From Vibrio coralliirubri (lineage in GTDB: Bacteria > Pseudomonadota > Gammaproteobacteria > Enterobacterales > Vibrionaceae), in contig NZ_AP025470.1 in assembly GCF_024347375.1 (NCBI RefSeq), forward strand, positions 1,240,001 to 1,304,000: DNA of 64,000 nt, given 5' to 3'. Below the pieces are notes generated by a model. It had not been told where the DNA came from, did no database searches, and saw only the letters and a list, made by a program, of their open reading frames with translations. Position numbers and translations under genes: made by a program. Below, in pieces: positions 1 through 64,000 of the stretch. Within the stretch, counting starts at the first letter, position 1. Each line of letters starts with the position of its first letter.

Positions 1-476
1 TATCACTAGTCGGTACATTTACGGTGAAATAGCTTGCTTTTGAATCAAAGGTAGATCTTGTTCACAAAAAAAAACTGAACCATCAGGAACTTAACTATTT
101 TATTTATGTTGCGAAATATAAATATTAAAAAAGACTGGCTTGTGGGTGTTAAATTCTGAAGTTTGGCGTTTTTGCGAGTTGTTTGTGGTGTTAAATGCTG
201 TTTTGTTCTTTTCTTGGATTATTATATTTCCTGATAAAACTAAGGATAAGCTACTCGTAAAACAATGAAAAAAAATGTAAGTGGTTGATTTTGATTGCTT
301 TGTGTTTTTTTTAGATTTGTTTTTAGTTTATTTGACACGCAGGATAATCTTTTGCAATCTAGACCTCGAAATTTAGTGACGGTGATTAACCAACAAAGAG
401 TGGTAATGACCAGTCATAAAAATAAAAGGGAACCGGGCAAGGATCTCCCATTCTTAGAAAAGGCAGTGGATTTATT
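1..476 (+). promoter_or_regulatory. AT-rich upstream region of the porin gene
   Basis: No convincing gene is seen here; a short ORF that reaches the porin start has no recognisable protein content. A TTGACA hexamer lies at 332-337, with GATAAT at 342-347 too close to be its -10, so the promoter cannot be fixed. The porin ribosome site (AGGCAGTGGA, 461-470) closes the region. A long 5' leader is likely, as is usual for highly expressed porins that are targets of small RNAs, but no specific site was identified. Confidence 0.4.
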
Positions 477-1469
477 ATGAAAAAGACTCTATTAGCACTT
501 GCAGTTGTTGCAGCAGCAGGCTCAGTAAACGCAGCGGAAATTTATAAATCAGAAGACGGCGCAGTAGACTTTTACGGTCAACTACGTACAGAGCTTAAGT
601 TCCTAGACGGGCAAGATGCCAAATTAGGTTCTGGTTCTTCGCGTGCTGGTGTTGACGCTCAATATAATGTATCTGATGATCTTAAAGTTCTTGGTAAAGT
701 AGAATTTGCATTGAAAGATAGTGGCGACATGTATGTACGTAACCACATTTTTGGCTTTAGCAGCGATCAAGCGGGAACAATCAAATTTGGTAAGCAATGG
801 ACTACATCAGATGATGTATACGGCGCTGATTACTCATACTTCTTTGGTGGTTCTGCACTGCTTTACTCTACTTTGAACGGTGCTCTTCATGACTCACAAG
901 TAAAGTACTCTTACGATTCTGACAACTTCTGGGTAAAAGCAGGATACGGATTAGCAGAAGATGATTCTAATCAAGAGCTAGCTGAACTTTACGTTGGTTT
1001 TTCTGTTGGTGACGTAAATATCCACGTTGGTGGTGGTCAAACAACTGATGATGTAGCTGGTTCTGGTTTTACAGGCCTTGAGAACACATACTACGAAGGT
1101 ACTGTTGAGTACTCTAAAGATGTTCTAACAGTTGGTGCAACTGTTGCGGCATCTTCTGTTGAATCTGCTATTGATAAAGCAGACCAAACAGGTTTCTCAG
1201 TAGCTGCTACGTATGGCGTTGCTGATAAAACAACAGTATATGGTGGTTATGAGTTCGTGTCTCAAGATCACGATTTATTAGAAGATAGCAACGTTGTTTA
1301 CGTTGGTGCTGAATACAAGTACGCTAGCTGGGCACGTGTTTATGCTGAGTATGGTTATGCAGACGGTAGTACTCTAGGTTTCAACGCTCAAGGTAGTGAT
1401 ATGGTTGTAGCGCCTCAGACTGTTGATGGCGAAAACAATTTCGGTATCGGTGCTCGTGTTTACTGGTAA
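477..1469 (+). CDS. OmpU-like general porin
   Basis: This encodes a 330-residue outer-membrane trimeric porin for passive diffusion of small hydrophilic solutes. A typical signal peptide ends at Ala19 (SVNA/AEIY). The mature part is acidic and made of alternating amphipathic strands rich in Tyr, Gly and Asp, and the protein ends in a terminal aromatic (Trp330), the usual signal for the BAM machinery. Length and composition fit the Gram-negative porin family (OmpU/OmpC-like) of vibrios. The start is fixed by the signal peptide and the purine-rich ribosome site just upstream. A strong terminator follows directly, so it is transcribed alone. The family is clear, but which vibrio porin paralogue this is cannot be told from sequence alone. 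Confidence 0.88.
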   Translation: MKKTLLALAVVAAAGSVNAAEIYKSEDGAVDFYGQLRTELKFLDGQDAKLGSGSSRAGVDAQYNVSDDLKVLGKVEFALKDSGDMYVRNHIFGFSSDQAGTIKFGKQWTTSDDVYGADYSYFFGGSALLYSTLNGALHDSQVKYSYDSDNFWVKAGYGLAEDDSNQELAELYVGFSVGDVNIHVGGGQTTDDVAGSGFTGLENTYYEGTVEYSKDVLTVGATVAASSVESAIDKADQTGFSVAATYGVADKTTVYGGYEFVSQDHDLLEDSNVVYVGAEYKYASWARVYAEYGYADGSTLGFNAQGSDMVVAPQTVDGENNFGIGARVYW

Positions 1470-1485
1470 TTTGATATATTGTTAG

Positions 1486-1517
1486 AAAAAGCCCAACATA
1501 GAGTTGGGCTTTTTTTT
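1486..1517 (+). terminator. Rho-independent terminator of the porin gene
   Basis: GCCCAAC (1491-1497) pairs with GTTGGGC (1503-1509) and is followed by a run of eight T. Confidence 0.9.
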
Positions 1518-1546
1518 GCCTATTTTTTATAAGGATGGATACAATA

Positions 1547-2254
1547 ATGCAAAGTTTCAAATATTCTTTTTTGGGGCTGTTAGTTGCTTCTACAGTAGTT
1601 GATGCCGAAGTAATATTGGATGTCCCTGAAAATGTAAATTTACTTTCAGTAAACATGAGTGCTCCTGACTTTGAACAAGGGTTGTTTTCTGCAGATAAGA
1701 CAGTGCTTTTACCTGACGGTGAAAACCAAATCGTTTTTCAATATGAACCAGTATTTGATGAAAGAGATAATCAAAGGAAAGTCTACAGTTCTGTTATTAT
1801 CGCTAAATTTGAGGCAAAAAACGAAGAACTTACCTTATCTATGCCTGAGTTTAAAAACTTGCGTTCTGCTCAAGAAAACATTGGAAACTTGAATTGGGAA
1901 ATTAAAAACAAGCAAGGACAAGCCTTAATCAAAAATGAAGACATTTTAGCTAGTGACGGAGTTCAACTAAATAGAAGTTATTCTGAAGAAGCTACAGAAT
2001 ATAATAAAGTTGGTGCTGCTGCTGCTGTAACCATGAGTTATTTAGTTGTAGAAAACCAAGTTCGTCCTGCAGTTAAGGTTAATGCTACAAGTTTAGAAGA
2101 AAACACGCTAGTAAACGCTGAAGGTTTAACGGCTAACACATCTGCTCAGGTTGTAGATAAATCGGAGTCTTTGAAACAACTTAAAGCTTTGTATCTGAGC
2201 ACTTCAAAAGAAGACCGTAAAGTATTCCGTAAATGGATGATTGATCAAGAGTAA
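1547..2254 (+). CDS. YccT/DUF2057 family secreted protein
   Basis: A 235-residue protein of the DUF2057 (YccT) family, whose molecular role is unknown. It starts with a short hydrophobic signal sequence (residues about 6-20, ending VVDA/EVIL), so it should be periplasmic. The family hallmark near the N-terminus is visible: a beta-rich stretch (LDVPENVNLLSVN, then DGENQIVFQYEP), typical of these small-molecule- or envelope-linked domains. An ATG at 1535 is in frame, but it sits directly on the AAGGA motif (1531-1535), so the ATG at 1547 is preferred. It lies alone between two terminators. The family call is good; no function should be inferred. Confidence 0.75.
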   Translation: MQSFKYSFLGLLVASTVVDAEVILDVPENVNLLSVNMSAPDFEQGLFSADKTVLLPDGENQIVFQYEPVFDERDNQRKVYSSVIIAKFEAKNEELTLSMPEFKNLRSAQENIGNLNWEIKNKQGQALIKNEDILASDGVQLNRSYSEEATEYNKVGAAAAVTMSYLVVENQVRPAVKVNATSLEENTLVNAEGLTANTSAQVVDKSESLKQLKALYLSTSKEDRKVFRKWMIDQE

Positions 2255-2272
2255 TCAATCTTCACGTACAAA

Positions 2273-2296
2273 AAAGCGAGACGTAAATCTCGCTTT
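2273..2296. terminator. Shared bidirectional terminator
   Basis: AAAGCGAGA (2273-2281) pairs with TCTCGCTTT (2288-2296) between the converging yccT-like gene and rluE. A-runs and T-runs flank it on both sides. Confidence 0.8.
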
Positions 2297-2312
2297 AATA
2301 TATTGCTACGAG

Positions 2313-3041
2313 TTAAATCTCTTTCCACTCTCCAGGCTGCAGCTGGCCGACATTCATGTTGCCCATTGAGTAACGGATAAGACGTAGGGTAGGGAAGCCG
2401 ATATTGGCTGTCATTCGTCTTATCTGACGGTTACGTCCTTCAATGATTGTAATAGCCAACCATGTTGTCGGTATCGCGGCTCTGAAGCGGACTGGAGGAT
2501 TTCTATCCCACACTTCAGGTTCTTGCATCACTTCGACTTGAGCCGGTAGTGTCATGCCGTCTTTTAGTTCGACACCTTTTCTCAATTTATCTAAATCTTC
2601 CTCAGAAGGTGCGCCTTCAACCTGTACCCAGTAAGTCTTTGGGGATTTTGAGTTTGGTTGAGTTAGCTTAGCTTGAAATATCCCATCATTGGTTAAGACC
2701 ATTAACCCTTCGCTGTCGCGGTCGAGGCGACCTGCAGCATAAACGTCTTTCACAGGAATAAAGTCCGCTAGCGTTTTTCTCCCTTCGCCATCTGTAAATT
2801 GGCTTAGAGTATCGAAAGGCTTGTTGAACAGAATTACTTTGCGATCTTCGAGCGCTACTTTAGGTTTTGTATTGGTAGGCTTGCCTTTATATCGGTGCTT
2901 ACTGGAGTGAGATTTCTTGTGCGAATTGCCAGTGTTATTCTTATCACTGCTTCGGCTTTGTCTATTACCGCTTTGTTTTAATGTTGCACCAGAACGAGCC
3001 GGTTTGTCTGAACGAGATGCGCTGCGTGAGCGAGTAGACAT
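2313..3041 (-). CDS. rluE: 23S rRNA pseudouridine synthase RluE
   Basis: An RsuA/RluE-type pseudouridine synthase, expected to isomerise U2457 of 23S rRNA. The catalytic motif GRLDRDSEG carries the nucleophile Asp107; [10 protein letters not shown] and the C-terminal GRNRQIRRM motif, typical of the RsuA branch, follow in order. The S4 domain of longer RluB/RsuA proteins is absent, as in RluE. The first 60 residues are very rich in Ser, Lys, Arg and Asn, probably disordered and RNA-binding, and longer than in E. coli RluE. It is transcribed away from icd. Confidence 0.85.
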
Positions 3042-5588
<2,547 letters not shown>

Positions 5589-5676
5589 TGATTGGACTCA
5601 TCGTTAATCAGTCATGAAGGTGATTTGCTAACGAGTTGCTTAGTCTGACAGCTAAGTCATAGATAAAGTCAAAACG

Positions 5677-5717
5677 AAAGACGCTTTAACGATAACGTTA
5701 AAGCGTCTTTTTTTGTT
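5677..5717 (+). terminator. Terminator of icd
   Basis: A perfect 14-base-pair stem (5677-5690 with 5697-5710) with a six-base loop is followed by seven T. Confidence 0.92.
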
Positions 5718-5799
5718 CTTTTGTAATACCCCCAAGACCTAGCTTAATAAGAATACACCCGTGAACTAATGGTCTAGTGAGCAACCTTATAGCCCCAAA

Positions 5800-5851
5800 A
5801 CGAAAAAACCGCTCACGTAAGCCTGTATTACAGGTATTAAATGAGCGGTTT
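5800..5851 (-). terminator. Terminator of cspD
   Basis: Read on the minus strand, AAACCGCTCA (5842-5851) pairs with TGAGCGGTTT (5806-5815) and ends in a T-run. A smaller hairpin (5822-5834) sits in the loop. Confidence 0.8.
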
Positions 5852-5917
5852 CAATATTCTGTTTACCTGTCAGCCGTTAATGACGACTGACGGAGGTTAA
5901 CATGAGTTGGCATTCGC

Positions 5918-6139
5918 CTATTTTGCGGCGCTGCCTTCTACAGGAACAACGGAGCTAGCATGCGAGCCTTTAGGTCCACTTTCTACTTCATAGTCGACCT
6001 GCTGACCAGCCTTTAAGGTTCGATAACCTTCCATTTGTATTGTGGAGTAGTGCGCGAAAATATCGCCGTCTTCACCTTCTGGACAAATAAAGCCAAACCC
6101 TTTGGCATTGTTAAACCATTTTACTGTACCTGTAGCCAT
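5918..6139 (-). CDS. cspD: Cold-shock-like protein CspD
   Basis: A 73-residue single OB-fold nucleic-acid-binding protein. RNP1 (KGFGFI, residues 13-18) and RNP2 (DIFAHY, 26-31) are both intact. The sequence MATGTVKWFNNAKGFGFICPEG is the CspD form; in E. coli this protein inhibits replication and is induced in stationary phase rather than by cold. An upstream in-frame ATG (6148) would abut the GAGGG motif, so 6139 is the better start. It is divergent from clpS, the conserved cspD-clpS-clpA arrangement. Confidence 0.92.
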   Translation of the reverse strand: MATGTVKWFNNAKGFGFICPEGEDGDIFAHYSTIQMEGYRTLKAGQQVDYEVESGPKGSHASSVVPVEGSAAK

Positions 6140-6724
6140 GCTATACATCCCTCATGCATTTTGTTACTAACGTTGTTATATCAATTGTTGTAAGTGCGAT
6201 TGATATCATTCCTACCAGCTAAAGAATTTCAGCTAATAGCTTGAATCTCGTACATTGCTTATGGAAATTAACGCTACCCTGCGTAATTATTCCTTATTGT
6301 TAATTTTTGAAGCGTGTTACTGATTTTAAATCATGTTGCAAAAATGTATTAAAAAACCTTTTAGCTCCAATGTAGCTAATGATTGAGCACAGTCAATAGC
6401 AAATTGGTATAAAAGTGATTAATTTTAATAACAAATCACATTCGAGATTAACTGCAAACTATTAACTAAATAGTAACTTAGCGGTAATCTTATCGTTAGT
6501 ATCAATAGTTATGGCGTCTTTTTAATCAATCACATATGTTAATCCTGTTAATCGAGATCTTTTATTTGCAGCGATGGAAATGGTGGATTAGGCTCAGTAT
6601 AGAGGAATATTTTTTGGTACTGTTTCTCGGTGCAGTTTCTTAGTACACCGTAAAGCGTGAATGTGGTAAATTTGAGTTAGGTAAACACTCACGACTTCCG
6701 AAAAATAACCCTTAGCAAAGCGAT
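6140..6724. promoter_or_regulatory. Long AT-rich divergent region between cspD and clpS
   Basis: About 585 bases with no supported gene. The length leaves room for a long cspD leader, as is common for cold-shock genes, and for clpS promoters. No defined operator or RNA family was recognised, and the short ORFs here show no protein-like features. Confidence 0.4.
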
Positions 6725-7045
6725 ATGAGCAGAAACTTTGAATGGGCATCTCCAGGCTCAGATTTACTGGAGAAAGAAGCAACAAAAGTAAAGCCACCGG
6801 CGATGTATAACGTTGTGTTGAATAACGATGACTACACGCCCATGGACTTTGTAATCGAGATCCTAGAGCGATTCTTCTCACTAGATATCGAAAAAGCAAC
6901 GGAAGTGATGCTCAAGGTTCATTATGAAGGTAAAGCTATATGCGGCACATACAGTGCTGAAATAGCGGAAACAAAGGTAGCGCAGGTCACGATGTACTCA
7001 AAGGAAAATGAGCATCCGCTACTATGTACAATGGAGCAAGTATAA
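6725..7045 (+). CDS. clpS: ClpS, N-degron adaptor for ClpAP
   Basis: A 106-residue adaptor that binds proteins with N-terminal Leu, Phe, Trp or Tyr and delivers them to ClpA. The N-degron pocket residues line up in number with E. coli ClpS: Asn34, Asp35 and His66, within [14 protein letters not shown] and LKVHYEGK. The flexible N-terminal tail needed to engage ClpA (residues 1-25) is present. It lies 39 bases before clpA, which has an AGGAGG ribosome site, so the two are co-transcribed. Confidence 0.96.
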
Positions 7046-7084
7046 ATTGCTCGAACAACACTGTTGTTCCCTTAGGAGGTACTT

Positions 7085-9358
7085 ATGCTAAATAAAGAAT
7101 TAGAGACGAGTTTAAATGGCGCATTTGCTCGTGCGCGAGACAAGCGACATGAATTCATGACTGTCGAACACCTCCTACTAGCATTATTAGAAAATGATGC
7201 GGCCAAGGAAGCGCTCCAAGCTTGTCAGGCTGATCTCGATGCTCTTCGCAATGAGCTCGATATTTTTATCGATCAAACGACCCCACTTATCCCTGAAAGC
7301 GACGAAACTCGCGAAACTCAGCCTACGTTGAGCTTTCAACGAGTACTTCAACGCGCTGTTTTTCATGTTCAATCTTCAGGTCGCAGCGAAGTAACAGGTG
7401 CTAACGTACTTGTGGCTATTTTTAGTGAGCAAGAATCTCACGCGGCATATCTTCTTAAGAAAAACGACATTAGTCGCTTAGATATTGTTAACTTCATCTC
7501 ACACGGTATTACTAAAGCCAGCAACGAAGGCGACAGCCCTTCATCATCTGATTCATTTGGTGGTGCAGAAAATGCTGAAGAAGCTAACTCCGAAGACCGT
7601 TTAGAAAATTTTGCTACTAACCTTAACGAAGTAGCGAAGCAGGGCAATATTGACCCATTAATCGGTCGCGACAAAGAGCTAGAACGTACTATCCAAGTTC
7701 TATGTCGTCGTCGTAAGAACAACCCTCTGTTAGTGGGTGAAGCGGGTGTAGGTAAAACTGCCATCGCGGAAGGTCTTGCATGGCGCATCGTTGAAGGACA
7801 AGTGCCTGAAATCATTCAGAGTAGCGTGATTTATTCTCTAGATATTGGCTCACTGCTAGCAGGAACCAAGTATCGTGGTGACTTTGAGAAACGTTTTAAA
7901 GCGATTCTTAAGCAACTGGAGAAAGAAGAAGACGCGATTCTGTTCATCGATGAGATCCACACCATTATTGGTGCGGGTGCTGCATCGGGTGGTCAGGTTG
8001 ATGCGGCAAACTTAATTAAACCACTACTAAGCAGTGGTAAATTACGTTGCATCGGTTCAACAACGTACCAAGAGTACAGCAGTATTTTTGAGAAGGAGCG
8101 TGCTTTAGCTCGTCGCTTCCAGAAAATCGATATTATCGAGCCATCGCTAGACGATACAACCAAGATTCTGATCGGCTTGAAGCCAAAATACGAAGCTCAC
8201 CACGAAGTGCGCTACACCAACAAAGCGTTGCGTGCCGCTGTGGAACTGTCAGCTAAATACATTAATGAACGTCACCTTCCAGATAAGGCCATTGACGTAA
8301 TCGATGAAGCGGGCGCTCGTAGCCGTTTGGCACCTGCAAGCCGTCGTAAGAAAACGGTAAGCGTGGCTGATATTGAGTCAATGGTTGCGAAAATGGCGCG
8401 TATTCCTGAAAAGTCAGTATCGTCTTCAGACAAAGATACGCTGCAGAAACTGGATGACCGCATGAAAATGTTGGTATTCGGACAAGACCCTGCAATCGAT
8501 GTATTGAGTGAAGCGATTAAGCTAACCCGTGCTGGGTTGGGTGCAGACAATAAACCTGTTGGTTCATTCTTGTTTGCTGGTCCTACTGGTGTCGGTAAAA
8601 CAGAGGTGACTGTTCAGCTGTCTAAGTTGATGGGTATTGAGCTTCTGCGCTTTGATATGTCTGAGTACGGTGAGCGTCACTCTGTGAGCCGCTTGATCGG
8701 TGCGCCTCCTGGTTATGTTGGTTACGACCAAGGTGGTCTGCTAACGGATGCCGTAATCAAGAACCCGCACTCTGTTGTGTTACTGGATGAAATCGAGAAA
8801 GCTCACCCAGATATCTTTAACTTGCTACTGCAGGTAATGGATAACGGCACGCTAACTGACAACAATGGTCGTAAAGCGGATTTCCGCAATGTGATTCTAG
8901 TGATGACGACCAACGCAGGTGTGGCTGAAACCGAGAAGAAATCGATCGGCCTGATCCAACAAGATCATGCGCCAGATGCGATGGGCGAAATCAAGAAGGT
9001 GTTTACTCCTGAGTTCCGTAACCGTCTTGATAATATCATTTGGTTCAACAGTCTTGATCCAACTGTGATTAGTCAAGTAGTTGATAAGTTCATTGTCGAG
9101 CTTCAGGTTCAACTGGACGCTCGTGGCGTGTCTTTAGAGGTTTCTGAGGATGCTCGTCACTGGTTAGCTAATAAAGGCTATGACAAGACCATGGGTGCTC
9201 GTCCAATGGGGCGCGTGATTCAAGAGAAGCTTAAGAAACCACTTGCTAACGAGTTACTGTTCGGTAGCTTGGTTGATGGCGGTACGGTTAAAGTATCCCT
9301 GAAAAAAGACGAATTGGATTTCATCTATGTTGGTGCTAAAGAAGAGGTTATGCACTAA
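7085..9358 (+). CDS. clpA: ClpA, ATPase unfoldase of the ClpAP protease
   Basis: A 757-residue Hsp100 AAA+ unfoldase that threads substrates into ClpP. The order is a Clp N-domain (about 1-145), D1 with Walker A GEAGVGKT (218-225), and D2 with Walker A GPTGVGKT (499-506). The ClpP-docking loop IGL is at 621-623, and the C-terminal D2-small domain follows. Length matches E. coli ClpA (758). ClpB is excluded because the long middle coiled coil is missing. The gene ends before a strong terminator. clpP is not in this window. Confidence 0.97.
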
Positions 9359-9390
9359 CGAAGTGATTGATAAATCAAGGGCTCAAATAT

Positions 9391-9421
9391 AAAACGCATG
9401 ACTTCGGTTGTGCGTTTTTTT
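9391..9421 (+). terminator. Terminator of clpA with a UUCG tetraloop
   Basis: ACGCATGAC pairs with GTTGTGCGT (two G-U pairs) around a TTCG loop closed by C-G. A run of seven T follows. Confidence 0.88.
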
Positions 9422-9426
9422 ATGCT

Positions 9427-9505
<79 letters not shown>

Positions 9506-9537
9506 TGATATGGCCCCTAAAAAGTAGACACAGGGGT

Positions 9538-10365
9538 TTAGTTGATTAGTTCAAAGTCCATGGGACTCACTCCACCTAGAGTCCCATGTCTTCTTACTGG
9601 ATTATAATAGGTATCGATATAAATTCGACTCTGCATCGTCATTTCTTGTCGTGAAAGCTGATCTAAGTTGTTCATCCACTCTTTCTTATATTGCGCAAAG
9701 AAGCTTTCGGAACAAGCGTTGTCCCAACAGTTTCCTTTTCTCGACATGCTGACTTTAATCTTTCGTTTACGGTGCCAACGGATCGTCTCCAACGCTCGAT
9801 ACTGTATACCTTGATCGGAGTGAAACAAAAGCTCGTGACCTAAGGGCTGCCTTTGTTTCCAAGCCTTATTCAGGCTTCTTAGCACTAACTTTGCGTTATT
9901 AATGCGACTTGTCGACCAACCAATCACTTTGCGTGAAAACAAATCTAAGACGACGCACAGGTATTGCCAACCATCAGTACAGCGCACCTGAGTTATATCT
10001 GACACCCAAACTCGATCGGGTTTATCCACCTTAAATTGACGGGCAAGAATGTTATAGGCAGGTATAAGCGTATTTTGTCTTGGTGCTCGTCCATATCGCT
10101 TCTTGCTCGCGCAAGAGCGATAGCCCATATTCTGCAGAAGCCTCTGTACTCGCTTTTTATTACAAATAAAGCCGTTAGCGACCGCTGCTTCCCAAAGCTT
10201 TCGATAGCCTGGAATACAATACTGAGCTTTGCTTTCTCTCCTCAAGTAGTGACTTAAAGACTCATTGTCTGTCTCTCGCTTCGATGGTTTCCTTGTTAGC
10301 CACTTGTAATAACCCGCTTTAGAAACACCCAACCATTGGCATAGTCGTATGACAGGAAGCTTCAC
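9538..10365 (-). CDS. IS3-family transposase OrfB (DDE catalytic part)
   Basis: Integrase core of the IS element, 275 residues from the first ATG; the frame stays open upstream to the frameshift region near 10405, so the natural product is probably an OrfAB fusion. It has an HTH_21-like N-terminal part and then the rve core, with the DDE residues in WVSDITQV, FHSDQG and SESFFAQYKKEW. The motif SMSRKGNCWDNACSESFF is diagnostic of IS3-family OrfB. Nothing suggests decay. Confidence 0.92.
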   Translation of the reverse strand: MKLPVIRLCQWLGVSKAGYYKWLTRKPSKRETDNESLSHYLRRESKAQYCIPGYRKLWEAAVANGFICNKKRVQRLLQNMGYRSCASKKRYGRAPRQNTLIPAYNILARQFKVDKPDRVWVSDITQVRCTDGWQYLCVVLDLFSRKVIGWSTSRINNAKLVLRSLNKAWKQRQPLGHELLFHSDQGIQYRALETIRWHRKRKIKVSMSRKGNCWDNACSESFFAQYKKEWMNNLDQLSRQEMTMQSRIYIDTYYNPVRRHGTLGGVSPMDFELIN

Positions 10366-10394
10366 ACTGGCCTTCTTAAGGATATACTCGAACC

Positions 10395-10709
10395 TTATTC
10401 TTTTTGGCTGTCGAAGAAAGCCTTCGCTTCCTTTAAGAAATCATTCTCCAGCTCTGCCATCTCAAGCTTCTTTTTCAATTGACGGATCTCTTTCTCCAGT
10501 TGTGCAAAGGATTTTTCGGGGCCGTGGTTAGGTATTGGGAGGGAGTTAGTCTTTTTCGATGTCATTTGGCATCTCCATTTAGAAAGTAGCACCGGCGATA
10601 TTCCTAAGGATAGTGCTACTGACTTAACGGTATCAGAAGAATCGAGAGATCGCTGAACAGCTTCTCGTTTAAATTCGTCTGTATATTGTCTTTGTGATTT
10701 TACTTTCAT
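10395..10709 (-). CDS. IS3-family transposase OrfA (helix-turn-helix part)
   Basis: A 104-residue DNA-binding subunit with an N-terminal helix-turn-helix (YTDEFKREAVQRS, then VALSLGISPVLLSKW) and a C-terminal leucine-zipper-like coiled coil (EKEIRQLKKKLEMAELENDFLKEA). The ATG at 10709, with GAGTG upstream, is preferred over the in-frame TTG three codons earlier. Near its end an AAAAAG run (10400-10405) offers a slip site into the -1 frame of OrfB. Confidence 0.88.
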   Translation of the reverse strand: MKVKSQRQYTDEFKREAVQRSLDSSDTVKSVALSLGISPVLLSKWRCQMTSKKTNSLPIPNHGPEKSFAQLEKEIRQLKKKLEMAELENDFLKEAKAFFDSQKE

Positions 10710-10814
10710 GACACTCAATGCTCTGTATTAAGTGTCTACTTTTATGGGGTCACATCAGATGTGAGATGCGAGATGTGAGATTGATGTACTTGTGTAGTAA
10801 AACGTTCAGGCAAT

Positions 10815-10838
10815 AAAAAACGGAGCCTTAAGCTCCGC
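10815..10838 (-). terminator. Terminator of infA
   Basis: On the minus strand CGGAGC (10832-10837) pairs with GCTCCG (10821-10826), followed by six T. Confidence 0.85.
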
Positions 10839-10864
10839 TTCTTATTGTATTCGCTAATTAAAAA

Positions 10865-11083
<219 letters not shown>

Positions 11084-11164
11084 CTAATCCTCTTTCGAAA
11101 TTTGGCGGTTTTCAACGGCTTGATTGTGCCGTTAAAATCAAAATATGTAAAGTTGTCGCGTATT

Positions 11165-11863
11165 CTACCCTTGCCACCGCTGATTTACTAGCCTTTGATG
11201 ACGTTGAAATCGTACTTTATAGTTCATCGCAGGGCATTCATCGATTTGATAACCCAAATATAACCATTGTTTTTGCTCTTTCTGGGCATGTTGGATCTGA
11301 AATAAAACGCCAAGTGTTCCCATCGAAATGTCTATATCAGGATCGAAGAAGGTATAAAACGCGCTCGTACAGTGAGCCATGATGTCGGTTACGGCGATAC
11401 CAACCAACTTGTTCTCTTCATAGATGTGCATGAACTTTGTAGTAAGCCACTCATTTTTAGAGAATTGTAGAAACTCTTCTTTCTTGGGTGGGTACATGGT
11501 TCCCGAACGGTGACGAGCGGTGATATAGCGACTGTATAAGTCAAACCAGTTGTCATCCATCTCATCTTTCAGCTCCCAGCGCAGTGATTTCCCTTTGTTC
11601 AGGATCCGTCGTTGGCTTTTGGAGAGCTTTACCTCAGGAATTGAAAGACGAATTGCTTGGCATGCTGAGCAATTATCGCAATGTGGCTTGTAAATGGTCG
11701 TTCCACTGCGGCGAAATCCATTCGCAAGCAGAACTTCATAGTTATCTGAGGTGTGCATGTGTTCATCAAGCGTGACCGCCACTCTTTCTTCGAGGTGAGG
11801 TAAGTAGCTGCAAGCGTGATTGTCTGTTAATCCAATTCTGATTTGTTGTAAATCTGGATTCAT
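11165..11863 (-). CDS. bpt: Aspartate/glutamate leucyltransferase (Bpt-type N-degron transferase)
   Basis: Transfers leucine from Leu-tRNA to proteins starting with Asp or Glu, turning secondary N-degrons into ones read by ClpS. It is a 232-residue member of the ATE/Bpt family, with the conserved N-terminal Cys18 and the HCDNCSAC cluster (Cys62, 65, 68) followed by the C-terminal GNAT-like domain (SGTMYPPKKEEF, YLGYQIDECPAMNYK). The ATG at 11863 overlaps the aat stop codon as TAATG and has AAGGA nine bases upstream. The in-frame GTG/ATG options further upstream are inside aat and less likely. The overlap implies coupled translation with aat. Confidence 0.92.
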   Translation of the reverse strand: MNPDLQQIRIGLTDNHACSYLPHLEERVAVTLDEHMHTSDNYEVLLANGFRRSGTTIYKPHCDNCSACQAIRLSIPEVKLSKSQRRILNKGKSLRWELKDEMDDNWFDLYSRYITARHRSGTMYPPKKEEFLQFSKNEWLTTKFMHIYEENKLVGIAVTDIMAHCTSAFYTFFDPDIDISMGTLGVLFQIQHAQKEQKQWLYLGYQIDECPAMNYKVRFQRHQRLVNQRWQG

Positions 11864-12573
11864 TAAGGCATTTCCTTTAGCCATTGGGTTTTAAAGCATG
11901 CATCGTTAACGGAGAACTCTTTGAGTGATTGCAGAGAACCTAGGAATTCATCCCTATCAACCTCAATAGCACCTAAGGATTCCAAGTGAGGGTTCATGAC
12001 TTGGCAATCAATCAGTTGTCCGCCGAATTGTGTAAAGTGTTCACAAAAGTACCACAGCGCAATTTTAGAGGCATTGGTCTTCAGGCTGAACATCGATTCA
12101 CCGCAAAAGACTTGGCCTCTTTGTAAGCCGTAAAGTCCACCGATCAGTTCATCATCTTGCCAAACCTCAACCGAGTGGCAGAAACCTAATGAAGCGAGTT
12201 TGCGGTAGGCTGACTGCATGTCGCTGTTTAGCCAGGTTTCTTCTTCGGGTCTTAGTGAAGAGCAATAACCAATTACTCTGTCCGTCGCTTGGTTGATGCT
12301 GACTCGGTAATTGTGCTTTCTTTGAAACTTTTTAAGACTTTTTGACGGTTCGAATGTCTTAGGATTAAATACCGCTCGCGGTGCAGGGCTCCACCAAAGT
12401 ATAGGCTCACCTGGGCCATACCATGGAAATATACCTTGGCTATAAGCGTTTAAAATTCGCATTGGTGATAAATCACCACCGAAGGCGAGCAGACCGTTGG
12501 GTTCATCAAGCGCGTCGAAAGGCGAAGGAAACTCTATACTAGTAGTATCAAGTTCGGTTAGGTATATAGTCAT
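11863..12573 (-). CDS. aat: Leucyl/phenylalanyl-tRNA-protein transferase
   Basis: Adds Leu or Phe to proteins with N-terminal Lys or Arg, creating primary N-degrons for ClpS-ClpAP. At 236 residues it matches E. coli Aat. Motifs in order are FPSPFDALDEPNGLLAFGGDL, SQGIFPWYGPGEPILWWSPAPRAVF, CHSVEVWQDDELIGGLYGLQRGQVFCGESMFS and LIDCQVMNPHLESLGA. It is first in a two-gene operon with bpt. The N-terminal start follows the usual Aat pattern. Confidence 0.95.
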   Translation of the reverse strand: MTIYLTELDTTSIEFPSPFDALDEPNGLLAFGGDLSPMRILNAYSQGIFPWYGPGEPILWWSPAPRAVFNPKTFEPSKSLKKFQRKHNYRVSINQATDRVIGYCSSLRPEEETWLNSDMQSAYRKLASLGFCHSVEVWQDDELIGGLYGLQRGQVFCGESMFSLKTNASKIALWYFCEHFTQFGGQLIDCQVMNPHLESLGAIEVDRDEFLGSLQSLKEFSVNDACFKTQWLKEMP

Positions 12574-12626
12574 AAGTACCGCATTACAGATTAATCACTG
12601 ACCAAGAGGTCTTTAGGAGTTTTACC

Positions 12627-13082
12627 ATGAAGAAGTTGCTTTGGATTTTACTTGTTTTGCCCATGTTGGCAAATGCAGCTTACAACAGAAACCAAGCTCG
12701 ACCAGTAAACGAGGTGGTTTATGGTGAGATTGATACGGTCAGATACATCACGCAGCAAGAGATCGTTGAGTCGAAAGCGAATGGTTGGGAAACCTTGTTA
12801 GGTGCGGCGATTGGTGGCTTGATTGGTAATCAGTTTGGCGGCGGCACCGGTAAAGAAGTGGCGACGGCCGTCGGTGCAGTAGCGGGCGCGGGTATTGCTC
12901 GTAACCGAGGTAACACACAATATAAAGTCGAGTACAAACTGGTCGAGTTATTGGTCAAAACCAAAGACGACAAGTTGGTTAACATTATCCAAGATGTCGA
13001 TAACTCGATGCTGTTCAACCGAGGCGATGATGTACGAATTCTCTATTTTTCAGATGGTGTTCGAGTCGATCTCGTGTACTAG
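12627..13082 (+). CDS. Secreted glycine-zipper (2TM) protein
   Basis: A 151-residue exported protein with a signal peptide ending about Ala17 (LANA) and a glycine-zipper segment at residues 55-95 (GAAIGGLIGNQFGGGTGKEVATAVGAVAGAGIA). That segment is typical of the SlyB/17-kDa-antigen-like 2TM domain associated with the outer membrane. Unlike SlyB it has no lipobox cysteine. A Lys/Asp-rich beta-rich tail follows. The gene starts 53 bases from the divergent aat. Precise function unknown. Confidence 0.75.
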   Translation: MKKLLWILLVLPMLANAAYNRNQARPVNEVVYGEIDTVRYITQQEIVESKANGWETLLGAAIGGLIGNQFGGGTGKEVATAVGAVAGAGIARNRGNTQYKVEYKLVELLVKTKDDKLVNIIQDVDNSMLFNRGDDVRILYFSDGVRVDLVY

Positions 13083-13187
13083 TATGTAAATACGATTGAT
13101 TGGCTAATTAATCACCGGTTTGAGCGGGATTAGCTCTGGAGTTCGTTGGAAAAGTTCGTTAGTCTGCAAGTACGAAGAATTATTCAT

Positions 13188-13223
13188 CACCCGAAAATAA
13201 ATACGCGCCAGTGACTTCGGGTG
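13188..13223 (+). other. Hairpin in the aroA leader
   Basis: CACCCGAA (13188-13195) pairs with TTCGGGTG (13216-13223) just upstream of the aroA ribosome site (AAGGA, 13227-13231). It has a 20-base loop and no T-run, so it is not a terminator. A role in aroA translation or mRNA stability is only possible. Confidence 0.35.
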
Positions 13224-13244
13224 GCACAAGGACTATAAGATTTA

Positions 13245-14525
13245 ATGGAAAGCCTTACGTTACAACCAATTCAAAAAGTGAACGGGGAAGTTAACCTACC
13301 TGGTTCAAAAAGCGTTTCCAACCGTGCACTTCTTTTGGCTGCACTTTCTACGGGAACCACTCGCCTAACAAACTTGCTAGACAGTGATGATATTCGTCAT
13401 ATGTTGAATGCATTGACCCAGTTAGGTGTTGATTATCAGTTGTCTGCAGACAAAACCGTTTGTGAAGTGACAGGTGTTGGTGGTGCATTTTCAAGTGACA
13501 AAGCCCTAGAGCTTTTCTTAGGTAACGCGGGTACGGCGATGCGTCCGTTGGCGGCTGCACTATGTTTAGGTCGCGGTGAATACGTTCTTACTGGTGAGCC
13601 GCGCATGAAAGAGCGCCCAATTGGCCACTTAGTAACGGCCCTGCGAGAAGCCGGTGCCGACGTTGAATACTTAGAGAACGAAAACTACCCACCATTGAAG
13701 ATAACAGGTACAGGTCTGAAGAGCGGTACAGTTTCTATCGACGGTTCTATCTCTAGTCAATTCTTGACGGCATTTTTGATGGCTGCGCCTTTAGCTGAAG
13801 GTGAAGTGACCATTAAAATTGACGGTGAATTGGTTTCTAAACCTTACATCGATATTACGCTGCACATCATGAAGCAATTTGGTGTGGACGTGATCAATAA
13901 TGATTACCAAGAGTTTGTCATTCCTACCGGGCAATCTTACTCGGCACCGGGTGATTTCTTGGTTGAAGGTGATGCATCATCTGCGTCATATTTCCTTGCA
14001 GCCGCTGCTATCAAAGGTGGTGAGATTAAGGTCACTGGTATTGGTAAAAACAGTATCCAAGGTGATATTCAATTCGCTGATGCGCTTGAGAAAATGGGTG
14101 CGGAAATCGAATGGGGTGACGACTACGTTATTTCTCGTTGTGGCGAGCTGAAAGGCATTGATATGGACTATAACCATATCCCAGATGCTGCGATGACTAT
14201 CGCGACAACTGCATTGTTTGCGAAAGGCACAACGGCAATCCGTAATGTCTACAACTGGCGTGTGAAAGAGACAGACCGCTTGGCAGCAATGGCAACAGAG
14301 CTACGTAAAGTCGGCGCTGAGGTCGAAGAGGGTGAAGATTACATCATTGTTAACCCTGTGGCTGAACTGACTCACGCGGCGATTGATACTTACGATGATC
14401 ACCGTATGGCGATGTGTTTCTCGCTGGTTGCCTTGAGCGATACGCCTGTGACGATTAATGATCCAGGTTGTACGTCAAAGACATTTCCTGATTACTTCGA
14501 CAAGCTGAAAATGCTAAGTCTATAA
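13245..14525 (+). CDS. aroA: 3-phosphoshikimate 1-carboxyvinyltransferase (EPSP synthase)
   Basis: Condenses shikimate 3-phosphate with phosphoenolpyruvate in the sixth step of the shikimate pathway. It is 426 residues, the usual size. Active-site blocks are [17 protein letters not shown] (residues 18-34), [15 protein letters not shown] (about 92-106), [13 protein letters not shown] and the C-terminal [11 protein letters not shown]. The GNAGTAMRP form is the class I, glyphosate-sensitive type. It is a single gene closed by a terminator shared with yciN. Confidence 0.97.
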
Positions 14526-14554
14526 AAATGCTTAGTATGTAGAGGTTTAGGAAC

Positions 14555-14585
14555 AAAAAAGCTTGCCTAAGTGGCAAGCTTTTTA
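14555..14585. terminator. Bidirectional terminator between aroA and yciN
   Basis: AAAAGCTTGCC (14557-14567) pairs with GGCAAGCTTTT (14573-14583), with A-rich and T-rich flanks. Confidence 0.88.
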
Positions 14586-14586
14586 A

Positions 14587-14832
14587 TTATTGCTGAATTG
14601 TAAATTCTTTCGAAAGGTGGTGCGCTAAGTATTTAAACATGTTAAATACCGCGGTTGTATTCTCGGTCGGCATTCCATTGCTGTCTAAGAAGTATTCACC
14701 TTTGAAGACGAGTACATCGTCTTTTTCTACTACGCTGTTTGCGCGCATGCCTTCAATGTAGTCATCATGTGATTGGATAATTTGGTTTGCGATAAGCAGT
14801 AAATCAAATTCTGCTATTACTTTCTTTGTCAT
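14587..14832 (-). CDS. yciN: YciN family (DUF2498) small protein
   Basis: An 81-residue soluble protein that resembles E. coli YciN, most clearly in LVFKGEYFLDSNGMPTENTTAVFNMFKYLAHHLS. The function of the family is not known. In E. coli yciN also neighbours topA, which supports the call. It has a single start ATG and shares the aroA terminator downstream. Confidence 0.82.
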   Translation of the reverse strand: MTKKVIAEFDLLLIANQIIQSHDDYIEGMRANSVVEKDDVLVFKGEYFLDSNGMPTENTTAVFNMFKYLAHHLSKEFTIQQ

Positions 14833-15271
14833 GAGTTTATCTCTGATAACTGAATATAACGTTGAGTTTATGGTGTCGAACTAGAAATTCAATGATTTCA
14901 CAACCGATTAAGAGAGTCTTTTCAAACATCCACAATTTATTTTGTGATTTACGGCAAAAATAATTGAATGGGGCTCGCGTTAGATTCGCGGACAAGCTTA
15001 GTATGAGCCCGTTTAGACGTAATGCCTGATGAATAGGCTCTTGCAAGTATTCTTAGTGAGTACTTTATAGCTTCTTTATATTGTGACCCTTTTATCTATG
15101 AGTCGTCGAATTGTCGAGCGATCAGATCCAATTTTGAAAAAAGCGGTTGATCTTCTAGTAATCTCGCACAATAGTAAAAAAAGAAGCAATGAATTTAGAA
15201 TATCATGCGTAAAAGCCCACAAGCTAAATTGTTGGTGCTGAAGCATCGTGATTAAGGACGTTAGAGTCAAT
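14833..15271. promoter_or_regulatory. Divergent promoter region between yciN and topA
   Basis: About 439 bases holding the promoters of yciN and topA. The topA promoter is expected to respond to supercoiling, but no specific sites could be fixed. Minus-strand ORFs here have no protein-like content and are rejected. Confidence 0.4.
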
Positions 15272-17902
15272 ATGGGTAAATCGCTCGTTATAGTGGAGTC
15301 GCCAGCCAAGGCTAAAACTATCAATAAATATCTTGGCAAAGACTTTGTCGTTAAGTCGAGTGTAGGTCACGTACGTGATTTACCAACGGCGGGTCAAAGT
15401 ACTGGTCAAAAGGCTGCTGCAGTTTCAACCAAGGGTATGAGCCCAGAAGACAAAGCTCGTATCAAGAAAGAAAAAGATCGCAAAGCTCTTATTAAAAAGA
15501 TGGGTATCAACCCATATAAAGAGTGGGAAGCGAATTACCAAATCCTACCTGGTAAAGAGAAAGTCGTCGCTGAATTGCAAAAACTGGCTGAGAACGCAGA
15601 CCATGTTTATCTCGCAACCGATTTGGACCGCGAAGGAGAAGCTATCGCATGGCACCTTCGTGAGATCATCGGTGGCGATGAAACGCGATACAAGCGAGTG
15701 GTTTTTAACGAAATCACCAAGAATGCTATTCAACAAGCTTTCGAAACTCCAGGTGAGTTAAATATTGATGGCGTAAACGCACAACAAGCACGACGTTTTA
15801 TGGACCGTGTTGTTGGCTTTATGGTATCACCTCTGCTTTGGAAAAAAGTAGCACGAGGCCTGTCCGCTGGCCGTGTTCAATCAGTAGCGGTAAAACTACT
15901 GGTAGAGCGTGAGCGCGAGATCAACGCCTTTATCCCTGAAGAGTTCTGGGATGTGCATGCTGATACTAAAACAGCAGAGAAAACCGACTTCAGACTGCAA
16001 GTAGCACAGAAAGACGGTGTTGCGTTTAAACCTGAAAACGAAGCGCAAACACAAGCTGCTGTTAGCGTTTTAGAAAAAGCGCAATACGAAGTATGTAAAC
16101 GTGAAGACCGCCCAACAAAGAGTAAGCCGTCTGCGCCTTACATCACGTCGACGCTGCAACAAGCGGCGAGTACCCGTCTTGGTTATGGCGTAAAGAAAAC
16201 CATGATGCTGGCTCAACGCCTGTATGAAGCGGGTTACATCACTTATATGCGTACTGACTCTACTAACTTGAGTTCAGAAGCTGTAGAAGCCGCTCGTGAA
16301 TACATTGGTTCTGAGTATGGCGCGCAATACCTTCCACCTAAAGCACTTGTATACGGCAGCAAAGAGGGCGCTCAAGAGGCCCACGAAGCGATTCGTCCTT
16401 CAAGTGTAGATGTTAAGTCGGAAGACCTAAACGGCGTAGACGGAGACGCACACAAGCTTTACTCGCTAATTTGGAATCAATTCGTTGCGTGTCAAATGAC
16501 ACCAGCTCAATACGATTCAACGACAGTAAGCGTTAAAGCCGATGAGTACACGTTGAAAGCGAAAGGTCGTATCCTTAAATTTGATGGTTGGACTCGTGTT
16601 CAGCGTCCAATGGGTAAGAACGAAGATACTATCCTTCCAGCAGTACAGATCGGCGACAAGCTTGATCTGATCGCGTTAGACCCTAAGCAGCACTTCACTA
16701 AGCCACCGGCTCGTTTCACTGAAGCGGCGCTAGTTAAAGAGCTTGAGAAGCGTGGTATTGGTCGTCCTTCAACATACGCATCAATCATCTCGACGATTCA
16801 AGATCGTGGTTATGTAAAAGTTGAACAGCGTCGTTTCTATGCTGAGAAGATGGGTGAAATTGTTACTGACCGTCTAGACGGCAGCTTCAATGACCTAATG
16901 AACTACGACTTCACTGCTCGTATGGAGCAGAAGTTGGACCAAATCGCAGAAGGCGAAGCAAGCTGGAAAGGCGTGCTAGATAACTTCTTCGAAGACTTTA
17001 CTGGCGATTTGGAAAAAGCGGATCTTGATGAAGACGCTGGTGGCATGAAGCCAAATCATATCGTGGAAACCGATATTGAGTGTCCGACTTGTAGCCGTAA
17101 AATGGGTATTCGTACTGCTTCGACAGGCGTATTTCTTGGTTGTTCTGGCTATGCACTTCCACCAAAAGAGCGTTGTAAGACAACAATCAACCTTGGTGAT
17201 GAAGAAGGCATTATCAACGTGCTTGAAGAAGACGTTGAAACAGCAGCACTTCGAGCTAAAAAGCGTTGTCCTATTTGTGAAACGGCAATGGATGCTTATC
17301 TGATTGATGATAAGCGTAAGATGCACGTATGTGGTAACAACCCGAACTGTGAAGGTTATGTGGTTGAGCACGGCGAATTTAAAGTGAAAGGCTACGATGG
17401 TCCACTTGTTGAGTGTGACAAGTGTGGTTCTGACATGGTTCTGAAGAACGGTCGTTTTGGTAAATACATGGACTGTACGAGTGAAGATTGCAAGAACACT
17501 CGTAAGATTCTGAAAAATGGTGAAGTTGCGCCACCAAAAGAAGACCCGGTGCATTTCCCTGAACTTCCTTGTGAAAATTCAGACGCGTACTTTGTTCTTC
17601 GTGATGGTGCTTCTGGTCTATTTATGGCTGCGAGCAACTTCCCTAAATCACGTGAAACACGTGCACCATTAGTGGAAGAGTTGGTTCGTTTTAAAGACCG
17701 TATCTCACCTAAGTTCCAATACCTAGCATCAGCGCCAGTTGCTGACCCTGATGGTAAGCCGACAGTGGTTCGTTTTAGTCGTAAGACTAAAGAAAACTAC
17801 GTTCGTACTGAAGTCGATGGAAAACCGTCCGGTTGGACTGCGTTGTACATCGACGGTAAGTGGGAAGTTACGGATAAGCGTAAAAAGCCGAAAGAGAAGT
17901 AA
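15272..17902 (+). CDS. topA: DNA topoisomerase I (omega protein)
   Basis: Type IA topoisomerase that relaxes negative supercoils. It is 876 residues from the ATG at 15272 ([22 protein letters not shown], the same start as E. coli TopA). An upstream GTG at 15248 in the same frame is a less likely start. The TOPRIM domain ([24 protein letters not shown]) is followed by the active-site Tyr325 in [13 protein letters not shown]. Three C-terminal zinc-ribbon cysteine sets follow (CPTC..., CPIC..., CDKC...) and then a basic tail. All catalytic residues are intact. Confidence 0.97.
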
Positions 17903-17918
17903 CTGAACGTTATTGATG

Positions 17919-17946
17919 AAAAGCAGCCTAATGGCTGCTTTTTTTT
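17919..17946 (+). terminator. Terminator of topA
   Basis: AAGCAGCC (17921-17928) pairs with GGCTGCTT (17933-17940), followed by six more T. Confidence 0.9.
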
Positions 17947-18437
17947 GATCTCAATATGACTAATTATGCAACTTGTTGACTTTGTGTTTCGTCGGCGGGA
18001 ATTTATTAAATTCACACCGCGAAATAAATGGTGTTAATTAATTATATCTTCTTATGCAACTTTAACGAGAATGTAACTTAATTAAAATATTGTAACTCAC
18101 AGATCAGCGTTTAGTTGTATACCTGATGTGTGTCGGGTGTTAATGTAATGTTTCGTCTGGACGGTGTAGTGTGAGCTGCTTTAAGTCTTAGGAAAGCAAT
18201 CAGCTTACGTACCACAGAATGGCGTATTAAAAATTGAATTCGGCCGAAAAGTCGATAACGTATATAAAACCAAGTGCAAAGAATAGTGCACACATAACAA
18301 CGTTTGGCTTAGGATATTGTCACTGTATGTGAATGGATATTCGCTAAATACCGAAATAAGTGTTGGTGCTCATCCCCCTGAGGAAGATACCTCTACGAGT
18401 ACTAACATCGACAAGCTATAGATATATGGAGAATAAA
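17947..18437 (+). promoter_or_regulatory. AT-rich leader and promoter region of glgC
   Basis: About 490 bases with no supported gene. The stretch just before glgC holds GGAG at 18428-18431, its ribosome site. A GTG-initiated extension of glgC through this region is not conserved-looking and is rejected. No operator could be named. Confidence 0.4.
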
Positions 18438-19655
18438 ATGGCTGGTGTATTGGGAATGATTCTTGCTGGTGGTGAAGGCTCTCGCTTAAGACCTTTAACT
18501 GAATCTCGCAGCAAACCCTCGGTTCCTTTCGGTGGTAGTTACCGCTTAATTGATTTCGCTTTGAACAACTTCGTTAATGCTGATCTAATGAAGATCTACG
18601 TATTAACACAATTTAAGTCACAGTCACTGTTCCACCATATGAAAAAAGGCTGGAATATCAGTGGTATAACAGACCGTTTTATCGACCCAATTCCTGCGCA
18701 AATGCGTAAAGGAAAGCGTTGGTATGAAGGCACAGCAGATGCTATCTACCAAAACATGGGCTTTATGGAGTTGGAAGAACCTGATCAAGTATGTATTTTT
18801 GGTTCAGACCATATCTATAAGATGGACATCAAACAGATGCTTGATTTCCATAAAGAGAAGAAAGCGGCTCTAACAGTATCAGCATTGCGCATGCCGCTTG
18901 CTGAAGCATCAGAATTCGGTGTTATTGAGGTTGATGCTGACGGCCGTATGATTGGCTTTGAAGAGAAACCTGCAAATCCGAAGTCGATTCCGGGCGATCC
19001 AGAATCAGCGCTCGTTTCAATGGGCAACTACGTGTTCGAAGCGAAAGAGCTTTTTGCTGAACTAACGGAAGATGCTGATAGAGAAGGTTCGACACACGAT
19101 TTCGGCAAAGACATTATTCCAAACATGTTCCCACGTGGTGACGTGTTTGTTTATGATTTCAGCACCAACCGTATTACTGGTGAGAAAGAAGAAGTTTACT
19201 GGCGCGATGTAGGTACGATTGACGCGTACTGGCAAGCGCACATGGACCTTCTTAAGAAAGATGCGCCATTCTCGCTATACAACCGTAAATGGCCTCTACA
19301 CACTTATTACCCGCCACTACCACCAGCTACGTTTACTGATTCGGCAAATGGTCGAATTCAGATCATTGATAGCCTTGTGTGTAGCGGTAGTTATGTACGT
19401 GGTTCGCGTATTGAAAAGAGTGTACTGGGCTTCCGCAGCAATATCGCATCAGCGTGTGATATTAGCGAAAGTATCTTACTCGGTGATGTAAAAGTGGGTG
19501 AGGGTTGTATCTTGCGCCGCGTTATCATTGATAAAGATGCAGATATCGCACCGGGTACACAGATTGGTGTGAATCTGACAGAAGACAAAAAGCATTACCA
19601 CGTATCTGACGATGGTGTTGTAGTGATTTCTAAAGGAGCACGAGTTGGTTACTAA
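18438..19655 (+). CDS. glgC: Glucose-1-phosphate adenylyltransferase (ADP-glucose pyrophosphorylase)
   Basis: Makes ADP-glucose from glucose-1-phosphate and ATP, the committed step of glycogen synthesis. It is 405 residues from the ATG at 18438, which has GGAG six bases upstream. The nucleotidyltransferase part starts LGMILAGGEGSRLRPLTESRSKPSVPFGG, with the glucose-1-phosphate site (FEEKP, GSDHIYKMD) further on, and the protein ends in a left-handed beta-helix (RIEKSVLGFRSNIASACDISESILLGDVKVGEGC). It overlaps the glgA start. Confidence 0.96.
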   Translation: MAGVLGMILAGGEGSRLRPLTESRSKPSVPFGGSYRLIDFALNNFVNADLMKIYVLTQFKSQSLFHHMKKGWNISGITDRFIDPIPAQMRKGKRWYEGTADAIYQNMGFMELEEPDQVCIFGSDHIYKMDIKQMLDFHKEKKAALTVSALRMPLAEASEFGVIEVDADGRMIGFEEKPANPKSIPGDPESALVSMGNYVFEAKELFAELTEDADREGSTHDFGKDIIPNMFPRGDVFVYDFSTNRITGEKEEVYWRDVGTIDAYWQAHMDLLKKDAPFSLYNRKWPLHTYYPPLPPATFTDSANGRIQIIDSLVCSGSYVRGSRIEKSVLGFRSNIASACDISESILLGDVKVGEGCILRRVIIDKDADIAPGTQIGVNLTEDKKHYHVSDDGVVVISKGARVGY

Positions 19656-21099
19656 GACTCTCTCGGTACTTTTTGTAGCGTCTGAAGTTGAAGGCTTGAT
19701 TAAAAGTGGTGGCTTGGCTGATGTAGCCAAGGCACTGCCGAAAGCGTTGCAAACACTCGAACAGGACGTTCGAGTGACTATCCCCGCATATAGAAACATT
19801 CCAAACATTGATTCAGCAGAAGTTATTTTATCGACTGAACTCGATCATTGGCCTCATACGGCTTATCAAGTTAAAAAACTGAGTGTAGAAGGCGTTCCAG
19901 TTTTTGGTATTGAATGTGCCAAGTATTTCGACCGCCCGGAAATGTACGCAGAAAACAATCAAGCTTATGCTGATAACGGAGAGCGCTTCTCGTTCTTTAG
20001 TGCAGCCTGTCTTGATATGCTTCCTAAGCTTGGCTTCCAACCGGATATCATTCATGCAAATGACTGGCATACTGGTTTCGTACCTTTCTTGCTTAAATCG
20101 CGTTACCAACAACACGATTTCTTTGAAAATACGCGCAGTGTTATCTCGATTCACAATGCGGTTTTCAAAGGTGTGTTCGCATACGATGAACTTCAATTCC
20201 TGCCAGAGATGCACAGTTACCATGCGCCTGAAGCTTCAGTGAGTGACACTCATGTCACTATGCTAAGAGCTGGCGTGATGTGCGCGGATAAAGTGAACGC
20301 AGTAAGTCCTACCTATGCAGAAGAGTTGAAAACGGAATTAGGTAGCCACGGTATGGCTGCAGAATTCCAACACAGATCGGCTGATCTGTTCGGCATTTTG
20401 AATGGGTGTGATTACGGGGCTTGGAATCCGGAAACTGATGCTTTCCTACCTCGTAAATACAAAGCGACCAAGCACAGCATGGCTCGCGGAAAATCAGCTT
20501 GTAAGCAAAAACTGCAACAAGATGTAGGTTTACCCGTTGCCGACTGCGCGGTTTATGGCATGGTTTGTCGCTTGACGAATCAAAAAGGTGTTCATTACTT
20601 ACTGCCTATCATCGAACAGTTTTTGAAAAATGATCTGCAGATCGTGATTGTCGGTACTGGCGATCCGGTTTTAGCGAGTCAATTGAAAGAGCTATCAGCG
20701 CTTCACTCAGATAAGTTCTCGTTCGTGGAAGCGTACAATAATGAACTTGCGCACTTGGTTGAAGCAGGCTCTGATTTCTTCTTGATGCCTTCGGAATTTG
20801 AACCGTGTGGCTTAAACCAAATCTACAGCATGGCTTACGGTACTTTGCCGATTGTTCGTTCTGTGGGAGGTTTAAAAGACAGCGTGAATGATTACGATGA
20901 GGATCCTGAAGTCGCGACTGGGTTTGCTTTTGAAGAGCCAACACCGCAAGCGTTATTGGCTGTGTTACATCGTTCATTACTGCTTTACGCACAAAACCCA
21001 TCTGAAATTAAGCGTGTTCAGCTTTATGCGATGCAGCAAGATTTTAGTTGGGAAGATGCGGCTAAAGAATACCTAGCTATGTACCATTCAGCATTTTAA
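19645..21099 (+). CDS. glgA: Glycogen synthase (ADP-glucose type, GT5)
   Basis: Transfers glucose from ADP-glucose to the growing alpha-1,4 chain. It is 484 residues with the GT5 ADP-glucose motif KSGGLADV (residues 20-27) and the C-terminal PSEFEPCGLNQIYSMAYGTLPIVRSVGGLKD with its catalytic Glu pair. The start is TTG at 19645, with AGGAG six bases upstream and an 11-base overlap with the end of glgC. This fits a translationally coupled glgCA operon. No branching enzyme gene is present here. Confidence 0.95.
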   Translation: MVTKTLSVLFVASEVEGLIKSGGLADVAKALPKALQTLEQDVRVTIPAYRNIPNIDSAEVILSTELDHWPHTAYQVKKLSVEGVPVFGIECAKYFDRPEMYAENNQAYADNGERFSFFSAACLDMLPKLGFQPDIIHANDWHTGFVPFLLKSRYQQHDFFENTRSVISIHNAVFKGVFAYDELQFLPEMHSYHAPEASVSDTHVTMLRAGVMCADKVNAVSPTYAEELKTELGSHGMAAEFQHRSADLFGILNGCDYGAWNPETDAFLPRKYKATKHSMARGKSACKQKLQQDVGLPVADCAVYGMVCRLTNQKGVHYLLPIIEQFLKNDLQIVIVGTGDPVLASQLKELSALHSDKFSFVEAYNNELAHLVEAGSDFFLMPSEFEPCGLNQIYSMAYGTLPIVRSVGGLKDSVNDYDEDPEVATGFAFEEPTPQALLAVLHRSLLLYAQNPSEIKRVQLYAMQQDFSWEDAAKEYLAMYHSAF

Positions 21100-21154
21100 C
21101 TTGTTGACTTAGCTTTAAAATTAGCTGGCGAGCAACAACCGCTCGTAATAAATG

Positions 21155-21185
21155 AAGGCGCTCTAATTGTAGAGTGCCTTTTTGT
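21155..21185 (+). terminator. Terminator of glgCA
   Basis: AAGGCGCTCTA (21155-21165) pairs with TAGAGTGCCTT (21170-21180), with one G-U pair and a T-run. Confidence 0.85.
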
Positions 21186-21342
21186 TTCCTGGTCAGAGCA
21201 CATCACGTTTACGAAGACAAAGCTTGCAAACTCATTTTAGTCAGGTAGAAAAGGTGAGGTAGGTATTCACATGACTAATGATAGGTTTGACACTATTATC
21301 ACTTAAAGTTCTTAATAGCGTGATATCCTTAGTCATCGCCTC

Positions 21343-22182
21343 GTGATGAGGCATAGCTCCATTCCAATAATTAAAGCGATAGGTATGTCTGAGAGTTTAC
21401 TATTTCATAAAACATTTACTCACCCGACGAGCGATGAGTGGGTTGTATTTGTGCATGGCGCAGGAGGCAGTTCCTCCATCTGGTTCAAGCAGATCAAAGC
21501 GTATAAACAGCATTTCAACTTACTTCTCATTGATCTGAGAGGGCACGGTAAATCAGACAATATACTTAAAGGGCTGATTTCGAATCGTTATACGTTCAAA
21601 TCGGTGACGCTTGATATTCTTAAAGTGTTAGACCATCTTAAGATCCGTTCTGCACATTTCGTCGGTATGTCTTTGGGCACGATTATTGTGCGTAACGTTG
21701 CAGAGCTCGCGGCTGGCCGTGTACGTTCAATGGTACTGGGTGGTGCTGTCACTAAGCTAAACACTCGCTCTCAAGTCTTAATCAAGTTGGGTAACCTCAG
21801 CAAGCACATCATTCCTTATATGTGGTTGTACAGCCTTTTTGCTTATGTTGTGATGCCACAAAAGAGTCAGAAAGAATCGCGTCACCTGTTTATCCGCGAA
21901 GCTAAAAAGCTGTGCCAGAAAGAGTTTAAGCGCTGGTTTATCTTAACGGCTGATGTAAACCCCTTGATGAAATATTTTAAAGATAGAGAGCTACCAATAC
22001 CGACTCTTTATTTGATGGGTGAACGTGACTACATGTTTATTAAGCCTGTGAAAGAAATGGTCGCAGCGCATGAGTCGAGCGAGCTAGTAGAGATTCCGAA
22101 TTGTGGGCACGTATGTAACGTGGAAAACCCTGAAGAGTTTAATCAGCGTTCGATTGCGTTTATTCAAAAACAAATTCAGTGA
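21343..22182 (+). CDS. Alpha/beta-fold hydrolase
   Basis: A 279-residue hydrolase of unknown substrate. The oxyanion-hole motif HGAGGS (38-43), the nucleophile elbow GMSLG with Ser110, and the likely acid Asp229 (GERDYMF) and base His256 (NCGHVCN) complete a triad. There is no signal peptide. The start is uncertain: GTG 21343 or ATG 21346, with ATG 21385 (MSESLLF) a good alternative. It stands alone between two terminators. Confidence 0.8.
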   Translation: MMRHSSIPIIKAIGMSESLLFHKTFTHPTSDEWVVFVHGAGGSSSIWFKQIKAYKQHFNLLLIDLRGHGKSDNILKGLISNRYTFKSVTLDILKVLDHLKIRSAHFVGMSLGTIIVRNVAELAAGRVRSMVLGGAVTKLNTRSQVLIKLGNLSKHIIPYMWLYSLFAYVVMPQKSQKESRHLFIREAKKLCQKEFKRWFILTADVNPLMKYFKDRELPIPTLYLMGERDYMFIKPVKEMVAAHESSELVEIPNCGHVCNVENPEEFNQRSIAFIQKQIQ

Positions 22183-22228
22183 TTTTGTAAATGCGAAATC
22201 AAAGATGATGATGGAATCGAATTGAAAT

Positions 22229-22266
22229 AAAAACGGGAAGCTAATTTTAGCTTCCCGTTTTTATTT
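22229..22266. terminator. Bidirectional terminator downstream of the hydrolase gene
   Basis: A 13-base-pair stem of A-rich start (AAACGGGAAGCTA with TAGCTTCCCGTTT, 22231-22260) has an ATTT loop and T-run, facing the converging DUF2007 gene. Confidence 0.9.
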
Positions 22267-22313
22267 GGAGGAGGTATCTGACCGAATCGTTCTATCAGGT
22301 CACTGAAACCTTG

Positions 22314-22631
22314 CTATTCAGGTGAGGCAGCACCGCACTGCCAGCAAGAACCGAACTGCGCTTCGTTGACTTCATGACACTTACCACAACGCCACTCTTC
22401 ATAGATGATCGAATCTTGCTGCTTTTGGTAGTCATTTACTAGCATGCGAGCTTTACTGGCCAATTTTGGCTCATATAACCATACGTAAGGGTCAGTTTCT
22501 TCAGTGAATGGGATTTCCCCCTTCAATCCGAACAACCCCTCACCACGGACTTCACAGGCAATATTCTCGCTTTCTAATAATCCACAGATGATATGAGCTT
22601 CTGTCGGATTCGATGCACTGAAGATTTTCAT
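22314..22631 (-). CDS. DUF2007 domain protein with zinc ribbon
   Basis: A 105-residue protein whose first 70 residues match the DUF2007 fold (MKIFSASNPTEAHIICGLLESENI, then EIPFTEETDPYVWLYEP), a family often called putative signal-transducing. The C-terminus adds a likely zinc ribbon, Cys82-x2-Cys85 and Cys96-x2-Cys99. The molecular role is unknown. The next gene on this strand starts 744 bases upstream, so it is not clearly in an operon with it. Confidence 0.75.
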   Translation of the reverse strand: MKIFSASNPTEAHIICGLLESENIACEVRGEGLFGLKGEIPFTEETDPYVWLYEPKLASKARMLVNDYQKQQDSIIYEEWRCGKCHEVNEAQFGSCWQCGAASPE

Positions 22632-22695
22632 TGAAATAGAACCTTATTCAGCTATCTGTGTTATTTAGCTATTATAAACTATTCTGCTATAAACG

Positions 22696-23376
22696 TTATT
22701 CAGCTACGGGCGTTGAACGAAACTTACCCATCAACCATTTAGCCACTATTGGGAATATCCCCAATAACGCAAATGACAATAGTACTGAAGGGGAGACGAT
22801 GCCCGAAAGTGAATCAATTTCTGCGAGCTGAGTACCAGCATTCAAGAAAACCGCCGTCCCCGGTAACATCCCGATTTGACTCGTAATGTAGTAACGACTC
22901 ACTGACATCGGTGTTAGACCCATCAATAGGTTGATAAGGAAAAATGGGAATACAGGAATCAGACGCAGAGAAAACAGGTAAAATGCGCCGTCTTTTTCAA
23001 CCCCCTTGTTAATCGTCGCCAATTTGTCACCAAACTTGGTTTGAATCCAGTCACGTAACAGGTAACGGCTACTTAAGAAGGCTAAAGTAGCACCGATCGC
23101 ACTTGCGAAAGATACCAGCAGCAAGCTGTTCCAGAAGCCAAATAGCGCGGCCCCTAATAGGGTCACAACAGCGGCACCTGGAATGGAGAAAGCCGTAATC
23201 ATTACATACGCGACAAAATAGATAGCGGCAGCCGCAATAAAGTTGCTGTCAATGTAGTCATTTAACACAGCTTGTTGGGCCTTAGCATTTTCAAGCGTTA
23301 GGTACTGGCCGAAATTGATGCCTAACAACACGATGGTTACGACCAACACAATACCCAATATCATTTTCTTACTCAT
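22696..23376 (-). CDS. TVP38/TMEM64 family (VTT domain) inner-membrane protein
   Basis: A 226-residue inner-membrane protein of the DedA-like VTT superfamily. The start at 23376 (MSKKMILGIV) has GAGGA upstream. A longer ORF extends 74 codons further but its extra part is not protein-like. The diagnostic block is FSIPGAAVVTLLGAALFGFWNSLLLVSFASAIGATLAFLSSRYLLRDW, followed by SLRLIPVFPFFLINLLMGLTPMSVSRY. It has about five to six membrane segments. It may act as a lipid scramblase or transporter-like protein, but the substrate is unknown. Confidence 0.82.
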   Translation of the reverse strand: MSKKMILGIVLVVTIVLLGINFGQYLTLENAKAQQAVLNDYIDSNFIAAAAIYFVAYVMITAFSIPGAAVVTLLGAALFGFWNSLLLVSFASAIGATLAFLSSRYLLRDWIQTKFGDKLATINKGVEKDGAFYLFSLRLIPVFPFFLINLLMGLTPMSVSRYYITSQIGMLPGTAVFLNAGTQLAEIDSLSGIVSPSVLLSFALLGIFPIVAKWLMGKFRSTPVAE

Positions 23377-23454
23377 TGATACTTCCTCTAAATTTTCAAT
23401 GCATACCGATAGTATAGATAGACAGGCAAAGCATAGATTAACTTTCACCAGATA

Positions 23455-23481
23455 TAAAAAAAGCCGCAGTAAATGCGGCTT
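23455..23481 (-). terminator. Terminator of tfoY
   Basis: On the minus strand AAGCCGCA pairs with TGCGGCTT (23461-23468 with 23474-23481), followed by a T-run. Confidence 0.85.
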
Positions 23482-23510
23482 AGTTGTGTATAGAGATTGT
23501 ACTGACAATG

Positions 23511-24101
23511 TTAATTGACGCGATTGATAAGCTCTTCGCGACGCTGCTGCGGTATAACAGACCAATGTGTACCATTGATCGCGCCTTCTAGCGCCCAAAG
23601 TAGTTCAATACTGACAGAAGACGCATGCGATTCTTTGATGGCGTTAAATGCGTTTACAGAGCCAGATTCATATAAACGTTCTACAGAATCGATCCCTGCC
23701 TTTTTCAACATACGCTCGGTAGCGAGTCGAAGATTAGGCAGATCTTTGAGTCGGGTCGGCTTAGCAGAAGACTGCTCAGCTTTTTCTTCTTTAGCAAAAC
23801 CTAGAGACGTGGTTGCAAGCTGCAAGATTTTCTCTTGGTCTTGCCAGAGGCCTTCAGGTAAAGCGAAATATTTAGTAACGACAGGGAAACCACGTTTTTT
23901 GTAGACGTACGGTTGAAACCCTTGTTGTTCGAATTGTTTCGTTGTGCCTTTGTCTGCGCGTATGTGCAACTGGTCATTTACAACCAGAGCAAACATAGTG
24001 TCATCAGCAAAAAGACCGAAGCCACCAAACATTGAGCGTGATTTTATTTTTCCTAGGGACTCAAATAACTTCATCGAGTCCTTTAGTATCGGTTTATCCA
24101 T
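23511..24101 (-). CDS. tfoY: TfoY (TfoX/Sxy family regulator)
   Basis: A 196-residue regulator with a TfoX N-domain (about 10-100, including [27 protein letters not shown]) and a TfoX C-domain (about 115-190, including [24 protein letters not shown]). Vibrios have two paralogues. The c-di-GMP riboswitch just upstream identifies this one as TfoY, known in V. cholerae to control motility and type VI secretion rather than chitin-induced competence. The ribosome site is weak, which is consistent with post-transcriptional control. Confidence 0.92.
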
Positions 24102-24226
24102 GTTATTTATCTCGGTGTATTTGAACTACGCCACCAAATAAGCAGGTCCGAGAGATTAGCAAAATGTTGCAATTAAATTGTCAATAAGCCGTAAATTACT
24201 AAATTATTAGTAGTTACTGCATTTTG

Positions 24227-24317
24227 CCATCGGTAACCCCGCTACCATACCAACGAGTGGTTTAGGCCGGAAGCTTTGCGTCTCACTCTTTCGAGTGGTT
24301 TGCCCTGTGCGTGACTG
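24227..24317 (-). promoter_or_regulatory. c-di-GMP-I (GEMM) riboswitch of tfoY
   Basis: On the minus strand the sequence begins CACGCACAGGGCAAACC, passes a stem closed by a GAAA tetraloop (CTCGAAAGAG), and continues with GACGCAAAGC, CGGCCTAAACC and GGTAGCGGGGTTACCGATGG. This is the c-di-GMP-I aptamer, close to the V. cholerae Vc2 riboswitch described upstream of VC1722/tfoY. It ends 125 bases before the tfoY start. No T-run terminator separates aptamer and gene. A small stem (TACTAA with TTAGTA) in the spacer could be part of the expression platform. Confidence 0.95.
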
Positions 24318-24431
24318 ATTGAATAGAATAAAGTTTTTGTTGAATGAAGCTCACAGTTGATATTTCAAAATGTGATATTGCTTCAATTAATGATCTTTCC
24401 GTTGTGCATCTGGGTTCATTATAGTTGCTGA

Positions 24432-24459
24432 TAAAAAAAGCGCACCTAAAGGTGCGCTT
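24432..24459 (-). terminator. Terminator of purR
   Basis: AAGCGCACC (minus strand, 24451-24459) pairs with GGTGCGCTT (24439-24446), followed by seven T. Confidence 0.88.
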
Positions 24460-24484
24460 GATGAAATTAAACTCGAATTATCAA

Positions 24485-25489
24485 TTAATTTAACGTTTTA
24501 ACTGTACTTCGTTCAACAATTTCAGGGTGCATTTCGAAGACGCGTTTTTCGTGGTCTTTGTCTTTGATGCGCTCTAATAGAATTTCGAATGCATTCTTAC
24601 CAACACGACGCTTTGGTTGGTGAACGGTCGTTAGCGGCGGAGAGAAGTATTCAGCCAGTTCGATGTTGTCGTAACCGATCACTGAGATATCTTCTGGAAT
24701 GCGAATGCCTTTTTCTTGCAGGCGGCTCATTAAGCCGAGTGCCATTGTGTCGTTAAAGCAGAATACCGCCGTTGGACGATCTTCCATCTCAACGATTTGT
24801 TCTGCAGCAAGAACAGCCGTATCACACTCGAAGTTACCTTCGATGATCATATTTTCATCGGCAGAAATCTTAGCTTCGTTAAGTGCACGCTTGTAACCGG
24901 CAATACGTTCAACACATGCTGCTTTGTCTAAGTGGCCACTTAAACATGCAATCTTAGAGTGACCGCGTTCAATAAGGTATTTGGTCGCTAGGTAGCCACC
25001 TTCTTCAGAGTTATCGATGATCTTATCAGCCTGAGAGCTCTCAGGGCCCCAGTCCATGATAACTTTAGGGATGTCAGCGTGACGGTCTAACATCTCTCTT
25101 AGTTCTTCAGTTAGGTCAGAACACATAACTAAGATGCCATCTACACGTTTCTCTGCAAGCATTCGAATGTAGTCACGTTGCTTCTCATAGATACCGCCCG
25201 TATTACACAGGATCAAAGTGTAACCTTGACGGTAGCAGTAGCTCTCAACACCATCGATAACTTCAGAGAAGAATAGGTTAGTTGATTGAGTCACTAGCAT
25301 GCCGATAGTGCGTGTTGTATTACATTTCAAGCTACGAGCAACAGCACTTGGTGCATAGTTCAGTTCATCTACGGCTTTGTTTACTTTTTCTTGAGTTGCT
25401 TCTGCAACAAAGCGAGTTTTATTGATTACGTGAGAAACGGTTGTTGTTGATACGCCGGCTAAGCGAGCGACATCTTTTATAGTGGCCAT
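24485..25489 (-). CDS. purR: Purine repressor PurR (LacI family)
   Basis: A 334-residue LacI/GalR-family repressor of purine synthesis, with hypoxanthine or guanine as corepressor. The HTH ([20 protein letters not shown], residues 4-23) and hinge helix ([10 protein letters not shown]) are typical, followed by a periplasmic-binding-protein-like core. The sequence is close to E. coli PurR throughout ([49 protein letters not shown]). A moderate PurR-like half-site lies upstream at 25686-25701. Confidence 0.93.
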
Positions 25490-25599
25490 GGTTTTATCCT
25501 ATTAGAAGCTACTTTCCCAAAGTACGGAATAAAGTAGCCGTTAAGCTACCTAACTAAGAGCTTAAATTTGTAGGGCTCTTTGGGTACTAAAGTGCTAAA

Positions 25600-25625
25600 A
25601 AACAAAAAACCGCTATTGAGCGGCT
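25600..25625 (-). terminator. Second hairpin terminator upstream of purR
   Basis: On the minus strand CCGCT (25619-25623) pairs with AGCGG (25610-25614), followed by TTTTTTGTTTTTT. It lies 111 bases before the purR start and after the torD terminator. It could end a short RNA or attenuate purR. Confidence 0.7.
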
Positions 25626-25685
25626 TGTCTTAACACCGAAATGCTCTGAACTTTAATAAGCATAGCATTTCGTGAATGTTTCATA

Positions 25686-25701
25686 TTTTATCGTTTGCGG
25701 T
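25686..25701 (-). promoter_or_regulatory. Possible PurR operator upstream of purR
   Basis: On the minus strand CCGCAAACGATAAAAT matches the PurR palindrome at 10 of 16 positions. The left half (GCAAACG) is exact and the right half is poor. Autoregulation as in E. coli is plausible but not shown. Confidence 0.3.
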
Positions 25702-25737
25702 CACAATTTTAGACTGACTAGAAACTACTCGCAATAA

Positions 25738-25763
25738 AATTCACCCAGAAATCCGGGTGAATT
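25738..25763 (-). terminator. Terminator of torD
   Basis: AATTCACCC pairs with GGGTGAATT (25738-25746 with 25755-25763) just downstream of torD, with a T-rich tail. Confidence 0.82.
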
Positions 25764-25804
25764 GTCACATTCTACTGAATTTATTTACCTAGTCATCCAA
25801 TAAG

Positions 25805-26452
25805 CTATTCACCAGCTAAATATTGAGTGTCTAATTGACAGAATGCGAGTAGCAAAGATGAGACACTAGCGTAGAAACCGAATTCATCAACGTCATGACA
25901 TTTCACGTTGAACTTTGGTACCCAAGTCAGCAGTTGTTGGTCGATAAACTGCTGTTGAACGGCAAATGAATTCTCTAGCTCTTCTTCAATATCCGTTTCG
26001 TTTGAACGAATGATCAAGTTACCAAGGAAATCGAGTTCGATAGCAATGTGGTCTGCTGGCTCTTTTAGATCTTGGTTCACAACTAAGTTGTGCTTAGCCA
26101 TGATCTCTTCCATATCTTTTGCTGGCTTATCATTCAAAAGGCCAGTTTCGCCGATATACATAGAAGCGTAAGGAAGAGCGCCGTGTTTATCTGTCTTTAA
26201 GAAAAGGTCGCAAAAGTCTGCAGACAGTTCTAGCTGGGCATCTTCACGTGTTTGTAGACGGTTCAGCGCATCCACTAACTTATCAATCGCTGGCTTTAGT
26301 GTTTCATTTTCGCCTAAACCAGTTAGGAAAGAACGAATTTCAACAGAGTGGTAGTGATCGAGTTCTTCTTGAGTGAGCTCTTTGGCAAATAAGCTTGATA
26401 GCCACCAGTATATTTCTGCTCTTTGCTCGTTGAACGCTTTCGTATCTTTCAT
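25805..26452 (-). CDS. torD: TorD-family molybdoenzyme chaperone
   Basis: A 215-residue all-alpha cytoplasmic chaperone of the TorD/NarJ family that protects a TMAO-reductase-type molybdoenzyme before export. The signature [16 protein letters not shown] is present near residues 130-145, with the helical core [13 protein letters not shown] ([11 protein letters not shown]) before it. It is divergent from torR. The torC and torA genes that would encode its client are not in this window, so the client must be elsewhere. Confidence 0.85.
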
Positions 26453-26688
26453 TTGTTAGATCCTGACTTAGTCTTGTGATGTTGCTTATATACATCTTGA
26501 AGTCACTTGGGCATAAGCACACCAAGGCTGAATAACAAGGTTATTTGCGAAACGCAAAGTTACTCGTTAGTAGTAATGCCTATATTGAATTGCGATGGAC
26601 GATAAATAGCAAGGTTTAAGATTGTCTTGTATCAAAAAAAATCCATGTTTCTGGCTTTTATCTTCTGTACCACTAGAATTGTTACTAG

Positions 26689-26698
26689 TTATGAATAG
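26689..26698 (+). promoter_or_regulatory. Possible TorR-binding decamer
   Basis: TTATGAATAG, read in reverse, matches the E. coli tor box CTGTTCATAT at 8 of 10 positions. It lies 40 bases before the torR start, so autoregulation is possible. The short motif makes chance matches easy. Confidence 0.3.
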
Positions 26699-26737
26699 AA
26701 TAGTCACTGAAACTATTAAATAAGAAAAGTGGTGTAG

Positions 26738-27451
26738 ATGAGCTATCACGTATTAGTCGTAGAAGATGATGTGGTAACCCGCAGTAAACTGGTTGGATAC
26801 TTCCAGAACGAGGGTTACACAGTGAGCGAAGCAGAAAGCGGCGCTCAAATGAGAAACGTGTTAGAAGAAAACAACGTTGACCTCATTATGCTGGACATCA
26901 ACTTACCAGGCGAAGATGGATTGATGCTAACTCGCGAATTACGCAGTCAATCAGACATTGGAATTATTTTAGTTACTGGACGCACGGATAGCATCGACAA
27001 AATCGTAGGCCTTGAAATGGGCGCTGACGATTACGTTACTAAACCCTTCGAACTTCGCGAGTTATTAGTTCGAGTAAAAAACCTACTTTGGCGTATCTCT
27101 GCCGCTCGTAAAACAGCTGCGGGCGCAGTAGAAGAAACATCAGATGAGTCTGTGGTTCGTTTTGGTGAGTGGACATTTGATATTCCTCGTCGTGCGTTAA
27201 GCAAAAACGGCGAACCGGTGAAACTGACCAAAGCAGAATACGAACTGCTAGTGGCTTTGTCCTCTTACCCTAACCAAGTATTAAGCCGCGAACGTATTCT
27301 GAATATGATCAGCCACCGAGTGGACGCGCCTAATGACCGTACTATCGACGTACTGATTCGTCGTATGCGTGCAAAAATGGAGTTCGATCCTAAGAACCCA
27401 CAAATTTTTGTGACGGTTCACGGTGAAGGTTACATGTTCGCTGGTGATTGA
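26738..27451 (+). CDS. torR: Response regulator TorR (OmpR/PhoB type)
   Basis: A 237-residue two-component regulator of TMAO respiration. The receiver has the acid pocket Asp10/Asp11, phosphoacceptor Asp53 (LIMLDINLPGEDGLMLTRELR) and the conserved Lys in VTKPFE. A C-terminal winged helix follows (KAEYELLVALSSYPNQVLSRERIL). Identity in the receiver is nearer TorR (IGIILVTGRTDSIDKIVGLEMGADDYVTKPFELREL) than ArcA. The partner kinase TorS is not in this window. Confidence 0.88.
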   Translation: MSYHVLVVEDDVVTRSKLVGYFQNEGYTVSEAESGAQMRNVLEENNVDLIMLDINLPGEDGLMLTRELRSQSDIGIILVTGRTDSIDKIVGLEMGADDYVTKPFELRELLVRVKNLLWRISAARKTAAGAVEETSDESVVRFGEWTFDIPRRALSKNGEPVKLTKAEYELLVALSSYPNQVLSRERILNMISHRVDAPNDRTIDVLIRRMRAKMEFDPKNPQIFVTVHGEGYMFAGD

Positions 27452-27491
27452 TTTCCTTCGGGAGTGATTAATCAACAACGACATTTAAACG

Positions 27492-27527
27492 TAAAAAGCC
27501 GAGACATCATTGATGTCTCGGCTTTTT
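27492..27527. terminator. Terminator of torR
   Basis: AAAAAGCCGAGACAT pairs with ATGTCTCGGCTTTTT (27493-27527) around a short loop. T-runs on both strands also serve the converging elyC. Confidence 0.92.
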
Positions 27528-27617
27528 TATTGCTTAGCGTTCATTGTTAACGAACAGAGAACCTAAAAATACTTGCCGACTCAGTCTGCTCAGTATGAGT
27601 TTAAAGATTCAGTGGGT

Positions 27618-28469
27618 TTACTGAGGCTGAGCCGCAGAAACCTCACCGTCATCTTCAACTAAGCTGGAAGCTTCTGGAATAACCGGCTCTTCGACAATGT
27701 CATTGCTTGTATCTAGCCAATCACGCAGGCTTTGCCAAACCAATCCCATGGTTTCGTGCCAGTAACGCTCAGTCTGCTCAAGGTAAAGAGCTTTTGGCAT
27801 GTACTTGTTCCAAGGCTCAACAATACCTTCTTGTGCAAGGTAGTTGGTTGGTGCAGGTAGTGGTTTCATGCCAGCTGAATTGAATTCGTTCAGTGCGCGA
27901 GTCATATGGCTCGCTGAAGTCACCAACACCATTCTTTTATTCTTAACGAACGCAGCGGCTTGGCGGGCTTCTTCCCAGGTGTCTTTTGCTGTTTCAAGCA
28001 GAATGATGTCGGGCTTTGCTACGCCAAGTGCTAATGCAACTTTAGCCATCATTCTTGCGTTACTTACTTCAGTGCCTGCGCCATAGCCAGACAAAATGAG
28101 TTTTGCACCAGGGTAAAGACGTAGAATACGAATCCCTTCACTTAAACGCATCAGGCCGGTGCGGCTAAGTTCTGATGTCGGTGGAATTTGGTCGTCTACG
28201 ACGTGACCACTTCCGAGAACCATCACGTAATCGACGGTTTCATCGACAGGTAAAAATGCGGTGTGTTGCCTTTCCATTGGCATTAAAAGTTGACTAGAAA
28301 CTGGTTGGAAAGCGATTAGGAAAATACCACATAGGGCTGAAAGGGTGATTAGGCAACCAGTCTTCCTTTTGGTAGTAAACATCACTAGGGCTAAACCCAG
28401 AAAAGCGAGAATTAACATTGCTGGCAGTGGCATCAATAGCGAAGACACTACTTTTTTCAGCTCAAACAT
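27618..28469 (-). CDS. elyC: ElyC, envelope biogenesis DUF218 protein
   Basis: A 283-residue inner-membrane protein with two N-terminal membrane segments (about 13-32 and 38-57) and a DUF218 domain (VDYVMVLGSGHVVDD, KLILSGYGAGTE, TSASHMTRALN). E. coli ElyC supports peptidoglycan and envelope assembly. The start at 28469 (MFELKKVVSSLLMPLP) matches E. coli; the ORF extends 33 codons upstream without support. It neighbours cmoM-mukFEB, as in E. coli. Confidence 0.88.
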   Translation of the reverse strand: MFELKKVVSSLLMPLPAMLILAFLGLALVMFTTKRKTGCLITLSALCGIFLIAFQPVSSQLLMPMERQHTAFLPVDETVDYVMVLGSGHVVDDQIPPTSELSRTGLMRLSEGIRILRLYPGAKLILSGYGAGTEVSNARMMAKVALALGVAKPDIILLETAKDTWEEARQAAAFVKNKRMVLVTSASHMTRALNEFNSAGMKPLPAPTNYLAQEGIVEPWNKYMPKALYLEQTERYWHETMGLVWQSLRDWLDTSNDIVEEPVIPEASSLVEDDGEVSAAQPQ

Positions 28470-28584
28470 ATCCGAATAGTCCGAAAAAACATCACTTAGT
28501 AGTAAAAAGAGACATCGCCTCTTTATTCCTGAAATTCCTGTGACAGAATAGCAGGCACGATAGGACATAATAACTCAAGTAGCC

Positions 28585-29370
28585 GTGACTGAAGACCGTA
28601 ATTTCGACGATATTGCCCACAAATTTGCAAAAAATATTTACGGCTCTGACAAAGGAGAGATCCGTCAGATCATCGTATGGGAAGATTTAGAACAAGCTTT
28701 GAGCAAATTTGAGCAATCAGCTTCGCCGCTGCATGTGCTTGATGCTGGAGGCGGACTTGCGCAGATGTCGCAAAAAATTGCGTCGCTTGGGCATAACGTT
28801 TCTCTGTGTGATCTATCTTCTGAAATGCTGAAGCTCGCAGAAGAAAGTATCAGCGAAGCGGGTTTGCTAGAGCAATATCGATTTATTCATTCACCGGTAC
28901 AAAAAGTTGCAGAACATCTCGATGAGAAAGTCGATTTTGTGATGTTTCATGCCGTAATGGAATGGTTAGCCGATCCTAAAGAGGCGCTTGATTTATTGCT
29001 TGAACAAGTTAAACCGGGTGGTGTTGCCTCGATAATGTTTTACAACCACCACGGATTAGTCCTGAAAAATGTGATTTGTGGCAACATTCCTCATGTATTG
29101 AATGGGATGCCACATCGAAAACGGTTTAAGCTGCAACCACAAAAAGGCTTGAAGCCGGAAGAGGTTTATCAATGGATAGAAGACGCTGGTCTAGAAATCT
29201 GTGGTAAATCAGGCATTCGCTCTTTCAGTGACTACATAGGTAATATGGAGTACATGGGCGATTACCAATTTGAAGATGTATTGGAACTGGAAAAACAGCT
29301 ATGTCGCCAAGAGCCATATCTGTCACTAGGCCGTTATATTCACGTTTGGGCTCAAAAACCTGCGCAATAA
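28585..29370 (+). CDS. cmoM: tRNA 5-carboxymethoxyuridine methyltransferase CmoM
   Basis: A SAM-dependent methyltransferase of 261 residues that methylates cmo5U34 to mcmo5U34 at the tRNA wobble position. The SAM site HVLDAGGGLAQMSQKIASLGHNVSLCDLS fits a class I Rossmann fold. The start is GTG at 28585. It is the former smtA, found upstream of mukF here and in E. coli. CmoA and CmoB from the same pathway are also in this window. Confidence 0.88.
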   Translation: MTEDRNFDDIAHKFAKNIYGSDKGEIRQIIVWEDLEQALSKFEQSASPLHVLDAGGGLAQMSQKIASLGHNVSLCDLSSEMLKLAEESISEAGLLEQYRFIHSPVQKVAEHLDEKVDFVMFHAVMEWLADPKEALDLLLEQVKPGGVASIMFYNHHGLVLKNVICGNIPHVLNGMPHRKRFKLQPQKGLKPEEVYQWIEDAGLEICGKSGIRSFSDYIGNMEYMGDYQFEDVLELEKQLCRQEPYLSLGRYIHVWAQKPAQ

Positions 29371-29445
29371 CAGCGGTGAATGTGGTAAAAGAAGCCACAA
29401 CATGCGCTATGCAATCGTAAGAAGCCCGCGTCATAAAGAAATAGG

Positions 29446-29473
29446 CGTCATATCTAATACATTCGATATGACG
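29446..29473 (+). other. Hairpin in the mukF leader
   Basis: CGTCATATC (29446-29454) pairs perfectly with GATATGACG (29465-29473), with a ten-base loop. It ends 22 bases before mukF and has no T-run. It may affect mRNA stability or processing of the cmoM-muk transcript. Confidence 0.45.
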
Positions 29474-29495
29474 AAGAACAGTAACAGGAACCACA

Positions 29496-30833
29496 ATGAG
29501 TGAAATGACTCAAACTGCCGAAGAGCAGCCAATTGATGAGTTGGTGGGCTGGGTCAAGCAGCATGATTTTTCATTAAACTTGCCACCAGAGCGCTTAGCA
29601 TTTTTGATTGCTATCGCAGTACTAAGCAATGAAAGGTTCGATGAAGAGTTGGGCGAGGGTGAACTGCACGATGCATTTACCATCGTCACTCGACTGTTTG
29701 AAGATACTGGCGAAGCGTCCGCGTTTCGTGCCAACAATGCCATCAACGAGTTAGTTAAACAGAAGTTGATTAGCCGCTTTACCAGCGAAATTACCGATGG
29801 TGCGAGTATTTATCGCTTATCACCATTAGCGATTGGTATTTCAGATTATTATTTACGTCACCGTCAGTTCTCTAAGTTGAAACTGTCTATCCAGCTTTCT
29901 ATGGTTGCGGACGAGATGGCAAAAGCCATTGAAGCAGCACAAAAAGGCGGAACGCCAGGACATTGGAGAAAGAATGTTTACGGCGTGCTCAAGTATTCTG
30001 TTGGTGAAATTTTCGATCAGATTGATCTTAACCAACGTGTTATGGATGAGCAGCAGCAAACCGTTAAGCAGCAAATTGCCGACCTTTTAAACAAGGATTG
30101 GCGAGAGGCGATTAACAACTGTGAAACCTTGCTTTCAGAAACCTCTTCCACGCTAAAAGAGTTGCAAGACACCTTGCAAGCGGCGGGTGATGAACTGCAA
30201 ACACAGATCCTCGATATTCAAGAAATTGTCTACGGTGACGATGAACTCGAGTTCGTTGGCGAAACCCTGTTCGGCTTGCAGATGAAGTTAGACCGAATAA
30301 CCAGTTGGGGCCAACAAGCCATCGATTTATGGATCGGCTACGACCGCCATGTTCACAAGTTCATCCGTACCGCGATTGATATGGATAAAAACCGTGCCTT
30401 TAGCCAGCGCTTGCGTCAGTCAGTCACTGACTACTTTGATGCGCCTTGGTTATTGACCTACGCCGATGCTGAGAAGCTGACGGATCTTCGTGATGAAGCG
30501 CTTGTGCTTCGTGATGATGAAGTGATGGGACAAGCACCAATCGACGTAGAGTACGAAGAATTTGAGCAAGTGAATGACCTGCTTTCAGATCGAATTGCAG
30601 AGATGTTAAAAGCTCACAAACAGCAAGGTGCGCCAATTGATCTTGGCCTTGTGCTACGCGATTACCTCGCTGCACACCCTCGCACACACCATTTTGATTT
30701 AGCCAGAATTGTTGTCGACCAAGCCGTGCGCTTAGGTTACTCAGAGTCTGACTATCAGGCTATTCAGCCAGATTGGCAGGCAATCAACGATTTCGGTGCA
30801 AAGGTACAAGCAAATGTCATTAACAAGTACTGA
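29496..30833 (+). CDS. mukF: Chromosome partition protein MukF (kleisin)
   Basis: The 445-residue kleisin of the MukBEF condensin. It bridges two MukB heads and recruits MukE. The N-terminal winged-helix dimer part (about 1-110, [31 protein letters not shown]), the middle helical bundle and the C-terminal winged-helix that contacts MukB are all present at the usual length. AGGA sits six bases before the ATG. mukE overlaps its end. Confidence 0.97.
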
Positions 30834-31620
30834 TGATTACATGCCAGAGAAACTGGTAAAAGCGATAGCGAACCCACTGTTCCCTGCGCTAGATAGCATG
30901 CTGCGTTCAGGTAAGCATGTTTCAACAGAAGATCTAGATAACCACGCGTTGCTGTCTGATTTTGAAGTTGAGCTTCAGCATTTCTATCAACGCTACAATA
31001 CGGAATTGGTAAAAGCGCCGGAAGGTTTCTTTTACTTGCGTCCGCGTTCTACGTCTCTGATTGGCAGAAGTGTGTTGTCTGAGCTCGACATGTTGGTTGG
31101 CAAAGTGTTGTGTTTCTTATACCTAAGCCCAGAACGTCTGGCTCATGAAGGTATCTTCACCAACCAAGAACTGTTTGATGAGTTGATGTCGTTAGCGGAT
31201 GAGAAAAAACTCATGAAGCTAGCAACCAACCGTGCGTCTGGTTCTGACCTAGATAAAGAAAAACTCTTCGAAAAAGTACGTACTTCTCTACGTCGTTTAC
31301 GCCGTATCGGTATGTTGATTGCGATTGGTGAAACCGGCAAGTTCCGTATCAGCGAAGCGGTATTCCGTTTTGGCGCTGACGTTCGTGTAGGCGACGACAT
31401 GAAAGAAGCGCAATTACGTCTTATCCGTGATGGTGAAGCTGTGGTGCATACCCAAGAGCCTAACCAAGGTAGCTTGTTAAATGAAGAACAAGCGGAAGCC
31501 ACATCAGAAGTAGATGCAGACGTAGACGAAAACGGTCAACAAGACATTTTTAACGATCAAGCTAACTTTGACCTTGAGTCAAACGACGGCGAACAAACAA
31601 AAGTAGAAGGTGAAGCATGA
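30814..31620 (+). CDS. mukE: Chromosome partition protein MukE
   Basis: A 268-residue KITE-type subunit that binds the MukF linker and, with it, MukB. The start ATG at 30814 ([14 protein letters not shown]) matches E. coli MukE and has AAAGG nine bases upstream. A GTG six codons earlier is less likely. It overlaps mukF by 20 bases and mukB by four (ATGA). The C-terminal 60 residues are very acidic, longer than in E. coli. Confidence 0.95.
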
Positions 31621-34600
31621 TTGAAAGAGGTAAGTATCAATCATTAACCATGGTCAACTGGAACGGCTTCTTTGCGCGTACTTTTGATATTGATGGATTG
31701 GTTACAACGCTTTCTGGCGGTAACGGTGCGGGTAAGTCGACCACAATGGCGGCATTCATCACAGCACTGATCCCTGACCAAAGCCTTCTGCATTTCCGTA
31801 ACACAACGGAAGCGGGTAGCTCGCAGTCGTCACGTGATAAAGGCCTTTACGGTAAGCTTCAGCCAGGCGCATGTTATGCCGCGCTAGATGTTGTGAACTC
31901 TCGTAACCAACGCCTATTGTTTGCAGTAAAACTGCAGCAAGTCGCGGGTCGTGATAAGAAAGTCGACATTAAACCGTTCGTTATCCAAGGCCTTCCAAGC
32001 CATGTGAAACCAACGGATGTGTTGATTCAAAACGTTTCAGACAGCCACGCTCGCGTATGCCAGTTGAACGACGTGAAAGCGGCGGTTGCACAATACGAAG
32101 GCGCGCATTTTAAGGCCTTCTCTTCGATTGTTGATTACCACTCGCAAATGTTTGAATACGGTGTGGTACCGAAGAAACTGCGTAACAGCAGCGACCGTTC
32201 TAAGTTCTACCGCTTAATTGAAGCATCACTTTACGGTGGTATTTCTAGTGCGATTACGCGTTCTCTGCGTGATTACCTTCTGCCGCAAAATGGTGGCGTG
32301 AAGAAAGCATTCCAAGACATGGAATCAGCACTACGCGAAAACCGCATGACGCTAGAAGCGATCAAAACGACTCAGTCGGATCGTGATTTGTTTAAGCACT
32401 TGATCACTGAATCTACGAACTACGTGGCTGCGGACTACATGCGCCATGCAAACGATCGTCGTAACAAGTTAGATCAAACCATGAAGTTCCGTGGTGAACT
32501 GTTCGGTTCTCGCGAAACCTTGCTTGATCAAAACAACTTGTTGAACCGCGTTCAAGAAGAACTAGAGTTACTTGTCGATCAAGAATCAGCACTAGAGCAA
32601 GATTACCAAGCGGCTTCGGATCATCTGCAATTAGTTCAAACTGCACTTCGTCAGCAAGAGAAAATTGCTCGCTACAGCGAAGATCTAGAAGAGCTTAATG
32701 AGCGTCTAGAAGAACAGATGATGGTGGTTGAAGAAGCTCAAGAGCGAGTACTTCTTGCTGAAGAGCAGGCAACCATTACTGAAGAAGAAGTGGATAGCCT
32801 GAAAACTCAGCTTGCTGACTACCAACAAGCGTTGGATGTTCAGCAGACTCGTGCACTTCAATACCAGCAAGCGGTTCAAGCATTAGAGAAAACTAAGCAG
32901 TTGCTTGGTGATGAATCTATTACGGCAGAAAGCGCACTAACTCTGGTTTCTGAGCTAAAAGCACAAGAAGAATCAAGCACTCAAACGCTACTGTCAACCA
33001 AGCACAAACTAGACATGTCTTCTGCTGCTTCTGCGCAGTTCGACAAAGCGCTCGCTCTTGTTAAAAGTATTGTGGGTGACGTTGAGCGTAAAGAAGCCTC
33101 TCACAGCGCTAAACAAGCGTTAGAGAAAGGCCGTAACGCAAAACACGTTGTTGAAAATGAACAACAGTGGCGTGCTCAGCACCGCGATATGGCTCGTGAT
33201 GTGGCTCAGCAGCGTCAAGCAAAAGAGCTTGCGACTGAATACCAAAAGCAACACAACATCTCACTGACTGACGAAGCGGTTTTCGATGAAGAACGTGAAC
33301 GTCACGCGATGCAAATCGAGTCTCTTGAGTACTCTCAAGAAGAGCTGCGTGAAGCGAAGAGTGAGCAACGTCGTGTGCAACAAAACCACGACCAAGAGAT
33401 TCAAAAACTTGAGTCCATTGCTCCAGCGTGGATCACGGCAAACGATGCGCTTGAAGCACTAAGAGATCAAACCGACGCTGAGCTGGAAGATAGCCAAGCG
33501 GTGATGACTCAAATGCAGCAAGTACTTGAAGACGAAAAGTCTCAAGCGGTAGCAAAAGATCAGTTGGCTACGCGCCGAGCTGAACTTGAGCAAGAGATTG
33601 AGCGTTTAGCTTCGCCAGGTGGTTCTAACGATCCTCGCCTGAAAGGCCTGGCGGATACGCTTGGTGGCGTATTGCTTTCTGAGATCTACGATGACATCAC
33701 GATTGGCGATGCGCCTTACTTCAGTGCTATGTACGGCCCAGCTCGTCACGCAATTGTGGTTTCTGATCTTGATGGTATTAAAGAGAAGCTGGTGGATCTT
33801 GATGATTGTCCAGAAGACCTTTACATCCTAGAAGGCGATGTCGACGCGTTTGATGACAGTTCGTTCAATGCCGATGAGCTTGAAGGCGCAGTGTGTGTTC
33901 AGCTGAACGATCGCCAAATGCGTTACTCACGTTTCCCTGAGATCCCACTGTTTGGCCGTGCGGCTCGTGAACAACGCCTAGAGAAATTGCGCGAAGAGCG
34001 TGACGTTGTTGTTGAGAACCACGCGAAAGCAGCGTTTGACTCTCAAAAGCTGAATCGCCTATACCAAGCATTCAACAGTTTTGTTGCGAAGCACCTGCAC
34101 GTTGCGTTTAACGCAGACCCAGAACAAGCACTTGCTGTGATTCGTGATAAGCGTAATCAAATTGTTCGTTCTCTGGCTGAGCTTAACTCTAAAGAGCAAC
34201 AACAACGTAGCCAGCTTCTACAAAGCAAGCAGGCACTTGGTGCACTAGACAAATTAGCGCCAATGGTTCGTATTTTAGAAGACGAAACATTGGCTGAGCG
34301 TTTAGCTGAATTAGAAGCGCAACTAGAGCGTTTAAGTGAAGCTAAGTCTTACTTGAATACGCACGGCAAATCGCTTACTTCTCTAGAGCAAATCGTATCT
34401 GCACTAGACGCTGACCCAGAGCAGTTCGAAGCTTTGGAAGCTGAATATCGTCAAGCAGACAACGCGCTACAAACGCTAAAAGGCAAAGTATTCGCACTGT
34501 CTGATTTGATTGAGCGTCGTCACTACTTTGCTTACGCGGATTCTGTTGATTTGCTTAACAAGAGCAGTGAACTGAGCGAGCAACTGAAAGCGAAGTTGGT

Positions 34601-36077
34601 TCAAGCTGAACAAGCAAGAACCAAAGGCCGTGATGGCTTGAAGCAAGCTCGTGAACAGATGAACCAATACAACCAAGTATTGGCGGCACTGAAGAGCTCA
34701 CATCAAGCGAAGCAAGAGACGGTTCAAGAGTTCAAACAAGAGCTACAAGAATTTGGCGTAAACGCTGATGAAGGCGCTGAAGAGCGTGCTGTACGTCGTC
34801 GTGACGAGCTTCAAGAGCGTCTGCACACATCTCGCAGCCGTAAGAGTGAATACGAGCGTACGATTACGTCAACTGAACTTGAGATGAAAGCTCTAGCTAA
34901 GCGTCTTAAGAAAGTTCAAAAAGAGTACACCGAGCTTCGTACTTTCGTTGTTGCAGCAAAAGCAGGCTGGTGTTCAGTACTTCGCTTAGCTCGTGAAAAT
35001 GATGTTGAACGTCGTCTTCATAAGCGTGAACTGGCTTACCTAACAGCGGGCGAGCTTCGCTCTATGTCGGATAAATCACTGGGTGCGCTACGTCTGGCTG
35101 TGGCTGACAATGACGACCTACGTGACTCGCTGCGTCTATCGGAAGACAACGCACATCCAGAGCGTAAGGTTCTGTTCTACATTGCGGTTTACCAACACCT
35201 TCGTGAGCGTATTCGCCAAGACATCATTCATACGGATGATCCGGTTGAAGCAATCGAAGAGATGGAAGTTGAGCTAGCTCGACTAACAGAAGAATTGACT
35301 CAACGTGAAAACCGCCTAGCGATCAGCTCTGAGTCGGTAGCAAGCATCATCAAGAAAACGATTCAGCGCGAGCAGAACCGTATTCGAATGCTGAACCAAG
35401 GTCTGTCTAACATCTACTTTGGTCAGGTTAAGGGCGTACGTCTGAACGTTAAGATTCGTGAAAGTCACGAGATCTTGCTATCAGGCTTAGCGACTCAGCA
35501 AGAGCAACACAAAGACTTGTTTGAATCAACGCGCTTTACCTTCTCAGAAGCGATGGCGAAGTTGTTCCAACGTGTGAACCCACATATCGATATGGGTCAA
35601 CGTTCTCCGCAAGTTCTGGGTGAAGAGCTACTCGATTACCGTAACTACCTAGAGCTAAGTGTTGAGGTTAACCGTGGTTCAGACGGTTGGTTACAAGCAG
35701 AATCTGGCGCACTTTCTACGGGTGAAGCGATCGGTACCGGTCAGTCTATCCTACTGATGGTTGTTCAGAGCTGGGAAGAAGAGTCTCGTCGACTTCGTAG
35801 TAAAGACATCGTTCCATGTCGTTTGTTGTTCCTTGATGAAGCAGCTCGTCTGGATGCGAAATCCATCTCTACCTTGTTCGAACTGTGTGACCGTTTAGGT
35901 ATGCAACTTCTGATTGCAGCACCAGAGAATATCAGCCCAGAGAAAGGCACAACCTACAAACTGGTTCGTAAAGTCTTTAAAGATCACGAACACGTACATG
36001 TTGTTGGCCTGCGTGGTTTTGCTCAAAACAAACCCGCATCTCCAGTTCAAGAGCTTATCGAAGAAACTGAGCAATAA
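31617..36077 (+). CDS. mukB: Chromosome partition protein MukB (SMC-like ATPase)
   Basis: A 1486-residue SMC-type motor of MukBEF, equal in size to E. coli MukB. Walker A is [10 protein letters not shown] (33-42). Two long antiparallel coiled coils (about 270-670 and 820-1120) flank a hinge near 665-790 ([37 protein letters not shown]). The signature motif [11 protein letters not shown] begins near Ser1367. Walker B is [13 protein letters not shown] with Asp1407/Glu1408. The ATGA overlap couples it to mukE. Its original terminator has been split by the IS that follows. Confidence 0.97.
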
Positions 36078-36146
36078 CCTTGATAGCCGAGTTATAGCCT
36101 TGATCGCGCAGCTATAAGCTCGAAAGCGACTCAATGATATTTGTTC

Positions 36147-36160
36147 AAAGCCCCTAATCA
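36147..36160 (+). terminator. Left half of the interrupted mukB terminator
   Basis: AAAGCCCCT (36147-36155) is the 5' arm of a hairpin whose 3' arm AGGGGCTTT and T-run lie at 37592-37603. Joined without the IS they give a 9-base-pair stem, loop AATCAAT and T6. The IS and its TCA duplication sit in the loop. Confidence 0.85.
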
Positions 36161-36166
36161 TGAACT

Positions 36167-36206
36167 GACCCCCAATAGTTGGACACCAATTATTGGGGGT
36201 CTTTTT
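36167..36206 (+). terminator. Strong hairpin terminator at the left end of the IS150-like element
   Basis: A 16-base-pair stem (36167-36182 with 36186-36201, one G-U) with a three-base loop is followed by five T and then the orfA ATG. The stem holds the GGGGGT that would act as the orfA ribosome site, so the hairpin should both end incoming transcripts and hide the start. Confidence 0.88.
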
Positions 36207-36716
36207 ATGTCCAAATATAGCCGAGAGCTAAAATGTATCATTGCTAAGCAATACTTAGATGGCACGTCATCTCTCTACTTAGCAAAACAATATTCAATTT
36301 CTTCAAGGCAGATACGGTATTGGGCTCAAGTCTTTGCCATCCATGGTACTGATTCATTTTTACCAACTAATCATGCCGCGACTGCTCAAACAAAACGAAA
36401 AGCATTGAATTTAATGTGGACGAATGAATGGTCTCTCACGCACACTAGCGCTGTATTAAACCTCTCATCCCCTGGAATACTCTCTGTCTGGCTTAAACGA
36501 TTTAATGAGCTCGGTATCAAGGGGCTCGAAATGCGCCAGAAAGGAAGACCCTCAATGAAACAGCAACCTCAACGTACCACTAAGCCTGATAATGAAATGA
36601 CACTTGAGGAGCTAAAAGAGGAGTTGGTCTACTTACGAACCGAGAATGCCGTTCTAAAAAAGTTGGAAGAGTTGGAGCAGAAAAAAAACCGTCGAACAAA
36701 GAAAAAGCGGTCATAG
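36207..36716 (+). CDS. IS150-like OrfA (transposase, DNA-binding part)
   Basis: A 169-residue OrfA with two helix-turn-helix units (about 12-60 and 65-110: LYLAKQYSISSRQIRYWAQ, then LSSPGILSVWLKRFNELGIKGL) and a leucine-zipper-like tail (LEELKEELVYLRTENAVLKKLEELEQKK). The run of eight A at 36681-36688 is the -1 slip site to OrfB. The ATG at 36207 is directly after the left-end hairpin; a longer upstream ORF would start outside the element. Confidence 0.9.
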   Translation: MSKYSRELKCIIAKQYLDGTSSLYLAKQYSISSRQIRYWAQVFAIHGTDSFLPTNHAATAQTKRKALNLMWTNEWSLTHTSAVLNLSSPGILSVWLKRFNELGIKGLEMRQKGRPSMKQQPQRTTKPDNEMTLEELKEELVYLRTENAVLKKLEELEQKKNRRTKKKRS

Positions 36717-36769
36717 CTCTAACTCTTAAAGGCAAGTACCCATTAAAGCACTTACTGCACACTCTACAG

Positions 36770-37555
36770 TTGGCAAAAAGTGTCTTTTATTATCAGGCTC
36801 AAACGAGCAAGCGCCAAAATAGCTACGAACGTGAGCTGCGGTTGATAAAGTCAATTTATCATGAACATAAGGGGCGATACGGCTACCGCCGTATTCACTT
36901 GGAACTAAAGAATCAGGGGTTCGTGCTTAATCACAAAACGGTTCAAAGGCTTATGGCTCAGCTCAACCTTAAATCGACGGTCAGGATTAAAAAGTATCGT
37001 TCATACCGAGGAGAGTCAGGAAAAGCTGCTCCCAACGTTCTTGAAAGAGATTTTAGTGCGACTCAACCCGATGAAAAGTGGGTAACTGATGTCACGGAGT
37101 TCAAAGTCAAAGAGCAGAAAGTATACTTATCTCCCGTTGTCGACTTGTTTACTCAGGAGGTGGTTGCTTATAGAGTGGCCAAAAATGCCTGCTTGCCGCT
37201 TGTCACAGATATGCTGACGGAAGCTATATCAACGCTTAAACCCAACTCAAAGCCAATTATACATAGCGATCAAGGTTGGCAATATCGCCATCGACAGTAT
37301 CAGAAAAAGGTAGCGGAGAGTGGGTTAACGCAAAGCATGTCGAGAAAAGGTAACTGCTTGGATAATGCTGTTGCTGAAAACTTTTTTGCTTTACTCAAAA
37401 CCGAGATGTATCACAACCAAAGCTTTGAAGATGCAGATGCTCTGATAGAGCAGATTAAAGAATACATCGAGTACTACAATACCAAACGTATAAAAGTGAA
37501 ACTAAAAGGCCTGACTCCGATAGAATATCGAACTCAGGCCTTGAAAGCCGCTTAA
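36770..37555 (+). CDS. IS150-like OrfB (DDE transposase core)
   Basis: A 261-residue integrase-core protein. The -1 frame is open from the A8 slip site through PSNKEKAVIALTLKGKYPLKHLLHTLQLAKSVFYY, so the working enzyme is an OrfAB fusion. DDE residues are in WVTDVTEFKV, IHSDQGWQYRH and NAVAENFFALLKTE. The YRGESGKAAPNVLERDFSATQPDEKW linker is typical of the IS150 group. No inactivating mutation was seen. Confidence 0.94.
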   Translation: MAKSVFYYQAQTSKRQNSYERELRLIKSIYHEHKGRYGYRRIHLELKNQGFVLNHKTVQRLMAQLNLKSTVRIKKYRSYRGESGKAAPNVLERDFSATQPDEKWVTDVTEFKVKEQKVYLSPVVDLFTQEVVAYRVAKNACLPLVTDMLTEAISTLKPNSKPIIHSDQGWQYRHRQYQKKVAESGLTQSMSRKGNCLDNAVAENFFALLKTEMYHNQSFEDADALIEQIKEYIEYYNTKRIKVKLKGLTPIEYRTQALKAA

Positions 37556-37591
37556 CAGAAATGTCCAACTTTACGGGGTCACTTCATCAAT

Positions 37592-37603
37592 AGGGGCTTT
37601 TTT
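37592..37603 (+). terminator. Right half of the interrupted mukB terminator
   Basis: AGGGGCTTT plus three T is the 3' arm and T-run separated from its partner at 36147-36155 by the IS. It is unlikely to act alone. Confidence 0.8.
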
Positions 37604-37696
37604 GTACCTTGAATCTAATTCCTTACTTCTGACTTCTACAGCAGAACTCCTCCCGCTTAATCCTCTCTTCGATACTGATAAGACCACTCATATCTT

Positions 37697-37710
37697 ATGG
37701 TTATTATCAA
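37697..37710 (+). promoter_or_regulatory. Possible FNR site upstream of the formate dehydrogenase gene
   Basis: ATGGTTATTATCAA matches the FNR consensus TTGAT-N4-ATCAA at 8 of 10 informative positions, including the whole right half. It is 144 bases before the start of an enzyme expected to work without oxygen. A chance match is possible. Confidence 0.35.
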
Positions 37711-37853
37711 TGGAACTTGTTTGAGGTCACACGCACAAAACCACAAATAATGTATGGTAATGACATAGATTTAATAATATTAATAATATTGTATTACTTA
37801 AATTTTAATTATTGATAACTCGCGTGTGCGAAAGGTAAAGGTAGGACTTAGGT

Positions 37854-40800
37854 ATGATTCAAATCGTTATTGATGGGAAATATCGAATCGTCGAGCAAGG
37901 GCAAACCGTTCTTGAAGCGGCAAAAACATGTGGTTTGGAGATCCCATCTTTATGTGGTTTGAACAAAACAACGGATAAAGTGCCGTGTGATTTGTGTGTT
38001 GTGGAAGTTGATGGCGTTGGTGTTACTCGCTCTTGTGAGCTTGAAGTGTCTAATGGGCTGAATATTACCACTCAGTCAAAACAGTTAACGAACCATCGAC
38101 AAGAAGCGTTGAATCGCATTATGACCGATCACTACGCTGACTGTGAAGCGCCATGCCAAACAGCCTGTCCTGCTGGGGTCGACATCCAATCTTACCTGCA
38201 CCATATTGCTCAAAATGATCACATCAAAGCGATTGAAGTGATCAAAAAGACATTGCCAATGCCGCTTTCAATTGGTCGTGTGTGTCCTGCTTTCTGTGAA
38301 ACCGAATGTCGTCGTAACTTGGTCGATGAATCCATCGCGATTCGCCAACTCAAACGACACGCTGCCGATGCAGATTTAGCGGCTCAAGAGAGCTACATGC
38401 CAGCTAAGAAACCGAATAAAGGCAAGAGCATTGCAATCGTCGGTAGTGGCCCCGGCGGTCTTACTGCGGGTTATTACCTATCTAACGAAGGGTATGATGT
38501 CAGTGTCTATGAGTCGATGCCGCAAGCGGGTGGTTGGCTGCGTTACGGTATACCTGAATATCGCTTACCTAAGTCGATTCTAGACAAAGAAATCGAGTTG
38601 ATGTGTCGCAACGGAATGGTGGTTGAGTGCGGTAAAAAACTCGGTGTTGATTTTACACTGTCTGATTTAAGTAACGATTTTGATGCGGTTTGTTTAGCGG
38701 TTGGCGCATCGCAAGCGGTCGAGATGAATTACCCGGGGAGTGAACTCGGCGGTTGTTATTTGGGTGTCGATTATCTGAAAGATTACGTGACCGATCAGCA
38801 GTATGTCACTGGTAAAAAGGTTGCCGTGATCGGTGGCGGTAATACCGCGATTGACTGTGCTCGAACAGCGGTTCGTGATGGCGCGGATACTACGCTGATT
38901 TATCGTCGTACTCGAGATGAGATGCCAGCAGAAGATTACGAAATCGAAGAAGCTGAACATGAAGGTGTGAAGTTCCACTTCTTAACCAACCCTGCAGAAA
39001 ACATAGCCGATGATGATGGCCATGTATCAGAAATACGATTAGAACGAATGGCTTTGGGGCCGGCTGATGCTTCAGGTCGTCGCAGCCCTAAACCAACTGG
39101 CGAGTTCTTTGTTGAAGCGTTTGATACGGTTATTGCTGCCGTGTCGCAAAAGCCTGATCTGAGCTTTATGGACAATGAAGCAATTGATATTCCTCTTACT
39201 CGTTGGAATACCGCAGATGCTGATCCACAAACCATGCACACCGGAACCGGAAATATTTTCAGTATTGGTGATTTCCGACGCGGCCCTGCAACTGCAGTCG
39301 AAGCGGTGGGTGATGGGCGTATTGCTGCACAAGCGATCGATCGCTTCTTCCATGGTGATATGGACAATATTCCGGCTAAACCGTTTAACTCAAGAAAGCA
39401 CAAACAGCTCAAAGCGGTGGATCCTGAGCAATATCAGTCGATACAACGCATGGCTCGTAAGATCATGCCTGAATTAACGCCCGAGCAGCGTGAACAAAGC
39501 TTCGATGAAGTAGAAACAGGGTTTGATAATGCTGATGCAATAGCGGAAGCAGCAAGATGTCTAGAGTGTGGCTGCCAAGCTAATACAGATTGCGACCTAC
39601 GAGACTACTCGACCGAATACCAAGCAACGCAGACACATCCAGAATACAAAATCGATGTGGCTTCGAATGAGAGTTGGCAGGCGATTCGTGCTGAAGAAGC
39701 GAAGGTCGGGTTAACAAGACAAAAATTTTCGGTCGATGACAGTTCTGAGTTCATTATCTTTGACGCCAACCGCTGTATTAGTTGTGGCCAGTGTATCCAA
39801 GCGTGTCGAGAACAGAATGTTCATGGCGTTCTAAGCTTCATGAATCAATCAGATGGCAAGCCTGCATCAAGACCTGAATGTCGTCCTAACTTTGGGGCAG
39901 ATAAGACCTTAATGGGCGACTCAAACTGCGTTCAATGCGGATCGTGTATTCAGGCGTGTCCAACAGGTGCAATGGTCGATGCTCGTGATAGAAAGCAGGG
40001 AGACACAGATCTACTCAAGAAAGTCGACACCATCTGCACCTATTGCGGTGTCGGCTGTAAGCTAACCATGCATATCGATGAGCAGAAAAACAAAATCCGC
40101 TATATCGAAGGCGGTGACTCTCCGGTAAATGAAGGCATGTTGTGTGTTAAGGGGCGGTTCGGCTTCGATTTTGTGGGCAGCGATGCGCGTTTAACCACAC
40201 CATTAATTCGTAAAGATGGCTGGTTGCAACCTGCTAGCTGGGATGAAGCCGTTAAGCTCATTGCCGAGAAGTTTACTGCGATTAAGCAAGGCTTTGGCAG
40301 TAACGCTTTAGCGGGTTTCTCGTCGGCGAAAACCACCAATGAAGATAACTATGCCTTCCAAAAATTCATACGTCGTGAACTCGGCACCAATAACGTCGAT
40401 CACTGTGCACGCCTTTGTCACGCATCGACTGTTACTGGTTTAGAGGCTTCGTTGGGCAGCGGGGCGATGACCAATGATATTCCAAGCATCAAGCACTCAG
40501 ATGTGATCTTTATTATTGGCTCAGACACGACTTCAGCACACCCAATTATTGGCTCGCATATCAAGCAAGCGGTGAGACATGGTGGAGCAAGACTAATCGT
40601 TGCCGATCCAAAACGGATTGATATTGCTGACCATGCTGAGCTTTACTTAGCGCACCGACCGGGTACCGATGTAATGCTGATCAATGGTGTGATGCAGCAG
40701 ATCATCAAACACGGTTGGTACGACCAAGAGTATATCGAAGATCGTGTGGATGGCTTTGATACCTTGCTCCAAGAGGTGATGTCACCAAGCTATTCGCTAG

Positions 40801-42083
40801 ACAAAGTGGAGCTGGTAACTGGCGTTAAAGCGGAAGACATCTTCGCAATGGCACGATTGATTGGTACTGCAGAGCGCACAGCGGTGTACTACTCGATGGG
40901 CATTACGCAACATACCACTGGTCACGATAACGTTCGATCAATCGCTAACCTGCAGCTCTTGTGTGGCAATATCGGAATTGAAGGCGGCGGTATCAACCCA
41001 TTACGTGGTCAATCCAATGTTCAGGGTGCATGCGACATGGGTGCATTGCCAAACAATCTTCCGGGTTATCAGAAAGTGTACAACCCAATGGTTCGTCAAA
41101 AATTCGCGATGGAGTGGGGCGTTTCTGACTTACCGGCTGAAACAGGCTTAACGCTGACCGAGATTATTGATGGTGCGTGTCATCGAGATGTTCGTGGCCT
41201 GTACGTAATGGGCGAGAACCCAGTGCTGAGTGACCCGAACCAAGCGCATGTGATTGAAGGTCTTGAAGCGTTAGATTTCCTCGTGGTTCAAGATATTTTC
41301 TTAACCGAAACCGCGCAGTATGCCGATGTGGTGCTGCCGTCTTGCTCGTTTGCTGAGAAGTCTGGTCATTTTACTAATACCGAGCGTCGTGTTCAGCGTA
41401 TTAACCCGGCGGTATTGCCTCCAGGTGAAGCGAAAGAAGACTGGGTGATTATCCAAATGTTGGCTAATGCGATGGGCGGCAATTGGGAATATGACTCGGT
41501 TGCTGATATCACCAATGAGATAGCTCGTGTCACGCCACAGTATGGCGGTTTACGTTGGGAGAACATTACGGTCAACGGCGTGCAATGGCCAAGTAATAAG
41601 AACAACCCTGATGGCACACGTATCATGCACCAGACTCAATTTACGCGTGGGCGTGGTCAAATGGAGGCGATTCCGTTTAGATACGCTGCTGAATTACCGG
41701 ATGCGGAATACCCGTTAGTATTAACGACAGGCCGCATTCTAGAACAGTTCCACACCGGAACCATGACTCGTAAAACCAAAGGGTTGGATAACTTAGCAGG
41801 ACCGCGTGCCATGGTGAGTGTTCATGATGCTGAGGCGTTAGGTATCTCGAATGGTCAGATGCTCAAGGTCTCAACACGTCGTGGTGAAATCGAAATCGCG
41901 GCGTTTGTCACTAAACGAATGCAAAAGGGTGTGGTGTTTATTCCATTCCATTTTGTTGAATCGCCGGTTAACCGCTTGACTACCACAGCGACTGATCCAC
42001 ACGCGAAGATCCCTGAGTTTAAGGTGGCGGCTGTGCGTATTGATCCTATTCGTGAGCCTGAAAGTGAAGTAACAGAGGCTTAG
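37854..42083 (+). CDS. Formate-dehydrogenase-like molybdoenzyme fused to a GltD-type FAD module
   Basis: A 1409-residue cytoplasmic protein with no signal peptide. In order: a 2Fe-2S domain (Cys34, 45, 48, 61); a GltD/dihydropyrimidine-dehydrogenase-like part with a cysteine-rich lead (about 100-150), FAD motif GSGPGG (197-202) and NAD(P) motif GGGNTA from 327; two 4Fe-4S sets (Cys641/644/647/651 and 692/695/698/702); then a FdhF-like bis-MGD domain with its own 4Fe-4S set (Cys728/731/735/764). The catalytic position is Cys855-His856 in HCARLCHAS, where selenocysteine enzymes have U-His. The C-terminal molybdopterin-binding domain ends the chain. The likely reaction is NAD(P)-linked formate oxidation or CO2 reduction in a single polypeptide; this is inference. 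No fdhD or accessory genes are nearby. Confidence 0.85.
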   Translation: MIQIVIDGKYRIVEQGQTVLEAAKTCGLEIPSLCGLNKTTDKVPCDLCVVEVDGVGVTRSCELEVSNGLNITTQSKQLTNHRQEALNRIMTDHYADCEAPCQTACPAGVDIQSYLHHIAQNDHIKAIEVIKKTLPMPLSIGRVCPAFCETECRRNLVDESIAIRQLKRHAADADLAAQESYMPAKKPNKGKSIAIVGSGPGGLTAGYYLSNEGYDVSVYESMPQAGGWLRYGIPEYRLPKSILDKEIELMCRNGMVVECGKKLGVDFTLSDLSNDFDAVCLAVGASQAVEMNYPGSELGGCYLGVDYLKDYVTDQQYVTGKKVAVIGGGNTAIDCARTAVRDGADTTLIYRRTRDEMPAEDYEIEEAEHEGVKFHFLTNPAENIADDDGHVSEIRLERMALGPADASGRRSPKPTGEFFVEAFDTVIAAVSQKPDLSFMDNEAIDIPLTRWNTADADPQTMHTGTGNIFSIGDFRRGPATAVEAVGDGRIAAQAIDRFFHGDMDNIPAKPFNSRKHKQLKAVDPEQYQSIQRMARKIMPELTPEQREQSFDEVETGFDNADAIAEAARCLECGCQANTDCDLRDYSTEYQATQTHPEYKIDVASNESWQAIRAEEAKVGLTRQKFSVDDSSEFIIFDANRCISCGQCIQACREQNVHGVLSFMNQSDGKPASRPECRPNFGADKTLMGDSNCVQCGSCIQACPTGAMVDARDRKQGDTDLLKKVDTICTYCGVGCKLTMHIDEQKNKIRYIEGGDSPVNEGMLCVKGRFGFDFVGSDARLTTPLIRKDGWLQPASWDEAVKLIAEKFTAIKQGFGSNALAGFSSAKTTNEDNYAFQKFIRRELGTNNVDHCARLCHASTVTGLEASLGSGAMTNDIPSIKHSDVIFIIGSDTTSAHPIIGSHIKQAVRHGGARLIVADPKRIDIADHAELYLAHRPGTDVMLINGVMQQIIKHGWYDQEYIEDRVDGFDTLLQEVMSPSYSLDKVELVTGVKAEDIFAMARLIGTAERTAVYYSMGITQHTTGHDNVRSIANLQLLCGNIGIEGGGINPLRGQSNVQGACDMGALPNNLPGYQKVYNPMVRQKFAMEWGVSDLPAETGLTLTEIIDGACHRDVRGLYVMGENPVLSDPNQAHVIEGLEALDFLVVQDIFLTETAQYADVVLPSCSFAEKSGHFTNTERRVQRINPAVLPPGEAKEDWVIIQMLANAMGGNWEYDSVADITNEIARVTPQYGGLRWENITVNGVQWPSNKNNPDGTRIMHQTQFTRGRGQMEAIPFRYAAELPDAEYPLVLTTGRILEQFHTGTMTRKTKGLDNLAGPRAMVSVHDAEALGISNGQMLKVSTRRGEIEIAAFVTKRMQKGVVFIPFHFVESPVNRLTTTATDPHAKIPEFKVAAVRIDPIREPESEVTEA

Positions 42084-42114
42084 TCATATTAACTAGGTAA
42101 AAGACGGCAGACAT

Positions 42115-42153
42115 TAAAAAACCGCGTAACTCTCAGAGTTATGCGGCTTTTTT
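42115..42153. terminator. Bidirectional terminator downstream of the formate dehydrogenase gene
   Basis: CCGCGTAACTC pairs with GAGTTATGCGG (42122-42147, one G-U) between converging genes. A5 and T6 runs flank it. Confidence 0.85.
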
Positions 42154-42213
42154 ATCGAGCTAGCTTCAGTATGAATTACTTACTGAGTCGTTTCGCTTTT
42201 AATATAGATGAGC

Positions 42214-43194
42214 TTAGTTTGGAACAATTTCGCTGCCGTGAACACCAAATTGCTTAGCAGCATAGGCAACGCGCTCTGCTGGTTTTGGGTATTCAGCTGG
42301 TGTACCCAGGTTTTCAATATGATGCAAGCGAGGTAATAAACCTGCGCCGTTTGCAATCTGTATTGCTAATCCAGGACGAGCGTTTAGCTCCAGTACCATT
42401 GGGCCTTCTTCTTGGTCTAAAACCATGTCCGTACCCATGTAGCCAAGGCCTGTCATTTCCCAAGCACTTGATGCAAGTGTCAGCAGCTTTTCCCAATGCG
42501 GCACTTGTAGTAGCGCCAACTCTTTCCCCGTATCTGGGTGGTGAGTCACTGGGTGGTCAAATTGAACCGCACGAACAGCTTTACCCGTAGCGATACAAAT
42601 ACCTACACCCACAGCACCTTGGTGCAAGTTAGCTTTACCATCAGAAGCTGAAGTCGATAGACGCATCATCGCCATTACAGGGTAGCCCTTGAATACAATG
42701 ATTCGTACATCTGGTACACCCTCGTAACTGAAGCCGTCAAAACACTCGTCAAACTTGATGAGGTTTTCAACTACAGCAACATCGTTCTTACCACCGAGTG
42801 AGAAAAGACCCGCGAGAGCGTTACTGATGTGGCGCTCTACGTCTTCTTCATTGATAGTCGAACCTGATGGCTTGGTGTAAACGCCGTCCTTGTGAGAAGT
42901 CACAACAAGGATACCTTTACCACCACTGCCTTGAGCTGGCTTGATTACGAAACCCGGCCACTCTTTTACCATCTTGTGGATTGTTTTTACTTCAGCTTGA
43001 TGACCAATCACGCCAATCAGTTTTGGTACAGTAGCACCAGCCTGTTCAGCAATGATTTTAGTCTTAAGCTTGTCATCAACGAGTGGATACTTGGAACGAT
43101 CATTGTAGCGACCAATATAACTATGGTTACGCTTGTTCATTCCCATTATGCCTTTGTCTTTCAACCTAAACGGTGAAGTAAACTGATCAAACAT
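42214..43194 (-). CDS. RimK-like ATP-grasp ligase (alpha-L-glutamate ligase-related)
   Basis: A 326-residue ATP-grasp protein of the RimK-related group. ATP-binding residues are in FVIKPAQGSGGKGILVV (82-98) and metal/ATP residues in VLELNARPG (267-275), with PDVRIIVFKG (161-170) between. RimK-type enzymes join glutamate or other amino acids to proteins or metabolites; here the substrate is unknown. It is the last gene of a three-gene operon, four bases after the 7TM gene. A ligase beside a retropepsin-like protease suggests a build-and-cut peptide pathway, which is inference. Confidence 0.85.
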   Translation of the reverse strand: MFDQFTSPFRLKDKGIMGMNKRNHSYIGRYNDRSKYPLVDDKLKTKIIAEQAGATVPKLIGVIGHQAEVKTIHKMVKEWPGFVIKPAQGSGGKGILVVTSHKDGVYTKPSGSTINEEDVERHISNALAGLFSLGGKNDVAVVENLIKFDECFDGFSYEGVPDVRIIVFKGYPVMAMMRLSTSASDGKANLHQGAVGVGICIATGKAVRAVQFDHPVTHHPDTGKELALLQVPHWEKLLTLASSAWEMTGLGYMGTDMVLDQEEGPMVLELNARPGLAIQIANGAGLLPRLHHIENLGTPAEYPKPAERVAYAAKQFGVHGSEIVPN

Positions 43195-43197
43195 AAC

Positions 43198-44703
43198 TTA
43201 GTCCTCCGCTAGCGGTTTAAAGCGACGAAGCTCGGTTAGACGGTATCCTGTGTAGTTACCTAGTAGCAAGATGGTCGCTAGAATAACAAGTTGTAAACCA
43301 ATAAAGTTAAACGTTAAGTGCTGAATGAACGGGTTAGTCATGCCTAAGTAAACAAGAACTGCAGTGAATAGAGAGCCACCACCTTGCAGCATTACTTCTT
43401 TCGCGCCTTCTTCTTCCCATAGGATAGACATACGTTCGATAGTCCAAGATAGGATAATCATTGGGAAGAATGTAATGGATAGACCTTCAGTCAGACCCAC
43501 TTTAAACGCGACCACAGTAAACACAGAGATAATCATGATTACCGTGATGATTACGGCGGATATCCTGGCTACCAAGAGCAAGTTGAGTTTGGACAAGTAA
43601 CTTCGAATAATCAGACCCGTACCTACAATAAGTAGGAAGCCAACAATACCCGTTACCAGTTGTGTTTGTACAAAGGCTACCGCAATCAGTACTGGCATGA
43701 ACGTACCAGACGTTTTCAAACCGATGATGACACGTAGGAACACAACAATCAGAGCACCGATAGGAATCAGCATGATGGTTTTAAACATCGCTTGCTCTTC
43801 TAGCGGTAGGCTGTGAATTGAAAGGTTTAATAGTTGATCAGCAGAGACTTTACTATTGGTTGCTTCCGTTGGTGAAACCTCTTGAGCAATCATAGAGAAG
43901 TGAACTTTACTATTCTGACCGCCAACAACATCCAGTAGAGAAACGTTTGATTCGTCCCAGATGAGTAGGTTTGGTTGAACTTGTTGTTCGCTTGATTCAG
44001 GAGAGAACAGAATCCACTCGTCGTTATCCCAGATCTGAATCATGTTTTGAATCGACTGACGACGACGACCATCTTCTAGCTCGATAACACCGACCACTTT
44101 GTTGTGTATTTTCGCCGCTGAAAGTAGCTTGTGTGTCGCTTCCACTTTGGTCATGTTGTTCAGAATCAGCGCTGAGTTTTGGCTGTCTGGATCATTAAGT
44201 GTTTTGATGAGCTCACGGGTAAAAGTGATATTGTCTGCAGAACGTTTTGTCGCTCTATCAATCAATGCAAGAGAAGCCGCTTCTTCAGGGCCGTCGAAGC
44301 TTGGTTGCGAGACTTCACCTTCTGGTGCGATAGCATCAACTTTTGCTTGGTTGTCGACTAGGAATTGTGTTTTGTAGTAGATGGTTTGAGGGCCATCTGC
44401 GTATCGAATAGACCACTCTGCGCGGCGACCTGATTCGGTATTCAAGTAAGAGATACCGTAACCCGGCGATGAAGCCGATTCGCCGATAAGTGTGTAGTTA
44501 GACTGAGTATGAGGAGCCGCTAAGGAAACTTTTGCTTCTTTGCCTACTGCGTTGAACTCGATGCGAGCTTCAACGTCCCAAACCTGTCTGGTTTCCCCTG
44601 GAGTCCAAGGTACACCGTAGGTCGTATGTCTGAACATACTCAGTGTTATACCTGCCACGATAAGCAGGAATATAGAGATATAAAATGGAATTCTTGACGT
44701 CAT
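43198..44703 (-). CDS. Inactive-transglutaminase domain fused to a 7TM membrane region
   Basis: A 501-residue inner-membrane protein. One N-terminal membrane segment (about 6-24) precedes a periplasmic transglutaminase-like domain (about 30-300). The C-terminal ~190 residues have several closely spaced membrane helices (from FKTIMLIPIGALIVVFLRVII to LTFNFIGLQLVILATILLLGNYTGYRL), fitting the family described as an inactive transglutaminase fused to seven transmembrane helices. The Cys-His-Asp catalytic triad is not recognisable. It starts 17 bases after the lipoprotein gene and is followed four bases later by the ligase gene. Confidence 0.85.
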   Translation of the reverse strand: MTSRIPFYISIFLLIVAGITLSMFRHTTYGVPWTPGETRQVWDVEARIEFNAVGKEAKVSLAAPHTQSNYTLIGESASSPGYGISYLNTESGRRAEWSIRYADGPQTIYYKTQFLVDNQAKVDAIAPEGEVSQPSFDGPEEAASLALIDRATKRSADNITFTRELIKTLNDPDSQNSALILNNMTKVEATHKLLSAAKIHNKVVGVIELEDGRRRQSIQNMIQIWDNDEWILFSPESSEQQVQPNLLIWDESNVSLLDVVGGQNSKVHFSMIAQEVSPTEATNSKVSADQLLNLSIHSLPLEEQAMFKTIMLIPIGALIVVFLRVIIGLKTSGTFMPVLIAVAFVQTQLVTGIVGFLLIVGTGLIIRSYLSKLNLLLVARISAVIITVIMIISVFTVVAFKVGLTEGLSITFFPMIILSWTIERMSILWEEEGAKEVMLQGGGSLFTAVLVYLGMTNPFIQHLTFNFIGLQLVILATILLLGNYTGYRLTELRRFKPLAED

Positions 44704-44720
44704 AGCTTACCCTACTATTG

Positions 44721-45461
44721 TTATTTAACTTCCGTTTGTACGTACTTTTTACTTACATCTACTAGCGCTATGTCTTTGATAAATTCGCGCCCTAGTAATA
44801 CAGGGTGACTCATTTGAGAGCGATCCGCCAATGTAAATTGCGCTTTTTCATGGATTTTTCCAACTTTCACCCATAATTCGATCACAGCTCGACGTTCTGT
44901 TTGATCATTGGTTGATTGACGGATTTTTACATAACGTACAACAGGCGCTTCAATCCATTTCTGGTCTTCTTCAGCTTGGGCTTTGTCGTCTAGGTGAAAT
45001 TTAACCCAGTTCTTGCCGTTACGTTCGAATTCTTTGATATCGACAGCGTTTAAAGAAGAGGTGGTTGCGCCAGTATCAACACGAGCATCAAAACTTTGGG
45101 AGATCGAGTCGATAGACACTTTTTCGATGCCGCCAAGGATAGTCGGTTGTGATGTAGGAGCGATAGGAGCAACGGCAACAGCGACAGGTTCTTCTTCCTC
45201 TAGCTCTTCGATAACCTTGTGTTCCATGTTCGTTAGATGGGTATCTAATTGACTAGAAAGGGTAGTAATTTCGTCTTCTAAGCTTTCAATATAATCACTT
45301 TGATTGCTTAGTTGCAGTTCAAGATTTTGAACCTTATTTGCGATGTTTGTCTCTGAGCGGGAAATAGCGTCGAGAGTTTCTTGGTGATAGGTAGCACCAT
45401 TTGTAAGAGTACAGCCAGAGAGCAAACCAACCGCCACAATAGGCGATAATCGCTTAAACAT
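44721..45461 (-). CDS. Lipoprotein with retropepsin-like aspartic protease domain
   Basis: A 246-residue lipoprotein. The lipobox is LLSGC with Cys17 and the start at 45461 has AAAGG seven bases upstream. A coiled coil (about 35-85) and an acidic linker (EELEEEEPVAVAVAP) precede a retropepsin-like domain beginning near 112. The active motif is VDTGATTSSLNA with Asp129; this family is also named ATP-dependent zinc protease. It should work at the periplasmic face of a membrane. It heads the operon with the 7TM and ATP-grasp genes. Substrate unknown. Confidence 0.86.
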   Translation of the reverse strand: MFKRLSPIVAVGLLSGCTLTNGATYHQETLDAISRSETNIANKVQNLELQLSNQSDYIESLEDEITTLSSQLDTHLTNMEHKVIEELEEEEPVAVAVAPIAPTSQPTILGGIEKVSIDSISQSFDARVDTGATTSSLNAVDIKEFERNGKNWVKFHLDDKAQAEEDQKWIEAPVVRYVKIRQSTNDQTERRAVIELWVKVGKIHEKAQFTLADRSQMSHPVLLGREFIKDIALVDVSKKYVQTEVK

Positions 45462-45514
45462 AAAAAAACCTTTGAGAATTAGAGAATAGTTTAGACTATT
45501 TAGAAGTTTAGCCC

Positions 45515-45540
45515 ACAAAAAAGGATGCGTGAAGCATCCT
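45515..45540 (-). terminator. Terminator downstream of cmoB
   Basis: On the minus strand AGGATGC pairs with GCATCCT (45522-45528 with 45534-45540), followed by six T. Confidence 0.8.
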
Positions 45541-45665
45541 ATTGTAAGAGTCTGGTCATATTGAATCGCAATGTGAGCGCTACGCCAATTATTGCTATTT
45601 GAAATAGCTCACTTATTAAACATAAGTCAATTTTTGTTCAATTCGTGAGCTCAGGAAGCAAAGTT

Positions 45666-45691
45666 CACCGTGAGATTGACGGTGGCTTTTT
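45666..45691 (+). terminator. Terminator-like hairpin with no gene attached
   Basis: CACCGT (45666-45671) pairs with ACGGTG (45679-45684), followed by GC and five T on the plus strand. No plus-strand gene precedes it, so it could end a short RNA, or be chance. Confidence 0.4.
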
Positions 45692-45773
45692 GACCATGCA
45701 AGCCATTGTTTTGCTGCCTTAATAGGCTTGTGTTTTATTTACTCAATATGCCACTGCTTTGTGGGCAGTAAAT

Positions 45774-46745
45774 CTATGGCTTTGTTGCTACCAGAATCGC
45801 ACGTCTCGGTGCAGGGTGACCTTCAACCGTTTTACTTGGATCGTTCGGATCTAGGTAATCTGGAAGAGAGTTGTGTGTCATCCATTCTGTGGTGCGTTGT
45901 TCACCAATTGTCGTGACATTTTCGTCAACGATTCGTACGTCTTCAAAACCAACTTGTTCTAGCCAGCGTTTCAGTGCGCGAGCTGAAGGGAAGAAGTAGA
46001 CGTTTCTCATTTGCGCGTAACGGTCAACAGGAACCAGTACCGCATTTTCGTCGCCTTCGATAACCAAGGTTTCAAGAACCAGTTCACCGCCAGACACCAA
46101 TTGGTCTTTTAGTTGAATCAAGTGGTCCAGTGGTGAACGACGATGGTAAAGCACGCCCATGCTGAATACCGTGTCGTAGGCTTCTAGCTTTGGCAGCTGC
46201 TCAATACCTAGAGGTAATAGGTGAGCTCGTTGGTCATCGCCCATCAACTTACGAATTGCTTCAAACTGAACCAAGAACAGGTGAGAAGGATCGATACCAA
46301 CCGTTAAGCGGGCACCTTCACCCAGCATGCGCCACATGTGGTAACCATTGCCACAACCTACATCGAGAACCGAACGGTTTTTCAATGGAGAGATATGTGG
46401 AAGCACACGATCCCATTTCCAATCACTGCGCCATTCAGTATCGATATGAATATCGTGAACCGTGTAAGGTCCTTTTCTCCATGGGTGGAACGTCTTTAAT
46501 AGGCTTTCTAACTTTTTAAGCTCGCCCGTGTGAAACGGTGTTGAGCTGCTAATCGTCACTGAATTTTTCAGATCAACTTGGTCTGGCACACCTTGTGGAA
46601 TCTTGTTTAGTGCACGTAACCAGCGGTCAAAATCACCGTGCTCTGCATTTTGCCAATCGGTCAGTTGCTGTGGCAGGACATTTAGCCACGGCTGAAGGCG
46701 AGTATCTTGGGCAATAAGTTGATAAAAATTGGCAAAATTAAACAT
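45774..46745 (-). CDS. cmoB: tRNA U34 carboxymethyltransferase CmoB
   Basis: Transfers the carboxymethyl group of carboxy-SAM to ho5U34, giving cmo5U34 in tRNA. It is 323 residues, the E. coli length. The SAM-type fold has [28 protein letters not shown] near 125-152, and [19 protein letters not shown] ([15 protein letters not shown]) further on. It takes the product of CmoA, whose gene is 186 bases upstream on the same strand. The wider gap between cmoA and cmoB holds an extragenic palindrome. Confidence 0.95.
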
Positions 46746-46799
46746 AGGTTTTCACTGAGTTGGTGGTGTAGAAATTAAATTTGTCACTCGATTGAGAGT

Positions 46800-46890
46800 A
46801 TGGACCAACATGCTAGGGAGTCTCGTTTATCGTGTTTGATAAGAGATCCCCAACTCGCTCGTTCCTCGCTCTTGAGGATGACATTTTAGT
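46800..46890. repeat. Extragenic palindrome-like element between cmoA and cmoB
   Basis: ATCCCCAA and TTGAGGAT pair (7 of 8) across a loop containing CTCGCTCGTTCCTCGCTC. It resembles the repetitive extragenic palindromes common in vibrio genomes, but only one copy is seen here, so repetition is not proved. Confidence 0.4.
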
Positions 46891-46931
46891 ACGTGCTAAC
46901 GGTGTCGCGACGGTTACGTAATCGAAAATGT

Positions 46932-47678
<747 letters not shown>

Positions 47679-47799
47679 TCAGCGTAATTGGCACAAAATT
47701 CGTACCAAATAAAAGGGGACGTATTTTACGTAAAAAAAGCGCCACTGTCACGAAAACTGAGATTTAGCTCAAGGTTCGTAGCTACTCATAGATGATGGG

Positions 47800-48705
47800 T
47801 TAAAACATCGAGATTTGATGATTGCCTTTTTGAGCCGGAAACTGAGCCAGATCGGGCAGTAATAATGACGTATTTTCAGACACTTGCTTTTGTAGCCGCT
47901 TATAAATAGCAGTCGCAAGTTCAGGTGCGTGGTTATTGTCTGGGGTGTGGATCATTAAATAGGGCTGCTTGCCTTCATTGATCCAGTTTGGGATTTTGGC
48001 AAACCAAGGCTTAAAAAACTCAATGTTAGGTTCTTGGTCTGGGTGACCAATAAATCGAATCATTGGGTTATTGGCGGTCGCAATTGCATGAACAGGAACA
48101 CGCGGTTTTTTCTGATGCGCATCGATCACCGCTTCTGTGGTGGGTGGCGCAGAGAAAACGGGGCGGCTGTCCATAATGATGCGATTGATGCCTTCCTCAA
48201 CCAGCCATTGGTTGAAGCGTTTTTCCGCATCGCCCTTGTCAAAGAAACCCAAGTGTCGAACTTCGACGCCGAGCAGCATATCTTTTGGGAATAAGGTGCA
48301 AAACTTTTGTAGGGCAGGCAGCATGCTGGGTTCAAAGCTATGTGGCAGTTGAATCGTCCATTGGCCAATGCGGTCGTGCAGTGGCGACATGGTCATCAAG
48401 AACTCTTTGAGCTCTGCTTGGCAGTGTCTGAGTTGCTGCTGGTGGGTGATGAATTTGGGCAATTTGAAGGTGAACTTGAAATCATCGTGACTGGCGGCTT
48501 TCCAATTATGAACGGTAGACACACTTGGCGTAGCGTAAAAGGTCGTGTTGCCCTCAACAGTATGAAAAACTTGCGTGTACTTTTCTAGGCGTTCGGCAGG
48601 CTTGGTTCCCTTGCCATAGAACTGACTTTGCCACTCAGAGTGAGACCACATGGTTAATCCAAGTCTTAGAGGTAAAGTTTCTGTTGTTATTACACGATCA
48701 TCCAT
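47800..48705 (-). CDS. yecE: DUF72 (YecE) family protein
   Basis: A 301-residue TIM-barrel-like DUF72 protein of unknown function. The start LRLGLTMWSHSEWQSQFYG, the motif KLPKFITHQ-x-LRHC and the C-terminal YLMIHTPDNNHAPELA are family typical. In E. coli yecE is in the same aspS/yecE/cmoA/cmoB neighbourhood. It has no catalytic assignment. Confidence 0.85.
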   Translation of the reverse strand: MDDRVITTETLPLRLGLTMWSHSEWQSQFYGKGTKPAERLEKYTQVFHTVEGNTTFYATPSVSTVHNWKAASHDDFKFTFKLPKFITHQQQLRHCQAELKEFLMTMSPLHDRIGQWTIQLPHSFEPSMLPALQKFCTLFPKDMLLGVEVRHLGFFDKGDAEKRFNQWLVEEGINRIIMDSRPVFSAPPTTEAVIDAHQKKPRVPVHAIATANNPMIRFIGHPDQEPNIEFFKPWFAKIPNWINEGKQPYLMIHTPDNNHAPELATAIYKRLQKQVSENTSLLLPDLAQFPAQKGNHQISMF

Positions 48706-48785
48706 CTATTACACCGTTATCCGTCACGCCATCAGTCATTACAAAAAGTTTTTGGGTTGAAACGAAAATCTACTTTACGAGAGTT

Positions 48786-48815
48786 TTGCTGATTAAGGTA
48801 CTTTCGAGATATAAT
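48786..48815 (+). promoter_or_regulatory. Likely sigma-70 promoter of aspS
   Basis: A perfect TATAAT (48810-48815) with TTGCTG at 48786-48791 (spacer 18) lies about 205 bases before aspS. The rest of this 314-base divergent gap shows nothing else that could be named. Confidence 0.45.
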
Positions 48816-49019
48816 TATCGCAATTTTTTCGGTTTTGATGAATCTTTGCGCACTTGATGGGCTAAAAAGCAGCAAAGCCAGATAAAACACAATAAATTCG
48901 AATGCGGAAGGTCGATTTTAAGCGAGTTTCCGCGTATAAATGATCCTTTGCTCTGTAGGGCTATTCTGATACCTACAGCTTGGAAATTAGTAAATTATTA
49001 AGAGATTGGGAAATTCATT

Positions 49020-50798
49020 ATGCGTACCCATTACTGTGGTAACCTGAACAAGTCCCTGGCGGGACAAACTGTAGAACTGTGCGGCTGGGTAAACCGTCGC
49101 CGTGATTTAGGCGGTCTTATCTTTATTGATATGCGTGATCGTGAAGGCATCGTTCAGGTTGTTGTCGATCCAGATATGAAAGATATCTTCCCGATCGCTA
49201 ACCAACTGCGTAATGAATTCTGTATCAAGTTTACTGGTGAAGTACGTGTTCGTCCGGACAGCCAAGTAAATAAAGACATGGCTACTGGTGAAGTAGAACT
49301 TTACGCGACTGGTCTAGAGATCATCAACCGTTCAGAAGCGCTTCCACTAGACTTCAACCAAACGAACTCTGAAGAGCAGCGTCTTAAGTACCGTTACATC
49401 GATCTTCGTCGTCCAGAAATGAGCGACCGTATCAAGCTTCGTGCACGTGCTTCTAGCTTCGTTCGTCGTTTCCTAGATGAGAACCTATTCCTAGACATCG
49501 AAACGCCAGTACTAACAAAAGCGACACCAGAAGGTGCTCGTGACTACCTAGTACCAAGCCGTGTTCACAAAGGTAGCTTCTACGCACTTCCTCAATCTCC
49601 TCAGCTGTTCAAGCAACTGCTGATGATGTCTGGTTTTGACCGTTACTACCAAATCGTTAAATGTTTCCGTGATGAAGATTTACGTGCTGACCGTCAGCCT
49701 GAATTTACTCAAATCGATATCGAAACATCTTTCATGACTTCTCAAGAAGTACGTAACGTGACTGAGAAGCTTGTTCACGATATGTGGAAAGAACTTCTAG
49801 ATGTTGAACTAGGTCAATTCCCAGTAATGCCTTTCTCTGAAGCGATTCGTCGTTTCGGTTCTGATAAGCCAGACCTACGTAACCCACTAGAGCTAGTTGA
49901 CGTTGCTGACTTGGTTAAAGACGTTGAGTTCAAAGTATTCTCTGGCCCAGCTAACGACGAAAAAGGTCGCGTAGCGGTTATCCGTGTACCAGGTGGTGCT
50001 AAGCTAACTCGTAAGCAAATCGACGGTTACGCTGAACACGTAAACATCTACGGCGCGAAAGGCTTAGCTTGGATGAAGGTTAACGACCGTGCTGCAGGCA
50101 TGGAAGGTATTCAATCTCCAGTTGCTAAGTTCCTAAGCGAAGACGTAATCAACGGTATTCTAGATCGCACTCAAGCTGAATCTGGCGATATCATTCTGTT
50201 CGGCGCAGACAAAGCGGGCATCGTTGCTGAAGCAATGGGCGCACTTCGTCTTAAACTAGGTACGGATCTAGAGCTAACAGACACATCTGCATGGGCTCCA
50301 CTGTGGGTTGTTGACTTCCCAATGTTCGAAGAAGACGGCGAAGGTAACCTACACGCAATGCACCACCCATTCACATCACCACTAAGTGTGAACGCGGAAG
50401 AGCTAAAAGCGAACCCAGCAGCAGCAAACTCTGATGCATACGACATGGTAATCAACGGCTACGAAGTAGGCGGCGGTTCTGTACGTATTCACAACGCAGA
50501 AATGCAAACAGCGGTATTTGGTATCCTAGGTATCGAAGCACAAGAGCAACAAGAGAAGTTCGGCTTCCTACTTGAAGCACTTAAGTACGGTACGCCACCT
50601 CACGCAGGTCTAGCATTCGGTCTTGACCGTCTAGCAATGCTGCTTTGTGGTACTGAGAACATCCGTGACGTTATCGCATTCCCGAAAACAACAGCTGCAG
50701 CATGTCTACTAACAGACGCGCCAAGCCTAGCGAACCCAGCATCACTGGAAGAGCTAGCAATCGCAGTTAAATTGGCAGAGAAAAAAGAGCAAGCGTAA
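49020..50798 (+). CDS. aspS: Aspartyl-tRNA synthetase
   Basis: A 592-residue class IIb synthetase that charges tRNA-Asp. It has an N-terminal OB-fold anticodon-binding domain (1-110), motif 2 ([28 protein letters not shown], near 210-238), a bacterial insertion domain and the C-terminal motif 3 ([21 protein letters not shown]). The ~280-440 bacterial GAD insert is present, so it is the discriminating bacterial type. Its terminator lies at 50884-50918. Confidence 0.97.
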
Positions 50799-50883
50799 GC
50801 CTGTTATCTTTTCTTGTTGATGAAGAGCTCCTACTTGATAGAGAGCTCTTAATTAATTAGCCGAGACTTGCCAGTAAATTAGA

Positions 50884-50918
50884 AAATGCCCGTTAATTTG
50901 ACGGGCATTTTTTTTTGC
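50884..50918 (+). terminator. Terminator of aspS
   Basis: AAATGCCCGT (50884-50893) pairs with ACGGGCATTT (50901-50910), followed by more T. Confidence 0.9.
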
Positions 50919-50969
50919 GTTCGATATACTAAGCTCATAAAGCATGTATAAATAATCAGTATTGAAGTT

Positions 50970-51491
50970 ATGTCTATTATCTTAGGGATTGACCCTGGCT
51001 CGCGTATTACCGGCTATGGCGTGATTCGTCAAAATGGTCGCCATCTATATTACTTAGGTAGCGGTTGTATCCGCACCTCTGAAAAAGAATTGCCGGGCCG
51101 ACTCAAACAAATCTACGCAGGTGTGAGCGAAATCATCACTCAGTTTCAGCCGGATGTGTTTGCGATAGAGCAGGTCTTCATGGCGAAGAATGCGGATTCT
51201 GCACTTAAGCTGGGACAAGCTCGTGGCAGTGCGATAGTGGCAGCGGTAAATGCTGATCTGCCCGTTCATGAATATGCGGCTCGCCTAATCAAACAAGCAG
51301 TGACAGGTAATGGTGGTGCAGATAAGTCTATGGTTCAGAACATGGTGATGAGCATGCTTAAGTTACCCGCTAAACCACAGGCCGATGCTGCCGATGCTCT
51401 AGGCGTAGCGATCACTCACGCCAACACCAATAAAACCTTGGTAGCTCTTGCTGGTAAAGCGACAGGCGCGAGAAAAGGGCGTTACCGTTAA
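50970..51491 (+). CDS. ruvC: Holliday junction resolvase RuvC
   Basis: A 173-residue endonuclease that cuts Holliday junctions after RuvAB branch migration. The four catalytic acids are visible: Asp8 (GIDPGSR), Glu67 (AIEQVFM), Asp139 and Asp142 (QADAADAL). The usual 3-gene ruv group is split here by an MCP gene. No terminator is evident between ruvC and the MCP gene. Confidence 0.96.
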
Positions 51492-51687
51492 TCTCATCCC
51501 TCTATTTTCTGAAAGCTTGCATTACTTGAGCCTGACGCTTCGTTTGGCTCATATCAAAACAATACTCACCTAAATCCTTGATGAAATGAGATCTTTCGAA
51601 CAGAACCCAGATAATAACATTGCGTATCATTTAACATGTCATTAACATTGGTCGGAGGTCTTACAAGTTAATCAAGGATGATCACTG

Positions 51688-53142
51688 ATGAACCCAATCA
51701 AGCTGTGGCGCGCGCTGTTTCTACCCAAAAGTAATGGATGGAATAGCAACGAAGTCAGACAAGCCGATATCTTATTACTCTTCACTTTTATCGCATTCTT
51801 CGTGGGTGTCTACAGCCTCATCAAGTGGACCAAGCATGAAGAGCAATTACTGGTTGCCACTTCCGTATTTCTTATCGCCTTTGAATTAGTTTCAGCGCTT
51901 TTATTACGCATTACCCGAAAGCCTAGCTTGGCATTGAACTTTGGCTTTGTCGGCATGGCGGTGCACGCCCTGAATATCATCTACCAAAGCGGTGGCGTGG
52001 TTGAGTCTACTCAGGCTTATTGGGTGCCGTTGTTAGTGGTTGCTTTTTTCCTGTCAGGAACTCGGATTGTCGCCCTTGTATGGAGTGGGTTAGTGATTGG
52101 CGTTTCACTGGTGATGACTTCAGCTCATCTTGATGGCTTTGAATTTCCGCAGTTAGTACTTACTCCGGAAGCGATAGTGGTTGAAACGTGGTCTGGTGTG
52201 ATCATGCCGCTGGTGGTGATTTGCATTGCTCAAGCCTTTACCGCTAAGCAAAAAGAGGTGGCGATTGAAATGGCAGAAGATGCGATTTCGGAAAGCCAAC
52301 AGATTGCCAATCAAGCGACGCAAAGTGAAGGTCGACTTTCTATTGTCCTTGACCAAGCGAACTCAAACTCTGAAAGCTTACAGGGCGTATCTGTCCATTT
52401 AGATCAGCAGTCTCAAGATCTGCATGCTCAAGTTGAAGTGTTGAACATCAATTGCGAATCTCAGGCGAGTGCAGCAGAACAGATGAGCCAACAACTGCAT
52501 CAAATGACTCAAGGCATCGAAGAATCCAATTCATTCGTGGGTGAACTGAAAGAGCGCAGTGAAGCGGTCGGAACCAAAGCGCAGAAGAGTTCAGAATCAC
52601 TAGAAGCCTCAACCAGTGCAATCAGCCAGATCATTCAAAGTAATCAAGAGATCATGAAAGTCGCTGATTTGATTACCTCGGTTGCTGAGCAAACCAACTT
52701 ATTAGCTCTTAACGCAGCAATAGAAGCAGCACGCGCCGGAGAGCAAGGGCGAGGTTTTGCGGTAGTTGCAGACCAAGTGAGAGAGCTATCGGCGAAAAGT
52801 AGCCACTCCGCGATAGAAATTCGAACCTTATTAGACCGAAGTAAAGAAGAAGTGGAACATGGAAGAGCCATCATTGAAACCACGGCCAATGAAATGAACG
52901 GCATTATCTCCGAGGTTCAAACCATCTCGACCGACGTTAACCAACTGACTAATATTATGGCGATGCAGATGAGCTCATTGAAAGAACTCGATCTCGCGAG
53001 TTCAGAAGTGGCACAGAGCGTTGCAGAAACTAAATCCGTGTCAGGTTTAGTCGCTAATTATGGTTCTGAACTGACCGGGCATGTCACCTCAGTAAAAGAA
53101 CTGGTCGAAAGCTTAAACAGCGTGGTTTCCCAAGCTAAGTAA
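51688..53142 (+). CDS. Methyl-accepting chemotaxis protein without a classical sensor domain
   Basis: A 484-residue chemoreceptor with about six hydrophobic segments in the first 195 residues ([99 protein letters not shown]), short loops and no periplasmic ligand domain. No clear HAMP is seen. The signalling part has the highly conserved hairpin [38 protein letters not shown]. The ligand is unknown; a sensing role at the membrane is inference. It interrupts ruvC-ruvA and has its own terminator. Confidence 0.85.
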
Positions 53143-53171
53143 GCTTAAATAAATCATCCTAATAAACACAA

Positions 53172-53199
53172 AGAACTGGATAAGCATCCAGTTCTTTTA
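53172..53199 (+). terminator. Terminator of the MCP gene
   Basis: AGAACTGGAT (53172-53181) pairs with ATCCAGTTCT (53186-53195) around AAGC, followed by T. Confidence 0.88.
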
Positions 53200-53240
53200 T
53201 ATTCTGTCCCTCAAATTATATTCCATCAAGAGAGTGAATT

Positions 53241-53852
53241 GTGATCGGACGTCTACGCGGTACATTAATAGAAAAACAGCCACCAGAATTACTAATCGAA
53301 GTGAGTGGCGTTGGCTATGAAGTTCAAATGCCAATGAGCTGTTTTTATGAATTACCAAATGTGGGCGAAGAGGCAATCATCTACACGCACTTTGTTGTAC
53401 GTGAAGATGCGCAGCTACTTTATGGTTTTAACACGGTTAAAGAGCGTGCGCTGTTCCGTGAAGTGATCAAAGCAAACGGTGTGGGTCCTAAGCTTGGCCT
53501 TGGCATTCTTTCTGGCATGACAGCCAGTCAATTTGTGCAGAGTGTTGAGCGTGAAGACATCTCGACGCTGGTTAAACTTCCGGGTGTGGGTAAGAAAACC
53601 GCTGAACGTCTGGTTGTTGAAATGAAAGACCGCCTGAAAGGGTGGGGCGCGGGTGACCTATTTACTCCAGCGACAGATGCAGCTCCGATTGATTCTATGC
53701 CAGCCGTTCACGACGCGGAAGAAGAAGCGGTAAGTGCACTACTTGCATTAGGCTACAAGCCGACTCAAGCTTCTAAGGTGGTTTCTCAAGTGGCTAAAGA
53801 TGGCATGACCAGCGAACAGTTGATTCGCGAAGCTCTGAAATCGATGGTTTAA
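53241..53852 (+). CDS. ruvA: Holliday junction branch-migration protein RuvA
   Basis: A 203-residue DNA-binding subunit, starting GTG at 53241 ([28 protein letters not shown]). Domain I OB fold, domain II with helix-hairpin-helix motifs ([27 protein letters not shown]) and the C-terminal domain III that contacts RuvB are complete. It forms a tetramer on the junction. ruvB follows 103 bases later. Confidence 0.96.
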
Positions 53853-53955
53853 TACCCGATATACTTGTTCGACAAAATAGACTCATTCACTTTGCCTTTA
53901 CACAGAGTCAAGAAGCGCAGAGTCAACAAGAGCATAGTTAGGAATAGCAGAATTT

Positions 53956-54972
53956 ATGATTGAAGCCGATCGCCTTATTGCACCGGACAACCCAGTATTC
54001 AAAGATGAAGATGTCATTGATCGTGCAATACGCCCGAAAGCACTTGCTGACTATCAAGGTCAGGATCACGTTCGCGGCCAGATGGAGATTTTCATCAAAG
54101 CGGCACAATTGCGTAACGAGGCGCTCGACCACCTGTTGATATTTGGTCCTCCAGGCTTAGGTAAAACCACGTTGGCGAACATTGTTGCCAATGAGATGGA
54201 TGTCAACATTCGTACGACTTCGGGCCCTGTTCTAGAAAAAGCGGGTGACCTAGCGGCGCTGCTGACAAATCTTGAAGAAAATGATGTCCTGTTCATTGAT
54301 GAGATTCACCGTTTAAGCCCTGTGGTTGAAGAGGTGTTGTATCCAGCAATGGAAGACTACCAATTAGATATCATGATTGGTGAAGGCCCAGCGGCACGAT
54401 CTATCAAGATCGACCTTCCTCCTTTTACTTTGATTGGCGCAACCACTCGTGCTGGCTCACTGACATCGCCGTTACGTGACCGTTTCGGTATTACTCAGCG
54501 TCTTGAGTACTACAAGGTTGAAGACCTACAAAACATCGTTCAGCGCAGTGCAGATTGCCTTGGTCTTTCTATGGAGTCCGAAGGGGCGCTAGAAGTTGCT
54601 CGCCGAGCTCGTGGTACGCCACGTATTGCTAACCGTCTACTGCGCCGTGTTCGTGATTATGCGGAAGTAAAAGGGGACGGACATATTTGTCCAGAGGTTG
54701 CTGACAAAGCGCTAAACATGTTGGATGTCGATGCTAAAGGTTTCGACTACATGGATAGAAAGCTTCTGCTGGCGATTATGGAGAAGTTTGGTGGTGGTCC
54801 GGTTGGTATCGACAACATGGCTGCCGCGATTGGTGAAGAGAGAGATACCATTGAAGATGTGTTAGAACCTTACTTGATTCAACAAGGTTACCTACAAAGA
54901 ACGCCAAGAGGTCGAATCGCGACCGATAGGGCTTATTTACACTTCGGAATAGATAAGCCGTCTAATCGTTAA
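53956..54972 (+). CDS. ruvB: Holliday junction branch-migration helicase RuvB
   Basis: A 338-residue AAA+ hexameric motor that drives branch migration with RuvA. Walker A is GPPGLGKT (64-71), Walker B is LFIDEIHRL near 112-120, and the C-terminal winged helix contains [19 protein letters not shown]. Full-length and uninterrupted. A terminator follows. Confidence 0.97.
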
Positions 54973-54989
54973 ATTATTCATTTTTAAAG

Positions 54990-55019
54990 ATCCCAGTTGC
55001 ATAAGCGCTGGGATTTTTT
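54990..55019 (+). terminator. Terminator of ruvB
   Basis: ATCCCAG (54990-54996) pairs with CTGGGAT (55008-55014), followed by T. Confidence 0.85.
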
Positions 55020-55243
55020 GCTTTTTACTGAATAACAACTCTTTGAGCGAGTCGATAAAAAGACTGAATAGCGGTCATCAAAAATGAAAACTTTGATTGC
55101 AGGTTTGATTTGGCTAACAAAAAATGAAATAAGTTGTCATATTTTTTGTTAATACTTTATAGGTAGTTGTAATTCGTATGTTGAGGCGGTGCTGAGCTTT
55201 TGTCACAGATATCATGCGCTGTTATTAACTGAGGCTAAATTGG

Positions 55244-55259
55244 TGTGATTTTAATCATG
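55244..55259 (+). promoter_or_regulatory. Possible CRP site upstream of cydA
   Basis: TGTGATTTTAATCATG matches the CRP half-sites TGTGA-N6-TCACA at 8 of 10 positions. Confidence 0.35.
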
Positions 55260-55295
55260 ATTGTTCAAAAATAACTCTAATTTGCTCGAATAAAA

Positions 55296-55309
55296 TTGAT
55301 ACAAATCAA
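55296..55309 (+). promoter_or_regulatory. Perfect FNR site upstream of cydA
   Basis: TTGATACAAATCAA is an exact TTGAT-N4-ATCAA box, 216 bases before the cydA start. FNR control of cydAB is well known in E. coli. Confidence 0.75.
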
Positions 55310-55524
55310 CGCAAGGTTCTCCTATAAACCTTTTGAAACATACTGATTTTACCAGTAATATTAGCGCCAGCTATATTAGCTCATGCTTAACAATAATCTA
55401 ACTATAACGGTACGTTTTTGCTACAAATTTCAATTTGTAATAACAATTACACAAATTGTTTTAACATGGATTTTTGCGGTGATTAATCACACAAGTGTCA
55501 TTCAGCCGACACAAAGGAGTTACC

Positions 55525-57111
55525 ATGATTGATGTTGTTGATCTGTCGCGATTGCAGTTTGCATTTACAGCGATGTATCACTTCCTATTTGTTCCACTGA
55601 CACTAGGTATGGCATTTCTACTTGCCATTATGGAGTCAGTTTATGTAATGACTGGCAAGCAAATTTACAAGGACATGACTAAGTTCTGGGGTAAATTGTT
55701 TGGTATTAACTTTGCTCTTGGTGTAGCGACAGGCTTAACCATGGAGTTCCAGTTCGGTACTAACTGGTCTTACTATTCTCACTATGTTGGCGACATCTTT
55801 GGTGCTCCGCTGGCTATCGAAGCGCTTGTTGCATTCTTCCTAGAGTCTACTTTTGTTGGTCTTTTCTTCTTCGGTTGGGACAGATTGTCGAAGCGTCAAC
55901 ACTTAGCGGTAACTTGGTTAGTAGCACTTGGTTCTAACTTCTCTGCGCTTTGGATCTTGGTAGCTAACGGCTGGATGCAAAACCCAGTGGGTGCGGAATT
56001 TAACTTTGAAACTATGCGTATGGAAATGGTGAGCTTCGCTGAAGTTGTACTAAACCCAGTAGCACAGGTTAAATTCGTACACACAGTAGCGTCTGGTTAC
56101 ACAACGGGTGCAATGTTCGTCCTTGGTATCAGCTCATACTACATTCTTAAAGGTCGTGACCTTGCCTTTGCTCGTCGCTCTTTCGCGATTGCAGCATCTT
56201 TCGGTATGGCGGCGATCCTGTCAGTAATCGTGCTAGGTGATGAATCTGGTTACGAGCTTGGTGAAGTTCAAAAAGTGAAGCTAGCAGCTATTGAAGCAGA
56301 GTGGCACACTGAAGAAGCACCAGCCGCATTTACTGTTTTTGGTATTCCAAACCAAGAAACAATGGATACTGACTACGCAATTAAAATTCCTTACGTAATG
56401 GGTATCATCGCAACGCGTTCGCTTGATACTGAAGTAACGGGCCTACGTGACCTACGTGATGACCACGTTGATCGTATCCGTACTGGTATGTACGCGTACG
56501 AGCTGCTTGAAAAGCTACGTGCAGGCGATAAGTCTGAAGAAAACATGGCTGCGTTCGACGAAGTGAAAGGTGACCTAGGTTACGGTCTACTTCTTAAGCG
56601 CTACACAGACGACGTTGTTGATGCAACAGAAGACCAAATCCAAATGGCTGCGGATGATTCTATCCCAACAGTTTGGCCTCTATTCTGGTCATTCCGTCTG
56701 ATGGTTGCTTGTGGCTTCATCATGCTGTTTGTATTCGGTGCTGCGTTTGTTCAAACGTGTCGTCAGAAAATCGAACAGAAACCATGGGTACTTAAAGCTG
56801 CGCTATTCTCAATCCCACTTCCTTGGATTGCGATTGAAGCAGGTTGGTTCGTTGCTGAGTTTGGTCGTCAACCATGGGCGGTTGGTGAAATCCTACCGGT
56901 TAACGTGGCTGCATCAGCACTGACTATTGGACAGCTTTGGACTTCTCTATTCGCTATCCTGGCACTTTACACAGTGTTCTTGATTGCTGAAGTTTACCTA
57001 ATGCTGAAATTCGCACGTAAAGGTCCAAGTAGCTTGAAGACAGGCCGTTACCACTTCGAACAAAACGATAACTCTGTTGAAGACAAAGTTAGCCGTTCAG
57101 TTGAAGTATAA
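55525..57111 (+). CDS. cydA: Cytochrome bd ubiquinol oxidase subunit I
   Basis: The catalytic subunit of the high-affinity bd quinol oxidase that carries hemes b558, b595 and d. It is 528 residues from the ATG at 55525, which has AAAGGAG six bases upstream; an upstream GTG/ATG option is rejected. The heme ligand His19 (AMYHFLF) and the long Q-loop ([28 protein letters not shown]) mark the quinol-binding long-Q-loop type. About nine membrane segments are visible. The C-terminus [14 protein letters not shown] is typical. Confidence 0.97.
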
Positions 57112-57124
57112 GTGAGGGAATATT

Positions 57125-58261
57125 ATGTTTGATTACGAAAGCTTACGACTTATTTGGTGGGTATTGATCGGTGTTCTACTGGTTGGTTTCGCCGTAACTG
57201 ATGGCTTTGATATGGGTGTTGCCGCTCTGTCACCTGTTATCGGTAAGAGCGACACTGAACGTCGTATTATGCTAAACACGATTGCCCCTCACTGGGATGG
57301 TAACCAAGTTTGGCTTATCACTGCGGGTGGTGCATTGTTTGCTGCATGGCCACTGGTTTACGCGACGTCTTTCTCTGGTTTTTACTTCGCAATGTACGTA
57401 ACGCTAGCTGCACTTTGGTTACGTCCACTTGCTCTTGACTACCGTTCAAAGATCGAAGATCCAAAATGGCGCAAAACTTGGGACTACGCACTTTGCTTTA
57501 GTGGCGCAGTACCACCAATCATTTTCGGTGTGGCATTTGGTAACCTACTACAAGGTGTTCCATTTGAACTGAACGAATTTATGATGTCTAAGTACCATGG
57601 TACGTTCTTCGCTCTGCTTAACCCATTTGCATTGCTTTGTGGTGTGTTGGCTCTGATGTTGTTCGTGATGCAAGGTGCAACATGGCTTCAAATGAAGACA
57701 ACAGAAGAGCTGCACGCTCGTGCTCGTAACGTTGCTCAGATCACTGGCCTAATTGCTATTGCTCTATTCGTTATTGGTGGTTTCTGGGTTCAATCTATCG
57801 AAGGCTATGTAATTACGAGCACTATCGATACGTTTGCTGACTCAAACCCACTAAACAAAGAAGTATCACTTCAAGTGGGTGCTTGGATGACAAACTTCGA
57901 AACTTATCCAGCAATGTGGGCTGCGCCGATCCTTGGTGTAGCAATGCCACTGCTTGCTGTGATTGCATCTCGCTTTGAGCGTGGTGGTTTCGCATTCTTG
58001 TTCTCAAGCCTATCTAACGCTGGTGTTATTTTAACGGCTGGTTTTGCAATGTTCCCATTCGTAATGCCATCAAGCCTGAACCCTAACCAAAGCTTGACTA
58101 TGTGGGATTCAACAGCAAGTGAGCTAACGCTTGGTCTTATGACTGTCGTTGCGGCGGTAATGGTTCCTGTGATTCTTGGCTACACAACTTGGACATACTA
58201 CAAAATGTTCGGTCGTCTAGATAAGAAACACATCGAAGATAACGACGTTTCAGCTTACTAA
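57125..58261 (+). CDS. cydB: Cytochrome bd ubiquinol oxidase subunit II
   Basis: A 378-residue structural subunit of the bd oxidase with about eight to nine membrane segments. The opening MFDYESLRLIWWVLIGVLLVGFAVTDGFDMGVA and APHWDGNQVWLITAGGALFAAWP are highly conserved. It starts 14 bases after cydA, with GAGGGA upstream, and is followed by cydX. Confidence 0.97.
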   Translation: MFDYESLRLIWWVLIGVLLVGFAVTDGFDMGVAALSPVIGKSDTERRIMLNTIAPHWDGNQVWLITAGGALFAAWPLVYATSFSGFYFAMYVTLAALWLRPLALDYRSKIEDPKWRKTWDYALCFSGAVPPIIFGVAFGNLLQGVPFELNEFMMSKYHGTFFALLNPFALLCGVLALMLFVMQGATWLQMKTTEELHARARNVAQITGLIAIALFVIGGFWVQSIEGYVITSTIDTFADSNPLNKEVSLQVGAWMTNFETYPAMWAAPILGVAMPLLAVIASRFERGGFAFLFSSLSNAGVILTAGFAMFPFVMPSSLNPNQSLTMWDSTASELTLGLMTVVAAVMVPVILGYTTWTYYKMFGRLDKKHIEDNDVSAY

Positions 58262-58292
58262 GCTAGAAGTTAAATAACTTAGGAGAAATTTT

Positions 58293-58400
58293 ATGTGGTA
58301 TTTCGCATGGATTTTGGGTGTACTTCTAGCATGTGCATTCGGCATCATCAATGCTCTATGGCTAGAGCATTCAGAAATGATGGACAAAGACAGTGAGTAA
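58293..58400 (+). CDS. cydX: CydX, small bd oxidase subunit
   Basis: A 35-residue single-membrane-helix protein (MWYFAWILGVLLACAFGIIN, then ALWLEHSEMMDKDSE), essential for bd oxidase stability in E. coli. The ribosome site AGGAG (58281-58285) and position between cydB and ybgE support it. Its end overlaps the ybgE GTG by eight bases. Short length does not weaken the call because the motif WYFAWILG is diagnostic. Confidence 0.95.
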   Translation: MWYFAWILGVLLACAFGIINALWLEHSEMMDKDSE

Positions 58401-58695
58401 TCTCGCAGAGCAAATTGCTAAGCTGCATCAACCAATGGATAAGACTCTGCTTAGAGCCTTATCCCTAGTATTGGGTTTCATGCATGTGGGTTTAGTTATG
58501 TGGGATCCTGAAGCGTATGCGACAAGCATCGGTGGCTTTAACGCGATCATCGGGCCAATGTTCATTTGGGCAGTATGCTCAAGCATGGTTTACGGTATCG
58601 GATTTAAGCCAAGAGCTTGGATGTGGCAGCTACTGTTTAGCCCATACGTTTCACTCACAATTTTGCTCTACCTAACGACGCTGCGCCTTCTATAA
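58393..58695 (+). CDS. ybgE: Cyd operon protein YbgE
   Basis: A 100-residue inner-membrane protein of the YbgE family with about three membrane segments. It starts GTG at 58393, overlapping the end of cydX. The function is not established; it travels with cydAB in many gamma-proteobacteria. It is followed by a terminator that separates it from the ybgC-tol operon. Confidence 0.88.
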   Translation: MSNLAEQIAKLHQPMDKTLLRALSLVLGFMHVGLVMWDPEAYATSIGGFNAIIGPMFIWAVCSSMVYGIGFKPRAWMWQLLFSPYVSLTILLYLTTLRLL

Positions 58696-58756
58696 AAGGC
58701 AAAGGATTTAGGTTCATAACAACGTGAACCTTTATACTTGTTGGGTTTTTAGCCAA

Positions 58757-58790
58757 AAAGAGGTCATCTTATACAGATGGCCTTTTTTTT
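58757..58790 (+). terminator. Terminator of the cyd operon
   Basis: AGGTCATCT (58761-58769) pairs with AGATGGCCT (58775-58783, one G-U), followed by seven T. Confidence 0.85.
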
Positions 58791-58885
58791 CGTCTCTCAA
58801 ATCAAAAAATTCACAGCGATATACTATTAATGATAAGGAGTTAGGTTATAGTGAGATCTTTATCGTTTGGGATTGTGGTAGCAAA

Positions 58886-59305
58886 TTGCAGGGATTATCT
58901 AAGCCATTTACGTGGCCAGTGACAGTGTATTACGAAGACACCGATGCGGGTGGCGTTGTATACCATTCAAACTATCTTAAGTTTTTCGAACGCGCTCGAA
59001 CTGAGATGCTGCGCTCAATTGGCGTTTCTCAGCAAGTATTGTTAGAACAAAACATCGGTTTTGTAGTCCGACATATGGACATTGATTTTATTCAAGGCGC
59101 GCGTCTTGATGATTCTTTACAAGTCATTACAAATATTTACGAGTTGAAGCGAGCTACCTTGGTCTTCTGTCAAGAGATCGTAAATCCTGATGGCAAAGCA
59201 TTGTGTAAAGCAATGGTTAAGGTAGCATGTATCGACAATCAAAAAATGAAACCAAAGGCAATGCCAACATTTATTCTTACGGAGCTAACGAATAGTGACT
59301 GCTGA
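58886..59305 (+). CDS. ybgC: YbgC, acyl-CoA thioesterase of the tol-pal operon
   Basis: A 4-hydroxybenzoyl-CoA-thioesterase-fold (hotdog) enzyme. The signature [28 protein letters not shown] carries the active Asp. E. coli YbgC hydrolyses short acyl-CoA and contacts acyl carrier protein. The start is uncertain: homology begins at about 58904, and a TTG at 58886 gives a family-length protein of 139 residues. The longer ORF to 58724 crosses the cyd terminator and is rejected. It overlaps tolQ by 11 bases. Confidence 0.85.
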
Positions 59306-59978
59306 AATCTCAATCTTAGGCCTAATTTTAGAAGCTAGTTTACTAGTTAAGATGGTCATGCTGACTCTTATGGGCATGTCTGTTGTTTCTTGGGCGATGA
59401 TCATAAAAAGAAGTAAAGTGTTATCTCAAGCTTCTAAACAAACAGAAGTGTTTGAAGACAAATTTTGGTCAGGCGTTGATCTTGCAAAACTGTACCAAGA
59501 GAGCAACAAACGTAAAGACGAGCTTTCTGGTACTGAAGAAATATTCTACGCAGGCTTTACTGAGTTCGCTCGCCTTCGTAAATCGAATGCAACATCACCT
59601 GACTTCATCATGGAAGGCACTGGCCGTGCGATGCGCGTTGCCGTTGCTCGCGAAGTCGATGAACTAGAAACTAACTTACCTTTCTTGGCGACTGTTGGTT
59701 CTATCAGTCCATACATCGGCCTATTTGGTACGGTTTGGGGCATCATGCACTCATTCATCGCGTTAGGTGAAGTGAAGCAGGCGACGCTCGCAATGGTTGC
59801 CCCTGGTATTGCAGAAGCACTGATCGCAACAGCAATGGGTCTATTTGCTGCGATTCCAGCGGTAATGGCGTACAACCGCTTCAGCAGCCGAGTAGGCAAG
59901 TTAGAGCACAACTACGCGACTTTCTCTGAAGAGTTCCACAGTATTCTTCACCGTCAAGCGATGGCTGGCAGGGAATAA
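59295..59978 (+). CDS. tolQ: TolQ, proton-channel subunit of the Tol system
   Basis: A 227-residue MotA/TolQ/ExbB protein with three membrane segments. It starts GTG at 59295. The conserved channel segment [21 protein letters not shown] and the later helix [29 protein letters not shown] are intact. With TolR it uses proton motive force to energise TolA at the division site. Confidence 0.96.
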
Positions 59979-59981
59979 TAG

Positions 59982-60425
59982 ATGGCTGGATACCAACCTA
60001 AAAAACGCAAAATGACAGCAGAGATTAACGTTGTACCTTACATCGACGTTATGCTTGTTTTGCTGATCATTTTTATGGTGACTTCGCCGTTTGTTACTCA
60101 AGGCGTTGACGTTGAATTGCCTCAGGCTTCAACGGCTAAATCGGCACAAGACCTACTTGGTGACGACAACGCAAGTTTTATCATCGTTGAAGTGAACAAA
60201 GACGGTGAACTTGGCTTGAGCGTTAATGATGAAGAAGTACAGCGTGGCTTATCTATGGAAGATATTATCGTCCGAGTGAAAGCTGAGTTGTCTTTGAAGC
60301 CAAACTCTCCAGTGGCGGTTGGTGGTGATGCCGCAACGCCATACGCTGAAGTGGTTTTATTACTTGATGAATTAAGCCGTGCAGGTGTGCCAAAGGTTGG
60401 CCTTTTAACGGATATAAGGGAATAG
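59982..60425 (+). CDS. tolR: TolR, proton-channel partner of TolQ
   Basis: A 147-residue protein with one membrane helix (MTAEINVVPYIDVMLVLLIIFMVTSPF) that carries the essential Asp (ideally the D in YIDVML) and a periplasmic domain. It starts three bases after tolQ. Length matches E. coli TolR closely (about 142). Confidence 0.96.
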   Translation: MAGYQPKKRKMTAEINVVPYIDVMLVLLIIFMVTSPFVTQGVDVELPQASTAKSAQDLLGDDNASFIIVEVNKDGELGLSVNDEEVQRGLSMEDIIVRVKAELSLKPNSPVAVGGDAATPYAEVVLLLDELSRAGVPKVGLLTDIRE

Positions 60426-60438
60426 CTCCGTAGCATTC

Positions 60439-61506
60439 ATGAAAGCGAATAATAAAAAATCCAATAATTTCAGATCACCGCTTCTTATTTCTCTTGGGCT
60501 GCACGTCATTTTATTCGTTGCGCTCATTTGGGGAGCGGATTTCACGATGTCAGAACCTAAGCCGACAGGTCAGATGGTTCAAGCTGTGGTGATTGATCCT
60601 CAGTTGGTTCGTCAGCAAGCTCAACAGATTCGTCAACAAAGAGAAGCGGCGAGCAAGAAAGAGCAAGAGCGTCTAGACAAACTGAGACGTGAAAGCGAAC
60701 GACTTGAAAAGAATCGTAAAGCTGAAGAAGAAAATATTCGCAAGCTAAAAGAACAGCAAGCGAAAGAAGCTAAAGCAACTCGTGAAGCTGAAAAGCGTCG
60801 AGTTGAGAAAGAGAAACAACGCAAAGCTGAAGAAGCGCGTTTACAGCAAGAGCAAAAGAAAGCCGCTAAAGCAGAAGCTGACCGTAAGCTAAAAGAAGCG
60901 GCGTTAGTGAAAGCCGAGAACGAGCGTAAAGCCAAAGAAGCGGCAATCGCAAAAGCTGAACAAGAACGCGTGGCAAAAGAAAAAGCCACGAAAGAGGCAG
61001 CAGACAAAGCTCGTAAAGAGAAAGAAGCCGCTGAACGCGCTGAAAAGCAGCGCATAGCGAAAGAGAAAGAAGCGGCAGCCGCAGCAGAGAAAGCCCGTAA
61101 GGCAAAAGAAGCTGCAGCAAAAGCAGAAAAAGAGCGTAAACAGCAAGAAGCCGCATTGAACGATATCTTTGCTGGCCTTGAAACGGAAGCGACTCAAAAC
61201 TCTTCAGCAAGACAACAATTTATTAGTGATGAGGCGCAACGTTACGGTGCTATCTATACCCAACTGATTCAACAGAACCTGTTGTTAGAAGACAGCTATC
61301 GAGGACGCTCATGTCGAGTGAACCTTAAGCTTATTCCAACCGGCTCTAATGCGATATTGGGTAGCTTGAGTATCTTAGATGGCGATAGCCGTTTATGTGC
61401 AGCAACCAAGCGTGCGGTGGCACAAGTGCAATCTTATCCGTTGCCTAAAGACCCAGACATTGTGAACTCACTGAAAGACATTAACTTAACTGTATCACCA
61501 GAGTAA
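60439..61506 (+). CDS. tolA: TolA, trans-periplasmic energy transducer
   Basis: A 355-residue inner-membrane protein with one N-terminal membrane helix (SPLLISLGLHVILFVALIWG, residues 13-32). A very long Ala/Lys/Glu-rich helical domain (about 60-240, repeats of the KAEEARK and EAAAKAE type) follows. The C-terminal globular domain (about 250-355, GAIYTQLIQQNLLLEDSYRGRSCRVNLKLIP) contacts TolB, Pal and CpoB. The helical repeat makes false minus-strand ORFs. Confidence 0.95.
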   Translation: MKANNKKSNNFRSPLLISLGLHVILFVALIWGADFTMSEPKPTGQMVQAVVIDPQLVRQQAQQIRQQREAASKKEQERLDKLRRESERLEKNRKAEEENIRKLKEQQAKEAKATREAEKRRVEKEKQRKAEEARLQQEQKKAAKAEADRKLKEAALVKAENERKAKEAAIAKAEQERVAKEKATKEAADKARKEKEAAERAEKQRIAKEKEAAAAAEKARKAKEAAAKAEKERKQQEAALNDIFAGLETEATQNSSARQQFISDEAQRYGAIYTQLIQQNLLLEDSYRGRSCRVNLKLIPTGSNAILGSLSILDGDSRLCAATKRAVAQVQSYPLPKDPDIVNSLKDINLTVSPE

Positions 61507-61518
61507 AAGGACGAACTT

Positions 61519-62871
61519 GTGTTAAAGAAACTATTACTGAGTTTTGTTTTCTTAATAGCTACAAACAGCCAGTTTGCACATGCAGCGCTGGAGCTGGTTA
61601 TTACAGACGGTATTAACTCTGCAAGACCTATCGCTATTGTACCTTTCCGTTGGGAAGGCTCAGAGCCATTGCCGCACGATGTATCAGCGGTTATCGCTTC
61701 TGACTTACAACGCAGTGGTAAATTCAGCCCAGTTGCAACAAGCAAAATGCCTCAAACACCTTACAGCGAAGGTGAGGTGAATTTTGATGCTTGGACTAAC
61801 CTAGGTGTTGATTCACTGCTAACCGGTAGCATCACTAAAAATGCCGAAGGGCAGTATGTGGTGAACTACCAACTGATCGACATTGTTCGTGGTCAACTGA
61901 CTAAAGGACAAAGCCGCGCACTAAGCGATGAAGGCCAATTGGTACTTTCTAAAGATCACGTGTTGTTCAACAAGAAAGCGACAGTGCCTGGTAAACGCTT
62001 GAGAGAGTATGCACACCGTATCTCGGACTTAGTGTATGAAGAGCTAACCGGTGAGAAAGGCGCGTTCTTAACTCGTATCTCTTACGTAGTTGTAAACGAC
62101 AAAGACAAGTACCCATATCAACTTCGTGTTGCTGACTACGATGGCTTTAACGAGCGTTTAGTCCTTCGTTCTAAGCAACCTCTGATGTCACCTGCATGGT
62201 CACCAGACGGTAAAAAGCTTGCTTATGTGAGTTTCCAAAATGGCCAAGCGGAAATATTCATCATGAATATTTACACTGGTGAACGTGAGAAGGTGACGTC
62301 ATACCCTCGTCATAATGGTGCGCCAAGATTCTCGCCAGATGGAAAAACATTGGCATTGGTATTGTCGAAAACAGGCAGCCTTCAGGTGTACACACTTGAC
62401 CTTGCTAGCCGTAAGCTGACTCAAATTACCCGCGGCCGTTCTAATAATACTGAACCATTCTGGCACCCAGATGGCAAGTCTCTTATTTTCACATCGGATC
62501 GTGGTGGTAAACCACAGATTTATAATGTAAATTTGTCCAATAATTCGACTTCTCGTATTACTTGGCAAGGTAGCCAAAACTTAGGTGGCCAGATCACCCC
62601 TGATGGTCGATTCCTTATTATGGTGAATCGCAGTAACTCAGGCTTTAACTTGGCTAAGCAAGATTTGGAAACCGGTGCAGTTCAGGTACTAACAAAAACA
62701 TTGTTAGATGAGTCTCCAAGTATTGCACCGAATGGAGGTATGGTTATCTATAGCTCTATTTACAACAAAACAAATGTACTATCGATGGTTTCTATCGATG
62801 GCCGTTTTAAAGCTAGATTACCGGCAACTAACGGACGTGTAAGAGCGCCTGCGTGGTCACCGTTTCTCTAG
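61519..62871 (+). CDS. tolB: TolB, periplasmic beta-propeller
   Basis: A 450-residue periplasmic protein with a GTG start at 61519 and a signal peptide ending about FAHA/ALEL. The N-terminal alpha/beta domain ([16 protein letters not shown]) is followed by a six-bladed propeller of [17 protein letters not shown] repeats. TolB alternates between Pal and TolA. It is followed by a 113-base gap before pal. Confidence 0.96.
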
Positions 62872-62984
62872 TTAATTTGATACATTCTTTTAGCTATTGA
62901 TAGTGTTAACTATTGTGGCATTTAACTATCTATAGCACTCTTAGTCGCTGTAGAAACTAAGTTTGATAACGTAAGGAAAAAAAG

Positions 62985-63527
62985 ATGCAACTTAACAAAG
63001 TTCTTAAAGGCTTGATGATTGCACTACCAGTGATGGCAGTAACGGCATGTAGCTCAACTGATGAAGCAACATCTGCAACATCTGGTACAGAAAGCAACCA
63101 AACAACTTCAGGTTCAGAAGGCAACGTAGACACAACTGTTGTAACGCCAATTGACGCTAACGGTCAACTGTCTGAGCAAGAGCTTAAAGAGCAAGCGCTA
63201 CGTGAAACTCAAACAATCTACTTCGCATTCGATAACTCTACTATCGCTGGCGATTACGAAGAAATGCTAGCAGCTCACGCAGCATACCTAGTTAAGAACG
63301 TTGACATGAACGTTACTATCGAAGGTCACGCTGATGAGCGCGGTACTCCTGAGTACAACATCGCACTTGGCGAGCGTCGTGCACAAGCTGTAGCGAAATA
63401 CCTACAAGCTCTAGGTGTTCAAGCTGACCAAATCTCTATCGTAAGCTACGGTGAAGAGAAGCCACTTCTTCTAGGTCAATCTGAAGATGTGTACGCTAAA
63501 AACCGTCGCGCAGTACTAGTTTACTAA
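62985..63527 (+). CDS. pal: Pal, peptidoglycan-associated lipoprotein
   Basis: A 180-residue outer-membrane lipoprotein. The lipobox VTAC gives lipidated Cys22, then a Ser/Thr/Glu-rich linker and an OmpA-like domain ([57 protein letters not shown]) that binds meso-DAP in peptidoglycan. Clear AAGGA ribosome site. Confidence 0.97.
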
Positions 63528-63560
63528 TTTTAGTAGACTATATAATTGAGGAATTGCCTC

Positions 63561-64000
63561 ATGTTCAGTAACACAAAGCGAGTCATTTTGCTTTCGTTAC
63601 TGGCAAGTGCAGCGAACACCGCGTTCGCTGCACCAGCTCCAGTATCCGATCTCAATAGCACCGCAACCAATTCATCATCTTCCTCTCGATCAGCATCTAA
63701 CGAATCAGATATTGAGCGTTTAGAGCGCCTGCTTCAAAATCGCAATCTCGTTCAGCTTCAAATGCAACAGCAAATCGACGACATGGCACTGGAGATCAGT
63801 GAACTTCGTGGTGAGCTGGAACGAAACAGCTACGATATGAAGCAAATGCTAGAGCGTCAGCGTGAACTGTTCATTGAACTGGACCGCGTAAGAGGCGAGG
63901 TGAAAGCAGCAGGAACAGCAACGGTAGCAGTGGCGGCGAGCGAAGGCTCTAAAGACGCTTCTGGTACGTTCAGTACTGATGTGGATGAGCAAACTGCTTA
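63561..64000 (+). CDS. cpoB: CpoB (YbgF), N-terminal part; cut by the window end
   Basis: The ATG at 63561 opens a frame that runs off the window after about 146 codons. A signal peptide ends near AFA/APAP. An Asn/Ser-rich linker and a coiled coil (SDIERLERLLQNRNLVQLQMQQQIDDMALEISELRGELERN) follow, as in CpoB, which coordinates Tol energy with PBP1B at septation. The TPR repeats expected downstream are outside the window. Confidence 0.9.
   Translation, partial: MFSNTKRVILLSLLASAANTAFAAPAPVSDLNSTATNSSSSSRSASNESDIERLERLLQNRNLVQLQMQQQIDDMALEISELRGELERNSYDMKQMLERQRELFIELDRVRGEVKAAGTATVAVAASEGSKDASGTFSTDVDEQTA

Follow-up and report, generated by a model that had tools for sequence, protein, structure and literature searches.

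The window analyzed here (the whole stretch of DNA, 64,000 nucleotides of Vibrio coralliirubri) carries three genes on the minus strand, spanning 45461-42214 in the order rloA-rloB-rloC, which code for a retropepsin lipoprotein, a membrane protein with a transglutaminase-fold domain and an ATP-grasp ligase (Table 1). Their gaps of 17 bases (rloA/rloB) and 3 bases (rloB/rloC) agree with the tight packing claimed in the original prediction. The rloA gene is read from an ATG at 45461, while the list of open reading frames starts it at a TTG, 45518. A terminator-like hairpin on the same strand parts the unit from its upstream neighbor, which matches PF08003 and is presumably cmoB; on the other flank, a gene encoding a large molybdopterin oxidoreductase runs convergently. 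The genome consists of two large contigs (3.68 and 2.06 Mb). Among the named loci, the nearest RloB proteins are 99% identical (e.g., Vibrio crassostreae). Visual inspection of 68 aligned Vibrio upstream stretches, the window's among them, showed no shared regulator site; in V. cholerae, VxrB is said to control the orthologous genes (PMC12239564).

Table 1. Features of the rlo locus, in window coordinates.
Feature	Position	Strand	Basis
rloA-like gene, lipoprotein retropepsin, 246 aa from ATG	44721..45461	-	PF05618, residues 108-244
Lipid-attachment cysteine codon, Cys17 of LSGC lipobox	45411..45413	-	Pattern match, no signal-peptide predictor
Probable coiled-coil stalk of RloA, residues 24-95	45177..45392	-	Weak SKA1 match, E 0.00066, below cut-off
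Catalytic Asp129 codon, DTG motif	45075..45077	-	Residue alignment
rloB-like gene, dead transglutaminase domain and 7TM domain, 501 aa	43198..44703	-	Pfam, NCBIfam, alignment
Periplasmic transglutaminase-fold domain of RloB, residues 36-277, no triad	43873..44598	-	
7TM domain of RloB, residues 255-498	43210..43941	-	PF14402
rloC-like gene, ATP-grasp ligase, 326 aa	42214..43194	-	Pfam, NCBIfam, kept residues
Terminator-like hairpin between cmoB and rloA	45522..45540	-	7-pair stem, T run

An rloABC operon was described in 2025 in P. aeruginosa (mBio, PMC12239564), and the locus in the window is almost certainly its Vibrio form. The likeness to the operon, as set out in the accessible text of that article, covers the gene order, the three kinds of domain and, in RloA, the catalytic Asp together with the contact residues. 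On the other hand, Vibrio RloA possesses a lipobox and a long stalk (the word lipoprotein does not occur in that accessible text), and the genome of the window encodes a four-repeat secreted retropepsin that is not described there. The locus belongs to a known, recently described system, and the sister arrangements reported below are the new part.

Conserved features of the three products

The rloA product matches PF05618 (E 7.7e-49), and this match, Cys17 and Asp129 bear out the lipid-anchored aspartic protease that had been claimed. By pattern match, the lipobox is present in 78 of 80 Vibrio RloA proteins (the best 80 of 301 relatives). As a rule, lipoproteins with a residue other than Asp after the lipid cysteine are sorted to the outer membrane; RloA is probably located there, because this residue is not Asp. 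Residues 24-95 would form a coiled coil. The catalytic Asp is kept in 79/79 Vibrio RloA and in 65/65 other aligned proteins (one Vibrio RloA and L197, too short, are left out of the residue counts, and L172, among the 65, is probably a RimB). In the published RloA model, octaglutamate is contacted by K46, R92, R114 and R137 (PMC12239564), places that correspond to R127, R176, R191 and R214 in the window's RloA. The three contact arginines are kept in 76, 78, and 78 of the 79 Vibrio proteins and in 59, 65, and 64 of the 65 others, and R or K occupies the K46 place in 78/79 and 64/65, respectively. The best NCBIfam match is RloA3 (115.5 of 210 bits), under the model cut-off, followed by RloA2 (95.8 of 250) and RloA (89.7 of 280), also under theirs. 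An EELEEEE run before the protease domain was considered as RloA's own cut site and dropped, as acidic runs in Vibrio, the nearest relatives excepted, mostly comprise 1 or 2 residues (every eighth of the 80 Vibrio rows inspected). The predicted model of the four-repeat retropepsin has a pTM of 0.48, and no repeat pairing is therefore claimed.

The rloB product matches PF14400 (E 6.7e-55) and PF14402 (E 3.3e-109); its best NCBIfam match is RloB (NF052267), with 350 of 900 bits, under the cut-off. The locus is accordingly assigned to the operon kind rather than to these named RloA and RloB proteins. The alignment columns of the triad hold a gap, a Q and an S in this protein, with no Cys, His or Asp, and the dead transglutaminase domain of the original prediction thus stands. 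Both the missing triad and the additional 7TM domain set it apart from the transglutaminase-fold domains of 3isr (a putative cysteine protease) and TgpA. The predicted model of RloB is poor in the 7TM region, where pLDDT is mostly under 52.

The rloC product matches PF14397 (E 4.6e-100) and passes NCBIfam TIGR02291 (alpha-L-glutamate ligase-like) with 555 bits against a cut-off of 314. Residues K85, D162, R164, D256, E269, and N271, which we take to be the ATP-grasp functional residues, are common to RimK and kept in at least 97% of 76 sequences (the 80 rows of the wider set described below, minus four without usable RloC). Regarding the RimK models, there was no Rimk_N match, and rimK_fam reached 47.6 of 143.4 bits.

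Related systems and the genetics of rlo

RimK and RimB share with the rlo system an ATP-grasp ligase and a retropepsin of the same families, including catalytic residues; RimB removes a glutamate tag from the ribosomal protein RpsF in the cytoplasm. The rlo system differs in the weak and partial match of RloC to the RimK domain, in the export of RloA and in having a membrane protein as well. The genome of the window carries its own rimK-rimB elsewhere (L003), and this RimK matches Rimk_N. Another point of comparison is PgsBCA/CapBCA, in which a glutamate polymer is handled by a ligase together with a small membrane protein and a hydrolase on the outside. The PgsB ligase is of another family, not ATP-grasp, whereas that of rlo is ATP-grasp; the comparison is functional, and membership is not claimed. 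The comparative genomics behind the triads of the original prediction is probably that of Iyer et al. 2009. The view that their substrate and purpose were largely unknown is out of date, as the operon now has a name, phenotypes and solved proteases (PMC12239564).

In P. aeruginosa, the rlo operon bears on salt-free growth, cell shape, biofilm and antibiotic tolerance, and a role in hypoosmotic tolerance is known from this species only (PMC12239564). Mutants without any of the three secreted RloA proteases fail to grow on salt-free medium, and loss of rloB, rloC or both rescues this growth fully and the other defects partly (PMC12239564). Furthermore, RloA cleaves glutamate runs that are 8 or 10 residues long but leaves those of up to 6 uncut, and the authors left the substrate open (PMC12239564). 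Suppressors of rugose colonies hit PA1766, PA1767, and PA1768, annotated as ATP-grasp, membrane and exported proteins (PMC7314104), which are taken to be the same rlo operon. An inactive-transglutaminase gene has an effect on vesicle output in Shewanella (PMC12096838).

The three genes could share a promoter while RloA mainly acts on some other substrate, such as a wall peptide, and the wall-like defects of the P. aeruginosa mutants (PMC12239564) would suit such separate jobs, as would the two further secreted retropepsin genes found away from rloBC in the genome of the window. Nonetheless, the gene order is kept across families, and the protease mutant is rescued by loss of rloB or rloC (PMC12239564); we regard this alternative as very improbable. 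More weight may be given to protein tagging, the alternative also raised in PMC12239564 and in the original prediction, in which RloC would attach glutamates to one specific protein or lipid, which RloB would dock or export and from which RloA would remove the tag in the periplasm. RloC and RloA resemble RimK and RimB, and glutamate-tailed RpsF is cut by RloA in vitro (PMC12239564), but the authors' search of the P. aeruginosa proteome gave no exported protein with such a glutamate run, and one relaxed candidate was not cut (PMC12239564). The barrel-like genes of the triad and domain-less loci described below also fit polymer export better, so tagging appears possible but somewhat unlikely. 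The claim that the triad is a tagging system is thus not shown; given these sister loci, a free or exported polymer is at least as likely.

Co-occurrence and sister arrangements

The order A-B-C was found in 80/80 Vibrio loci (the best 80 out of 301 relatives, each of them assigned to Vibrio or Vibrionales). Of 143 genomes sampled from the class, 26 had a PF14402 match (25 over the cut-off) and 20 a TIGR02291 match over the cut-off, 19 of them beside a PF14402 match; in G114, the TIGR02291 match lies on another contig and rloB at the end of its own. A phylum sample of 398 genomes gave 65 matches. The wider set comprises 80 rows, namely 79 loci from outside the genus (class and phylum samples) and the window. 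Nine other genomes of the same genus in the phylum sample were kept out, and L138 (G077) was dropped beforehand, its match being under the cut-off and, in our own reading, in another membrane protein; L134, which contains an unread base, was excluded from one alignment (A3). With the window counted, a same-strand RloA adjoins RloB in 66/80 rows and RloC in 77/80. RloC is missing from L136 and L137, the latter with RloA on the opposite strand, and from L126, where the contig ends. The claimed co-occurrence of the three genes is thus found in other genomes, both within Vibrio and in the wider rows. Viral contigs were scanned twice with patterns for RloB and CapC, and no relative was confirmed.

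The Cys-His-Asp triad is kept in RloB of 8/80 rows (L133, L134, L135, L167-L171), and in none of these eight does RloA adjoin RloB, vs. 66 of the 72 other rows. A gene for a TPR protein lies downstream in 8/8 triad loci, followed by a protein of ~395 residues in the seven that can be judged (7/7; the contig of L169 ends first), which is likely an outer-membrane barrel; barrel calls in sister loci draw on sequence appearance and weak family matches, all under cut-offs. PF05618 is absent from five of the eight triad genomes, two of these five having a completeness of just 88%. One match each, of RimB type without signal peptide, is present in G101 and G232; the G033 assembly, which is mixed (86% complete, 6% contamination), contains a RimB type as well as a canonical rlo locus. 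In two other rows, L172 and L173, the transglutaminase domain is missing from RloB; RloC follows, and a barrel-like gene stands just upstream of rloB, with products 54% identical to each other and weak family matches. No description of triad-bearing or barrel-linked rloBC loci was found in the literature covered, with most subscription journals and preprints outside its scope.

A tree of 76 RloC and three RimK-like proteins groups the triad loci in a single clade (100/98) next to the canonical loci, with the domain-less L172 and L173 outside and a long-branch warning at the root. Given this single clade, the exchange of triad for RloA counts as one event, and the association is overstated by the Fisher P of 1e-7 for triad vs. 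RloA next door. Two further rows depart from the exchange: L130 (G120) has a dead RloB with no RloA next door, in a genome with a RimB type only and no secreted RloA, and L198 (G328) has a dead RloB with no adjoining RloA and a secreted RloA elsewhere. The shared core of all arrangements is the 7TM domain plus the ligase, and trimming may have passed from the triad of RloB itself to a separate RloA.

The enzyme domain is dead or missing in 72/80 rows (the two domain-less rows counted). Many binding domains are dead enzymes of this kind, and RloB might instead be a sensor, its dead domain binding a periplasmic peptide and signaling through the 7TM domain to RloC, with no polymer crossing; the poorly modeled 7TM fold would also agree with it. 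However, the triad is kept in 8/80 rows with export-like partners, and losses of rloB and rloC act alike in P. aeruginosa (PMC12239564), which makes a sensor unlikely.

The RloB-RloC core and its possible product

A CapC-like origin of the RloB membrane domain, an idea that preceded the profile search, is weakly supported by sequence. The RloB motif G-x4-G-x3-P has the same spacing in 9/10 CapC copies from 5 genomes. In a genome-wide search with the CapC profile (PF14102) of 54 genomes, hand-picked from those with RloB, there were 41 weak matches, four of them on RloB in one register, and the profile was over its cut-off in 0/54 genomes. These four matches are not independent, because a single chance likeness recurs in orthologues, and two of the genomes share family f151. 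The RloB of L136 matches CapC weakly (E 2.7). With hhalign, RloB against the best CapC set (5 genomes) gave at most 3.3%, vs. 66% for CapC copy against copy as positive control, and thinner CapC sets (2 genomes) gave up to 7.6%, partly in another register. There was no CapC/PF14102 match in the window, no CapC among the 25 families listed of 30 for 79 RloB, nothing in an RloB profile search of CapC loci, and no CapC relative in a sequence search of the PDB (E up to 1).

Two lineages tie the core to barrel-like genes and a third ties it to a protease that cuts glutamate chains in the periplasm, which suggests, as the best reading, a unit that synthesizes and exports a glutamate polymer. We infer a mechanism in which a glutamate chain is built inside, passed through the inner membrane and trimmed outside, and taken as a whole we consider its chances evenly poised. 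RloC would join glutamates using ATP at the cytoplasmic face of RloB; the RloB membrane domain would pass the chain across the inner membrane; its dead transglutaminase-fold domain would bind or guide the chain in the periplasm; and RloA, lipid-anchored on its stalk, probably in the outer membrane, would cut the chain and prevent its pile-up. The product would be a glutamate polymer, and its transport by RloB is a guess, because the predicted 7TM fold is too poorly modeled. Conserved here are the operon order, the catalytic Asp, most polyglutamate-contact residues and the ATP-grasp residues, and the triad is lost in RloB. The kept residues and the P. aeruginosa genetics (PMC12239564) fit the builder inside and cutter outside of the original prediction, and a cycle of making in the cytoplasm and processing in the periplasm may be supposed. 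In favor of the mechanism, the harm caused by loss of RloA depends on RloB and RloC (PMC12239564); against it, G120 has no secreted RloA despite its dead RloB, and G033 holds both kinds of locus.

More broadly, and tentatively, RloB-RloC may be the core of a widespread Gram-negative machine for making and exporting poly-alpha-glutamate, composed of a CapC-like membrane domain and an ATP-grasp ligase. Trimming would fall to a cysteine enzyme of transglutaminase fold within RloB itself, in the loci with TPR and barrel export genes, or to a separate RloA where that domain died, Vibrio representing the second form; this extension is possible, although we would not call it probable. The sister loci suggest that a glutamate polymer is handled across the inner and outer membranes, and they make the question of what RloB and RloC produce a testable one.

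Retropepsin and rim genes of the genome carrying rloABC

Besides RloA, the genome encodes a second lipoprotein retropepsin, the linker of which is rich in proline and glutamate, a rimK-rimB pair, and a secreted retropepsin of four repeats, in which the DTG motif is confined to repeats 1 and 4 (see table). This four-repeat layout recurs in the relatives examined (8/8), and both DTG motifs are invariant in 26 of 26 sequences; the protein is present in 10 of the 17 genus genomes and in two of the 64 other genomes of the family (E up to 1e-60). It may represent a retropepsin of the single-chain type; the predicted model does not fix how its repeats pair.

Coordinates of the features discussed
Feature	Location	Strand
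Four-repeat secreted retropepsin, 627 aa	L004:1480-3363 = G000:C1:2925567-2927447	minus
Second lipoprotein retropepsin	L002:1489-2175 (G000:C2)	
rimK-rimB pair	L003:548-1914 (G000:C2)	
Strong terminator-like hairpin, 11 pairs	window:42122-42146	plus (as reported)
RloB gene	window:43198-44703	
RloB relative, no adjoining RloC, triad partly lost	L136:5146-6768	
RloB relative, no adjoining RloC, triad partly lost	L137:5050-6675	
rloA-rloB and rimK-rimB, genome G114	L126:1926-5452	

The rloC 3' flank and RloB relatives

The terminator-like hairpin sits between rloC and a convergent oxidoreductase gene. In several Vibrio records, RloB is labelled “gonadoliberin III,” which looks like a propagated annotation error. 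Regarding the two RloB relatives without an adjoining RloC, a retropepsin gene adjoins that of L137, on the opposite strand. In family f173, triad-bearing rloB is found in five genomes, other than the five (L221-L225, L227-L231) encoding a protein of approximately 1,080 residues with two tandem CapC domains, one of these proteins being incomplete at a contig end.

rim genes beside rlo

In one genome, G114, rloA-rloB lie back to back with a rimK-rimB pair, an arrangement that would fit the published idea of an origin of rlo from rim.
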